NCBI GenBank assembly: GCA_016875015.1
Contig: VGSJ01000015.1
Location: forward strand, 1 to 47,253
DNA length: 47,253 nucleotides
Direction: 5' to 3'
Source: Deltaproteobacteria bacterium
GTDB taxonomy: Bacteria; Desulfobacterota; Desulfobaccia; Desulfobaccales; 0-14-0-80-60-11
Positions 1 through 47,253 of the stretch are shown piece by piece. A model generated the notes under the pieces. The model made no database searches, had not been told where the DNA came from, and was given only the letters and a program-made list of their open reading frames with translations. The translations under genes and the position numbers were made by a program. Position 1 is the first letter of the stretch. Each line of letters opens with the position of its first letter.

Positions 1-133
1 CCAAATGGTCTCGCCGTCCCAGGGCGCCGATGATCTGCTGCCGGACCTTGCCGCCCTCGCGGTAGGAGCGGACGATCTGCAGATATTCGTAAGCGCCGCC
101 CCTGCCAACACTACGTTTATTCCGCACGAACAT
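1..133 (-). CDS. IS1634-family transposase, N-terminal fragment (runs off window)
   Basis: Reading the minus strand from an ATG at 133 gives 44 residues, beginning MFVRNKR and continuing GAYEYLQIVRSYREGG and KVRQQIIGALGRRDHL. This opening (MFVR, then YxxLQIVxSYREGGKVRQ and a LGR turn) is the usual start of IS1634-type DDE transposases. Only the N-terminus is inside the window, so the catalytic residues cannot be checked. A TATA-rich stretch just upstream (134-150) may hold its promoter. The family call rests on motif memory, not a search. Confidence 0.65.
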   Translation of the reverse strand, partial: MFVRNKRSVGRGGAYEYLQIVRSYREGGKVRQQIIGALGRRDHL

Positions 134-306
134 GTGTATAATATACAGATATTAAAAAGGATTGTCAAGTCTTTTTAGAGGCTTATGGATGCATGGGTTG
201 GCACTACATTTCCGCCCTTCCCATCTATGCCACCTAACAATTTCAATGACTTATACCTATATCTGGGCTTACAACTGTCGAAAATGAGTCAAAGGGAACA
301 CGGTAT

Positions 307-417
307 TAATCGTAGAGAGCTCTGCGGAGTTCATCTCTCCTGTCATTCTGAGGGAGTGGAGCGACCGAAGAAGCTCATAAATTACGAGATGCTTCGCTTT
401 GCTCAGCATGACAAAAA
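307..417. repeat. MITE-like palindromic element, left copy flanking lepA
   Basis: About 110 bp that matches, in opposite orientation and with roughly 90% identity, the stretch at 2398-2505. The core (341-413) begins TGTCATTCTGAG and ends CTCAGCATGACA, which are imperfect terminal inverted repeats. The rest of 134-477 shows no convincing gene; a spurious reading frame crosses the element. Confidence 0.8.
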
Positions 418-477
418 GGCAAAATGCCCTGCCGGAACCCCCTCTCGGCGCCTGGCTGGGCTGCCCAAATCTTGCAG

Positions 478-506
478 TGGACGTCTTCCAGGAAAAAATG
501 TATAAT
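478..506 (+). promoter_or_regulatory. Candidate sigma-70 promoter of lepA
   Basis: A perfect TATAAT lies at 501-506, with TGGACG (4 of 6 matches to TTGACA) 17 bp upstream at 478-483. The predicted transcript would start near 513, giving a ~47 nt leader before the lepA ATG. The call is by motif only. Confidence 0.45.
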
Positions 507-559
507 AATTAATTGAGGTTGAATTAAGAATAAACCTGGAACCAGCGTTTCTGATTAAT

Positions 560-2356
560 ATGCCCAACATCCGCAACTTCAGCATCATCGCCCATATCGA
601 CCACGGCAAGTCCACCCTGGCGGACCGCCTCATCCAGTGGACCGGCATGGTGGAGGACCGCCAGTTCCGGGACCAGATCCTGGACACCATGGATCTCGAA
701 CGGGAGCGGGGCATCACCATCAAGAGCAACACCATCAGCCTCCCCTATACCGCCGATGACGGCCAGGAATACGAGCTCAACCTCATCGACACGCCGGGCC
801 ACGTGGATTTCACCTACGAGGTCTCCCGGGCGTTGGCCTCCTGTGAGGGGGTGCTGCTGTTGGTGGACGCCTCCCAGGGAGTGGAGGCCCAGACCGTGGC
901 CAACCTCTATCTGGCCATGGAGCACGATCTCACCATCATCCCGGTGATCAACAAGATCGACCTGCCCGCGGCGGACGTGGACGGGGTCAAGGAGCAGATC
1001 GAGCGCGAGCTGGGCCTGGATTCGGACCACGTCATCCTGTGCTCCGCCAAGGAGGGCATCGGCATCGACGAAGTTCTGGAAGCCATCGTCGCCCGGATCC
1101 CGCCCCCCAAAGGCAGCGCCCAGGAACCCCTCTCGGGCCTCATCTTTGACGCCCACTACGATTCCTTCAGGGGGACTGTGGTCTCCTGCCGCATCTTTGA
1201 CGGCCAGGTTAAGCCCGGGGATATCATCCGCCTGATGTACAACCACACGGTTCACAAGGTGGAAGAGACGGGCGTCTTCCGGCTGACCCGGGAACCCAGG
1301 AAAGAGATCAGCGCCGGCATGGTGGGCTACCTCATCGCCGGGATTAAGACGGTGGGCGACACCCGCATCGGCGACACCGTCACCCTGGAGGCCCGCCCCG
1401 CGGCCACCCCGCTCCCCGGCTTCAAGGAAGTCAAGCCCGTGGTCTTCGCCTCCATCTACCCGGTGGGGAACGACGATTACCAGGATCTGGCCGACTCCCT
1501 GGAAAAGTACAAGCTCAACGACGCCGCCCTGGTTTACCAGAAGGACTCCTCCGCCGCCCTGGGCCAGGGCTTCCGCTGCGGCTTCCTGGGGCTTCTGCAC
1601 CTGGAGATCGTCCAGGAGCGTCTGGAGCGGGAGTACAACCAGTCCATCATCATGACCGTGCCCGGGGTCCGGTACCGCTTCACCCTGGTGGACGGCAAGG
1701 TCGTCACCGTGGACAACCCCCTGTTCTACCCCGACCCCAGCAGCATCAAACTTGAGGAGGAGCCGTTTATCCGCACGTCCATCCTCATCCCCGAGCGTTT
1801 CGTGGGCGCGGTGATGAAGCTCTGCCTGGAGCGCCGGGGCGTCAACTCCAGGTTCAACTACCCCTCGCCGGGCCGGGTGGAAATCAACTTCGACATGCCC
1901 CTGGCCGAAGTCATCATCGACTTCTACGACCGCCTCAAGACCATCACCCAGGGCTACGGCTCTTTTGACTATGAACTGCTGGACTACCGGGCGACCAGCC
2001 TATTGAAGCTGGACATCCTGGTGAACGGCGAGAAGCTGGACGCGCTCAGCATGATCGTCCACCGAGACCGGGCCCGGGAGTGGGGCGTCAGGGTGTGCGA
2101 CCGCCTCAAGGATGAAATCCCCAAACAGCAGTTCAAAATCGCCATCCAGGGAGCCGTGGGCGGCCAGATCATCTCCCGCTCCACCATCAGCGCCTTTCGC
2201 AAAGACGTCACCGCCAAGTGCTACGGCGGCGACATCACCCGGAAGCGCAAACTCCTGGAAAAACAGCGGGCCGGCAAAAAGCGCATGAAGATGGTGGGCG
2301 CGGTCCAAATCCCCCAAAGCGCCTTTGTGGCGGTGCTGAAAACGGAGAATGAATAG
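560..2356 (+). CDS. lepA: Elongation factor 4 (ribosome back-translocase)
   Basis: 598 residues, the usual length of EF4/LepA, a cytoplasmic GTPase that acts on stalled or mistranslocated ribosomes. The G domain is at the N-terminus: AHIDHGKST (residues 11-19), DTPGH and NKID are all present. The C-terminus has the typical LepA end with RKRKLLEKQRAGKKRMK. The ATG at 560 is chosen because the protein starts directly at the conserved NIRNFSIIAHIDHGK block; no clear Shine-Dalgarno precedes it. The gene stands alone between two inverted copies of a palindromic element (307-417 and 2398-2505). Confidence 0.97.
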   Translation: MPNIRNFSIIAHIDHGKSTLADRLIQWTGMVEDRQFRDQILDTMDLERERGITIKSNTISLPYTADDGQEYELNLIDTPGHVDFTYEVSRALASCEGVLLLVDASQGVEAQTVANLYLAMEHDLTIIPVINKIDLPAADVDGVKEQIERELGLDSDHVILCSAKEGIGIDEVLEAIVARIPPPKGSAQEPLSGLIFDAHYDSFRGTVVSCRIFDGQVKPGDIIRLMYNHTVHKVEETGVFRLTREPRKEISAGMVGYLIAGIKTVGDTRIGDTVTLEARPAATPLPGFKEVKPVVFASIYPVGNDDYQDLADSLEKYKLNDAALVYQKDSSAALGQGFRCGFLGLLHLEIVQERLEREYNQSIIMTVPGVRYRFTLVDGKVVTVDNPLFYPDPSSIKLEEEPFIRTSILIPERFVGAVMKLCLERRGVNSRFNYPSPGRVEINFDMPLAEVIIDFYDRLKTITQGYGSFDYELLDYRATSLLKLDILVNGEKLDALSMIVHRDRAREWGVRVCDRLKDEIPKQQFKIAIQGAVGGQIISRSTISAFRKDVTAKCYGGDITRKRKLLEKQRAGKKRMKMVGAVQIPQSAFVAVLKTENE

Positions 2357-2397
2357 GGGTTAGGGGCAATACGGTTCACTTAAGGCAAAGAAAAATT

Positions 2398-2505
2398 TTT
2401 TGTCATGCTGAGCGAAGCGCAGCATCTCGTATTTAAGAGATTCTTCGGTCGCTCCACTCCCTCAGAATGACAGGAGAGATGATCTACGCAGAGCTCTCTA
2501 CGATT
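2398..2505. repeat. MITE-like palindromic element, right copy flanking lepA
   Basis: Reverse complement of the element at 307-417; its core spans 2401-2472 with TGTCATGCTGAG and CTCAGAATGACA at its ends. Together with the left copy it forms a large inverted repeat around lepA. Confidence 0.8.
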
Positions 2506-2519
2506 AAGTGAACAGCATT

Positions 2520-2548
2520 GGGGTTAGGGGTCAGGGGTTAGTTAGGGG
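2520..2548 (+). other. G-quadruplex-type G4 tract run
   Basis: Four GGGG tracts separated by TTA, TCA and a 7-base TTAGTTA spacer sit just before the ATG at 2556. The spacing fits a potential intramolecular G-quadruplex. It could equally be a decayed simple repeat; related GGGGTTAGGGG sequence occurs at 2355-2367. Confidence 0.5.
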
Positions 2549-2555
2549 AATTTAG

Positions 2556-3068
2556 ATGCGTTCAGGAAGAAAGAACCTTCTGACTAAACAAATCGGTGAG
2601 TATCTGGTTGCAGCCGAATTAGGTCGTAAAGGATTGATTGCAACGACATTTACTGGAAATGTACCTGATTTTGATATCTTAGCAACTAATGAAACGTTTA
2701 AAACAATTCCAATACAAGTTAAAACGATATGGGGACCTAGGGGCGCATGGCAATTGGACGCTGAAAACTTTATAAATATAGATATTACAAATGGCTTTCA
2801 AAAAGTTATTGGTAAAAAAGGCCTTTCTAATCCTGATCTGATTTGTATTTTTGTAAGACTCACTTCGCAAGGCGATGATGAGTTTTACATATTTCGATTG
2901 AGCGATTTACAAGAGAGTATTGTAGATCATTATAGTCAAAATCTAGAAAAGCATGGGGGAAAGCGCCCAAGGAATGAGAACTCAACTCACATTAGTATAA
3001 ATCCAGAATATTTGAAAAGATTCGAAGGTAATTGGGGAATAATATTGAATCAGAAATCAACCACTTAA
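2556..3068 (+). CDS. PD-(D/E)XK nuclease-like hypothetical protein
   Basis: 170 residues, clearly AT-richer than the surrounding genes, which suggests horizontal gain. The N-terminal half resembles a restriction-endonuclease-like fold: GEYLVAAEL with Glu15, then PDFDIL with Asp38/Asp40, then IPIQVKT where Gln54-x-Lys56 stands in for the usual E-x-K. Similar Q-x-K variants occur in small predicted nucleases of the PDDEXK group. The C-terminal half has no motif I recognise. It has no signal peptide or membrane segment. It lies directly upstream of a REP-associated transposase (24 nt gap), so both may have arrived together. Function is inferred from motif layout only; DNA cleavage is not shown. 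Confidence 0.6.
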   Translation: MRSGRKNLLTKQIGEYLVAAELGRKGLIATTFTGNVPDFDILATNETFKTIPIQVKTIWGPRGAWQLDAENFINIDITNGFQKVIGKKGLSNPDLICIFVRLTSQGDDEFYIFRLSDLQESIVDHYSQNLEKHGGKRPRNENSTHISINPEYLKRFEGNWGIILNQKSTT

Positions 3069-3092
3069 CATAATTTGTTTATTAAAAGTTCA

Positions 3093-3623
3093 ATGGAATC
3101 TAAGCAGAGACCACATCATCGCCGTTTGACTCGTTTACAAGAATATGATTACTCTCAACCTGGCGCATATTTCGTTACAGTATGCACTAAAAACCGGTCC
3201 TGTTTATTCGGAGAAATCGACAATGACAACATGAGGTTGAGTTCGTATGGTGAGATCATACGGTTATCTTGGTTCGACTTGCCACAGCATTATACAAATG
3301 TAGAATTGGATGCCTTTGTGATAATGCCCAATCATATCCACGGCATCATCTTCCTGATCGATGTAGGGGCGGGTTTGAAACCCGCCCCTACAGTTCCCGC
3401 TCGCCATTGCCATCCATTGCCTGAAATTGTCAGGGTATTTAAGACCTTCTCCTCCCGAAAAATCAACGAACTTCGCAATATGTCTGGCACCGCTCTGTGG
3501 CAGCGTAATTATTACGAGCACGTCATTCGCAGAGACGAATCCCTGGAGAAGATAAGAGAATACATCGAAACTAATCCGTTGCGTTGGGCGCTGGATAAGG
3601 AAAATCCAGTCAACCGAAAATAG
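3093..3623 (+). CDS. REP-associated tyrosine transposase (Y1/RAYT family)
   Basis: 176 residues of the single-strand Y1 transposase family that acts on REP palindromes. The HUH pair is in FVIMPNHIHGI, and the C-terminal ALWQRNYYEHVIR block carries the catalytic Tyr; RRLTRLQEYDYSQPGAYFVT is the typical start. The ATG at 3093 is preferred; a TTG at 3075 would add six residues. The gene is AT-rich outside one short GC-rich block (3363-3391), a perfect palindrome read in frame as VGAGLKPAPT between the HUH motif and the rest, so the gene contains a copy of a repeat family. It ends one base before hemW. Confidence 0.9.
   Translation: MESKQRPHHRRLTRLQEYDYSQPGAYFVTVCTKNRSCLFGEIDNDNMRLSSYGEIIRLSWFDLPQHYTNVELDAFVIMPNHIHGIIFLIDVGAGLKPAPTVPARHCHPLPEIVRVFKTFSSRKINELRNMSGTALWQRNYYEHVIRRDESLEKIREYIETNPLRWALDKENPVNRK
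3363..3391. repeat. REP palindrome inside the transposase gene
   Basis: A 29 bp perfect palindrome: 14 bp arms (GTAGGGGCGGGTTT and its complement) around one G. Shorter versions with the same arm core stand at 26273-26297 and 7613-7637. Its length keeps the coding frame open. Confidence 0.85.
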
Positions 3624-3624
3624 A

Positions 3625-4758
3625 ATGTCCTGCGCTAATTATCCCGGCCTTTACGTTCACATCCCCTTCTGCAAATCCAAGTGCCCCTACTGCGATTTTT
3701 ACTCCATAACCACGACTGACCAAATCGGGGCCTTCCTATCGGCCCTGGACGCCGAGGCCCGGCTCTACCGTGACCAATTCCCCGCCTTCGACTCCCTCTT
3801 TCTGGGGGGCGGGACGCCGTCGTGGCTCGGCGAGGCGCACCTGACCGGGCTTATGAAAAACCTGCGGCGGCATTTTACTTTTGCCACCGACAGTGAAATC
3901 ACCCTCGAAGCCAACCCCGACGACCTCACCGCGGACAAGCTGGCGCTCTTGCGCGACCTGGGCATTAATCGCCTGAGCCTGGGGGTCCAGTCCTTTGACG
4001 AGGCGGAGCTGCGGTTTCTGGGGAGGAGGCATACGGCCCGGCAGACGAAGGCGGCACTCCTCCTCATCCGGGCCGCGGGTTTCACCAACCTGGGGCTGGA
4101 CCTGATGTACGGGCTGCCGGGGCAAACCCTCGACGCCTGGATCAATACCCTTAAAACCGCTCTGAGCTTCGCCCCGGAACACCTCTCCTGTTACCAACTC
4201 ACCGTGGCCGATGCAACCCCGCTGGGCCGGAGGGTGGCCGCGGGGCAGGTGGGGCTTCCGGACGAAGAAACCCAGCGGGAATTTTTTCTCCTCACCGCAA
4301 ACTTCCTCACGGCGCGAGGCTATCTCCACTATGAAGTGGCCAATTTCGCCCGGGAAGAAAAATATGTCTGCCGCCACAACGTGAAGTACTGGACCCGGAC
4401 CCCCTACCTGGGGCTGGGCCCGGCGGCGCACTCTTTTCAGGCCGGGCGGCGCTGGTGGAATTTTTCGTCCGTGGGGGACTATTGCTCGTCTTTGGACGCG
4501 GGCCAGCCCCCGGTGGCGGGGGAAGAATCCCTCACCCCGGCCCGAATCCGCCTGGAGACCCTCTATCTGGGGTTCCGTACCCGTGAGGGCGTCAGTCTCG
4601 GGACCATCCGGGAGCAGCCGGACGGGAACGCCATTGTCGCTATGCTTACCCAGGCGGGCCTGGTCCGGCTGGACCACGACCGGGTCATCGCCACTGCGGA
4701 CGGCCTGGTGGTGGCCGACCGCCTGCCCCTCTGGTTTGCGGACGAGACGGGCGCTTAG
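3625..4758 (+). CDS. hemW: Radical SAM haem chaperone HemW
   Basis: 377 residues, normal for HemW (the former oxygen-independent coproporphyrinogen oxidase-like protein), which binds a 4Fe-4S cluster and haem and delivers haem to respiratory enzymes. The radical SAM cluster motif is C16-x3-C20-x2-C23 in IPFCKSKCPYCDFYS, followed by the GGGTPS SAM-binding loop near residue 62. The HemW C-terminal domain is present. The spacing favours HemW over true HemN, which has a longer N-terminus and an additional Cys. The ATG at 3625 is 1 nt after the transposase stop, which suggests transposition close to the 5' end of the gene; no good Shine-Dalgarno is visible. Confidence 0.92.
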   Translation: MSCANYPGLYVHIPFCKSKCPYCDFYSITTTDQIGAFLSALDAEARLYRDQFPAFDSLFLGGGTPSWLGEAHLTGLMKNLRRHFTFATDSEITLEANPDDLTADKLALLRDLGINRLSLGVQSFDEAELRFLGRRHTARQTKAALLLIRAAGFTNLGLDLMYGLPGQTLDAWINTLKTALSFAPEHLSCYQLTVADATPLGRRVAAGQVGLPDEETQREFFLLTANFLTARGYLHYEVANFAREEKYVCRHNVKYWTRTPYLGLGPAAHSFQAGRRWWNFSSVGDYCSSLDAGQPPVAGEESLTPARIRLETLYLGFRTREGVSLGTIREQPDGNAIVAMLTQAGLVRLDHDRVIATADGLVVADRLPLWFADETGA

Positions 4759-4794
4759 GGCCAGGCGAAACTTAAAGCTATTTCATACTGAGTT

Positions 4795-4971
4795 GCGCTC
4801 AAAAGGCTATTTTCTGTAGCCGCAGGCTTTTACCGTGAAAACGTCAAATCCCCCTAAATCCCCCTTTGCTAAAGGGGGACTTTAATGCCCCCCTTTGAAA
4901 AAGGGGGGTAGGGGGGATTTTCATTCCCGGCGGGTGAGACACCTGTGGTTCATGGGCGTTTAGCCTGCGCC
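4795..4971. repeat. Long dispersed element, copy A
   Basis: About 175 bp that matches the reverse complement of 44833-45003 over nearly its full length, including AGGCTATTTTCTGTA, the TCCCCCTAAATCCCCC runs, CCGGCGGGT and GTTTAGCCTGCGCC. The centre is a C-rich and G-rich hairpin (TTTGCTAAAGGGGGAC... AAAAAGGGGGGTAGGGG). Region 4759-5301 holds this element and REP-like palindromes, but no gene. Confidence 0.8.
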
Positions 4972-4974
4972 GGC

Positions 4975-4994
4975 ACAGGCTGGAAAGCCTGTGC
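4975..4994. repeat. REP palindrome (CACAGGCT/AGCCTGTG type)
   Basis: CACAGGCT, a GGAA loop and AGCCTGTG directly follow element A. The same palindrome stands at 8282-8305 and 39843-39866. Confidence 0.7.
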
Positions 4995-5102
4995 TACTGA
5001 ACTTGAGTTTCTGGTTTTTTCAACAAGATTTAGCCTGTATCATGATGATTTTACAAAGTAATTAGGTCATTTTTTCAGTTTGGTTGCGGCCATAGGCCGC
5101 GA

Positions 5103-5205
5103 TGTGCCACCCCTTGACGGCAATCTGGTATCAAAACCGTATTGGTGGGGCGGCCGTCCCTGGCCGCCTTGAGGTGGCGGGCCCGAAGGCCCGCCCCGCC
5201 GGATT
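5103..5205. repeat. REP-like GC palindrome cluster
   Basis: Contains GTGCCACCCCTTGACGGCAA, shared with 8301-8320 (there CACCCTTTGACGGCAA), followed by GGCGGCC/GGCCGCC and GGCGGGCC/GGCCCGCC inverted repeats. No coding potential is seen. Confidence 0.55.
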
Positions 5206-5301
5206 ATTTTGATATTAACTGAAGCCTTTTCTTTATATCCCCCCTGGAATCCGGCCCCGCCGGTCCCACCCATAATTTTCATGACCTCGAACAGCTATGA
5301 C

Positions 5302-5329
5302 TTGACAATTTTGAAATAACATTTATCTT
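5302..5329 (+). promoter_or_regulatory. Candidate sigma-70 promoter of nrfHA
   Basis: Perfect TTGACA at 5302-5307 and TATCTT at 5324-5329 with a 16 bp spacer. It would give a ~180 nt leader rich in GC hairpins before nrfH. Confidence 0.5.
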
Positions 5330-5336
5330 AACTCCC

Positions 5337-5510
5337 AAGCATGGGTTGGGGTAACCTGCCCCACAGGAGGGGTTGTCCGACCTCCCTCCTCCGCCGGATC
5401 ATCAGGGGCGCTCGCTCCCCTGGCGTTTGGGTCGCCGTGCCGCCCCGCACGCACGGTCGTCATGGATACCCTTTGCAGGGCTTGATGTTGGCCCCTCCTT
5501 CCAGCCGCAG
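5337..5510 (+). other. Structured leader of nrfHA
   Basis: Several hairpins can be drawn: AGGAGGG with CTCCCTCCT, AGGGG-CGCTCG-CTCCCCT inside CGCC/GGCG, CCGTGC with GCACGG, and CCCTTTGCAGGG. It matches no riboswitch consensus I know. It could be a regulatory leader or another dispersed repeat. Confidence 0.35.
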
Positions 5511-5516
5511 GTGAGT

Positions 5517-5981
5517 ATGAGCCTTTCCAAGAAAAAAACCCTGGTCTATGTTCTGATTGCGGGTGCAATCGCGGCGGTTCTGGGGATATTGGCGGCTTTT
5601 GGACCGCCGGGCCTCTATGCCAAATCCGAGAGCCCGGAGTTTTGCGGCAGTTGCCACGTGATGGAATCCCGGTATGAAGCCTGGTTCCACGCCGGCGCGC
5701 ACCGGCGCATAAAGTGCGTGGACTGCCACCTGCCCAATGACACTTCTCTCAACCACGCGCTGTGGAAAGTCCTGGACGGCGGGAAGGAGTTTCTGGTCTT
5801 CCACACCGGCCGGGTTGCCGAGGATATTCGCCTTTCACCTCATGGCGCCAAGGTGCTTAAGGAAAACTGCCTGAGGTGCCATACCGAGACCATGGCCCGG
5901 GTCAACGAAGACCGCAACTGTTGGGAGTGCCACCGCCGCCTGGGCCACAAGCAGACCGGCGCCATGGCCACTCTCCCGTAA
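5517..5981 (+). CDS. nrfH: Cytochrome c nitrite reductase small subunit (quinol dehydrogenase)
   Basis: 154 residues. NrfH takes electrons from menaquinol and feeds the NrfA catalytic subunit on the periplasmic side of the membrane. An N-terminal membrane anchor (residues ~9-29) is followed by four CxxCH haem motifs: C43GSCH, C67VDCH, C118LRCH and C135WECH. The first is followed by Val-Met, as in NrfH where a Met near haem 1 is the unusual ligand. The ATG at 5517 is preferred because it begins just before the anchor; a GTG at 5511 is an alternative, and the reading frame is open further upstream without conserved sequence. nrfA follows 26 nt downstream in the same operon. Confidence 0.95.
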   Translation: MSLSKKKTLVYVLIAGAIAAVLGILAAFGPPGLYAKSESPEFCGSCHVMESRYEAWFHAGAHRRIKCVDCHLPNDTSLNHALWKVLDGGKEFLVFHTGRVAEDIRLSPHGAKVLKENCLRCHTETMARVNEDRNCWECHRRLGHKQTGAMATLP

Positions 5982-6007
5982 TCTTGAGGCAAGGAAGGGA
6001 CAGGGTT

Positions 6008-7603
6008 ATGAAAGCGAACAGGAAGCTCATGATGCTTGGGGTGGTGGTGGTGCTGGGAGGCGCACTGCTTTTCCTGACCTGCGCGCCCCCAAAACCGGAG
6101 CCCGTGAAGACCGGGACCATCGCCGACGGGGAGATGGACCCCGCCAAGTGGGGCCAGGTCTATCCCCTGGAGTACGATCAATGGAAGAAGACCGCGGACC
6201 CCAAGCCCGTGGGGAAAAGCAAGTACAAAAAGGGCTTTGACGCGGACAAAGTCATCTATGACAAGTTGAGCGAGTACCCTTACCTGGCCTTGCTCTACCA
6301 TGGCTGGGGCTTCGGCATCGAGTACAACGAGTCCCGGGGCCACCACTACATGGTCATCGACCAGTTGGAGATCGATCCCTCCAGGGTGGGGGCCGGCGGC
6401 GTTTGCCTCTCCTGCAAGTCCCCCTATGCCGCCAAGCTGGAAAAGGAGTTGGGGCCAGAGTACTTCAAGATGAAGTACATCGACGCCCACGCCAAGATCC
6501 CCAAGGAGTTCCAGGAACTGGGGGTGGCCTGCATCGAGTGCCACGACAACAAGACCATGGGGCTCAAGCTGTACCACCCCGCGGCCCTGGAGTCCTTCAA
6601 GTTCATCGGCCAGGACCCGGCCAAGATGACCCGCCAGGAACTGCGCTCCGCGACGTGCGGCCAGTGCCATGTGACCTATATCATCCCCCGGGACAAGGAC
6701 ATGAAGTCCATGGCCCTTTTCTTCCCCTGGCAGGGGAGCAAGCCCAATGACATCTCCATCGAGAACATCATCAAGGTCATCAAGAAAGACCCCAGCGTGT
6801 ATCAGAGCGAGTGGGGCACCGGGGAATGGGTGCAGAAGGTCACGGGCTACAAGGTGGCCTTCATCCGCCACCCCGAATATGAGTTCTACACCCGGAACAG
6901 CACCCACTGGAACGCCGGGGTGGCCTGCGCCGACTGCCACATGCCCTATATCAAGGTGGGGGCCAACAAGATTTCGGACCACGACGTCACCAGCCCCTTC
7001 AAGACGGACATGAAGGCCTGTCAGCAGTGTCACACCGAGAGCCCGGAGTGGCTCAAGAACCAGGTCACCATCATTCAGGACCGCACCGTGTCCCTGATGT
7101 TCCGGTCCGGCTATGCCACCGCGGTGGCGGCCAAACTCATTGAGATGGTCCACCAGGTCCAGAAGGACGGGAAGCCCATCGACCAGAAGCTCTATGACCA
7201 GGCCAAGGACCTGTACCTGGAAGCCCTCTACCGGGTCATCTACATCAACGCCGAAAACTCGGTGGGCTTCCACAACCCCAGCGAGGGCGGGCGCATCCTG
7301 GGGGACGCCACGGCCATGGCCGGCAAGTCCGAGGCTCTGTTGCGCCAGGCCCTCACCAAGGCGGGGGTGGAGGCGCCGGCCAATGTCAACCTGGAACTGG
7401 CCAAGTATCTGAACAAGCGTGGCAAGAAGCCCTTGGACTTCAAGCCCGAGCAGGAGTTTAAGGATCCCTTCGGCATCCAGGAGATGCTGACCCCCGCGGC
7501 CTCCCTGGGGATAGCCGCGGCGGCCCCGGCGGCTCCGGCAGCCTCGCCTGCCCCGGCCGCTCCCAAAGCTCCGGCGGCTCCTCCCGCGGACCCGAAAAAA
7601 TAG
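6008..7603 (+). CDS. nrfA: Ammonia-forming cytochrome c nitrite reductase, catalytic subunit
   Basis: 531 residues. NrfA reduces nitrite to ammonium in the periplasm with six electrons and can also reduce NO and hydroxylamine. Haem sites in order: C133LSCK, the lysine-ligated catalytic haem diagnostic of NrfA, then C175IECH, C217GQCH, C307ADCH and C338QQCH, giving five haems. The N-terminus is a signal sequence ending FLTC at Cys25, which may be a non-standard lipobox. From about residue 505 the protein ends in an Ala/Pro-rich tail not typical of NrfA. Start at 6008 has AGGAAGGG upstream. Encoded directly after nrfH, the usual NrfHA pairing of Desulfobacterota. Confidence 0.97.
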   Translation: MKANRKLMMLGVVVVLGGALLFLTCAPPKPEPVKTGTIADGEMDPAKWGQVYPLEYDQWKKTADPKPVGKSKYKKGFDADKVIYDKLSEYPYLALLYHGWGFGIEYNESRGHHYMVIDQLEIDPSRVGAGGVCLSCKSPYAAKLEKELGPEYFKMKYIDAHAKIPKEFQELGVACIECHDNKTMGLKLYHPAALESFKFIGQDPAKMTRQELRSATCGQCHVTYIIPRDKDMKSMALFFPWQGSKPNDISIENIIKVIKKDPSVYQSEWGTGEWVQKVTGYKVAFIRHPEYEFYTRNSTHWNAGVACADCHMPYIKVGANKISDHDVTSPFKTDMKACQQCHTESPEWLKNQVTIIQDRTVSLMFRSGYATAVAAKLIEMVHQVQKDGKPIDQKLYDQAKDLYLEALYRVIYINAENSVGFHNPSEGGRILGDATAMAGKSEALLRQALTKAGVEAPANVNLELAKYLNKRGKKPLDFKPEQEFKDPFGIQEMLTPAASLGIAAAAPAAPAASPAPAAPKAPAAPPADPKK

Positions 7604-7612
7604 TCCTCTACA

Positions 7613-7637
7613 AGGGGCGGGGTTGGACCCCGCCCCT
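7613..7637. repeat. GC palindrome between nrfA and the cytochrome gene
   Basis: AGGGGCGGGGT, a TGG loop and ACCCCGCCCCT. It belongs to the REP-like family at 3363-3391 and 26273-26297. It has no T-tract, so an intrinsic-terminator role is doubtful, though it could stabilise the nrfHA mRNA end. Confidence 0.6.
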
Positions 7638-7742
7638 CAATTGCCCCGGTCCTTCCTTGACCTGACTTGATTTTCCTGGTAAACGTTTTTCCCAAAGCCC
7701 CGTTTTTTGTGTTGCTCCTGCCAACCTGTTTTGAGGTGAAAT

Positions 7743-8123
7743 ATGAAGTTTTGGGTTACCATGTTCAGCATCACGTTGGTACTGGCGGCCAACCTGGCCA
7801 TGGGCCAGAGCGGCGGAGACCTTGTGAAGCAGGGACAGGACATCTACGAGGAGAACTGCGCCGACTGCCACAGGTCCAATGGTGAGGGCCTGTGGGTCAA
7901 ATTCCCGGCTTTGAAGGGAAACGCCTTGGTGACGGGCGATCCCAAGCCGGTGATTGCCACCGTCCTCAATGGCCTGAAGGGCAGCCTGGGCCAGATGCCC
8001 GCCTGGAAGGATACACTGGACGACCAGCAAATCGCCGCGTTGGTCACCTACATCCGCCAGGCCTGGTCCAACCGGGCCCCGGCCGTCACCCCGGCCATGG
8101 TGGCTGCCACGCGCCGCCAGTGA
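7743..8123 (+). CDS. Periplasmic monohaem class I cytochrome c
   Basis: 126 residues. A signal peptide (cleaved near AMG-Q, residue 20) precedes one haem site C39ADCH43 and a downstream GQMPAW with Met85 as the likely sixth ligand, so the fold is a small soluble class I cytochrome c. The closing DDQQIAALVTYIRQAW is the standard C-terminal helix of such cytochromes. TTGAGGTGAAAT before the ATG is a good ribosome site. Its place after nrfHA suggests a periplasmic electron carrier linked to nitrite reduction, but NrfH normally gets electrons from quinol, so a separate role is possible. Confidence 0.88.
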   Translation: MKFWVTMFSITLVLAANLAMGQSGGDLVKQGQDIYEENCADCHRSNGEGLWVKFPALKGNALVTGDPKPVIATVLNGLKGSLGQMPAWKDTLDDQQIAALVTYIRQAWSNRAPAVTPAMVAATRRQ

Positions 8124-8162
8124 TAGGTTTTTACGATAACCTCCCGCGGATCGCCCAAGGCA

Positions 8163-8311
8163 GTTCTTCATGGGCCTTTGGTCCACCCGTAAAGCATGAA
8201 AAGGTTGGTGGGGCTGGCCTCCGTGCCCGCCGCCCTTGGCGGCACAGCCTTTTCAGGCTGTGCACGACTAACCTGCTTCCTGGCACAGGCTGGAAAGCCT
8301 GTGCCACCCTT
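8163..8311. repeat. REP cluster with paired palindromes (BIME-like)
   Basis: Two palindromes, GCACAGCCT-TTTC-AGGCTGTGC (8242-8263) and GGCACAGGCT-GGAA-AGCCTGTGCC (8282-8305), lie in fixed order with an 18 bp spacer starting ACGACTAAC. The same pair and spacer occur at 39802-39866. The left part (CATGGGCCTTTGGTCCACCC, then AAGCATGAAAAG) recurs near 26050-26220. Confidence 0.75.
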
Positions 8312-8323
8312 TGACGGCAATCT

Positions 8324-8331
8324 GGTATAAT
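8324..8331 (+). promoter_or_regulatory. Extended -10 promoter at the edge of the REP cluster
   Basis: The sequence TGGTATAAT places a perfect -10 (8326-8331) with an upstream TG. The next gene's ATG is only 7 nt downstream at 8339, so transcription would start at or next to the start codon. The sequence TTGACGGCAATCTGGTAT before it is also present at 5113-5130. Confidence 0.5.
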
Positions 8332-8338
8332 CACCACG

Positions 8339-8884
8339 ATGCACCCCCGTCTGCCGCGATCATGCCTCGGTATTTTCCTGGCGCTGATGCTCCTGACGGC
8401 CATTCCGGCCTGCGGGGTCCGGCAGCTGGCCCAGGGGGAGATTCAGCCTCCGAAGGTGAGCTGGCAGGGCATCGCTCTGGGGCGTCCCACTCCCGGGGGC
8501 TGGCCCCTGGCCGTCATGCTCCTCCTGACCAATCCCAATTCCCAGTCCCTCAACCTGCAAGGCTACGATTATGAGCTGTGGCTGGAGGGGAAAAGCGTGG
8601 CCCAGGGCGCCAGCCAGGAACCGGTCAGCCTGCCCCCCCAGGGACAGACGGTGGCCAGGGTTCCCATCCTGGTAAAGCTGCCCGCGGTCTTGGGACTGCT
8701 CCCCCTGCTGATCCGGCCTGAGCCGCCGCCGCTCCACTACCAGGTCGCCGGCTATTTCCGCCTGGCCGAGGTGCTGGGCGGCCTGGTCCGGATACCGTTC
8801 CGCTTCCAGGGCCAGGTAACCCCCAAGGAAGGCTTGGAAGCGCTCCGCCCCTACCTGTCCCGGGAGGGCGATGGCCGCCAATAA
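8339..8884 (+). CDS. LEA-type (WHy domain) lipoprotein
   Basis: 181 residues. A signal peptide ends in the lipobox IPAC with Cys25, so the mature protein is probably lipid-anchored. The rest resembles the LEA14/WHy domain: VSWQGIALGRPTPGG, then LLLTNPNSQSLNLQGYDYEL, a beta-strand-rich pattern with the conserved NPN turn. Such proteins are tied to stress or desiccation tolerance or to envelope scaffolding; no catalytic site is expected. No Shine-Dalgarno precedes the ATG and a -10 box sits 7 nt upstream, so translation may be leaderless. Confidence 0.8.
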   Translation: MHPRLPRSCLGIFLALMLLTAIPACGVRQLAQGEIQPPKVSWQGIALGRPTPGGWPLAVMLLLTNPNSQSLNLQGYDYELWLEGKSVAQGASQEPVSLPPQGQTVARVPILVKLPAVLGLLPLLIRPEPPPLHYQVAGYFRLAEVLGGLVRIPFRFQGQVTPKEGLEALRPYLSREGDGRQ

Positions 8885-8982
8885 TTAATCATAAAGAACA
8901 GAATTTGAGTATGGGTTCTTGTTTTCCTGCCGCTTTCCTGGCTGAAGGTTAACCACGGACCCATACAAAAAAAGGAGGGAAC

Positions 8983-9096
8983 ATTAAACGTTTCGGAGTA
9001 GGCTTTGCGGTTGTGCTTTCCCTAAGTTTGATTCTGGCTTCCTTAATTGCCCCTTCCGGCGCCACCGCCGCGCCCTTCGTCTGCCCGGCGCGTTAA
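8983..9096 (+). pseudogene. Signal-peptide remnant, probably of a periplasmic binding protein (livK-like)
   Basis: An excellent ribosome site (AAAGGAGGG, 8971-8979) is followed at the proper distance by an ATT codon and 37 codons that read like a signal peptide (IKRFGVGFAVVLSLSLILAS, then LIAPSGATAAPF) before a stop. The body of the gene is missing. Position just before livH suggests the substrate-binding protein of a branched-chain amino-acid transporter. The ATT may be a mutated ATG. Confidence 0.45.
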
Positions 9097-9122
9097 GGCT
9101 GGCGTCGGGCCGCAACCGTGCT

Positions 9123-9150
9123 CCGGCGCCTCCGAATCCGGGGGCGCCGG
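9123..9150 (+). terminator. Hairpin between livK remnant and livH remnant
   Basis: CCGGCGCC and GGCGCCGG form a perfect 8 bp stem. Hairpins commonly follow the highly expressed binding-protein gene of liv operons. No clear T-tract follows, so it would act as a processing or attenuation hairpin. Confidence 0.4.
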
Positions 9151-9169
9151 GATAAAGGGGTACTGCTAA

Positions 9170-9879
9170 GTGCTCAACCAACTGATATCGTCTCTAACGG
9201 ACGGACTCCTCCTGGGGTTTGTGTATGGCGTGGCCGCCATGGGCCTGACCCTGATCTGGGGCGTGATGTCGGTCATCAATCTGGCCCACGGACCTGTCAT
9301 CGCCCTGGGAATGTTCGGCGCCTACCTGCTGTTCACCCATCTGGGCGTGAACCCCTACCTGGCCATGGTCCCCGTGGCCGGGGCGGGCCTGATCGCGGGG
9401 CTGGTGATTTACGTCATCTCGGTGCACCGGGTGATTAACGCCCCGCATCTTTCCAGCCTGCTGTCCACCTTCGCAGTCAACATGATCATCATCGGGGTCG
9501 GCACCGCGGTCTTCACCACCTCCCCCCAAAACATTGACTACTCTTTAGGCTCCGTGGAGGTGGGCTTCCTCACCTTTCCTGCCAGCCGCCTGGTGGGGGC
9601 CTTTGGGGCCATTCTGGTGACGGCCTGCCTCTATCTCTTTCTCTACTTCACCTGGCCGGGGAAAGCCATCCGGGCGGTGGCCAATAACCGCATGGCCTCG
9701 GAACTGATGGGCATCCCGTCCTCCCAGGTGCTGGCCCTCAGTTTCGGTTTGGGCACCATGATGGCGGCGCCACCGGCATGTTTGTCAACTTTTCCGCGTA
9801 TGAAAAGTACGGCGGCCCCGGCCCGGCCCGGGAGCTCAGCAAAAACGACGAGGTGCGCCGCACCTATCTGGGAATTTAG
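9170..9879 (+). pseudogene. Fused remnant of branched-chain amino-acid ABC permease (livH) and ATPase end (livF-like)
   Basis: From the GTG at 9170 (AAGGGG upstream) the reading begins as a normal LivH permease: LNQLISSLTDGLLLGFVYGV, LTLIWGVMSVINLAHG, then GKAIRAVANNRMASELMGI and LSFGLGTMMA. LivH homology stops near 9762, well short of the ~290-300 residues expected. In the +2 frame the following DNA reads to a stop at 9877-9879 and ends GPARELSKNDEVRRTYLGI, which resembles the C-terminus of LivF/LivG ATPases. I infer an internal deletion that removed the rest of livH, livM, livG and most of livF. A transport function is not possible from this copy. Confidence 0.7.
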
Positions 9880-9942
9880 TTCAAAGTTCAAGGTTCAAAG
9901 TTAAAGAAAAACCTTGAACTTCGAACTTTGAACTTTGAACCT
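9880..9942. repeat. TTCAAAGTT inverted repeat block
   Basis: Direct copies of TTCAAAGTT/TTCAAGG face AACCTTGAACTTCGAACTTT and GAACTTTGAACC across a short AT spacer, forming a long imperfect hairpin directly after the liv remnant. Confidence 0.75.
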
Positions 9943-9963
9943 TTTCTTAAAGAGAGGTTGGTC

Positions 9964-10080
9964 ATGCCGGTTAAGGATTGGATGAGCAAAGACTTGGTCA
10001 CCATTGATGTTGACACTTCCATCATGAAGGCCTCCAAGGTCATGAAGCAAAATGATATTCAACCCGAGATTATGCCGTAG
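9964..10080 (+). pseudogene. CBS-domain protein stub
   Basis: 38 codons starting MPVKDWMSKDLVTIDVDT and continuing SIMKASKVMKQNDIQ, the standard opening of a single or paired CBS-domain protein, then PEIMP and a stop where RLPVV would be expected. A good ribosome site (GAGAGG) precedes the ATG. The rest of the domain is absent downstream, so this is a truncated relic. Confidence 0.65.
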
Positions 10081-10273
10081 TCTTGGCCATAGCACTCGAA
10101 AAATGGTTTTGGGGAGCTTTCTGGCCGGGTAAAATCTCCCAAACGGCCTCTTTGCAAAGCTAATTTCTCTCTCAGGTGGCCACAAGAAAATTATTTTCGG
10201 TCCGGAGAAGGGAAATTACCTTTTTGAGCGCAGACTGGTATTATAAATCCGCTTGTTCCCGGCAACTCCGCGG

Positions 10274-11329
10274 TTAAAACCAGGAACGGTGGCTCCACAA
10301 CTCCGCTTGCAGATCCTTCATCTCCGTCTGGCACAGCAGATACAAGGAGGCATTCTGGATGGCCAGGCCCCCCAGATAGGCCAGGGCGGTGACCAGTTTG
10401 ATCTCCTCGGCGGTGAAATGCCGCACCGTCTTGCTGTAAAGCCGCAGCACCCCGATCACCTTCTCCTTGGTCTTGATGGGCACCGCCAGGATGGTGACAA
10501 TCCCCTCTTCTTTGTTCATGGCGCGGTATTGCACCCGGCGGTCGGTGGCGGCGTCCAGAACGATCACCGGGGTGCCGTTTTTTATGGCCTGGGCGATGCT
10601 TTTCTGCGCGGACACCGGCCCCTTTTGCAGGTATTTTTTACTCAAGCCAAACGACGCCACCAATTCCAGGGTCTCCCCGGCCTCATTCAGGAGGCGGATG
10701 GAGGCGCCCTTGACTCCCACCAGGGACTTGGCCAGATCCGCGGTCATGGCGTGCAAGATCTCTTTTACCTCCAGGCTGCCGCTCAGGTTGACGGCCAGGT
10801 CGAAAAAAAGCTGGGTCTCGCGGTGCAGGTGGTCGATGAGACGGGCATGCTCCATGACCCCGCCCCCCTGTTGCGCCAATAAAGAGAGGAAGTCCTTTTC
10901 CTCCGGGGTAAAATCCTTGGGGGTGGCCGTAAACAGGCAAAAAACCCCGATGTTTTTGCCTTTGACCATCACCGGCGCCGCCAGGATGGAGGCGATGCCC
11001 TCGGCCTTCTTGGCGTCGGGATACGCCAGCGTTGGGTCAGTTGCGGCGTCCCGGGAATAAAAAAAGCCTTTCTCCAAGACCAGGGGGGCGAGCTTCTGAA
11101 CCAGCATGGATTTTTTGGAACGGAAATAGCTCTCGGACAAGCCTTTATGGGCCACCGGCATCAGCTCCGGTTTGCCCGGCTCCATCAGATACAGGCACGC
11201 GGCCTTGCCCTCCAGGATCTCCATGGCGCTCGCGAAGATCATCTCCAGGAGTTCCCGGCGGTTGCGGGCGGTGCCGAAGGCCTGGCAGATCTCACATAAC
11301 TTCTTGAAATAATCGGTTGTTCCCGGCAT
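10274..11329 (-). CDS. Tandem GAF-domain sensor protein
   Basis: 351 residues with two GAF domains, roughly 15-165 and 180-335, each with the usual end pattern (ILAAPVMVKGKNIGVFCLF and TILAVPIKTKEKVIGVLRLY). GAF domains bind small ligands such as cyclic nucleotides or haem and sense redox or gas. No output domain (kinase, GGDEF, HTH) is present, so it must signal through a partner or act as a ligand-binding adaptor. No signal peptide or membrane helix is seen, so it is cytoplasmic. It lies 64 nt upstream of phaC on the same strand, but a link to PHA control is only positional. Confidence 0.85.
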   Translation of the reverse strand: MPGTTDYFKKLCEICQAFGTARNRRELLEMIFASAMEILEGKAACLYLMEPGKPELMPVAHKGLSESYFRSKKSMLVQKLAPLVLEKGFFYSRDAATDPTLAYPDAKKAEGIASILAAPVMVKGKNIGVFCLFTATPKDFTPEEKDFLSLLAQQGGGVMEHARLIDHLHRETQLFFDLAVNLSGSLEVKEILHAMTADLAKSLVGVKGASIRLLNEAGETLELVASFGLSKKYLQKGPVSAQKSIAQAIKNGTPVIVLDAATDRRVQYRAMNKEEGIVTILAVPIKTKEKVIGVLRLYSKTVRHFTAEEIKLVTALAYLGGLAIQNASLYLLCQTEMKDLQAELWSHRSWF

Positions 11330-11393
11330 GATGACGCTCTTCCCTGGAGTTGCAATGAAACGCGTTTTAGTTTCGGCCTTCCCTCAGACGAAC

Positions 11394-12470
11394 TCAGCCT
11401 TCCCTGGCCAGCAGCCAGGCAGCAATCTTGGGGATCGTCTCTTTCTGGAATCGGGAACTGACATAAATGCCCACATGTCCCGTATCCAGACAGACATTCT
11501 CGGTATCCCGGCTCCCCACCTTTCCCGCCAAGACTTCGCACGCCTCCGGCGGTACCAGGTGGTCGAACTGGCCATAGATATTCAACAGGGGCATGGTGAC
11601 CCGCCGGAGATCTACGCGGCGCCCCCCCAAACTCAGCTTGCCTTGCACCAGGAGGTTTTCCTGGTACAAGTCCTTGATCACCTGCCGCACGGTCTCCCCC
11701 GGCACGTCCGGGCTGTCGAAGATCCATTTCTCCATCCGGATAAAGTTTTCCACAAAATTCTTGTCGTCCATATGTTCCAAAAACCCCAAATACTTATCCA
11801 AAAGGAGCCGGGGCGGATTGAGGAGGAGGAAGGCTGCGTTCACCAGGCTGCCGGGCAGGTTGCCAAAGGTATTCACCAGACGGTCGACGTCAATCTTCTG
11901 CAACCAGATGTGCAGCAGGCCCTTGGGGGTATTAAAGTGAGCGGGAGCTGCGGTCGCAATCAAGTTCCTGATCTTTTCCGGGTGGAGAGCCGCATAAATG
12001 ACCGCGAAGGTTCCCCCCAGGCACACCCCCAGGAGATTCACCTTGGGGACCCCATGCCGGCGACGGATAAATTCTACGATGTCATCCAGATAGCCGTTGA
12101 GATGGTCGTCCAGGGTGAGAAACTGATCTCGGCGGGAAGGGGAACCCCATTCAATGAGATAGACTTCCACACCTTCCTTGAGGAGATTGTGCACCACGCT
12201 CCGGCCCGGCTGGAGGTCCAGCAAGGTTTCCCGGTTAAACAGGCTGTGCACCAGCAGCAGCGGAGTTTTGAGCCGGGCCGCGTCCGGCCGGTAATATTTC
12301 AGCCTGACCCGGTCTTCTTGATAGACCAGTTCATACGGGGTGGTCCCAATATCCGTGGCCAGGGGGCCGAGGAAAATATCCCTGGCTCTTTCCAGGCGGT
12401 GCTTGGCCGCTTCGGCGTCCGCCGCCAGCTTGGCCAGGATCAGGTCAACCGGGATTTTGGGCCGGTCCAT
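11394..12470 (-). CDS. phaC: Class III poly(3-hydroxyalkanoate) synthase subunit PhaC
   Basis: 358 residues, the short PhaC form typical of class III synthases that need PhaE. It polymerises 3-hydroxyacyl-CoA into storage granules. The lipase-like box GVCLGG holds the nucleophilic Cys150, and the rest of the triad is Asp303 (YGQFDHLVPP) and His332 (DTGHVGIYVS), close to the family's known Cys149/Asp302/His331. The ATG at 12470 overlaps the phaE stop (TGATG) and has AGGAAGG upstream; a TTG one codon earlier is less likely. The tight coupling with phaE supports a two-subunit enzyme. Confidence 0.95.
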   Translation of the reverse strand: MDRPKIPVDLILAKLAADAEAAKHRLERARDIFLGPLATDIGTTPYELVYQEDRVRLKYYRPDAARLKTPLLLVHSLFNRETLLDLQPGRSVVHNLLKEGVEVYLIEWGSPSRRDQFLTLDDHLNGYLDDIVEFIRRRHGVPKVNLLGVCLGGTFAVIYAALHPEKIRNLIATAAPAHFNTPKGLLHIWLQKIDVDRLVNTFGNLPGSLVNAAFLLLNPPRLLLDKYLGFLEHMDDKNFVENFIRMEKWIFDSPDVPGETVRQVIKDLYQENLLVQGKLSLGGRRVDLRRVTMPLLNIYGQFDHLVPPEACEVLAGKVGSRDTENVCLDTGHVGIYVSSRFQKETIPKIAAWLLAREG

Positions 12471-13381
12471 CAACCTTCCTCCTGGGAAGGCTCGGTCGGG
12501 TCTAATTTTCTGGCCATCCGCTTCACACTTTTCTTCAGCAGGTAGATCTCCCGGTACAGATCATCCATTTCCCGGCGGGTGGGGAGACCCAGGGCGGCCA
12601 TGGCCTCGGACAGCAGCTCCTGTTTGGCCCGGGTGAAATCTTCCAGGGCATGAAGGGTGTGGGTCAGGGTTCGGATATACTCCGCTGACTGGAAGATGGT
12701 CATGTAATGACCCTCCAGGATCTTCAGCCACCTCTTGTAGTATCCCTTGAAATCTTCCGGGAGGGGTCCCCCCCCGCCATTCACCCACTCGGTCCCCATG
12801 GCCCGGAGGGATTTTTTCACCGGCAGATAGAGCAGATCGATGAATTCGGCCATGGCGGCCTGAAATCGGTTGAATTTTTCCGTGGCCCGGTTGACCCGCT
12901 CCTGGGGGAGGCTGGTCAGGCACAGGTGCGGCAGGTTCAATAACCGGCGAAAGTCATGCTCAAAGATTTCATGGCAGGCTTTAAAAATATCCTGATCCAG
13001 GTGTTCATAACCGTGTTCCCCGGAAGGAGATCCATCCCCCTGCCAGCCCTTCAGCCACTGCTGGTGGAGCTGAAAATAACCTCCCCACCCTGCCTGGGCC
13101 ATCTTCAAGATAATCTTCGGGGGGGCCTGAATACCCTGAAAAACCGCGGCTACCGTTCCCGGTTCCGTCAGCAGCGAAAAAAAAGCCTGCCATAAGTTCA
13201 AGGCTGCCGGCCAGGGATCAGCCGGCAGGGCGGTCTCCCGGGAGGCCTGGCCGCCGGACCGGCCGGCGCCGGCCAGACCGGGACCCATCTGGGCCATGGT
13301 GTCCCAAAAATCCATGGTCCACTTGATCCAGGCAGCCAGTAAGGGTTCTGACGCCGTCTGGCCGGAGTTTTCCTGATCCAT
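12470..13381 (-). CDS. phaE: Class III PHA synthase subunit PhaE
   Basis: 303 residues. PhaE is the non-catalytic partner of PhaC and is needed for activity and granule binding. The sequence is Trp/Phe-rich with long helices, including a block ending RREMDDLYREIYLLKKSVKR near the C-terminus, where PhaE has a conserved helix followed by a Lys-rich end. The protein is poorly conserved in general, so position directly before phaC with an overlapping stop-start is a large part of the evidence. GAGGCAAAC before the ATG is a fair ribosome site. Confidence 0.9.
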   Translation of the reverse strand: MDQENSGQTASEPLLAAWIKWTMDFWDTMAQMGPGLAGAGRSGGQASRETALPADPWPAALNLWQAFFSLLTEPGTVAAVFQGIQAPPKIILKMAQAGWGGYFQLHQQWLKGWQGDGSPSGEHGYEHLDQDIFKACHEIFEHDFRRLLNLPHLCLTSLPQERVNRATEKFNRFQAAMAEFIDLLYLPVKKSLRAMGTEWVNGGGGPLPEDFKGYYKRWLKILEGHYMTIFQSAEYIRTLTHTLHALEDFTRAKQELLSEAMAALGLPTRREMDDLYREIYLLKKSVKRMARKLDPTEPSQEEG

Positions 13382-13416
13382 GTTTGCCTCACTGCCCCCA
13401 ACCGGGCGGCGCCACT

Positions 13417-13445
13417 ACTTTTACCAGTTCGTAACCCAGAGTCAA
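13417..13445 (-). promoter_or_regulatory. Candidate promoter of phaEC
   Basis: On the minus strand TTGACT (13445-13440) and AAAAGT (13422-13417) are 17 bp apart, about 35 bp before the phaE ATG. The -10 is a weak match. Confidence 0.35.
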
Positions 13446-13595
13446 GAGAAATATTTCACAAATTGTGTCATATTACCATAATCGAAACTGATTGGGCATA
13501 CCTGGATGCCCCGGGCGTGATTTTTTTTGGCGGCGCAACATTGAACTGCCAGAAGGGGTAACCTCCCGCCGGGCCTGGGCGCTAACTCTCTCAGG

Positions 13596-13976
13596 CTATG
13601 GCGATTTCCACCACCTCTTGAAACCGCCTGACCAGGCAATATTTCTCCACCCGGATCTTGAGACGGCGCCGTCGGGCGGCCGGACAAAATCCTCCCGGGG
13701 GGGTGGGGCCGGGCGGCGCTCGCCAACCGGTTGGGTGGCTTGGGACAGGAGTTTGAGGTAAGGGGCGCCGGTGGCCTCCGCCAACCAGTTGTAGCCGGCG
13801 CCGCCTTTCCCGGGAAGCTCGATCCGGAGAATATTCCCGACCTTGAGGGCGATCTCCCGGCCAGCCTGGGCTTGGGTGACCGTGATCGTGGCGTCAGCCG
13901 CCAGGAGAGGTGATGATGAGAGCATCAAGCAGGTGAGCAGCAGCCGGGTCATTTGGGGTATCATGATTTTTGCCAT
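13596..13976 (-). pseudogene. Chagasin-like (I42) protease inhibitor, C-terminus disrupted
   Basis: 126 codons. A signal peptide (MTRLLLTCLMLSSSPLLAAD) is followed by an inhibitor-like region: VGNILRIELPGKGGAGYNWL, where the GxGYxW motif is diagnostic of chagasin/I42 cysteine-protease inhibitors. After about residue 87 the sequence turns into a Pro/Arg/Trp-rich run ending WWKSP and lacks the expected RPWE-type strand, so the reading frame appears broken near a run of G/C at 13697-13710. Other frames do not restore a clear family end. It could be a truncated but expressed protein. It follows the cyclase gene on the same strand by 48 nt. Confidence 0.55.
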
Positions 13977-14024
13977 GGGCTTCCTTCCTCCCGGCGGGTC
14001 CGCGACCCTTCCTTTGACGCCGCC

Positions 14025-16193
14025 TCATTTCGTCATCATTCTTGAAACTCCGTCCCAGTCCGGATCCGGTGGGCGCCTCCGGTAATCCTCGCAAATTTGC
14101 CGCAAGCGCTCCACGGCCGGATCGGGCCCGAACTCGGCCTCGAAGCCCGCCAACACCTCCAGGGCCTGGTGGAAATCACCTGACCGGTACTGGTTCCAGG
14201 CCTTTTCATACCGCCGGGCCGCAGCCAGCTTCACTGCCGGCACTTCCCCGGTTTCCCCCAGCAGTTCATAAATGTCGGTGGCCTGGGTCTTGCCGGCGAC
14301 GATGATCCGGTCGAGGTGGCGCCAGACGTAGCCGTCCTCCGCGGTCTGCCGGGCGACGATATCCACTAACACGGTGGTACCGTAAACCTTGTTCAAGCTT
14401 TCCAGGCGGCTGGCCAGATTCACCGTGTCCCCCAGTACCGTGTAGGCCAGCCGGGTACGGGCCCCCATATTGCCCACCACCACCGGTCCGGTGGCCAGGC
14501 CGAAGCGGGTCGGGAGTTCCGGCAAGCCCTGGGCTCGCCAGGTTTGATTCAAGCCTTCCAAGGTGTCCCGGCACTCCAGCACGGCTTTAAGGGCCCGGTC
14601 TGTCTGGTCCGGCATCGGCGTCGGCGCCCCCCAGAAGGCGACAATGGCGTCGCCGACGATCTTGTCCACCGTGGCGCCGTGGCGGTGCAGGGCGTCGATC
14701 ATGGCCTGGAAGTACTCGGCCAGGTGATTGGTCAAGGCCTCCGGAGACATGGCTTCCGCGATGTTGGTGAATCCGGCGATGTCGGTGAACAGGACGGTCA
14801 GGGTCTCCGTGTGCCCGCCGATCCGGGCCACCTCGCCCTTTGCCATCAGTTCTTTGACAATTTCCAGGGGTACGTATCGGGAGAAGGACTGAAGCGCCGT
14901 CAGCGCCTGGGCCTGCGCCTCCCCCAGTTGCTTGAATTCAAAAAGTTTCGCCTCAATTTTCGCGTCGGTTTGAAAATCGAGGTCGCTAATCCGCCGGCTT
15001 TGGGCGGCCAGCGCTTCCAGCGGCCGGCTGTAAGATCGGGCCAGGAGAAAAGAATAGGCCAGAGCCGCCAAGAGAGTTACCAGGGTCGCGGCCAGAATAT
15101 GTACGCGGAGTTGGGTGATCCCCTCCAGGAGATCGTTGTTGGGCACCAGGATGCCGATCCAGAGCTGGCGCCTCTTCCCCAGGGGATAGGAAGTCACCCC
15201 GGCCCACCAGGTTTCTCCCCGGCACTCGTAACTGAATATGGCCTTGCCTGACTCCTGGAGCGTTTTGCCAATCTCCTTACGGTGTTCCTCCATTTTCACC
15301 GCAGCCTGCAATTCCGGAATTTGAATCTCATCGATGTGGAGCAGCAAGGCCCGGCGAATCGACTCCCGGTCCCGAAACGTCTCATGGCGAGGCAGTCCCA
15401 CCACGCGCCAGTCTTTCGTATAAACTGCCGTCTGTGAGTGTTTGCTGAGTTGGGTGGTATCCCGGCGGGTAAAATCGGTGATCGACGTCAACAAGATATC
15501 GATGGCAAAAACATATTCCATATCCCGGTCATGCCATTTCACCGATGCGGTGATTCCCAGATCTTTGGTGGTGAAGAAAAGATAAGGCTCGGTCCAGAAA
15601 ACTTCTTCATCCGGCAAGTTTTTTAGCCCCACATACCAGGCGCGGGTTCTGGGTTCGTAGTCCACCTCTTGCCATTCGGGAGACTGCGGCCGGCCCTCCT
15701 GGTCAAGGTCAAACCAGAGCGTCCTGGTCCCCCAAACCTCCCGGGAGACCACCCGGTTGCGGATGCGGCCGGATTCCAGGCGGATTATGAGAAAACCGTC
15801 GCCCCGGGCGTTGGCCACCTGTAGTGAAGAGATTTCGGGGAAAAGCCGCATGAGCGGCAACAGTAACGTGTTGATCCGGGTGACGGCGGCAAGCTGCCGC
15901 GCGGTTAGCTTGCCGGCCGGACCTGCCACGACTTCAGCCAGATTGAGCTTGCCCGCAAGTCCCCAGCGCGCCGCAATCAGGGCGTTTATATTCACCGGCT
16001 GAAAAAAGCGGTCCATTTCCTCCGTGGCTTGAAGCGTCCCTGTCCTGATGAGTTTTTCGGACAGATCCGTTTCAGTCTGGCGGGCCCGGATGGTCATGAG
16101 CATGAGCACCGTCAGTGAACTTAACAGGATGAGCGCCACGAAGCTCCTAAGCAGACTCCACCGGATGGAGATGGTTTTACCGAATATACCCAT
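14025..16193 (-). CDS. Membrane adenylate/guanylate cyclase with dCache sensor
   Basis: 722 residues. Layout: transmembrane helix (~15-33), a large periplasmic dCache-type sensor (~40-365, with the WxxxxYxPRTRAWY signature), second transmembrane helix (~370-392), HAMP-like linker, then a class III cyclase domain (~470-650) and a helical C-terminus. Catalytic features are present: LFTDIAGFT with the first metal Asp, DKIVGDAIVAFWG with the second, and a GARTRLAYTVLGDTVNLASR block with the transition-state Asn and Arg. It should make cAMP from an external cue. A cyclic-nucleotide-binding protein is encoded nearby at 24019-24474, which may be a reader, though this is inference. Confidence 0.93.
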   Translation of the reverse strand: MGIFGKTISIRWSLLRSFVALILLSSLTVLMLMTIRARQTETDLSEKLIRTGTLQATEEMDRFFQPVNINALIAARWGLAGKLNLAEVVAGPAGKLTARQLAAVTRINTLLLPLMRLFPEISSLQVANARGDGFLIIRLESGRIRNRVVSREVWGTRTLWFDLDQEGRPQSPEWQEVDYEPRTRAWYVGLKNLPDEEVFWTEPYLFFTTKDLGITASVKWHDRDMEYVFAIDILLTSITDFTRRDTTQLSKHSQTAVYTKDWRVVGLPRHETFRDRESIRRALLLHIDEIQIPELQAAVKMEEHRKEIGKTLQESGKAIFSYECRGETWWAGVTSYPLGKRRQLWIGILVPNNDLLEGITQLRVHILAATLVTLLAALAYSFLLARSYSRPLEALAAQSRRISDLDFQTDAKIEAKLFEFKQLGEAQAQALTALQSFSRYVPLEIVKELMAKGEVARIGGHTETLTVLFTDIAGFTNIAEAMSPEALTNHLAEYFQAMIDALHRHGATVDKIVGDAIVAFWGAPTPMPDQTDRALKAVLECRDTLEGLNQTWRAQGLPELPTRFGLATGPVVVGNMGARTRLAYTVLGDTVNLASRLESLNKVYGTTVLVDIVARQTAEDGYVWRHLDRIIVAGKTQATDIYELLGETGEVPAVKLAAARRYEKAWNQYRSGDFHQALEVLAGFEAEFGPDPAVERLRQICEDYRRRPPDPDWDGVSRMMTK

Positions 16194-16264
16194 GTTGTGT
16201 GCAGTTGGGCCGCGGGGTTCAGCCGCAGTTATTGATCTTTACTCAGCAATTAACCGGAAAATAG

Positions 16265-16380
16265 TAAGACATGCTCCATCAGAACACCCAAAACTATGAA
16301 AAATCGGTGGGGCGGGCCTCCGTGCCCGCCGCGGCCATAAGCTAATGGTGCGTAGGACGCACCCTTGGAAGATTTTTCGA
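16265..16380. repeat. REP-like repeat between DUF3786 and cyclase genes
   Basis: Contains AAACTATGAAAAATCGGTGG followed by GGCGGGCCTCCGTGCCCGCC; close relatives stand at 25990-26130, 26215-26250 and 29539-29587. It also has TGGTGCGTAGGACGCACC, a short inverted repeat. Confidence 0.65.
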
Positions 16381-16388
16381 AATAGACC

Positions 16389-17198
16389 TCACTCTCCCAT
16401 CAGCCGTTCCATCAGGTGTTCCACCAGGAAGAGCATGGCTTCCAGGTCCAAGTAGTGGGTGACGCTGGCGTCGAACAGCCAGTGGGCCTGGGGGGCGAAG
16501 CCTTCCTCGGGCTCGGCGTTCCAGAACAGCAGCAGCAGCGGCACTTTGGGCAGCGGCATAAACGCGGCCTGGACATCCGCGTCCTCCCCCACCGCCGCCG
16601 TCTCGCCCCCCAACTCGTCGGCCCGCTCTTTGAGCCGGGCGGCCTGGCCCGCGAAGTGGTCCGCCAGCTTTTGCTCCAGGCGGGCCAAGGTCTTGGCCTT
16701 GGACACCGAATTGGGCAGGCTGTTATAGGCGATCCACCGGCCCGCCAGCGGCTCCCGGCCCTGGGAGGCGATGTAATTATACAGCAGGATGGCGTCCCAG
16801 GGGTTGGCCGTCGCGCCCGGCGGATAGCGCAACTCATTTTTGAAGACCTTAAGGGGGTGGCCGAAATAAGTCAGAGAGAGGTACGGCCGGCCCGCCTCCT
16901 CGCCATAGGTGGCGCCCAACCCCTCGGCCAGGGCGGCAAAAGAAAGGGAGGCCACCTTTTCTTGCAGGACCTCCAGGGAAATGGCCAGGGACTCCCGGCG
17001 CCGGCCGACCCCAGCCGCCTGTTGAGACCGGACCGCCTGCCCCAGGTCGGCCCCCGCCCCGGTCAGGTAAGGGCATTTATTCAGGTCCTCCCCTTCCTTG
17101 ATGACGTGGGTGGCAAAGGCCAGGCAGGTGGGTTGGCCGCACTCCCCGCAGTTGGTTCGGGGCAGATTTTTCAACACCTCCATAACGGTAATTGCCAT
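16389..17198 (-). CDS. DUF3786 protein with N-terminal 4Fe-4S motif
   Basis: 269 residues. The N-terminus holds an Fe-S motif of the type seen in corrinoid Fe-S proteins and RnfB: NCGECGQPTCLAFATHV followed by KCPYL, giving C-x2-C-x4-C and a later Cys. The remainder (~70-265) matches the DUF3786 pattern, with YLSLTYFGHPLKVF and a closing WLFDASVTHYLDLEAML. The function of DUF3786 is unknown; these proteins are common in anaerobes. No membrane segment. It closes the minus-strand run that starts with the hydrogenase and is only 5 nt after the rhodanese-ferritin gene. GAGG before the ATG supports the start. Confidence 0.85.
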   Translation of the reverse strand: MAITVMEVLKNLPRTNCGECGQPTCLAFATHVIKEGEDLNKCPYLTGAGADLGQAVRSQQAAGVGRRRESLAISLEVLQEKVASLSFAALAEGLGATYGEEAGRPYLSLTYFGHPLKVFKNELRYPPGATANPWDAILLYNYIASQGREPLAGRWIAYNSLPNSVSKAKTLARLEQKLADHFAGQAARLKERADELGGETAAVGEDADVQAAFMPLPKVPLLLLFWNAEPEEGFAPQAHWLFDASVTHYLDLEAMLFLVEHLMERLMGE

Positions 17199-17203
17199 GA
17201 GGT

Positions 17204-18055
17204 TCAGCCTCGCCGCCCTGATTTCTCTTCCATCAGACGCCCCAGGCTGGCCAGATGCGCCTTCTCCTCCCCGGCCAAAGCGTACAAGACCTCCTTGGTT
17301 TGGGGCTGGCTACTCAAGTCCGCAAACCTGAGGTAGAGGTCCAGGGCCTGGGTTTCCAGCATCATGGCCAGATCCAGCGCCTCGGGGGCCGTTTGCCGGT
17401 GGGCCTGGTTGGTTTCCAGGAATTCTTTGGCATTAAAGCCGCCTTCCAGGGTATTCGCCACGATGGACGATTCAAAGGTTGCCAGGTCCTGGCCGCCGGG
17501 GGCCACCTGGCCGTACACCTCAAAGAGCCTCTGCTTGTGGCGCACTTCCACCTGGGCCAGTTTCCCGAAAAGGTCTTGCAATTCCGGGTCCGGGGATTGC
17601 TGCTGAAGGGTTTCGTAGAAGACCTGCAGGGCCTGTTCCATCCCGTAGGCCAGGGTGATGATCTGCGCCGGGGTTTCGTCCCCCTTGACCAAATCCAGGT
17701 TGAGTTCCTGAGGTCCGGTGGCCTTGTGTCCTTGAAAGGCCTTGATGCCGCCCGCCAGGTTATAGACCTCCTTGAACCCCCAGCCGCTCAGCATCTGGGC
17801 CGCCACCCGGCTGCGGCCGCCTATGGCGCAGTGTACGATGGTGGGTTTTTCCGGGTCCAGTTCTTTATAAGTGTCAGACAAATGGGGCAGGGGCAGGAGC
17901 TTCGCCCCGGGGAGGTGCGAATCTTCGTATTCCCCGGGCTGGCGCACGTCCAGCAAGGTGTACTCTCCTTCCCGGCGCCCGGCCATGAAGGCCTTGGCCT
18001 CTTCGGCATCCATGGAACCGACCGGCGTAAAGAGCTTTTTCAGTTGCATCATCAT
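17204..18055 (-). CDS. Rhodanese-ferritin-like fusion protein
   Basis: 283 residues. The N-terminal half (~15-105) is a rhodanese domain: EYTLLDVRQPGEYEDSHLPG and the active loop HCAIGGRSRVA with a catalytic Cys. The C-terminal half (~125-280) is a rubrerythrin-like four-helix bundle with paired E-x2-H type ligand motifs (VEVRHKQRLF, LETQALDLY, AGEEKAHL). This joins sulfur transfer with a di-iron, peroxide-reducing or sulfur-handling module. The ATG at 18055 has GGGAG 6 nt upstream; an upstream extension to 18157 lacks conserved sequence. Part of a run with the acyl-CoA synthetase and DUF3786 genes. Confidence 0.87.
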   Translation of the reverse strand: MMMQLKKLFTPVGSMDAEEAKAFMAGRREGEYTLLDVRQPGEYEDSHLPGAKLLPLPHLSDTYKELDPEKPTIVHCAIGGRSRVAAQMLSGWGFKEVYNLAGGIKAFQGHKATGPQELNLDLVKGDETPAQIITLAYGMEQALQVFYETLQQQSPDPELQDLFGKLAQVEVRHKQRLFEVYGQVAPGGQDLATFESSIVANTLEGGFNAKEFLETNQAHRQTAPEALDLAMMLETQALDLYLRFADLSSQPQTKEVLYALAGEEKAHLASLGRLMEEKSGRRG

Positions 18056-18153
18056 CTGAACTCCCAATTTTTTGTTAAGATACTCGGAGCTGTTAATTGA
18101 TGGCGGCAATGCCCGCCCTTGTATATTCAACTCGATTTCCGCCTCTCCGCACT

Positions 18154-20283
18154 TCAACTGATAAAGATCCGGGCGTCCAGGACTGCGGCTCCCTGGCCCT
18201 CATCGAAGACCATGAAGGGATTGATGTCCAGTTCCTTGATCTCCGCAAAATCCAGGACCATCTGGGAGAGGCGCTCCAGGGATTCCACGATGGCCGCCAG
18301 GTCCGCCGGGGGGGCGCCCCGGAAGCTCTGCAGGGTGCGGAACCCCTTGAGTCCCTGGATCATTTTTAGGGCCCAATCCTCGGAGATGGGCGCCAACTGG
18401 AACATGACGTCCCGGAAGACCTCCACGAAGGTGCCCCCCAGGCCGAACATCAAGAGCGGCCCGAATTGCGGGTCCCGGGTCATTCCCAGGATCGTCTCCC
18501 GGCCTTTGGGCGCCATTTTCTGCACCACCATGCCCTGGATCGCGGCCCCGGGATGGGCCCGGGCCACCGCCGTCAAAATTTCCCCGTATGCCTGCCTGAC
18601 CTGATCGCCGGTCGATAAATTCAGCTTCACCCCGTCCACGTCGAATTTGTGGATCACGTCCGGGGACACGATTTTCAAGGCCACCGGATAGCCCAGGTCC
18701 GCCGCGGCCCGGACCGCCTGGTCCTCGCTGCGGGCCCAGGCGAAGGGGGCCACCGGGAAGCCGTAGGCCTTAAAGATCTCATGGGCTTCGGGTTCCAGGA
18801 CGAATTTCCGGCCCGCCGCCCTGACGCCCTGCAGCACCTCTCTCACGCTGCCGCGATCAACGTCGGTAAAGACTTTGACCTCATACCGGTCCCGGTGAAT
18901 ATTGCCGGCATAGCGAGCCATGGCCGCCAGGCTCCGGACCGCCTCTTCCGGGAAGTGGTAGTGGGGGAGTTTGGCTTTGGACCAGATGGCCAGGGTTTCC
19001 TCGATTTCCCCCAGGGCCATCTGGCAGACCAGGGTGGGTTTCCTATAGGCAGGCGTCACCTCCGCCACCGTGGAGGCGATGGCGGCCAGATTCGTCATGA
19101 GCTGGGGAGTGGAGATGACGATGACCCCATCGACGCTGTCGTCTCCCAAAACGCCTTCCAGGGCGGTGCGGTAGCGGTCCTCCCGGGCGTCCCCCAGGAC
19201 ATCCACCGGGTTGTGGGTGTTGGCCGCGGCAGGCAGCCCGGCCTTGAGCCTGGCCACGGTCTCCTCCGAAAATTCCGCCATCGAAAGGCCGTACCGCCCC
19301 GCGGCGTCGGTGGTCATGATGCCCAGGCCGCCGGCATTGGTGACGATGGCCACCCGGTTGCCCTTGGGGAGCGGCTGGGTGGAAAAAGCCTGGGCATAGT
19401 CGAACAACTCCTCCAGGGAGTCCACCCGAAGGACGCCGCACTGGGCGAACAGGGCGTCGTAGGCCTCGTCGGAGCCGGCCAGGGCCCCGGTGTGGGACGA
19501 GGCGGCCCGGGCCCCGGCCGCGGTCCTCCCGGACTTGATGGCCAGGATGGGTTTCTTGTTGCCCGCCTCACCGGTGATCTCCCGGGCCAGTTGAAAAAAC
19601 CGGCGCGGGTCCGCCAGATCTTCCAGGTAAAACATGATGACGTCCGTCAGGGGGTCGTCCTTCAGGTAAGCCAGGAAGTCGTTTTCATTGAGGTCGGCCT
19701 TGTTGCCCACGGACACGAACTTGGACAGCCCGATCCCCTCGCCCTGGGCGTATTCCAGGGCCGCCACCCCCACCGCGCCGCTCTGGGACACCAGGGCGAT
19801 GTTCCCGGAACGGGGCATCAGCCGGGCAAAAGAGCCGTTGAGGGAGACCTGGGGGTCGGTGTTGATGATGCCCAGGCAGTTGGGCCCCAGCAGGCGAATG
19901 CCGTTTTGCCGGGCGGCCGTAAGGACCACCTGCTCCTGCTGCATCCCGGCGCCGCCCAATTCCTTGAAGCCTGCGGTGATGACGATGGCCGCCTTGATCC
20001 CCTTTGTCCCGCACTCCTCCATGATCCCGGGGACCAGGGGGCTGGGCACGATGATGATGCTCAGGTCCACTTCATCCGGGATGTCCAGGACGGACGGGAA
20101 GGCCTTGACGCTCATAACGCTGGCCGCCTTGGGGTTGACCGGGTAGGCGACCCCGGCATAACCGTGTTTGAAGATGTTGGCAAAGACCGCCTGGCCCACG
20201 CTGCCGGCCCGGCCGGTGGCGCCGATGACCGCCACGGACCGGGGCGCAAAGAGCAGGCGGAGATCTTGAGAAGTTGGTTCCAT
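18154..20283 (-). CDS. ADP-forming acetate/acyl-CoA ligase, fused alpha-beta
   Basis: 709 residues. It interconverts acyl-CoA, ADP and phosphate with the free acid, CoA and ATP, giving substrate-level ATP. Domains: CoA-binding (PRSVAVIGATGRAGSVGQ, ~12-105), two succinyl-CoA-ligase-like domains with SHTGALAGSDEAY, where the phospho-accepting His resides, and a C-terminal ATP-grasp domain (~490-705) with GYPVALKIVSPDVIHKFDV. The ATG at 20283 has AGGAAGG upstream and is preferred to the TTG-like extension. It could act on acetate or longer acids; substrate cannot be read. It is downstream of the hydrogenase protease gene. Confidence 0.93.
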   Translation of the reverse strand: MEPTSQDLRLLFAPRSVAVIGATGRAGSVGQAVFANIFKHGYAGVAYPVNPKAASVMSVKAFPSVLDIPDEVDLSIIIVPSPLVPGIMEECGTKGIKAAIVITAGFKELGGAGMQQEQVVLTAARQNGIRLLGPNCLGIINTDPQVSLNGSFARLMPRSGNIALVSQSGAVGVAALEYAQGEGIGLSKFVSVGNKADLNENDFLAYLKDDPLTDVIMFYLEDLADPRRFFQLAREITGEAGNKKPILAIKSGRTAAGARAASSHTGALAGSDEAYDALFAQCGVLRVDSLEELFDYAQAFSTQPLPKGNRVAIVTNAGGLGIMTTDAAGRYGLSMAEFSEETVARLKAGLPAAANTHNPVDVLGDAREDRYRTALEGVLGDDSVDGVIVISTPQLMTNLAAIASTVAEVTPAYRKPTLVCQMALGEIEETLAIWSKAKLPHYHFPEEAVRSLAAMARYAGNIHRDRYEVKVFTDVDRGSVREVLQGVRAAGRKFVLEPEAHEIFKAYGFPVAPFAWARSEDQAVRAAADLGYPVALKIVSPDVIHKFDVDGVKLNLSTGDQVRQAYGEILTAVARAHPGAAIQGMVVQKMAPKGRETILGMTRDPQFGPLLMFGLGGTFVEVFRDVMFQLAPISEDWALKMIQGLKGFRTLQSFRGAPPADLAAIVESLERLSQMVLDFAEIKELDINPFMVFDEGQGAAVLDARIFIS

Positions 20284-20328
20284 GGTTTCGCCTTCCTGTT
20301 TTAATGCCAATGGCGGGCAATGCCCGCC

Positions 20329-20826
20329 CTACCTTACGAAAACTTCCCGCCCGAGCCATTCCTGAATTTCCCGCTGGATGCGGCGCACCAACTCCGGGAT
20401 GGCCGCGGCCACTGCCGGGGACACCTCCCGGCCCGGGTCGAAATTTTCCCCTTCAATCCCGTAAATGATGAGCCAGGGGGGCAGTTCCTGGAAAAGGCGT
20501 CCCAGGGCCAGGGCCTCGGCCACCCCCCAGCCGTGGGACGAAGGCGACCGGGAGAGCTTAACCGGCATCCCCGCGCCGTGGGCGTCAAAGCGATAAATGG
20601 CGCCCGGGGGACCGCTAGCGGCCACCGCGTCCACCACTATCACCCCGGCGGCATCTTTCCAGGCGTCCTGCACCTCGCCGGTGGTCCCCAGGCTCTCGAA
20701 AATCTCCACCCCGGTCAGGGCGGCTGCCTGGAGACGGCGGACCACCAGCAGGCCGGCGGCATCGTCCCCCCGCCACTCGTTGCCGACGCCAATGACTTTC
20801 AGCCGGGGTTTAACGGGAGTATGCAT
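20329..20826 (-). CDS. NiFe hydrogenase maturation protease
   Basis: 165 residues, typical of the HyaD/HycI/FrxA-type endopeptidases that cut the C-terminal tail from the large hydrogenase subunit once Ni is inserted. The start KVIGVGNEWRGDDAAG has the Gly-Asn-x-x-x-x-Asp-Asp pattern with a Ni-binding acidic residue (the Glu of NEWRGDD and a later Asp), and VIVVDAV carries the second. It lies 248 nt downstream of the large subunit gene, which ends in a cleavable tail, so the pair likely works together. Confidence 0.9.
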   Translation of the reverse strand: MHTPVKPRLKVIGVGNEWRGDDAAGLLVVRRLQAAALTGVEIFESLGTTGEVQDAWKDAAGVIVVDAVAASGPPGAIYRFDAHGAGMPVKLSRSPSSHGWGVAEALALGRLFQELPPWLIIYGIEGENFDPGREVSPAVAAAIPELVRRIQREIQEWLGREVFVR

Positions 20827-20935
20827 GAGCTGGACAGGTTCAGGTCAATTGTACCGGGTTGCTATCAGAGAGATCAGCTCTAGGGTTATGCTTCATAAAT
20901 TGTCTGGCAATTATTTTGCCCGGACCTCCCGAAAG

Positions 20936-21030
20936 CTCTTTTCAAGTCCCCCTTTCCTAAAGGGGTGTTCAGGAGGATTATCAAACGGTTATATAATCCC
21001 CCCTGCCCCCCTTTTAAAAAGGGGGGTAAA
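20936..21030. repeat. C-rich/G-rich inverted repeat
   Basis: TCCCCCTTTCCTAAAGGGG and CCCCCCTTTTAAAAAGGGG hairpins related to the centre of element A/B (4795-4971, 44833-45003). It fills the gap between the hydrogenase large subunit and the maturation protease. Confidence 0.6.
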
Positions 21031-21074
21031 ATACTGGCCTTCATCGGGGCTTTTTTAGAGTTCTTAAACGCGGC

Positions 21075-22364
21075 TCAGCGGCGCTCCAGGTTGACTTTCA
21101 AAAAATGCGTGGCGCAGGAGATGCACGGGTCATAGTTGCGCACCATCTGTTCGCACTGCCAGGTGAGTTTTTCGTCAGGCAAATCCAGGCGCTGGCCCAC
21201 AAATTGACGGAGGTCGGCCTCGATGGTCCCCTGATTCTGGGAGGTCGGCGGCACGATCTTGGCCTCGAGGATGACGCCGTCTGCATCCAGCCGGTAGCGG
21301 TGGTACAGCAACCCCCGGGGGGCTTCGGTGGCGGCGCAGGCCGTCACCGCCCGGGGCGAAACCGGCGCCGCCGGCTGATCCGGTTTCTCGTAGGTCTCGA
21401 TGATGGCCAACGCCTCCTCCACGGCGTAGAGGGTTTCCACGGCCCTGACGATGATGCTCTGAAAGGGGTTCAAGCAGACGGGTCCCAGGCCGGCCTCCCG
21501 GGCCATTTCTTGGGCCAGGGGGGTGAGGCGATCAAAGTTCAGGTTATATCGGGCCAGAGGACCGACAAAATAGGGGCCCCGGGCTTTCAGGTTGGAGTTA
21601 AGGGCGTGGGAATGGGGCACCTGCTCTTCCACGAAGTGCTGCTCGTAGTCCTGGACGGCAATGTCCAGTCCCTTATTGGACACCACCCGGCCTTCGTTGA
21701 AGGGGTATTCCTGCCCGTGCCGGAGGGCCACGAACTCATAGTCTTGCTTAAACTCCGGGAAGGTGAAACCGCCCACCCAGCGCACCGTCTTGACCGCCGC
21801 TTCCCGGGCCCATTTGAGGCTTTCGGTTAGGGGGGCCAGGTCCCGGGGGTTGGGCGCCTTATAGAAGCCGCCCACCCGGACGTTGATGGGGTGGATCTCC
21901 CGGCCGCCCAGGACCGTGACGAGGTTATTTCCCACCTTCTTCAACCTGAGTCCCATTTTCACCGTGTCCGGATGGTCCTGGGCCATCTGGATGGCGTCCT
22001 GGTACCCCAGAAAGTCCGGGGCGTGGAGCATGAAGATGTGGAGGCCGTGGGACTCGATCCACTCGCCGCAGTAAAGCAGCCGGCGCAGGGCCCGGATGGG
22101 GCCGGGGACCGTCACCCCCAGGGCGGCCTCCATGGCGTGCACCGCGCTCATCTGGTAGGCCACGGGGCAGATGCCGCAGATGCGGCTGGTGATATCCGGC
22201 GCTTCGGTGAAGTTGCGCCCTTTTAAAAAAGCCTCAAAAAAACGCGGCGGCTCAAAGATCTTCAACTGCACCCGGGTCACGACATCATCTTTAATCTGGA
22301 TGTTGAGCGCCCCTTCCCCTTCCACCCGGGCCAGGTATTTGACCGTGATGCGTTTATTTGTCAT
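21075..22364 (-). CDS. hydA: NiFe hydrogenase large subunit (group 3b-like, sulfhydrogenase alpha)
   Basis: 429 residues, the short large-subunit form of cytoplasmic group 3 enzymes. It binds the NiFe centre: [11 protein letters not shown] (first Cys pair) and, at the end, DPCISCATH (second pair), followed by a 9-residue tail (FLKVNLERR) for removal by the maturation protease. RVEGEG near the N-terminus is the usual L0 motif. Context places it in a four-subunit complex with NAD(P)H-linked gamma and Fe-S beta subunits, which fits group 3b enzymes that couple H2 to NADP and in some cases reduce sulfur. The ATG overlaps the small-subunit stop. Confidence 0.93.
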
Positions 22365-23133
22365 GGGCTTCGCTCTCTTGGCGAAAGGCGGGGGCGTTGG
22401 CGTAAAAAGCCCGGAAGGCCCGCACCAGGTTGGCCTCGCTCATCCCCAACCTTTGGCTGAACCAGGCGCTCAAGGCCGCGGGGTTGGGCGTCTCCTTGGG
22501 GCCGTAGCAGCCATAGCACCCGCGGTGATAGGTGGGGCAGAGCGCCCCGCACCCGGCATGGGTCACGGGCCCCAGGCAGGGGGCGCCCATGACCATCACG
22601 CAGACATTCCCCTGAAGCTTGCAGTCAACGCAGACGCTGTGGGACCGGGCCATGGGGGGGCGCCCCTGCAGAAAGGCGCTGAGAACCGCAAGGAGCTGGT
22701 GCTTGTTGATGGGGCAGCCGTTCAGGGCAAAATCCACCTTGACGTGGGCCGCGATGGGGGTGGATTCCTTCAAGGTCTTGATATGCTGAGGCTTGGCGTA
22801 GACCGCGTCGATGAAGTCGTTGACATCCGTGAAATTGCGCAGGGCCTGGATGCCCCCGGAGTTGGCGCAGGCGCCCAGGGCTACCAGATACTTGGAAGCC
22901 CGGCGCACGCGCTGGATCACTGCCGCGTCGTGGGCCGTGGTGATGGAGCCGTCCACCAGGGTCAGATCATAGGGGCCTTTCACCATGGCCCGGGAGGCCT
23001 CCACAAAATAGGCGATCTCCACGGCCCCGGCGATGGTGAGCAGTTCGTCTTCACAATCCAGGAGGGACAGCTGACAGCCGTCGCACGAGGCGAATTTCCA
23101 CACGGACAGCTTGGGCTTGCGCTTCGGGGCCAT
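22354..23133 (-). CDS. hydD: NiFe hydrogenase small subunit (sulfhydrogenase delta)
   Basis: 259 residues. It carries Fe-S clusters that link the NiFe site to the other subunits. The proximal motif [18 protein letters not shown], then [18 protein letters not shown] and the Cys-rich block [12 protein letters not shown] with [16 protein letters not shown] match the group 3 small subunit. The ATG at 23133 has GGGAGG 6 nt upstream, and the upstream gene ends 1 nt before it. Its stop overlaps the start of hydA by 11 nt, so the two are translationally coupled. Confidence 0.93.
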
Positions 23134-23134
23134 G

Positions 23135-23974
23135 TCAGACCTCCCGCCGGTCGAACCAGGCTTTAATGCGGTCATAGCGGAACACCGGGCCGTCCTTGCA
23201 GACAAAAAACGGCCCCCACTGGCAGTGGCCGCACAGGCCGATGCCGCATTTCATATTGCGTTCCATGGACACGTAGACTTGCTCCGGCTTAAGCCCGCGG
23301 TTCAAAAGTTCCAGCACGGTGAAGCGCATCATCACCCCGGGGCCGCAGATCAGGGCCACGGTGCTGGGGGGATCAAACCGGGTTCGGCCGATGATCTTGG
23401 TCACCACCCCCACGTTGCTGTGCCAATCACCTTCCGCCTGGTCCACCGTCACGTGCACCCGGAGATCGAAGCGGCCGCGCCAGCGCTCCAGTTCCCGAAG
23501 GTAGAGCAGGTCCTTGGGGGTCCGGGCGCCGTAGATCACCTCGATGTTGCCGAATTCGCCCCGATGGTTAAGCAGGTGATACAACGCCGGGCGCAAGGGC
23601 GCCAGCCCCAGCCCGCCGGCGATAATCAGGACGTCCTGGCCCGCCACCCGGTCCACCGGCCAGGGGACCCCGAAGGGACCCCGCACTCCCAGCACGCCCC
23701 CCCGCTTCAGGCGGCAAATGGCCCGGGTGACGTTCCCCACGTCCCGCACGGTGTGCACCAGGGTTTCGGGCCGGGCCGGGTCGCCGCTGATGGAGATGGG
23801 CGCCTCGCCGGCGCCGAAGGCATAGAGCATGTTGAACTGGCCCGGGGCAAAGGCAAAGTTCGCCGCGCCCTCGGCTCGGGTCAGGTCCAGGGTGTAGGTG
23901 TCGGAGGTTTCCCGCTTCACTTTTTGGACCACAAAAGGGGTCGGTATCATCGGATCCGGCAGGTTTGCTGTCAT
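23135..23974 (-). CDS. hydG: Hydrogenase FAD/NAD(P)-binding subunit (sulfhydrogenase gamma)
   Basis: 279 residues of the ferredoxin-NADP reductase type, related to dihydroorotate dehydrogenase electron-transfer subunits. An FAD-binding barrel (~10-100; [24 protein letters not shown]) is followed by an NAD(P) domain ([21 protein letters not shown]) and a C-terminal 2Fe-2S motif ([14 protein letters not shown], with a later Cys). It exchanges electrons with NAD(P)H. The ATG at 23974 has AGGAAGG upstream. It is between the cyclic-nucleotide-binding gene and the small subunit. Confidence 0.92.
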
Positions 23975-24018
23975 ATGCCTTCCTGGGAACAAATCCCCAA
24001 TAGTTCCCGGTCCCGCAA

Positions 24019-24474
24019 TCAATCTCCGTAAAAATCAGCCAGTTGGGCCTTGGTCGCCCGGAACTGCACCGCCAGGCGATGGGCGTAGCGCCGCATGATC
24101 TCATAGCCGAAACCATGGTCCTGCGCGCATCGGTCCAGGAGACACTGGACCTCCAGGCTGATGACCCGGGTCAGATCCAGGGCCCGGGCATCCAGGTGCC
24201 AGTGATACGGCTGGTCAAACCACAGCCACCCCAACACCTCGCCTTCTCCGATAGTTTGGATGGTGACCGCCCCCCGGCGGGCCCGGTAGATTTCCACCGC
24301 CACCCGGCCGTGGTGGATCACGTAAAACTTCCTGGCTTCCTGGTTATCCTGGCACAACAATTGGCCCGGGGTAAACGTCTCCCGGGAGGCGCATTCCAGG
24401 ATGAGTTTGAGATAACGGGAATCCAGGCCCTTACAAAAAGGGTGCGCCGCCAGAATGGGCGCCATCGTATCCAT
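24019..24474 (-). CDS. Cyclic-nucleotide-binding domain protein in the hydrogenase operon
   Basis: 151 residues made of a single Crp-type cyclic-nucleotide-binding domain and a helical end (residues ~10-120; [27 protein letters not shown]). There is no helix-turn-helix, so it is not a DNA-binding regulator. It may sense a nucleotide or another ligand and control the hydrogenase by protein contact. It starts 4 nt after the beta subunit gene and is followed 44 nt later by the gamma subunit gene. Related CNBD genes sit in some group 3b operons of other anaerobes. The ligand is unknown. Confidence 0.85.
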
Positions 24475-24478
24475 GAAG

Positions 24479-25630
24479 CTACTCCTTTGGAGGTCCTGCG
24501 GCCGTTTCCCGGATGGCCCGGACTTCCTCGGTGATGTCGATGCCCACGGGACACCAGGTGATGCAGCGCCCGCAGCCCACGCAACCCGAGCAGCCGAACT
24601 GGTCGATCCAGGTGGCCAGCTTGTGGGTCAACCACTGGCGGTAGCGGGACCGGGGCGAGGTGCGGATGCTGCCGCCGTGCAGATAGGAGAAATCTACGGT
24701 GAAGCAGGAGTCCAGACGCCGCCGCCGTTCGGCCACCGCGCCGGGCAGGTCCATGGAATCCTCCAGGGTATGGCAAAAACAGGTGGGGCAGACCAGGGTG
24801 CAGTTGCCGCAATTCAGGCAGCGGGCCGCCACCTCATCCCAGCGGGGATGTTCATAGTTGTCGTAGAACAATTCTTGGATACCGGTGGTATCGAGCCTTC
24901 GGCCCATATTTCCGGCGACGGCCGCCACCGCCCGGGCCGCGGCGTCCACCTCACCACTAGTCGCCGCCCTCCGGGGCACCTGCCGGATGACTTCGGCCCC
25001 CCGGTCGGTGCCGATCTCCACTACGAAGCCATGCTCTTCGCCCTGGAGCAACTCCGTCAGGGCCAGGTCAAATCCCGCCGTGGCCCGGGGCCCGGTCCCC
25101 ATGGAGACGCAGAAGCACGTCCCCGGGTCCTGGTGAGCGCAGTTCAGCGCCACGATGAAGGCCGATTCCCGGCGCGCCCGGTAAGTGGACTCGACATGGG
25201 CGCCCTGAAGAAAAACCCGGTCCTGCACGGCCATGGCCTCAAGTTCACAAGACCTGACCCCCAGGAAGGCGAATTGGGGGATCTCCTGGACCTGGGGGAT
25301 AATGCCCCAACCACTGCCCTCCCTTTGGGCCTGCCACAGGGTCTGGTGCGGCGGCAGGAGAAACTGCTTCCACGACTGCTGCCCCACGGCGAAGCCGAAG
25401 AAGGCCTGATCCTGCCGGTGTTCCAGGCGAAAGGTCCCGCCCTCCTGGAAAGCGGTCCAGCCTATGGGCAAATCCGTAACTTTGCCGATCTCCCCATAGA
25501 TCAGCCGGCCGTCTTCCAGGGTGGGGCTCATCACCCGATAGCCCCGGCCGGCCAGGGCGTCCAGCAGGTGCTGGAAATCCCCGGCGGCAAGGGTCACCCG
25601 CGCCCCGACCTTAAGAGATGATGCTGTCAT
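24479..25630 (-). CDS. hydB: Hydrogenase Fe-S subunit (sulfhydrogenase beta)
   Basis: 383 residues. The C-terminal part has two 4Fe-4S motifs: [14 protein letters not shown] (~275-288) and [18 protein letters not shown] (~345-362), typical of HydB/AsrA-type subunits that pass electrons between the flavin subunit and the NiFe core. The N-terminal part (~1-260) is the AsrA-like domain, with [15 protein letters not shown] and [16 protein letters not shown]. The ATG at 25630 is first gene of the operon; GGGAGG lies 11 nt upstream, and a near-consensus promoter lies ~85 bp upstream. Confidence 0.92.
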
Positions 25631-25713
25631 AGATTTATCGGCCTCCCGGTCCTAAAGAGCCACCCCGCCCCCAACCGCCGCCCTGGCGGGATCGGCCCCC
25701 GGCGTCCTAATAT

Positions 25714-25742
25714 ACTATATGACCCGATGGGCGCGGCGTCAA
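25714..25742 (-). promoter_or_regulatory. Sigma-70 promoter of the hydrogenase operon
   Basis: On the minus strand TTGACG (25742-25737) and TATAGT (25719-25714) are 17 bp apart, each one base from consensus. It faces hydB with a ~75 nt leader. Confidence 0.75.
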
Positions 25743-26470
25743 GATAACTTGGCGGCGTCCGCCGTTTGCGCGCCCCCGCCGGGTTTCGGCATATGGGCAA
25801 ACATCGGGATTTTGGTCAATGGGATGAAATCAATGCGGGAAGAGTTTTTGCGTAGCGACTGTCTTACGCACCATCAGTTTGGTTGACTGGCGGGCGAGGA
25901 AGCCCACCCGACGCGACTTGGCAAGAATCAAGGTCAAAAATAATATCGACATACTGCCAGAGAGTAATACATGTTCTATTGGAACATCTGAAACTATGAA
26001 AAGCTGGTGGGGAGGGCACTGCCCGCGGCCGGTGCCACTAAGAATTTTTCAAGACAGTCACTCATGGGCAGGTGGCCCACCCGTAAAGCATGAAAAGTCG
26101 AGTAAATAGGGCCTCTGTGCCCGATGCGGCGGTTAGCTATTGGTGCGTAGAACGCCCCCTACAAAAGGACTTTTCAGGACAGTCGCTCATGGGCCTTCGG
26201 CCCACCCATAAATTATGAAAAGGTCAGTGGGGCTGGCCTCCGTGCCCGTCACCGAGTTATACCGTGTTCGCAAGGGGCGGGTTTTAAACCCGCCCCTACA
26301 GCACCGGCGAGACGCCGGTGCCACCAATTCATAAGAACTTTTCGAAGCAGGAGCTTGGGAACAAGTCTGAGCAAGGGAGCAGAGGTAATCCGAAAGGCGG
26401 GAGGCGCGGCGCTTTTCCGCCACGGGCTACGGGCTTTAATATGAGAGGCCCCGGCCCCGGGAACAAGATA
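25743..26470. repeat. Gene-free mosaic of REP-like repeats
   Basis: About 730 bp without a credible gene. It holds at least three relatives of the AAACTATGAAAAG/GGTGGGG repeat (25993-26025, 26085-26130, 26205-26250), two CATGGGC...GCCCACCC units (26063-26085, 26188-26208), the REP palindrome at 26273-26297 and a GCACCGGCGAGACGCCGGTGC hairpin at 26300-26320. Confidence 0.6.
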
Positions 26471-26502
26471 GGGGAGGGGAAATGGGGTCACTTCCCCTCC
26501 CC
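26471..26502. other. Perfect hairpin downstream of the porin gene
   Basis: GGGGAGGGGAA and TTCCCCTCCCC form an 11 bp perfect stem with a 10 nt loop. It lies ~125 bp after the porin end. There is no T-tract in either direction. Confidence 0.5.
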
Positions 26503-26627
26503 CCGGTCAGTGGTGGCAGGAGGCAGGCGGATACGTTGAGACGGCCGGTGTCAGCGGTTTTCCAGACTCAGGCGTCCTTATGGCGAACGGGAAGATGCCT
26601 GCGTCTCCTGGAGCTCGATGGCCGCTC

Positions 26628-27529
26628 CTAATAGGCAAAGGTGACGTTCACTCCCCCGTAGATGTGGTTCTGCTGTTGATCCCAGGACGCCCGCGCAACA
26701 GGGGGGTTGAGTTGCCGCCGGCGGCGTACCAGAACCCGATCTTGGGGGCGATAGTTACATACTTGTGCACCGGAACATTCAAGGTCGCGTAGACCTGCCC
26801 GGCCAGGGGACCGGAAAAAGCCTCGCCGGGATCGCCGGAGTTGAGGTTGGGGTAGGCCACCTGGTCTCTGGAAAACAAGAAGATGAAATTATGCCCCAAC
26901 TCCAACGTGAGGTTGCTGTTCTCCTGAATTTTAAAAGGCAGCTCAAAGACCCGGGAAATCCCCAAGGTCAGCCACCAGCCCGGATAATGCAAGACTTCTT
27001 GGTTAGCGGTTACGGCTAATTTGAACCAATTGACGTCCGCCGCCAGGCCGTAGTAGATTTCAAACGAGTCCCCCTGGGGATTGAATGCCGAGTCCAAGGC
27101 GTAGTAAATCACCCCGATGTTGGCGGAAACGCTCTTGATAGCCGTGCCGGCGTAAAGCTCCCGGCTGTAGCCGAAGGTGAAGTCGGTCTCATTCCATTTG
27201 GCGCCCCGGTAGCTGGACAAAAAGGGGTTACTCTCACCGGTGTCGAAGTTCCCCCAGACATTCACGGAAAAACCCTTATAAGATGCGGTCAATGACGGCT
27301 GGAACACCGCCGAATTGCGGCTCAGGGCAAACCCCCGCCAGACATACTGGCTCAGGAGATCCACCCCCAGGCTGGCCGTGGGCCGATCTTCCGCCGGCGC
27401 CGGGGCCGGGGCCGGCGTTTCCTCCTTTTTGGCCTCATCCGCCAGCCCGGCCGGCGCCCACCCCATCATCAGGCTCAGGATTACGCCCATGACGATTACC
27501 CACTTGCTTTTTACTTTAAATATGTTCAT
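26628..27529 (-). CDS. TorF-family putative porin, C-terminal frameshift
   Basis: Around 300 residues. A signal peptide (VIVMGVILSLMMGWAPAGLA) and Pro/Ala linker precede a beta-barrel with SLGVDLLSQYVWRGFALSRN, the usual start of TorF-type porins. In the open frame the protein ends early at 26648 with an atypical tail (GRPGINSRTTSTGE). Shifting frame at the six-G run 26701-26706 gives SWDQQQNHIYGGVNVTFAY and a stop at 26628-26630; the closing aromatic residue is typical for outer-membrane barrels. So a 1-base indel, real or from sequencing, is likely. AAAGGAGAAGG precedes the ATG at 27529. It follows glnK, suggesting a role in ammonium or small-solute passage. Confidence 0.75.
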
Positions 27530-27636
27530 AACACCTTCTCCTTTATCGCCTCTATCAGGTTCGCAGGGTGCGAACGTATTTTCTTGAGTATCCCCCAGGG
27601 GAGGGGAAACCGCGGCCTCCTCCTCCCCCGCCGGAT

Positions 27637-27987
<351 letters not shown>

Positions 27988-27991
27988 CTAA

Positions 27992-29215
27992 TTACAGGCT
28001 ATACCCGGTTTCTTGATGCTCGGTGATGTCCAGACCGGCCACTTCATCCTCGGCGGAGACCCTGAGGCCCATGGTGGCGTCCAGGATCTTAAAGAGGATG
28101 TAGCTCACGATAAAGGAGAAGGCCATGGTCACCACCACAGCGATCACCTGGATGAGAAATTGGCCGGGGTTGCCATAGAACAGCCCGTCGGCCCCGGCGG
28201 AGTTCACCAGTTTGGAAGCGAACAGGCCGGTGGCCAGGGCGCCCCAGACGCCGCCGACACAATGCACTCCCACCACGTCCAGGGAGTCGTCATACCCAAG
28301 CCTGGGCTTGGCCAGGACGGCCAGGTAGCAGATGACCCCGGCCCCGAGGCCGATGAGGATGGCGCTCATGGGACCCACGAAACCCGCCGCGGGGGTTATG
28401 GCCACCAGGCCGGCGACGGCGCCGGAGGCCGCACCCAGGGTGGTGGGCTTGCCCCGCACGAGCCATTCCGTCGCGACCCACGCCAGGGTGGCGGCGCAGG
28501 TGGCCAGGTGCGTGGCCGTGAAGGCGGAGCTGGCCAGGGCGTTGGCGGCCAGGGCGCTGCCGGCGTTGAACCCGAACCACCCGAACCACAACAGCCCCGC
28601 CCCCAGGACGGTCATGGGCAGGTTGTGCGGAATGAAGGTGGCGTGGTTGCCGTAACCCTGGCGCTTGCCGACCACCAGGGCGGCGGCCAGGGCCGCGATC
28701 CCGGCGTTGATGTGGACCACCGTGCCCCCGGCGAAATCCAGGGCCCCCAGGCTCTTGAGCCAGCCGCCGTCACCCCAGACCCAGTGGGCCACCGGGCAAT
28801 AGACCAGGGTGACCCAGAGGACCATGAACACCAAGAACGCGCTGAACTTCATCCGTTCGGCAAAGGCGCCGGTGATCAAGGCCGGCGTGATGATGGCGAA
28901 CATGGCCTGGTAAATCATGAAGGTCTGGTGCGGGATGGTTTCGGAATAGGCCTTGAAAGGCTCGGTTCCCACCCCCATTAGACCCAGGTAATCCAGATTG
29001 CCGATGAAGCTGCCCACATCGGGGCCAAAGGCCAGGCTATAGCCATATAAGGCCCAGAGAACCCCCACCACGCCCAGCAGGATAAAGTTCTCCATGAGGG
29101 TTGCCAGGATATTTTTGGACCGCACCATGCCGCCATAAAACAGGGCTAACCCCGGGGTCATGAGCATGACCAGGGCGGCGGACACCAAGACAAAAGCCGT
29201 ATCAGCCGGATTCAT
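27992..29215 (-). CDS. amt: Ammonium transporter
   Basis: 407 residues with about 11 membrane segments. Key features are seen: TPGLALFYGGMVRSKN near the N-terminus, the first pore His in TATHLATCAATLAW, and the second in GVHCVGGVWGALATG. It takes up ammonium across the inner membrane. The ATG at 29215 has GGAGAGATGG upstream and is preferred to a TTG/ATG extension to 29281, which would cross the promoter. Operon with glnK and probably the TorF porin. Confidence 0.96.
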   Translation of the reverse strand: MNPADTAFVLVSAALVMLMTPGLALFYGGMVRSKNILATLMENFILLGVVGVLWALYGYSLAFGPDVGSFIGNLDYLGLMGVGTEPFKAYSETIPHQTFMIYQAMFAIITPALITGAFAERMKFSAFLVFMVLWVTLVYCPVAHWVWGDGGWLKSLGALDFAGGTVVHINAGIAALAAALVVGKRQGYGNHATFIPHNLPMTVLGAGLLWFGWFGFNAGSALAANALASSAFTATHLATCAATLAWVATEWLVRGKPTTLGAASGAVAGLVAITPAAGFVGPMSAILIGLGAGVICYLAVLAKPRLGYDDSLDVVGVHCVGGVWGALATGLFASKLVNSAGADGLFYGNPGQFLIQVIAVVVTMAFSFIVSYILFKILDATMGLRVSAEDEVAGLDITEHQETGYSL

Positions 29216-29259
29216 AATACCATCTCTCCTCATACGTGAATTTATGATATTACGACCTA

Positions 29260-29275
29260 AGCAAATCCCGTGCCA
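29260..29275 (-). promoter_or_regulatory. Sigma-54 promoter of amt-glnK
   Basis: Minus strand TGGCACGGGATTTGCT: -24 GG and -12 GC elements in perfect spacing (TGGCACG-N4-TTGCT). It starts 45 nt before the amt ATG. This fits control by NtrC-type activators under nitrogen limitation; the activator is not in the window. Confidence 0.88.
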
Positions 29276-29329
29276 TTTCAAATTCCTTTAAATACAGCGA
29301 GTTACGTTTCCAGTGGTTCGCCTCACATT

Positions 29330-29341
29330 TACATTAATGTA
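29330..29341. promoter_or_regulatory. Perfect 12 bp dyad upstream of the sigma-54 promoter
   Basis: TACATTAATGTA, about 60 bp upstream of the -24 box in an AT-rich stretch. Its place fits an activator or regulator site, but it is not an NtrC consensus. Confidence 0.35.
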
Positions 29342-29538
29342 TTGTTATCTTGCTTTGCTATACTTTATTGTAAGTACATTGCCAAAATATCCACAGAATC
29401 AGTCATAAAGTGACAACCATTTAGATACATGGAATCGCCATCTCGTGGCTGGGAAGAAGCGTCCCGCCCTCCCCTTGGTCCGTGCTTTTTATGATCTGGT
29501 CTGAAAATTTTTTCGCTTTCAAAACCAACAAATTGGAC

Positions 29539-29587
29539 AGTGGGGCGGGCCTCCGTGCCCGCCATGCCTTGACGGAGGCCCGCCCCA
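29539..29587. repeat. Long GC inverted repeat (17 bp arms)
   Basis: GTGGGGCGGGCCTCCGT and its exact complement with a 15 nt loop. The same arm sequence appears singly at 16306-16322 and elsewhere. The rest of 29342-29733 shows no gene. Confidence 0.8.
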
Positions 29588-29733
29588 CCGAACTTTTCAT
29601 AGTTTCGGGTAGGCCAACGGCGCATGAGCAACTGGAATGAAAAAAAGCGGACTAGAGGGGCGCGGCCTTAAGGCAGGAAAGAAACTTAAGAAATCAATGG
29701 TCCGGGCGCGGCAGGGGGGCCGGCAAATATGGC

Positions 29734-29773
29734 GGAGGAGGGGGACCTGGCAGCAGCCGGTCCCCCGGCCTCC
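29734..29773 (-). terminator. Hairpin downstream of hcp
   Basis: GGGGGACC and GGTCCCCC form an 8 bp stem with partial extension, placed 15 nt after the hcp stop. No strong U-tract follows. Confidence 0.4.
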
Positions 29774-29787
29774 GGTTTAAGACCGCG

Positions 29788-31416
29788 TTAGCCCAGGATG
29801 GCCTTCAGATCCGCATCCGGGGTGGAGATGGGTTTGAGGTCGAAGTTTTTCACCAGCACGTCCAGGACGTTGGGGGTGATGAAGGCCGGGAGTGACGGCC
29901 CCAGGCGGATGTTCTTGATGCCCAGGTAAAGGAGAGTCAGCAGGATGGCCACGGCCTTCTGTTCGTACCAGGAACAAATAATGGACAGGGGCAGGTCGTT
30001 GACGCCCACCCCGAAGGCGTTGGCCAGGGCCACCGCGATCTGCACCGCGGAGTAGGCATCGTTGCATTGACCCACGTCCAGGAGCCGGGGGATGCCGCCG
30101 ATATCGCCCATTTCTTTGTCAAAGAAGCGGAACTTGCCGCAGGCCAGGGTCAGGACCACGCAGTCCTTGGGGACCTTCTCCACGAACTCGGTGTAGTAGT
30201 TGCGGGTGGGTTTGGCCCCGTCGCAGCCGCCCACCAGGAAAAAGTGCCGGAGTTGCTTGTTCTTGACGGCCTCGATGACCGCGCCCGCCACGCCCAGAAC
30301 CGCGTTCCTGGCAAAGCCGGTCATGACGGATTTCCCATTGCTGTCCTCGCTAAAGCCCGGCAGGGCCAGGGCCTTCTCGATCACCGCCTTGAAGTTAAGG
30401 TCCGGGAGGTGGGTGATGCCCGGCCAGCCCACCAGGCCCCGGGTGAACAGGTTGGGGGCATAGCTCTCCTGGGGCCGCTGGATGCAGTTGGTGGTCATGA
30501 CGATGGCCCCGGGGAACTGGGCGAACTCCTTGGCCTGGTTCTGCCAGGCGGTGCCGTAGTGGCCGTAGAAATGGGGATACTTCTTGAGGCCGGGGTAGCC
30601 GTGCGTGGGGAGCATCTCGCCGTGGGTGTAGACGTTAATGCCTTTCCCTTCGCTCTGCTTCAGGATTTCTTCCAGGTCCAGGAGATCGTGCCCGGAAACC
30701 AGGATGGCCTTGCCTTTCTTGTGTCCCAGGGGCACCTGGGTGGGCGCCGGGTGGCCGTAGCGGCCGGTGTTGGCCGCGTCCAGCAGTTCCATGGCCCTGA
30801 GGTTGATCTCGCCGCATTTGAGCACCAGAGGCAGGAGGTCGTTCAGACCCAGGTCCTTAGCCGCCGTGGCCGCCAAACCCTCGTGGATGAAGGCATAGAC
30901 CTTGTCGTCCTCCTGGCCCAAAAGCCGGGCGTGGTCGGCATAGGCGCAGACCCCCTTGATGCCGAACAGCAGGGTGTGCTTCAGGGCCAGGATATCGGCA
31001 TCCGCGGCGGGATAGGATTTGAGGCCCACCGCTTCAGCCTGTTTGACCAGTCCCGCTTGGGTGGCTTCGGGCTTAAAGGTGGCCGGACCGGCGCCGAAAT
31101 CCACCTTACCCCCGGCCTTAAGGACTTTCTCTTGCAATTGCTCCCGGATGGCAACGCTTTGGCGGATCAGCTGCACCAGGCGGTCAGGGTCGAAGTCCAC
31201 GTTGGTCAAGGTCGAAAACGCCGCTTCCAGGGTAAAGACGTTGACATCCCGGTCGCTGACGCCGACTTTGCGGCCGGCCGCGGCCACCTGCGACAGCCCC
31301 TGGAGGCTGTAAATCAATAAGTCCTGCAGGGCCGCCACTTCGGCATTCTTGCCGCAGACGCCCAGAACCGTGCATCCTTCACCTTTGGCCGCTTGTTCGC
31401 ACTGATAACAAAACAT
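29788..31416 (-). CDS. hcp: Hybrid cluster protein (hydroxylamine/NO reductase)
   Basis: 542 residues. Hcp carries a 4Fe-4S and a hybrid 4Fe-2S-2O cluster and detoxifies NO, also reducing hydroxylamine. The N-terminal cluster is C3-x2-C6-x8-C15-x5-C21 (MFCYQCEQ, GCTVLGVCGK), and the later hybrid-cluster ligands include the GGCDGAKPTRNYYTE and DVGQCNDAYSA regions. The ATG at 31416 has AGGAGG 7 nt upstream; a TTG two codons earlier is too close to it. It stands alone, with FNR-family-like dyads upstream. Confidence 0.96.
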   Translation of the reverse strand: MFCYQCEQAAKGEGCTVLGVCGKNAEVAALQDLLIYSLQGLSQVAAAGRKVGVSDRDVNVFTLEAAFSTLTNVDFDPDRLVQLIRQSVAIREQLQEKVLKAGGKVDFGAGPATFKPEATQAGLVKQAEAVGLKSYPAADADILALKHTLLFGIKGVCAYADHARLLGQEDDKVYAFIHEGLAATAAKDLGLNDLLPLVLKCGEINLRAMELLDAANTGRYGHPAPTQVPLGHKKGKAILVSGHDLLDLEEILKQSEGKGINVYTHGEMLPTHGYPGLKKYPHFYGHYGTAWQNQAKEFAQFPGAIVMTTNCIQRPQESYAPNLFTRGLVGWPGITHLPDLNFKAVIEKALALPGFSEDSNGKSVMTGFARNAVLGVAGAVIEAVKNKQLRHFFLVGGCDGAKPTRNYYTEFVEKVPKDCVVLTLACGKFRFFDKEMGDIGGIPRLLDVGQCNDAYSAVQIAVALANAFGVGVNDLPLSIICSWYEQKAVAILLTLLYLGIKNIRLGPSLPAFITPNVLDVLVKNFDLKPISTPDADLKAILG

Positions 31417-31455
31417 TGTCAACCTCCTAAATTTTGTATTTCTAAAACCCTGTGG

Positions 31456-31469
31456 TTTGGCTTGCCAAA
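31456..31469. promoter_or_regulatory. Dyad upstream of hcp (14 bp)
   Basis: Perfect inverted repeat TTTGGCTTGCCAAA, 40 bp before the hcp ATG. Its size and spacing fit a Crp/Fnr-family operator. Confidence 0.4.
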
Positions 31470-31512
31470 ACCATTGTGGCTCTTAATCTACTCCCGGTCC
31501 CGACTGGCTGCC

Positions 31513-31526
31513 TTGACTTAAGGCAA
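31513..31526. promoter_or_regulatory. HcpR-like operator candidate upstream of hcp
   Basis: TTGACTTAAGGCAA is one mismatch from the TTGAC-N4-GTCAA palindrome described for HcpR sites in Desulfovibrio. It lies ~97 bp before the hcp start. A Crp/Fnr-family regulator is encoded at 35716-36471. Confidence 0.45.
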
Positions 31527-31794
31527 AAATTTAAGAAATTCTTCAGGTCTCGGATAATTCACAGCTGTGGCGAAGTTTCCGGAACCCCGGGAGGGGGGAC
31601 TGGCGCCCTGCGGGATCTGAGGCGGCCTCCTTCAAAAGAATTCACATAATGGTTTCTCCAAAGATAGGCATTCATTTTAAAAAATCATCTTCTGTGAAGT
31701 TTTTTTAAGGGAATTGCTCCCAAGTTGAGGTCAGAAGGGGAGCATGGTTAGGCTGAGCGCCGCGCCGAATCTTGATGCTTCACGGCGCGGCATT

Positions 31795-31905
31795 CTGCCT
31801 TGAAAAGTTCTTGGTGGCACCGGCATCTTGCCGGTGCGGCAAACCGGCTGGAAGCCTGTGCCACCAAAGGCGGCCAGGGACGGCCGCCCCACCAACGACT
31901 AATTT
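31795..31905. repeat. REP-like palindrome cluster upstream of hcp
   Basis: Holds CACCGGC-ATCTT-GCCGGTG, CCGGCTGGAAGCCTGTGCCACC and GGCGGCC/GGCCGCC units, related to those at 5103-5205 and 39767-39866. No gene is seen in 31527-32013. Confidence 0.6.
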
Positions 31906-32013
31906 TTATAGTTGGTTGTGACCGTTAGGTCATGATTGCTGGTATGAGGGCCATGGTTCAGGGTCTAAAGGGAGACCAGGGCCGCATTTAAGGGCAGGTG
32001 CGGCCCGGCAACC

Positions 32014-32379
32014 TTATTCCAGGAACTCTTTCAGGGCCAGCAAATCGTCTCGGATGGTCTTGAGCAGGGTCAACACCTGGTGGTCCAGGGACCCCGGTGA
32101 CAGAGGCCGGGGCGGTGCCAGGCGATGATGTTCGGGCTTATGGTTCATCTGGCGGCGCATGGCCGCCAGGCTCAGTTTTTCTTCTTCCCGGAGGCGCTTG
32201 ATTTCAAAGATGAGCTGAATATCGGCGGGGCGGTACAGGCGGTGCCGGGAGCCGCGGCGGCTGGGTTTCAGGAGCTTGCCCTGGGTCTCCCAGTACCGCA
32301 GCACGTGGGTCTTGACCCCGGTAAGGCGGCTCACCTCACCGATGGTATAAAAGGCTTTGGGGGGGATATCCTCTTCCAC
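32014..32379 (-). CDS. MerR-family transcriptional regulator
   Basis: 121 residues from a GTG at 32379 that lies 7 nt after the pheT stop with GGAGA before it. The N-terminal winged helix is clear: FYTIGEVSRLTGVKTHVLRY, then YWETQGKLLKPSRR and RHRLYRPADIQLI. The helical C-terminus has no Cys cluster or ligand-binding domain. Short MerR genes directly after pheT are common in Desulfobacterota; the signal sensed is unknown. Confidence 0.9.
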   Translation of the reverse strand: MEEDIPPKAFYTIGEVSRLTGVKTHVLRYWETQGKLLKPSRRGSRHRLYRPADIQLIFEIKRLREEEKLSLAAMRRQMNHKPEHHRLAPPRPLSPGSLDHQVLTLLKTIRDDLLALKEFLE

Positions 32380-32386
32380 TCTCTCC

Positions 32387-34774
32387 TTAACGCAGTTCCG
32401 CCCCCAGATCCTTCGTAAGGGCTGCAACCAGGGCTTGATGATGAGTGTTCACCAGCTCATCCGTCAGGGTCCGCTCCGGGTCGCGATAAGACAGGCGGAA
32501 GGCCAGGCTCCGCTTGCCGGCTGGCACGGGGTCGCCGGAGTAGACGTCAAAGAGGCGGGCTTCCTCCAACCAGGGCCGGCCATGCTCGTACAGGGCCTCC
32601 GTCACCCGGGCGGCGGGGACGCTTTCACCCACCACCAGGGCGATGTCCCGGTAGACCGCCGGATAGCGGGGCAAGGGGGTGAAGCGGGGGGGGAGGGAGG
32701 CCTGGCACAGGGCGGCGAAATTGAGATTGAACCCGAAGATGTCGCCTTCCAGGTCCAGCCTCTCGCCGATGTCCGGGCGGAGCTCCCCCAGGACTCCCAG
32801 GTCCCGGCCCCCGGAAAAAATCCGGGCCCCAGAGCGCAGGTATTCGGGCAAGCCATGGGGGGCAAAAGTCACCTCGGGGATCAGGAGGCCTTCCAACAGG
32901 GTCTCCACCATGCCCTTGAGGTCAAAGAAATTGACCTGGTCCCGGGTGGTATTCCAGGCCGCGTCCTCCCGGGCGCCGCGCATCAGGCCGGTGAGCCAGT
33001 GCTCCTCTTGGGGCAGGTCTTCCCCGGGCCGGGGACTAAAAACCTTGGAGATTTCGAACAGGCGCACATCCTGGATCTGCTTCAAGGTGTTGCGGCGCAG
33101 GGTGTCCAGCAACCCGGGCAAGAGCGAGGTGCGCATCATGGCCTGCTCTTCGCTCAAGGGGTTGGCCAGGCGCAGGGCCGCCGGCGCCTCTGCCGCGGTC
33201 AGCAGGCTCCCCAGGCGGTCCGGCTGGAAGGAATAGGTGATCACCTCGAAGAACCCCAGGCCCTCAAGCAGTTGCCTGGCCGCGGCCAACCGGCGCACCT
33301 CGGGGCCTGGCCGGGGCGTGGCCACCACCCCCCGGGGCAGGGTTACCGGGATGGCGTCATACCCGGCCAGGCGGGCGACCTCCTCGATGAGGTCCACCTC
33401 CCGCTCCAGGTCGCCCCGGAAGGGGGGCACCTGCAACGCCAGGTTTTCCCCATCCACGGCCAGGACCGGGAGATGGAGACGCCGCAGCAAGTGCAGCATC
33501 TGCTCCGGGCTGAGGTCGGTGCCCAGCACCGCGTTGGCCCGGGAAACCCTGAGGTTCAGCCGGGGGTGTTGAATGGGCGCGGGATACTCATCCAGGCGCG
33601 CCGCCGCCACCAGGCCTCCCCCCACCTCGCACATGAGCTGGGTGGCCCGCTCCAGGGCATGGATTACTCCATCCGGGTCAACCCCCCGCTCGAACCGGTA
33701 GGAGGCCTCGGTGCTGAGCCCCAGTCGCTTGGCGGTCCGGCGGATGGTGCGGGGATTGAAATAGGCGCTCTCCAGCAACACCTGGGCGGTGGAGGCGGTG
33801 ACCTCCGAGTCGAGGCCCCCCATGACCCCGGCCAGGGCCACAGGCCCCTCGGCATCGCAAATCAGCAGGGTCTCGGGGTCAAGGGGGCGCTCGACGCCGT
33901 CCAGGGTGGTGAAACTGCGCTCGCCGCGCTTGGGCAGGCGCACCACGATTTCGCCGCCCCGGAGGCGCTCAAAGTCGAAGGCATGCAGGGGCTGGCCGAA
34001 CTCCAGCAGCACGTAGTTGGTGACATCCACCAGGTTGTTGATGGCCCTGAGGCCCGCCATTTCAAGGCGGCGGCGCATCCAGAAGGGCGAGGGCGAAACG
34101 CTCAGCCCAGAAACGAGGCGGGCGGCATAACGGGGGCAGTGTATGGGGTCCAGGATGGTCACCCGGGCCTTAAGCCCGGGAGCCGCGGCCGGAGCCACGT
34201 TGACCTCCGGATGGCGCAGGGGCGCATCCAACAACGCCGCCACCTCCCGGGCCAGACCCAGGACGCTCAGGCAGTCGGGCCGGTTGGCGGTGACGGCGAT
34301 GGTAAGGACCACGTCGGCCAGACCCAGGGCCGCGGCCAGATCCCGGCCCACCGCCAAATCCTGGGGAATCTCCATCAGACCCGCATGATCGGCAGACAAT
34401 CCCAGTTCATCTTCCGCCAGGAGCAAGCCTTCGGAGAGGACGCCCCGCAGCTTGGCGGCCTTGAGCCGGCGGCCGCCGGCCAGGACGGCCCCGGGGGGCG
34501 CAAAGGGGTAGAGACCTCCCGACTGAACGTTGGGAGCGCCGCACACCACCCGGTAGGTCTGGCTGCCGGTGGTCACCTCCGCCACCTGCAACCGATCCGC
34601 CTGGGGGTGGCGTTCCACGTTCAAGACTTGGCCCACGACCACCCCGGCAAATCCCGGGGGCACTTCCTCCAGGGCCTCGACTTCCAGGCCGGCCATGGTC
34701 AGTCGATCTGCCAGGGCCTGAGCCTCGATGGTGAGGTCCACAAAATCATTCAGCCAGTTAAGAGACAATCGCAT
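32387..34774 (-). CDS. pheT: Phenylalanine--tRNA ligase beta subunit
   Basis: 795 residues, full length for bacterial PheT. It carries the tRNA-binding OB-like domain (~40-150), B3/B4 editing domain, B5 domains and the C-terminal anticodon-binding FDX-ACB domain (~700-795, with the YPAVYRDIALVV start). The N-terminus MRLSLNWLNDFV is typical. It works as an alpha2-beta2 enzyme, but pheS, normally directly upstream, is not in this window: 34775-35076 holds no gene. No clear Shine-Dalgarno is seen before the ATG. The MerR gene follows at 7 nt. Confidence 0.96.
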   Translation of the reverse strand: MRLSLNWLNDFVDLTIEAQALADRLTMAGLEVEALEEVPPGFAGVVVGQVLNVERHPQADRLQVAEVTTGSQTYRVVCGAPNVQSGGLYPFAPPGAVLAGGRRLKAAKLRGVLSEGLLLAEDELGLSADHAGLMEIPQDLAVGRDLAAALGLADVVLTIAVTANRPDCLSVLGLAREVAALLDAPLRHPEVNVAPAAAPGLKARVTILDPIHCPRYAARLVSGLSVSPSPFWMRRRLEMAGLRAINNLVDVTNYVLLEFGQPLHAFDFERLRGGEIVVRLPKRGERSFTTLDGVERPLDPETLLICDAEGPVALAGVMGGLDSEVTASTAQVLLESAYFNPRTIRRTAKRLGLSTEASYRFERGVDPDGVIHALERATQLMCEVGGGLVAAARLDEYPAPIQHPRLNLRVSRANAVLGTDLSPEQMLHLLRRLHLPVLAVDGENLALQVPPFRGDLEREVDLIEEVARLAGYDAIPVTLPRGVVATPRPGPEVRRLAAARQLLEGLGFFEVITYSFQPDRLGSLLTAAEAPAALRLANPLSEEQAMMRTSLLPGLLDTLRRNTLKQIQDVRLFEISKVFSPRPGEDLPQEEHWLTGLMRGAREDAAWNTTRDQVNFFDLKGMVETLLEGLLIPEVTFAPHGLPEYLRSGARIFSGGRDLGVLGELRPDIGERLDLEGDIFGFNLNFAALCQASLPPRFTPLPRYPAVYRDIALVVGESVPAARVTEALYEHGRPWLEEARLFDVYSGDPVPAGKRSLAFRLSYRDPERTLTDELVNTHHQALVAALTKDLGAELR

Positions 34775-34960
34775 AATGGCTTAATTTAACCCCCCGGGCC
34801 GCAAAACTCAAGAACCTTGATCCCACCGAATCTGGGAAGTGAAGGGGATGAAGTTGCGGGGGACGGAAAATTATTCCCTGGAAACCGGTCTGCCGGTCCA
34901 GGTGGGCCGGTCTTGACCGCGGTTTCTGATAATCGCCCCAACCGGGCGGTGACCAATTGA

Positions 34961-34984
34961 AAAGGGACCGATGCCGGTCCCTTT
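34961..34984 (-). terminator. Hairpin between mucR-like gene and pheT
   Basis: AAAGGGACCG-ATGC-CGGTCCCTTT, a perfect 10 bp stem. It lies ~90 bp after the zinc-finger regulator stop. No strong T-tract on the minus strand, so weak or bidirectional. The rest of 34775-35076 shows no gene. Confidence 0.5.
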
Positions 34985-35076
34985 CAAACCTCGTTTTTTG
35001 ATGACCCGGACGTGAGGGCAAACGTTGCCGCGCCACCCGGTTGACCAACCGAGGCAGGCTTTCTGGTTAACGCTCT

Positions 35077-35538
35077 TTATACCGAGGCTTTTTTGCGCCG
35101 GAAGCCATGTTCCCCCAAGCCTTTTTCTTTGGCCAGTTTACTCCGCTGTTCGGAGTATTCTTTACAGACCAGGGGATACTTTTTGGGATCAAGGCTGTAC
35201 CGGCGGAAATACTCAGCCGGGGCCAGGTGATGGGTTTTGCGCAGATGAGCCTTGAGAGTCCGCATCTTCTTGCCGCATTCCAGACAGACGACATACTTTT
35301 CTTTGACAATTTCATCCAGCGAAATCGAAGGTTTCTTAACTAGTTCCGCCTCCGGTCCCGGCTCGGCAACCCCGCCGGCGGGCTCCAGCAGGGCCTCGCC
35401 GGCTTCAATAGCGGTTAAAACGTTATAGATGGCCTTAATCTCACCTACTAATTCTTTAGGGGTAAGTTCGCTCATCGACGCGTGGGAAATTACAATCTGG
35501 GCCGTTAATTTGAGTGCCTCGGTCACCATAAACGTCAT
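35077..35538 (-). CDS. MucR/Ros-type zinc-finger transcriptional regulator
   Basis: 153 residues. The C-terminal Ros/MucR DNA-binding domain is clear: ISLDEIVKEKYVVCLECGKK then MRTLKAHLRKTHHL, with a C-x2-C...H-x4-H type zinc site, followed by LAPAEYFRRYSLDPKKYPLV. The N-terminal part has the usual LTAQIVISHASMSELTPKEL dimer region. MucR-like proteins often control surface polysaccharide and motility genes. The ATG at 35538 (GGAGAGGA upstream) or 35529 is the start. Confidence 0.92.
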   Translation of the reverse strand: MTFMVTEALKLTAQIVISHASMSELTPKELVGEIKAIYNVLTAIEAGEALLEPAGGVAEPGPEAELVKKPSISLDEIVKEKYVVCLECGKKMRTLKAHLRKTHHLAPAEYFRRYSLDPKKYPLVCKEYSEQRSKLAKEKGLGEHGFRRKKASV

Positions 35539-35715
35539 TCCTCTCCGAATCGTTTTTAATTACTGCGTCTGGATCAATTTTGCTGCAATCTTTATAGACG
35601 GTTATATGTAAGTGTCATTTCTATTGTCAAGAGATTTTTTATCTAACTTGACTTTTTTTGTGCAAGCTACCAATTTTCTCACTAAGTCATCGACCGCAAA
35701 AGGGAATGGCACAAC

Positions 35716-36471
35716 TCAAGATTTAGTTCCCTGGGCCATCTTATGCAATGCGGCGGGGTCAACGATGGTGATCTTACCCTTATCCACTTCTATTAAGCCC
35801 AAAATCTTAAATCGAGATAAAGTCCGGGACAATGTTTCGCTGATAGTGCCCAGATAAGCGGCCAGCTGCGTTTTGGTGGTGGGCAATTCGCAGTGCAACC
35901 CTGCCGCGATTTCGCCGTGCGTATGCTGGCATCTCTCCAATATATACCGGGCCAGCCGGGCTGATACTTCTTTCAGAGAGAGATCCTCCAGTTGTTTGGT
36001 CAGGTGAAACATCAAGCGGCTCAAGGCGGCCAGCATGTTGCGGGCCAGGGCCGGGGAGGCGGCCAGATGCTGCAGAAACGGGCCCTTGGGAAAAAATAAG
36101 GTGTGGCAGTCCTCCAAGGCGATGGCCGTGGCCGGGTAAGGAATTTCTCCGAAAACCGCGGCCTCGGCGAAAGTCTCTCCCGGCCCCACCAGGCGGATTA
36201 TGTATTCCTTGCCTTCCGGGGAACTCTTCACCAGTTTTATCTGGCCGGTGATGAGCAGATAAAACCCCTGGGCCTCTTTCCCCTCCCAAAAGATGGTGGC
36301 TTGCCGGGGGACGGTTTTCTTTACCGCCATGCGGGCCAGGACCGAAAGATCCGCCTCGGTAATCCCGGAAAACAGATAAATACGCCGTAAGATGTGCTGC
36401 TTGGCATCGGTGTCTGCTTTGGCGATGCGTTCCATTCCGGCCCCCCCCTGGCGGTGCTGGATAAAATTCAT
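35716..36471 (-). CDS. Crp/Fnr-family transcriptional regulator (HcpR-like)
   Basis: 251 residues. A cyclic-nucleotide-binding-like sensor (~28-145; FYLLITGQIKLVKSSPEGKE, GPGETFAEAAVFGE) is followed by a Crp-type helix-turn-helix (~180-240; TTKTQLAAYLGTISETLSRT, then LIEVDKGKITIVD). It lacks an FNR Cys cluster. Resemblance to HcpR-type regulators of nitrosative stress is by overall form; the match to a dyad upstream of hcp supports this weakly. An alternative ATG is at 36435. It starts 45 nt after the PAS gene, so the two may be cotranscribed. Confidence 0.87.
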   Translation of the reverse strand: MNFIQHRQGGAGMERIAKADTDAKQHILRRIYLFSGITEADLSVLARMAVKKTVPRQATIFWEGKEAQGFYLLITGQIKLVKSSPEGKEYIIRLVGPGETFAEAAVFGEIPYPATAIALEDCHTLFFPKGPFLQHLAASPALARNMLAALSRLMFHLTKQLEDLSLKEVSARLARYILERCQHTHGEIAAGLHCELPTTKTQLAAYLGTISETLSRTLSRFKILGLIEVDKGKITIVDPAALHKMAQGTKS

Positions 36472-36516
36472 CTTTTCATATTTTCATAAGAGATTCCCCC
36501 GGCCTCCCTCAATACC

Positions 36517-37368
36517 CTAAACCTTGCCGTGCTTCCGTGCCGTGATGTCCTGGGTAAACCCTTCGTAGTAGATGATGGCGCCGGTTTCGTCCCGCACCGC
36601 CCGGGCATCCACCGCGATCCAGAATTTACTGCCGTCTTGACGGTACACCTGATATTCCTGTCCCCGGATAACTCCCGCCTCGGCCACCAGGCGCTTGAAC
36701 TCATCCCGTTGCTGCGGGTCCACAAAGACCGGGTGGCCCAGGTCCATGATGCCGGTGATCATCTCCTGCGGAGAATCGTAGCCGTACATGCGGGCCAGGG
36801 CCGGGTTGACGCTGAGCAGGCGCCCCTCAGGCGTAATCTGGAAGATGCCGATCACGGCGTTTTCATAGATGCCGCGATATTTGGCTTCGGCCTCCTGCAA
36901 GGCTTGCTCCGTGAGTTTGTGGGCGGTGACATCCTGGATCATGGCCATCTTGGACATGGCGCCGTCGGGATGCCGGATGGGGGTGTTGACCACATAGTAC
37001 CAGCGGTGGTCTTTGGGGCTGAGCACCTCCCAGCGCACTGTCTCCCCCCGGAAGACCCGGTCATTGACGCACCAGGGACAGACCTCGTCCCGGTCATGGA
37101 GCACCCGATAACATTTCTGGCCCAGGGGGTAACACCCCGTGCGTTCGATGAAGCGCTGGTTCATGAATTCCACTTCGAAGTTTTGGGAACAGATGTAGAT
37201 GAAGCCGTCGAAGGCTTCGATCATGGCTTCATATTGGGCCCACAAATCCCGCCAGGCCTCGGAGGACCGAAGGGAGCGGGATTCCGCCTTCTCCAGCGCC
37301 GTCACCTTTTGACGCAGCGCCGCCAGTTCTTTAATGAGGTCGGCTCTGTCCCGGTCTTCGTCGTTCAT
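36517..37368 (-). CDS. Two-PAS-domain sensor protein without output domain
   Basis: 283 residues: an N-terminal coiled-coil (~5-40), a PAS domain with CYRVLHDRDEVCPWC (~55-155), where Cys pairs suggest redox or metal sensing, and a second PAS (~165-280, with YENAVIGIFQITPEGRLLSV and a closing QDITARK). No kinase, cyclase or DNA-binding module follows, and the protein stops right after the second PAS. It likely works through a partner; the Crp/Fnr gene 45 nt downstream is an obvious candidate. Confidence 0.85.
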   Translation of the reverse strand: MNDEDRDRADLIKELAALRQKVTALEKAESRSLRSSEAWRDLWAQYEAMIEAFDGFIYICSQNFEVEFMNQRFIERTGCYPLGQKCYRVLHDRDEVCPWCVNDRVFRGETVRWEVLSPKDHRWYYVVNTPIRHPDGAMSKMAMIQDVTAHKLTEQALQEAEAKYRGIYENAVIGIFQITPEGRLLSVNPALARMYGYDSPQEMITGIMDLGHPVFVDPQQRDEFKRLVAEAGVIRGQEYQVYRQDGSKFWIAVDARAVRDETGAIIYYEGFTQDITARKHGKV

Positions 37369-37564
37369 CTGCTTACTGGCATGGGCATGGCTGATTTAGA
37401 TTTCGCTACTTTTTATAGTTTATGGAGATTATATTAAAATAACAAGATATTGTCCTAGAGATGCCCGTGGGCCGCTTTTGTCTGACGCTTCTCCAGGGGA
37501 GGCAAACCGGGGCAGGTTCACTTCCCCCTGGCGTCACCGTTCAGGGCAGCCGTTATTCAACCCA

Positions 37565-38113
37565 TCAGTCTTCGGCAAGCGGTTCGATATGGAAGACCTG
37601 CAGGTACAACCCCGGACCGAGGCGGGCAAGTTCGCCATAGAGCATGACCGGGTCCAGGCGCTTGAGCTTATACTGCTCGGCCTGCTCGGGAGTTACGGCG
37701 GCCAGGTCAAAGTAGCCGGTGAGGTCAGCCGTATCATAGGTGGCGAACCATTTGAGCTGGGACCACCTGATGGGATACCGGAGCAGGGTGAGGTAATTCC
37801 GGACCATGGCCGGGTCATAATCCAGGTATTGCCAGAAATACGCCTTCACCCGAACCTGCTGGCCGGCCTGGAGGTTGGTTACGCCCGGGGCCAGGAGGTC
37901 ACGGTATTCTATGGGGGTATAAGCCTGGGGGTCAAAAGCGGCCGGGTGCGGTCGGAGTTCGCCGCAGGCGGAAAACCCCAGCAGGCCGCACAGGAGGATG
38001 ACCCCCCACCAGCCGGACACCCTGCGGGGCCGGGGGCCGCCGGGAGCCAAGGGCAGATGGCGCCGGTAGGATAATCGGTTCACGGGAGTTGCCTTATCCA
38101 CCGTCTTCCCCAT
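37565..38113 (-). CDS. Hypothetical lipoprotein
   Basis: 182 residues from ATG 38113. A basic, Pro/Arg-rich start is followed by a hydrophobic segment and a lipobox (LLGFSAC), so the mature protein is probably a lipoprotein. The rest (FDPQAYTPIEYRDLLAPGV, then KAYFWQYLDYDPAMVRNYLT) matches no family I recognise. The GTG at 38083 is an alternative start closer to the lipobox. It is divergent from the small gene at 38150. Confidence 0.6.
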   Translation of the reverse strand: MGKTVDKATPVNRLSYRRHLPLAPGGPRPRRVSGWWGVILLCGLLGFSACGELRPHPAAFDPQAYTPIEYRDLLAPGVTNLQAGQQVRVKAYFWQYLDYDPAMVRNYLTLLRYPIRWSQLKWFATYDTADLTGYFDLAAVTPEQAEQYKLKRLDPVMLYGELARLGPGLYLQVFHIEPLAED

Positions 38114-38149
38114 AATAGAGGAAACGGCTTTAAATGAGGAGATGTTCTT

Positions 38150-38425
38150 ATGGCCTGTCCCATAATTATCCGCCGTCACGAAGGGTTCCAGTCTTACCTG
38201 GTGCTGGATGACAACCCCCGGGAGTTACTGCGCCACGTGGGCTTTGCCGACCAATTTTCCGTGCGGCCCTGGCTGGGGTCCCTGGACCCCCATGACGCCC
38301 TGGAAGAATGGGCGGAAATGCTGGCGGAGGACCCGGACAACTATAGGGTTACCGATGCCGACCACCGGGATTACTGCCTGGAACGCTCCGATTGGGGCCG
38401 CTGCAAGATGTGGCCGGAGCGTTAG
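38150..38425 (+). CDS. Small conserved-looking hypothetical protein
   Basis: 91 residues with GAGGAG 9 nt before the ATG, so it is probably expressed. It is soluble and acidic (LDDNPRELLRHVGF, HDALEEWAEMLAEDPDNY) and ends DYCLERSDWGRCKMWPER. I do not recognise a family. Divergent from the lipoprotein gene, with 36 bp between the two starts. Confidence 0.6.
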   Translation: MACPIIIRRHEGFQSYLVLDDNPRELLRHVGFADQFSVRPWLGSLDPHDALEEWAEMLAEDPDNYRVTDADHRDYCLERSDWGRCKMWPER

Positions 38426-38454
38426 GCTTAAAACCTCTCAGATTCAAATCAGCC

Positions 38455-39693
38455 TCACTCCGCCATCAGGCACACGTGAGCCAGCACCTTGGCGTCCCCC
38501 AGGAGATGGCTCAGGAAACAAAACTCGTTGGGCTGGTGGGCGCAGTCGTTGGCGGTCATCCAGACCGCCGCGGGTAACCCTGCCTTCCGAAAAAACGCGG
38601 CCACGGTGCCGCCCCCGATCCCCTGGGGGGTGGCTTCCCGGCCGTAAACCTGCCGGATGGCCTGCTGCAGGGCTTTGACCACCGGGGCATCCGGCGCGGT
38701 GGGCGGCGCGCTGGCCAGAGTCTGCACCGGCGAAACTTCCAGGGTGACCCCGAATTTTTCCGCTGCCGCGGTGGCGATGGCCCGGACCCGCTCTGTGACC
38801 TGGGTCAGGTCGTAATCCGGCAACACCCGGCAGTCCAGATAGAAGACGTTCCGGCCCGGAATGGTGTTGATGTTGGGCACGTTGGCCTCTTTTTTGGTGG
38901 GTTCGAAGGTGCTCATGGGCGGCCGGAACAGCGGGTTGTGCCGGGGAAATTCCCGGTGCAGGTCGTCTAAGGCCACGATCACGTGGGCTGCGGCCCTCAG
39001 GGTGTTTTTGGCCTTGTGGGGGCGGGAGGCGTGGCCCTGCTGCCCCAAGAGCGTCACCTTGAGCCAGAGGATGCTCTTTTCCGCCACCTCGATCATGGCG
39101 CCGTCATTGCTGCCGGCATCGGGAACGACGATCAAATCCTGGGGGGAAAAGAGCCCGGGGTGCTCCCGGAGCACGTAGGCCAGGCCGCGCTCGTTGCCGG
39201 TTTCTTCGTCCGCCACCAGGGCCAGGGCCAGAGTGCGCTCCGGGGTCAGGCCCAAGTCCAGGAAGGCCCTCACGGCCATGAGGGACATGACGATGCCGTG
39301 ATGGTCGTCTTCGGTGCCCCGCCCGTAGAGGCGGTCGCCGTCCACCCGGAGGGTAAAGGGGTCGGACTCCCAGAGGCTCAGGTCCCCCGGGGGCACCACG
39401 TCCATATGGCTCAGGACCCAGACCTTTTCCGGCCGGTTCCCGGGCAGGTACGCCACCAGGTTGGGGCGCGTCCCGCCCGGCACCCGGTCATCCAGGGCCG
39501 GATAGTTGTGGACCGCAAGGCCCCAACTCTCCAGCACCTGCGTCAAGAAGGCGGCTTTGTCGGCCTCGCCGGTCCCCCCCACCTCCGGCCCTAACGCCAC
39601 CCGGGAGACCAGTTGCCGCTGCAACTCGATCACCTGTTCCGGATAGGTATCCAGGCGCTCGCTTACGAGCTGGAACCTCTCAGCTTTCGTCAT
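38455..39693 (-). CDS. M20-family metallopeptidase/deacylase
   Basis: 412 residues. It belongs to the two-zinc M20 family (dipeptidases, succinyl-diaminopimelate desuccinylase and related deacylases). Metal-site motifs are present: LSHMDVVPPGD (first His and Asp), GRGTEDDHHG, DEETGNERG, and a late His in DCAHQPNEF. The lid domain lies about 205-320. The ATG at 39693 is preferred; the frame is open upstream through a REP region but without homology. The exact substrate cannot be read from sequence. Confidence 0.9.
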   Translation of the reverse strand: MTKAERFQLVSERLDTYPEQVIELQRQLVSRVALGPEVGGTGEADKAAFLTQVLESWGLAVHNYPALDDRVPGGTRPNLVAYLPGNRPEKVWVLSHMDVVPPGDLSLWESDPFTLRVDGDRLYGRGTEDDHHGIVMSLMAVRAFLDLGLTPERTLALALVADEETGNERGLAYVLREHPGLFSPQDLIVVPDAGSNDGAMIEVAEKSILWLKVTLLGQQGHASRPHKAKNTLRAAAHVIVALDDLHREFPRHNPLFRPPMSTFEPTKKEANVPNINTIPGRNVFYLDCRVLPDYDLTQVTERVRAIATAAAEKFGVTLEVSPVQTLASAPPTAPDAPVVKALQQAIRQVYGREATPQGIGGGTVAAFFRKAGLPAAVWMTANDCAHQPNEFCFLSHLLGDAKVLAHVCLMAE

Positions 39694-39766
39694 CACCACC
39701 CTGCCTGTCTCGGATAACTTGGCGCCACCCCGCACCGGAAAGATGCCGGCGCCACCAAAAATAGTA

Positions 39767-39866
39767 GTAGGGGCGGGCCGCTGCGCCCGCCACCTTTGGT
39801 AGCACAGCCTTTCCAGGCTGTGCACGACTAACTTGCTACTTTGGCACAGGCTGGAAAGCCTGTGCC
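39767..39866. repeat. REP cluster with paired palindromes (BIME-like)
   Basis: GTAGGGGCGGGCC start, then GCACAGCCT-TTCC-AGGCTGTGC (39802-39823), a 19 bp spacer (ACGACTAACTTGCTACTTT), and GGCACAGGCT-GGAA-AGCCTGTGCC (39843-39866). It mirrors 8242-8305 in order and spacing. Confidence 0.78.
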
Positions 39867-40098
39867 ACCGATTTAAAGAACTTCTCAAGCCGGAAAAATC
39901 GCCGTCCGGTTGCCCCGGGCTTTTCCTTCCTGACGCCATCATATATAATTCGAGGGGCTAATGACAAGAAGAGTTTGGGTGGCCCCCCCGGTGGCCAGGC
40001 TTCGCATCACGGCCCTCCGCCTTAAACCCCGGGGCGATTGGTCCGCCAACTGTTCATGGGAGCTAAAAAAATCTACTCGTGCGTATGGAGGAAGTTTT

Positions 40099-40506
40099 AT
40101 GAAGATCAAACGCATCGCCCATCTGGGAATCGCGGTGAAGGACCTGGACGCCCCTAAAAAATTCTATGCCGAAAATCTTGGCCTGAAGTTAAAGGGTGAA
40201 GAAGTGGTGGAAACCCAGAAGGTCAAGGTGAGCTTCATCCAGGTAGGGGAAAGCAAGCTGGAATTGCTCCTGCCCACGTCGGCGGACAGCGCCGTGGCCA
40301 AGTTTCTGGAAAACAAGGGAGAGGGCTTCCACCACCTGGCCCTGGAGGTGGATGATATCCACGCGGCGGTAGAAGAATTGAAAGCTGCGGGTGTACGGCT
40401 CATCGATGAAACCCCCCGGGAGGGCGCCCACGGCGCTCTGGTGGCTTTTCTCCACCCCAAGGCCACCTTCGGCCTCCTGGTGGAGTTGTGCCAGTATCCT
40501 GACTGA
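40099..40506 (+). CDS. mce: Methylmalonyl-CoA epimerase
   Basis: 135 residues, a typical vicinal-oxygen-chelate protein. It converts the S to the R epimer of methylmalonyl-CoA in propionate metabolism. Seen: IKRIAHLGIAVKDLDAPKKF, with the first metal His, ENKGEGFHHLALEVDDIHAA with the second, and a closing Glu in LLVELCQYP. The ATG at 40099 has GGAGG 7 nt upstream. The related mutase is not in the window. Confidence 0.93.
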   Translation: MKIKRIAHLGIAVKDLDAPKKFYAENLGLKLKGEEVVETQKVKVSFIQVGESKLELLLPTSADSAVAKFLENKGEGFHHLALEVDDIHAAVEELKAAGVRLIDETPREGAHGALVAFLHPKATFGLLVELCQYPD

Positions 40507-40518
40507 GACTAAACCTCA

Positions 40519-41322
40519 ATGGGGATAAGCGCTGCGGCCCTGCTGGCCCAGGTCCAGGTCAATCTCCCGTTTCCGTTTTTGCAGGCCGGGTACCTCGAGA
40601 AGTTTTTGCGCCGGGGCCTCAATCCGGAAATTGGCCTGGACGCCTATAGCCTGGGACATTACCGCCCCGGGGACTTTCGCCGGGCGGCCCGGGCTTTTCA
40701 CGGGGCCGGGCGGCGGATCACCCTGCACGGCCCCTTTCAAGACCTGGCCCCGGGGGCGCTGGACGATGGCGTCCTGGCCGCGTCGCGCCGGCGTTTGCGC
40801 CAGGCGTTCCGCTATTTGCCGGTGTTTCGGCCGGTGGCGGTGGTCTGCCATCTGGGCTATGAAGCCCGGCACTACCTCGGGGATCAGGAGCGCTGGCTGG
40901 CCCGCAGCGCGGCCACCTGGAAGGAGTTGGCCGCCCTGGCGGCGCCTCACGGCGTGACGGTGATGCTGGAAAATGTCCACGAAACCGAGCCGGAACTCTT
41001 CCTGGAAGTCCTGGGCCGGGTGGGGGCGCCCAACCTCCAGGTGTGCTTTGACGTGGGGCACCTCCTGGCTTTCAGCACCGGCGACTTCCCCCACTGGCTT
41101 AAGACCCTGGCCCCGGTCATCGGGCACCTGCATCTCCACGACAACCACGGGGATAACGACACCCACCTGGCCTTAGGCGCCGGCCGGGTCCCTCTCCGAG
41201 AAACTCTCGACTACCTGGCCCACCGGGGGCGCCAGCCCTTCATTACCCTGGAGCCTCACCAGGAAGGCAGTCTGGACCCCTCCCTGGACCACCTGGCCGG
41301 CATCTGGCCCTGGGAAAATTAG
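40519..41322 (+). CDS. Sugar phosphate isomerase/epimerase-type TIM-barrel protein
   Basis: 267 residues of the xylose-isomerase-like (AP endonuclease 2) fold. Barrel-end motifs with likely metal ligands are seen in order: TLHGPF, VCHLGYE, MLENVHE (Glu), VCFDVGH (Asp), GHLHLHDNHGDNDTHL and ITLEPH (Glu). It may act as an isomerase or an endonuclease IV relative; a sugar isomerase is more usual for this layout. It starts 12 nt after the mce gene, so the two are likely cotranscribed. Confidence 0.85.
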   Translation: MGISAAALLAQVQVNLPFPFLQAGYLEKFLRRGLNPEIGLDAYSLGHYRPGDFRRAARAFHGAGRRITLHGPFQDLAPGALDDGVLAASRRRLRQAFRYLPVFRPVAVVCHLGYEARHYLGDQERWLARSAATWKELAALAAPHGVTVMLENVHETEPELFLEVLGRVGAPNLQVCFDVGHLLAFSTGDFPHWLKTLAPVIGHLHLHDNHGDNDTHLALGAGRVPLRETLDYLAHRGRQPFITLEPHQEGSLDPSLDHLAGIWPWEN

Positions 41323-41365
41323 GGAAAGACACTATTTTAATTTACTGTCAACCTCCAGGGTTAGT

Positions 41366-41800
41366 TCACCTTACCAGCGGGTTTTTCACCTTCAAGGCGG
41401 GGAAGCGGCCGAAATCCCGGTCGGCGGTCCATAATTCCCGGGCGCCGTGGCTTTGGCACAAGGCCGCGACGCGGGCGTCATGAACCTGGGGCCCGGCGAC
41501 TCGTCCCACCTGGAGGGCAAGGCGCAACTCCGGCCAATATCCCTCTGATTCCGCCAGCAGGACCAGGCTGGGAGATTCCAGCCAGGCCGTCACCTGCTCC
41601 AGAGCCGCATCCAAAGGGGTGGGCGGCGCATAGATTTTGGGATGCGTGACGATGGCCAGGAATTCGTGGAGGCAAGGCCAGGGGATGGCCCAGGGTCCTC
41701 GCCCCTCGGCCAGTTCCACTATCGAACCGTACGCGGCGTCGTGCCAGGGAGAATCTTCCCGATGCGCATAGACCAGGAGATTGGTATCCACGGCAATCAT
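41366..41800 (-). CDS. vapC: VapC-type PIN-domain toxin
   Basis: 144 residues of the PIN-domain ribonuclease type. Acidic residues expected at the active site are present: Asp5 (AVDTNLLVYA), Glu46 (LHEFLAIVTH), Asp108 (VHDARVAALC) and Asp127/129 (WTADRDF). The start overlaps the antitoxin stop by 4 nt, the usual VapBC layout. The RNA target is unknown. Confidence 0.93.
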   Translation of the reverse strand: MIAVDTNLLVYAHREDSPWHDAAYGSIVELAEGRGPWAIPWPCLHEFLAIVTHPKIYAPPTPLDAALEQVTAWLESPSLVLLAESEGYWPELRLALQVGRVAGPQVHDARVAALCQSHGARELWTADRDFGRFPALKVKNPLVR

Positions 41801-42042
41801 GCGCCGCGGCCTTCATAAATGAGCCCCCGAATCTGCTCCCAGGAAGCGCCGGTAACCTGGGGTTGGAGTCCGGCGCCCTTGAAGGTGGCCTTGCGGAGCC
41901 TAAAGTCGCGGCTTTGCTCCCTTTCCGCGATGACCTTTCTCAAACCCTCCTCCACCAGCGACCGGACCGTGGTTTTCTCCCGGCGGGATACCTGCCGGGC
42001 GGCTTCCAGAAGGGCATCTGATATCTCTATGGTTGTTTTCAT
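41797..42042 (-). CDS. vapB: VapB-type antitoxin
   Basis: 81 residues. The N-terminal ribbon-helix-helix (MKTTIEISDALLEAARQVSR, then TTVRSLVEEGLRKVI) would bind DNA and the C-terminus (TGASWEQIRGLIYEGRG) would wrap and neutralise the toxin. An inverted repeat just upstream of the ATG is a natural operator. No Shine-Dalgarno is seen, so the mRNA may be leaderless or near it. Confidence 0.92.
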   Translation of the reverse strand: MKTTIEISDALLEAARQVSRREKTTVRSLVEEGLRKVIAEREQSRDFRLRKATFKGAGLQPQVTGASWEQIRGLIYEGRGA

Positions 42043-42047
42043 ATGGG

Positions 42048-42073
42048 TATATGTATCAATAAATACATCTATA
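42048..42073. promoter_or_regulatory. Candidate VapB operator
   Basis: ATGTAT-CAATAA-ATACAT with outer TAT/ATA extension (one bulge), 6 bp upstream of the vapB start. AT-rich dyads of this type are bound by VapBC complexes. No other gene lies in 42074-42356. Confidence 0.55.
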
Positions 42074-42356
42074 TGTCAATTTAAAAAGCTTGTAGCGCGG
42101 GCACTGCCCGCGGTTTCCTCTGATTTGCTTGGCAAAGTTGTCGGCTCCTCATGGCGATAATTCATCCAGGTGCACCAAAGCTAGAAAAAATAGCGTCTGC
42201 CCCCAATTAATCAATTACTTTACAGGCGGGAGGCAAACGGATAGAATAAATCTGTCTGTATAACTTGGTCTAGATAATGGAAAACTTCCCCGCGGGCCGA
42301 TCCCGGCTAAGGTTCTTGTGGGAAAGCGCCGATATAATAAGGGCAATGTCAGCTCT

Positions 42357-43517
42357 ATGAAATACCTGGCTATTCTTGGCTCCACCGGCTCCATCGGCCA
42401 AAGCACCCTGGCGGTGGTGGCGGAACATCCCGGTGAATTTGCGGTGGCGGGGTTGGCCGCCGGCCGGAATGTTGAGCTTTTGGCTCAACAGATTAAGGAA
42501 TTCCAACCGCTTCGGGTATCGGTCCAAGATAAAGAGACCGCGGCGCGACTCAAGCTTCTCTTGCCGACAAATTGGCATCCGGCAATTTTTTGGGGGCCGG
42601 AAGGGGCGAAGGAGATAGCTTTAACCGAGGGAGTGGACCTGGTGGTCTCCGCCATGGTGGGGGCGGTGGGCCTGGAACCCACCCTGGCCGCCATTAACGC
42701 CGGGCTGCCGGTGGCCCTGGCCAATAAAGAGACCCTGGTGGCCGCGGGCTCCCTGGTGATGGCCGCGGCCAAGGAACGGGGCGTGCCCATCATCCCGGTG
42801 GACAGCGAACACAGCGCCATTTTTCAGGCCCTGAACGGCGAACGCCGGCAGGATGTGCGGCAGCTCTGGCTTACCGCTTCCGGGGGGCCGTTTCGCGCCT
42901 GGGACCTGGAGCGCCTGCGCGGCGCCACCGCGGCCCAGGCCCTGAAACATCCCAACTGGAGCATGGGGCCCAAGATCACCATCGACAGCGCCACTATGAT
43001 GAACAAGGCCCTGGAGGTTATCGAGGCTTCGGTGCTCTTCGGCCTGGACGTGGACCAGGTGGGGGTTTACATCCATCCCCAGAGTATTATCCATTCCCTG
43101 GTGGAGTTTGTGGACGGCTCGGTGATCGCCCAGTTGGGGGCGCCGGACATGCGCCTGCCCATCGCCTATGCCCTGACCTACCCCCGGCGCCTGCCCCTGA
43201 ACGGGCCGCGCCTGGATCTGTGCCAGGTGGGCCGGCTCACCTTTGAGGCTCCCGATTTGACCCGCTTTCCGGGGTTGGCCCTGGGGTATGCCGCGGCCCG
43301 GGCCGGGGGCACCATGCCTGCGGTGCTCAATGCCGCCAACGAAATGGCGGTGGCCGCCTTTCTTGCCGGCCGCCTCGGTTTTATGGACATCCCCAAAACC
43401 GTGGAGGCCGCCATGGAGGCCCACCGGCATGAGCCGCTGGATAGTTTGGACCAGGTCCTGGCCGTCAACCGCTGGGCCCGGGATTTTGCCCAGGGCTTGA
43501 TCAACCGGGGGATATAG
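42357..43517 (+). CDS. dxr: 1-deoxy-D-xylulose 5-phosphate reductoisomerase
   Basis: 386 residues. It makes MEP in the non-mevalonate isoprenoid pathway, using NADPH. Motifs: LGSTGSIGQSTLAVV (nucleotide binding), PVDSEHSAIFQ (metal-binding Asp and Glu), LTASGGPFR, and HPNWSMGPKITIDSATMMNK. The ATG at 42357 is chosen; a GTG at 42318 would add 13 unconserved residues. It is followed by rseP, a common pair in bacteria. Confidence 0.97.
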   Translation: MKYLAILGSTGSIGQSTLAVVAEHPGEFAVAGLAAGRNVELLAQQIKEFQPLRVSVQDKETAARLKLLLPTNWHPAIFWGPEGAKEIALTEGVDLVVSAMVGAVGLEPTLAAINAGLPVALANKETLVAAGSLVMAAAKERGVPIIPVDSEHSAIFQALNGERRQDVRQLWLTASGGPFRAWDLERLRGATAAQALKHPNWSMGPKITIDSATMMNKALEVIEASVLFGLDVDQVGVYIHPQSIIHSLVEFVDGSVIAQLGAPDMRLPIAYALTYPRRLPLNGPRLDLCQVGRLTFEAPDLTRFPGLALGYAAARAGGTMPAVLNAANEMAVAAFLAGRLGFMDIPKTVEAAMEAHRHEPLDSLDQVLAVNRWARDFAQGLINRGI

Positions 43518-43587
43518 AGTTGCGCGGCGCTCCCCGGCCACGGACCGACTGGATTACTATTTCTCCCACAGGAGCATACCTACTTTT

Positions 43588-44655
43588 ATGACAACCGCGT
43601 TGGCGACCATTATAGTCCTGGGGGTCCTGGTCTTCGTTCACGAATTGGGCCATTTCCTCATGGCCAAATTCTTCGGGGTGCGGGTGGACGCGTTTTCCCT
43701 GGGCTTCCCGCCTAAGGTGCTCCACAAGAAGATCGGGGATACGGATTACCGTCTTTCGGTGATTCCGCTGGGGGGCTATGTCAAGCTTTTTGGGGAAAAT
43801 CCCAAGGATGAAGTGCCGCCCGAGTTGCAATCGGTGTCATTTTCCCATCACCCGCTCTGGCATCGGTTTTTAATTGTCTTGGCGGGGCCGGCCTTCAATC
43901 TGATTTTCGCAGCCCTGGCCCTGTTCCTGGTCTTTGCTTTTTCCGGCATTCCCTATCTCACCACCGAAATCGGCGGGGTGAAAGAGGGTTCCCCGGCGGC
44001 GCAGGCGGGTCTGTTAAAAGGCGACCAGATCCTGTCGGTGGGAGGCGAATCGGTTAGCCGCTGGGAAGACCTCTCGGTGAAAATCCGTCAGAGCGTGGAA
44101 CATCCCTTAACCCTGTCGGTGCGGCGGGGAGACCGGGACTTCCAGGTCCAGGTGACCCCCCAACGCATGGAGACCGCCGACATTTTCGGGGGAAAAGTCT
44201 CTGCCATGATCATCGGCGTCTCTTCCGGGGATCATCCGGCCGTGGAGCACGTCGGTCCCATCCGGGCCTTGGGTCAAGGCGTGTTTTACACCGGCCGCCT
44301 GACCTGGCTGACCGTGGAGAGCCTGTATAAACTGGTGGCCCGGGAAGTGCCGCTGAAGAGCCTCGGCGGCCCCATCCTCATCGCCCAGGTGGCGGGCAGA
44401 CAGGCGGAGATGGGGGTGTCCTACCTGGTGCAGTTTATGGCGGCGCTGAGCGTCAATCTCTTCCTGCTCAACCTCCTGCCCATCCCCGTTCTGGATGGCG
44501 GGCACCTGTTTTTCTTCACCCTGGAGGCGATCCGGGGCAAGCCGATGCCGCTTAAGCACCGGGAGATGGCCCAGGGATTGGGCCTGATGTTGCTCCTGGC
44601 TTTGATGATCCTGGTCTTTTACCAGGATATTTTGCGCCTGGTGCAGACCCAGTAA
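43588..44655 (+). CDS. rseP: RIP metalloprotease (site-2 protease)
   Basis: 355 residues. An intramembrane zinc protease that cuts anti-sigma factors or signal-peptide remnants in the inner membrane. HELGH (residues 18-22) is the zinc site, and NLLPIPVLDGGH holds the third ligand and the characteristic LDG. A single PDZ domain lies between (~120-195; GGVKEGSPAAQAGLLKGDQI). Four membrane helices are expected. Follows dxr by 70 nt. Confidence 0.96.
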   Translation: MTTALATIIVLGVLVFVHELGHFLMAKFFGVRVDAFSLGFPPKVLHKKIGDTDYRLSVIPLGGYVKLFGENPKDEVPPELQSVSFSHHPLWHRFLIVLAGPAFNLIFAALALFLVFAFSGIPYLTTEIGGVKEGSPAAQAGLLKGDQILSVGGESVSRWEDLSVKIRQSVEHPLTLSVRRGDRDFQVQVTPQRMETADIFGGKVSAMIIGVSSGDHPAVEHVGPIRALGQGVFYTGRLTWLTVESLYKLVAREVPLKSLGGPILIAQVAGRQAEMGVSYLVQFMAALSVNLFLLNLLPIPVLDGGHLFFFTLEAIRGKPMPLKHREMAQGLGLMLLLALMILVFYQDILRLVQTQ

Positions 44656-44832
44656 TGATACCGTTTTCGGTTTTCGGTTTTGAAAAGTTGTCAGTGGCCA
44701 GGGATCAGGGATTAGGGGAAAATATCAGGGTGGGCATTGCCCACCATCCTCATTATCCCTGCTTTTTATAGCCTTGGAGTGAGCCGCACAGGCTCAGGCG
44801 CGACGGTTCAAAGCATATTGCAGTCAAAGGGT

Positions 44833-45003
44833 GGCGCAGGCTAAACGGGAATGGCAGATATTTGCTACCCGCCGACGATGAAAAGCCCCCCTGCCCCCTT
44901 TTCCAAAAGGGGGTTAAAAGTCCCCCTTTAGCAAAGGGGGATTTAGGGGGATTTGAGTTTTTACGGTAAAGCCTGCGGTTACAGAAAATAGCCTTTGGAG
45001 CGC
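44833..45003. repeat. Long dispersed element, copy B (inverted relative to copy A)
   Basis: Reverse complement of 4795-4971 along ~170 bp. It ends 80 bp upstream of the tsaB ATG. The gap 44656-44832 holds GGGATCAGGGGATTAGGGG and no gene. Confidence 0.8.
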
Positions 45004-45084
45004 CAATCAGTTTTAAAGGTTAAAACCGATATCGGGCGGTCGGTGGCCGCCGAAATTTGTAGGGATGGTTTCACAGCCTACCGC

Positions 45085-45777
45085 ATGCGCCTCCATAGTT
45101 CGCCGCCAAAGCCCGTACTCATCTTAGCCCTGGATACCGCCACCGAGAATGGCAGTCTGGCCCTGGTGGCGGATGACCAGGTGCTGATGGAGTACTCCCT
45201 GGAAAGCCCGAACGCCTACCTGACCTGCCTGATGCCCGGGGTGGCCGCGATCCTGAAAGCTGCCGGACGGGACGTGGCGGATCTGGCCGCGGTGGCCGTG
45301 AGCGCCGGCCCCGGCAACTTTACCGGGCTGCGGATCGGGCTGGCCACCGCCAAGACCCTGGCGTGGTCCCTTAAGCGCCCGTTGGTGCCGGTGCCCACCC
45401 TGGAGGCGCTGGCGGCCCAGTTCCCTTTTCACCCTCACCCCGTCGGGGTGGTCATGGACGCCAAGCGCGGGGAAGTCTTCTGGGGGTTGTTCCGGTGCCC
45501 GGAAGATTGGCCCGAGGTGCTGGAGGGGCCGCTGCGTCTGCCGGTGAGGGAACTCCCGGCCCGGCTGCCTCGGCCGCTCCTGCTCACCGGTCCCGGTCTC
45601 GACGCCCATCGGGAGGTGCTGACCAGGCTGCTGCCCCCCGAGATTACCTGGGCCCCGCCGGAAAGACGCTGGCCCCGGGCCTCGATCCTGGCCCGGCTGG
45701 CCCGCCGCCGCCTGGCCCTTGACCTGACCGCCAACCCCGCCCAACTGGTCCCCACCTACCTGCGCCCGGCGCTGTAA
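45085..45777 (+). CDS. tsaB: tRNA threonylcarbamoyladenosine biosynthesis protein TsaB
   Basis: 230 residues, an ASKHA-fold partner of TsaD in making t6A37 on tRNAs reading ANN codons. The N-terminal ILALDTATENGSLALVAD and the later GPGNFTGLRIGLATAKTLAW are the strong family signatures. Residues of the metal site are replaced as is normal for TsaB. The ATG at 45085 gives nine residues before the first strand; the frame is open to a TTG at 44995 inside a repeat, which is not likely coding. Confidence 0.93.
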   Translation: MRLHSSPPKPVLILALDTATENGSLALVADDQVLMEYSLESPNAYLTCLMPGVAAILKAAGRDVADLAAVAVSAGPGNFTGLRIGLATAKTLAWSLKRPLVPVPTLEALAAQFPFHPHPVGVVMDAKRGEVFWGLFRCPEDWPEVLEGPLRLPVRELPARLPRPLLLTGPGLDAHREVLTRLLPPEITWAPPERRWPRASILARLARRRLALDLTANPAQLVPTYLRPAL

Positions 45778-45879
45778 AACGATTTGGCAAATATCATTAC
45801 CGGCGTCATATCACTCGATGAACTGTCCAAGTGGTGGCGGAGATGTCGAGAGGCGCCCCAAGGTTCTGCTTACGGAGAC

Positions 45880-45914
45880 AAAAAACAGGCAGGGTAACAT
45901 TCACCCTGCCCGTT
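45880..45914 (-). terminator. Intrinsic terminator of the sorting-tagged protein gene
   Basis: On the minus strand ACGGGCAGGGT-GAATGTT-ACCCTGCCTGT is followed by a T run (TTTTTTGT). It lies 30 bp after the gene's stop. Confidence 0.88.
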
Positions 45915-45943
45915 TGCAGTTTGATCAGGAAAAGAAAATCTGA

Positions 45944-46513
45944 TTACGTGCGAAGCTTCAGCCGTAACCCCCCCATGGCTAACAGACCGGAGCCCAGCAG
46001 CCAGACCGCGCCGGGGATGGGGACGTTTGAGGTCGCCTGGTCCACCCCGTCAAACCACACGCTATAATAGCCAGGGGCCTTCACCCAATGTTGCTCGATA
46101 GGGATAGGGGTCTGGCCATCGTAACTAAAACCATCCGCCAGGGTGGATCCCTTTGCAAAATTAGAATAGGCGGCCACGGTAAATTGGTAGTTGCCCGCCG
46201 CCAGGGTGGGCAGAATAAAACCCGAGTCCCAGTATGTCTGGGTAAGGGGGTTGACGGAAGAGTTGTCATCATTTTCGGCGATCAAATTTCCGGTTGCGGT
46301 CCAGAGCGCGGTGATGGGATCAAAATTGGCCGCGTTTTGGAACGAGTCGGTCCACACCCTGACGTTGGTGGCGTCGTTCGCCAAACTGAAATTAAAGTAA
46401 ACCACGTCAGTATGGAAGTAAAGATTGCCGGTAAAATTAAAGGTGCCCGCCTGGGCTCCGGCCGCGGAACACAACAGCCCGATGGCCATTAAGAATACGA
46501 CAAGCTTCTTCAT
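45944..46513 (-). CDS. Secreted DVUA0089-like protein with PEP-CTERM-type sorting tag
   Basis: 189 residues. A signal peptide (MKKLVVFLMAIGLLCSAAGA) leads into a beta-rich domain with FNFTGNLYFHTDVVYFNFSL and YQFTVAAYSNF. The end VPIPGAVWLLGSGLLAMGGL followed by RLKLR is a PEP-CTERM-like sorting signal: short motif, membrane helix, basic tail. An exosortase would recognise it, but none is in the window. The ATG at 46513 has AGGAGGTG with 6 nt spacing; a GTG 3 codons earlier is part of that ribosome site. Two c-di-GMP riboswitches upstream suggest a role in the matrix or cell surface. Confidence 0.85.
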   Translation of the reverse strand: MKKLVVFLMAIGLLCSAAGAQAGTFNFTGNLYFHTDVVYFNFSLANDATNVRVWTDSFQNAANFDPITALWTATGNLIAENDDNSSVNPLTQTYWDSGFILPTLAAGNYQFTVAAYSNFAKGSTLADGFSYDGQTPIPIEQHWVKAPGYYSVWFDGVDQATSNVPIPGAVWLLGSGLLAMGGLRLKLRT

Positions 46514-46685
46514 AATTTCCACCTCCTGTAAACATTAAGTAGTTGAAAAACAGCTTACTTCCTAACCAACTCCCAGAAAGATTTTTCCTATGGTTCCCTG
46601 CCGTTTCCCAAAATTAACCTGATATCACCTCGTTACCATGGGGTCGGCTTTATGGACCAGGCTTGTGAAAATGTGACAAAAACAT

Positions 46686-46713
46686 AAAAACCGGGCTACT
46701 CGAGGCAACCCGG
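46686..46713 (-). terminator. Riboswitch expression-platform terminator, proximal copy
   Basis: CCGGGTT...AGCCCGG then TTTTT on the minus strand. Its left arm overlaps the 3' part of the aptamer (GCCGGGTTGCC), so terminator and aptamer exclude each other, as in an on-switch. Confidence 0.8.
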
Positions 46714-46778
46714 CTGTCTCATTTTCCCGAGACCCGTGGCTTTCCGTCCCCGCCTTGCAACGGGTTTGGCTTTGTCTC
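46700..46778 (-). ncRNA. c-di-GMP-I (GEMM) riboswitch aptamer, proximal copy
   Basis: Minus strand: GACAAAGCCAAACC, a P2 hairpin CCCGTT-GCAA-GGCGGG with a GNRA loop, GACGGAAAGCC, a second helix GGTCTC...GAGAC and the closing AGCCGGGTTGCC (tetraloop receptor side). These blocks are in the order of GEMM-I RNAs. The base third before AAACC is G (position 20 in the Vc2 numbering), typical for c-di-GMP rather than cGAMP forms. Confidence 0.85.
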
Positions 46779-46962
46779 TCTCTATAAACTTTGCAAAAAT
46801 TATTCCACAATCTGATAATGCCCGATCCTGGAAAATTTTAAGAGCGATATCCTTGTGTTACCCCTAAGAAGCCTGATTCCGGCTTTACCGTGGCACCCTG
46901 AATAGTGTAATTCTTCAAACATAATGTTTAATATCTTTGACGTATGCAGGTGAAGCGCCATG

Positions 46963-46994
46963 AAAAAGCCGGGTTACCGTTCCAGGCAACCCGG
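46963..46994 (-). terminator. Riboswitch expression-platform terminator, distal copy
   Basis: CCGGGTT...AACCCGG perfect 7 bp arms, extendable by CC/GG, then CTTTTTC on the minus strand. The left arm is part of the aptamer. Confidence 0.82.
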
Positions 46995-47056
46995 CTGTCT
47001 CATTCTTCCGAGACCCGTAGCTTTCCGTCCCCGCCTTGCGACGGGTTTGGCGTTCA
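46981..47056 (-). ncRNA. c-di-GMP-I (GEMM) riboswitch aptamer, distal copy
   Basis: Minus strand: GAACGCCAAACC, P2 hairpin CCCGTC-GCAA-GGCGGG, GACGGAAAGCT, GGTCTC...GAGAC and AGCCGGGTTGCC. It is nearly identical to the proximal copy in the core but differs in loops. G at the position-20 equivalent again. The ~180 nt between the copies (46779-46962) shows no gene. Confidence 0.86.
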
Positions 47057-47070
47057 CAGTCGATGGCGGA

Positions 47071-47099
47071 AACTTATTACAAAGCGACAACTAAGTCAA
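47071..47099 (-). promoter_or_regulatory. Promoter upstream of the tandem riboswitches
   Basis: On the minus strand TTGACT (47099-47094) and TAAGTT (47076-47071) are 17 bp apart, just upstream of the distal aptamer, in an AT-rich stretch. The rest of 47100-47253 shows no gene. Confidence 0.55.
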
Positions 47100-47253
47100 G
47101 AAAAAAAAAGATATTAATAAAAAAATATGCCTATTGACTTAGCTCATAAAGATTTCTGGGTTGTCAGTTGATGATATGTGACAGTTTCAGTTGATATACA
47201 AGCCTTGACCAGGCGATCAAAAAGCTCATTTTCCCAAAAGCGACGATTAAAAC

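Follow-up and report, generated by a model that had tools for sequence, protein, structure and literature searches.

Two tandem c-di-GMP-I riboswitches, both equipped with a terminator, ahead of a single gene for a putative exosortase-type protein

The leader described here carries two copies of the GEMM-I (c-di-GMP-I) riboswitch ahead of one gene, which raises the question of what a second switch for the same ligand would add, and whether the pair deserves to be called a logic gate. The locus lies in the window, by which we mean the whole stretch of DNA that was analysed (47,253 bp); it is the complete contig C15 of the host genome (3.1 Mb in 148 contigs), which comes from an uncultured bacterium related to sulfate reducers. 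Our preferred reading, to which we assign a probability of about 0.85, is that two independent and complete c-di-GMP-I ON switches act in series on one transcript, which starts at a single weak promoter and leads to one gene for an exosortase-type protein. The relevant features are as follows, in the direction of transcription:

47128..47253 (-), end of an insertion element, presumably IS1595-like; the window and the contig stop inside it, and it lies directly upstream of the tandem promoter
47073..47099 (-), promoter-like site TTGACT-15-TGT/AATAAG, matrix score 11.1; weak, with a spacer of 15 rather than 17
46981..47060 (-), aptamer 1, c-di-GMP-I (GGC subfamily); RF03167 67.6 bits, E 5.9e-14; RF01051 66.2 bits
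46967..46996 (-), intrinsic terminator 1, with the 3' strand of aptamer 1 as its left arm (AGCCGGGTTGCC); 12 bp, -23.2 kcal/mol, followed by TTTT
46780..46966 (-), spacer without a gene or a significant fold; its homologue is the rejoined spacer of contigs C88 and C92 (see below)
46789..46810 (-), possible remnant of a promoter for switch 2 (TTGTGGAATAATTTTTGCAAAG), by eye like the promoter of the single switch on contig C32, lacking TTGACA and the 17-nt spacing
46700..46779 (-), aptamer 2, c-di-GMP-I (GGC subfamily); RF03167 72 bits, E 3.2e-15; RF01051 68.6 bits
46689..46715 (-), intrinsic terminator 2, with the 3' strand of aptamer 2 as its left arm; 11 bp, -16.9 kcal/mol, followed by a U tail
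46522..46527 (-), ribosome-binding site AGGAGG, 8 nt upstream of the ATG, as read from the sequence
45944..46513 (-), gene for a 189-aa DVUA0089-family secreted protein with a VPIPGAVWLLGSGLLAMGGLRLKLRT tail; NF038127 E 8.8e-43
45883..45915 (-), terminator after the gene, 15 bp, T tail

An earlier note had proposed two GEMM copies about 275 bp apart. A covariance search (cmscan, Rfam) returned two full-length minus-strand matches, both above the gathering scores of both models (59 bits for RF03167 and 35 bits for RF01051), with a start-to-start distance of 281 nt. The remaining anatomy proposed in that note was also recovered: each copy is followed by its own terminator, whose left arm is taken from the aptamer 3' strand; one promoter, weak by our scoring, precedes the first copy (we found nothing above background before the second); the sole downstream gene (46513-45944, minus strand) follows the second copy; and the leader, put at about 550 nt, measures ~553 nt if transcription starts, as we infer, near 47066 and the ATG lies at 46513.

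At the columns equivalent to the ligand-contact residues G20 and C92 of Vc2, both aptamers have G and C. In the model, aptamer 1 has almost no P1 stem (one pair and a U.U mismatch); for this reason it may have a lower affinity, and the K values of the two switches may be unequal. A recent duplication of one aptamer into the other was considered and gave no clear signal: the two share 88% identity, and the copy on contig C90 is 87% identical to each.

The direction of the switches is suggested by the way in which aptamer and terminator overlap. In both copies the aptamer 3' strand AGCCGGGUUGCC, in which the equivalent of residue C92 and the 3' side of P3 are located, is at the same time the left arm of the terminator. 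When the downstream 45 nt were shuffled, an equal or longer overlapping terminator arose by chance in 1/5000 cases for terminator 1 and in 11/5000 for terminator 2, so the overlap is above chance for both; by the same strict test, such a terminator accompanies 8 of the 12 GEMM-I copies of the genome. Because the terminator arms include the aptamer 3' strands with the C92 equivalent, the two folds are mutually exclusive. In both copies the most stable unconstrained fold is that of the terminator (-57.1 and -41.8 kcal/mol, versus -26.1 and -27.2 when the aptamer fold is imposed), and this, together with the fold exclusion, points to an ON-switch layout for both copies.

The promoter was scored with a matrix built from six single or first switches of the same genome, each with TTGACA-17 just upstream of the aptamer. 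The site before switch 1 (TTGACT-15-AATAAG with an extended TGn) scores 11.1, between the 95% and 99% points of shuffled sequences (10.5 and 11.8); a 9-of-12 sigma-70 match was found nowhere on the minus strand. The spacer between the switches was searched for other elements. A third structured RNA was rejected (no Rfam match, and folding no better than that of shuffles, z -0.76 for the 187 nt), as was a gene, given that no credible ORF is present: the single listed minus-strand ORF touching the spacer is a 61-codon TTG ORF (46625-46810) that crosses aptamer 2. A cobalamin or other partner switch, as in Desulfobacca, was likewise rejected, with none detected in the window by the Rfam scan. The locus consists of two complete switches (an aptamer and an expression platform each) with no gene between them, an anatomy that agrees with that of tandem pseudo-cooperative riboswitches (PMC9481103).

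Both aptamers are predicted from their sequence to bind c-di-GMP, and the host genome encodes seven GGDEF domains. Variants of the class that bind c-AMP-GMP are known within the same order, and the rule by which they are recognised (A at the specificity position) comes from in-line probing in Desulfobacca (PMC9481103). In the related genome G024 one aptamer, the fourth, has A at this position, and it matches the published c-AMP-GMP binder; another relative carries a GEMM-I copy of the predicted c-AMP-GMP type, also with A, upstream of a VPLPP-tailed gene (L139, G003 C123:11169-11243). Both window aptamers, however, have G at the specificity position, and it is very improbable that either or both of them sense c-AMP-GMP.

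The sub-consensus character of promoter 1 would also fit a situation in which switch 2 has its own start and controls the gene alone, switch 1 being a leftover that yields a short terminated RNA. The sequence upstream of switch 2 resembles a decayed switch promoter, so that this switch may once have been autonomous. Yet the best sigma-70 matrix score in this region, 5.8, does not even reach the mean of shuffled sequences, 6.8 (other promoter types lie outside the matrix); the best score at the paralogue on contig C92 is also 5.8, and the first switch of that pair, on contig C88, reaches 19.1. Moreover, aptamer 1 retains its binding residues and terminator 1 is intact, and we regard an independent start for switch 2 as unlikely. 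Closely spaced aptamers with 88% identity might, alternatively, bind cooperatively as one composite sensor, in the manner of tandem glycine aptamers. The glycine type has two aptamers and one shared expression platform, whereas here a terminator follows each aptamer and the first decision is made before aptamer 2 is synthesised; the absence of a significant fold in the spacer also speaks against such a sensor, which is hardly credible at this locus. The two switches are more plausibly co-transcribed, and since no promoter above background precedes switch 2, this switch most likely relies on polymerase that has read through switch 1.

In the preferred reading, that of two ON switches in series, transcription would start at the one weak promoter, around 47073-47099. 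In the absence of c-di-GMP, aptamer 1 would give up its 3' strand to the terminator and RNA polymerase would halt; with c-di-GMP, this strand would be kept in P3 and the ligand site, and the polymerase would continue to switch 2, where the decision would be repeated. Expression would then equal the product of two read-through probabilities, so the gene would be kept tightly OFF when c-di-GMP is low and turned ON when it is high. For independent, equal switches, the model narrows the 10-90% ligand range from 81-fold to 40-fold (effective Hill 1.19), a gain in steepness that becomes smaller with leak or unequal K. The leak is squared (e.g. from 10% to 1% read-through), and fold induction rises from 9 to 81. 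The main benefit of the second switch may therefore be the multiplied repression of leak, with a modest addition of steepness.

The earlier note had gone further and proposed an AND-type gate with a steep response, in which both copies must be ligand-bound for read-through. The series of ON switches is upheld by the anatomy; the gate and the steepness are overstated, as there is one ligand and the predicted Hill value is 1.19, and the demand for binding by both copies is too strict, given that terminators leak. Because both inputs are the same ligand, pseudo-cooperative is the appropriate term, and the published Boolean table reserves AND for two different inputs. The word is tolerable only as a loose way of saying that read-through is needed at both switches.

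The regulated gene encodes a protein that belongs to the DVUA0089 family (NF038127, 146.3 bits against a cut-off of 29). Its C-terminal tail, of the VPxP type (VPIPGAVWLLGSGLL...RLKLRT, with a basic end), fits a tail pattern that recurs in this genome (10 occurrences, none in the reversed control); against the VPLPA-CTERM model TIGR03370 it scores 14.7 bits, under the cut-off of 25.35. One exosortase is encoded in the genome (TIGR02602, 161.4 bits against 105.55), and the protein may be sorted to the cell surface as an exosortase-type substrate. As a terminator follows the gene, it is probably monocistronic. No full-length match to the protein was found in 58 relatives, and no GEMM-I copy lies near the nearest DVUA0089 proteins of other phyla (L082-L084). 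The idea that the exact tandem is conserved in relatives was rejected on this ground and on that of the spacer, whose matches are limited to its own genome.

These spacer matches, the only ones outside the locus itself, lie on contigs C92 (3' half) and C88 (5' part), and they are connected with the insertion element at the end of the window. The 126 bp of the element end present here recur unchanged at the termini of contigs C92, C68 and C9, with 109 bp at C88; the other end of the element shows a 22-bp match next to a partial ORF that begins with a CxxC zinc ribbon. The same element end also terminates two other contigs that bear switches. Contig C88 ends with a switch and spacer followed by the repeat, and C92 starts with the repeat, followed by spacer, switch and two genes for VPLP-tailed proteins. 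When the flanks were joined at their common 8-mer TTGCCTTA, the resulting spacer measured 198 nt (201 nt in the window) and could be aligned with the window spacer throughout (63% identity, z = 26.8 versus shuffles). A second tandem GEMM-I leader, paralogous to that of the window, thus appears to have been split by the IS1595-like element at C88/C92. Since the rejoined spacer aligns over its whole length, the tandem leader was probably already a unit by the time that two different genes came under it. One simple insertion does not explain the junction, because the element end is the same on C88 and C92; two inverted copies, or an effect of the assembly, may account for it. At a separate locus (L023, G000 C33:10663-10845), the P3 loop of a GEMM-I copy holds ~100 nt of inverted-repeat sequence (TATTACTCAGGCCA...TGGCCTGAGTAATA), which resembles a small mobile element inside the aptamer.

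The association of these switches with the tail pattern extends beyond the window. A GEMM-I switch leads six of the nine transcription units of the genome that contain the pattern (contigs C15, C16, C24, C32, C41 and C92; hypergeometric P ~5e-14, with 2,900 genes assumed and 11 switch-led units). In related genomes, 11 of the 46 aptamers examined precede a gene with the tail pattern, mostly in G003 and G024, and many other aptamers of relatives precede TadE-like pilus genes (named by eye). One GEMM-I copy with a good promoter has no evident gene for more than 3 kb downstream (L017, G000 C64:10357-10439) and is possibly orphaned. We give an even chance to the proposal that, in this order, GEMM-I forms a dedicated regulon of exosortase cargo (comprising a graded series of singles, same-ligand tandems, cobalamin/c-di-GMP pairs and c-AMP-GMP variants, all of them ahead of VPxP-tailed surface proteins), with tandem leaders duplicated as units onto different cargo.

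The tandem is real and its anatomy had been read correctly, and the arrangement is already well described. As many as 347 doublet and 12 triplet c-di-GMP-I arrangements have been catalogued as pseudo-cooperative riboswitches (PMC9481103), with the same class, architecture and predicted logic as the tandem of the window, and c-di-GMP tandems have been reported to be enriched in Thermodesulfobacteriota (PMC12452182). By itself, the window tandem is one more clean doublet in a known class. We observed further same-strand GEMM-I pairs in two other genomes (L120, G021 C26, and L121, G052 C12; 237 and 229 nt apart), which precede a TadE-like gene and a 717-codon gene, targets unlike that of the window.

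The closest measured counterpart is Bc3-5, the triple-tandem c-di-GMP-I riboswitch of Bacillus thuringiensis cspABCDE (PMC4759541), which likewise consists of complete switches in series with their own terminators and the ON direction. It differs in having three copies, in having been measured experimentally and in its host phylum and genes, whereas the window tandem has two copies and is described from sequence. In the Bacillus tandem Bc4-5, the background dropped to 0.070 (from 0.342 or 0.168) and the fold change rose from 11-13 to 28 (PMC4759541), which is the same direction as in our series-switch model. The presence of paralogous single, tandem and apparently IS-split leaders within one genome offers a natural test of tandem function.

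Within the same order, clusters of cobalamin and c-di-GMP-I/c-AMP-GMP switches have been reported in Desulfobacca acetoxidans (PMC9481103). In the related genome G024, three cobalamin switches and four of the GEMM-I class form a 6.5-kb cluster that matches the published one; G024 is therefore probably D. acetoxidans, and the window presumably belongs to the same order. There too, GEMM-I stands ahead of genes with the same VPLPG..LLLG tail; the genes after the three cobalamin/c-di-GMP(c-AMP-GMP) clusters end in VPLPGAVLLLG tails (L135, G024 C1:900000-909500), and their products resemble exosortase substrates. Cobalamin is the ligand of the partner switch in those clusters, so the gate has two inputs, in contrast to the window, where both switches are predicted to sense the same ligand. 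The published section on these clusters discusses conductive pili, not exosortase substrates (PMC9481103).

The more interesting lead is the link between c-di-GMP and exosortase cargo: the locus points to control of such cargo by c-di-GMP at the RNA level, which is seldom mentioned in the searchable literature. A partial precedent exists, because four c-di-GMP-I switches of Methylophaga nitratireducenticrescens GP59 precede PEP-CTERM/VPLPA-CTERM genes (PMC12530212). As in the window, a c-di-GMP-I switch is placed there ahead of an exosortase-substrate gene; the difference is that GP59 is a gammaproteobacterium and is listed with one switch per gene.
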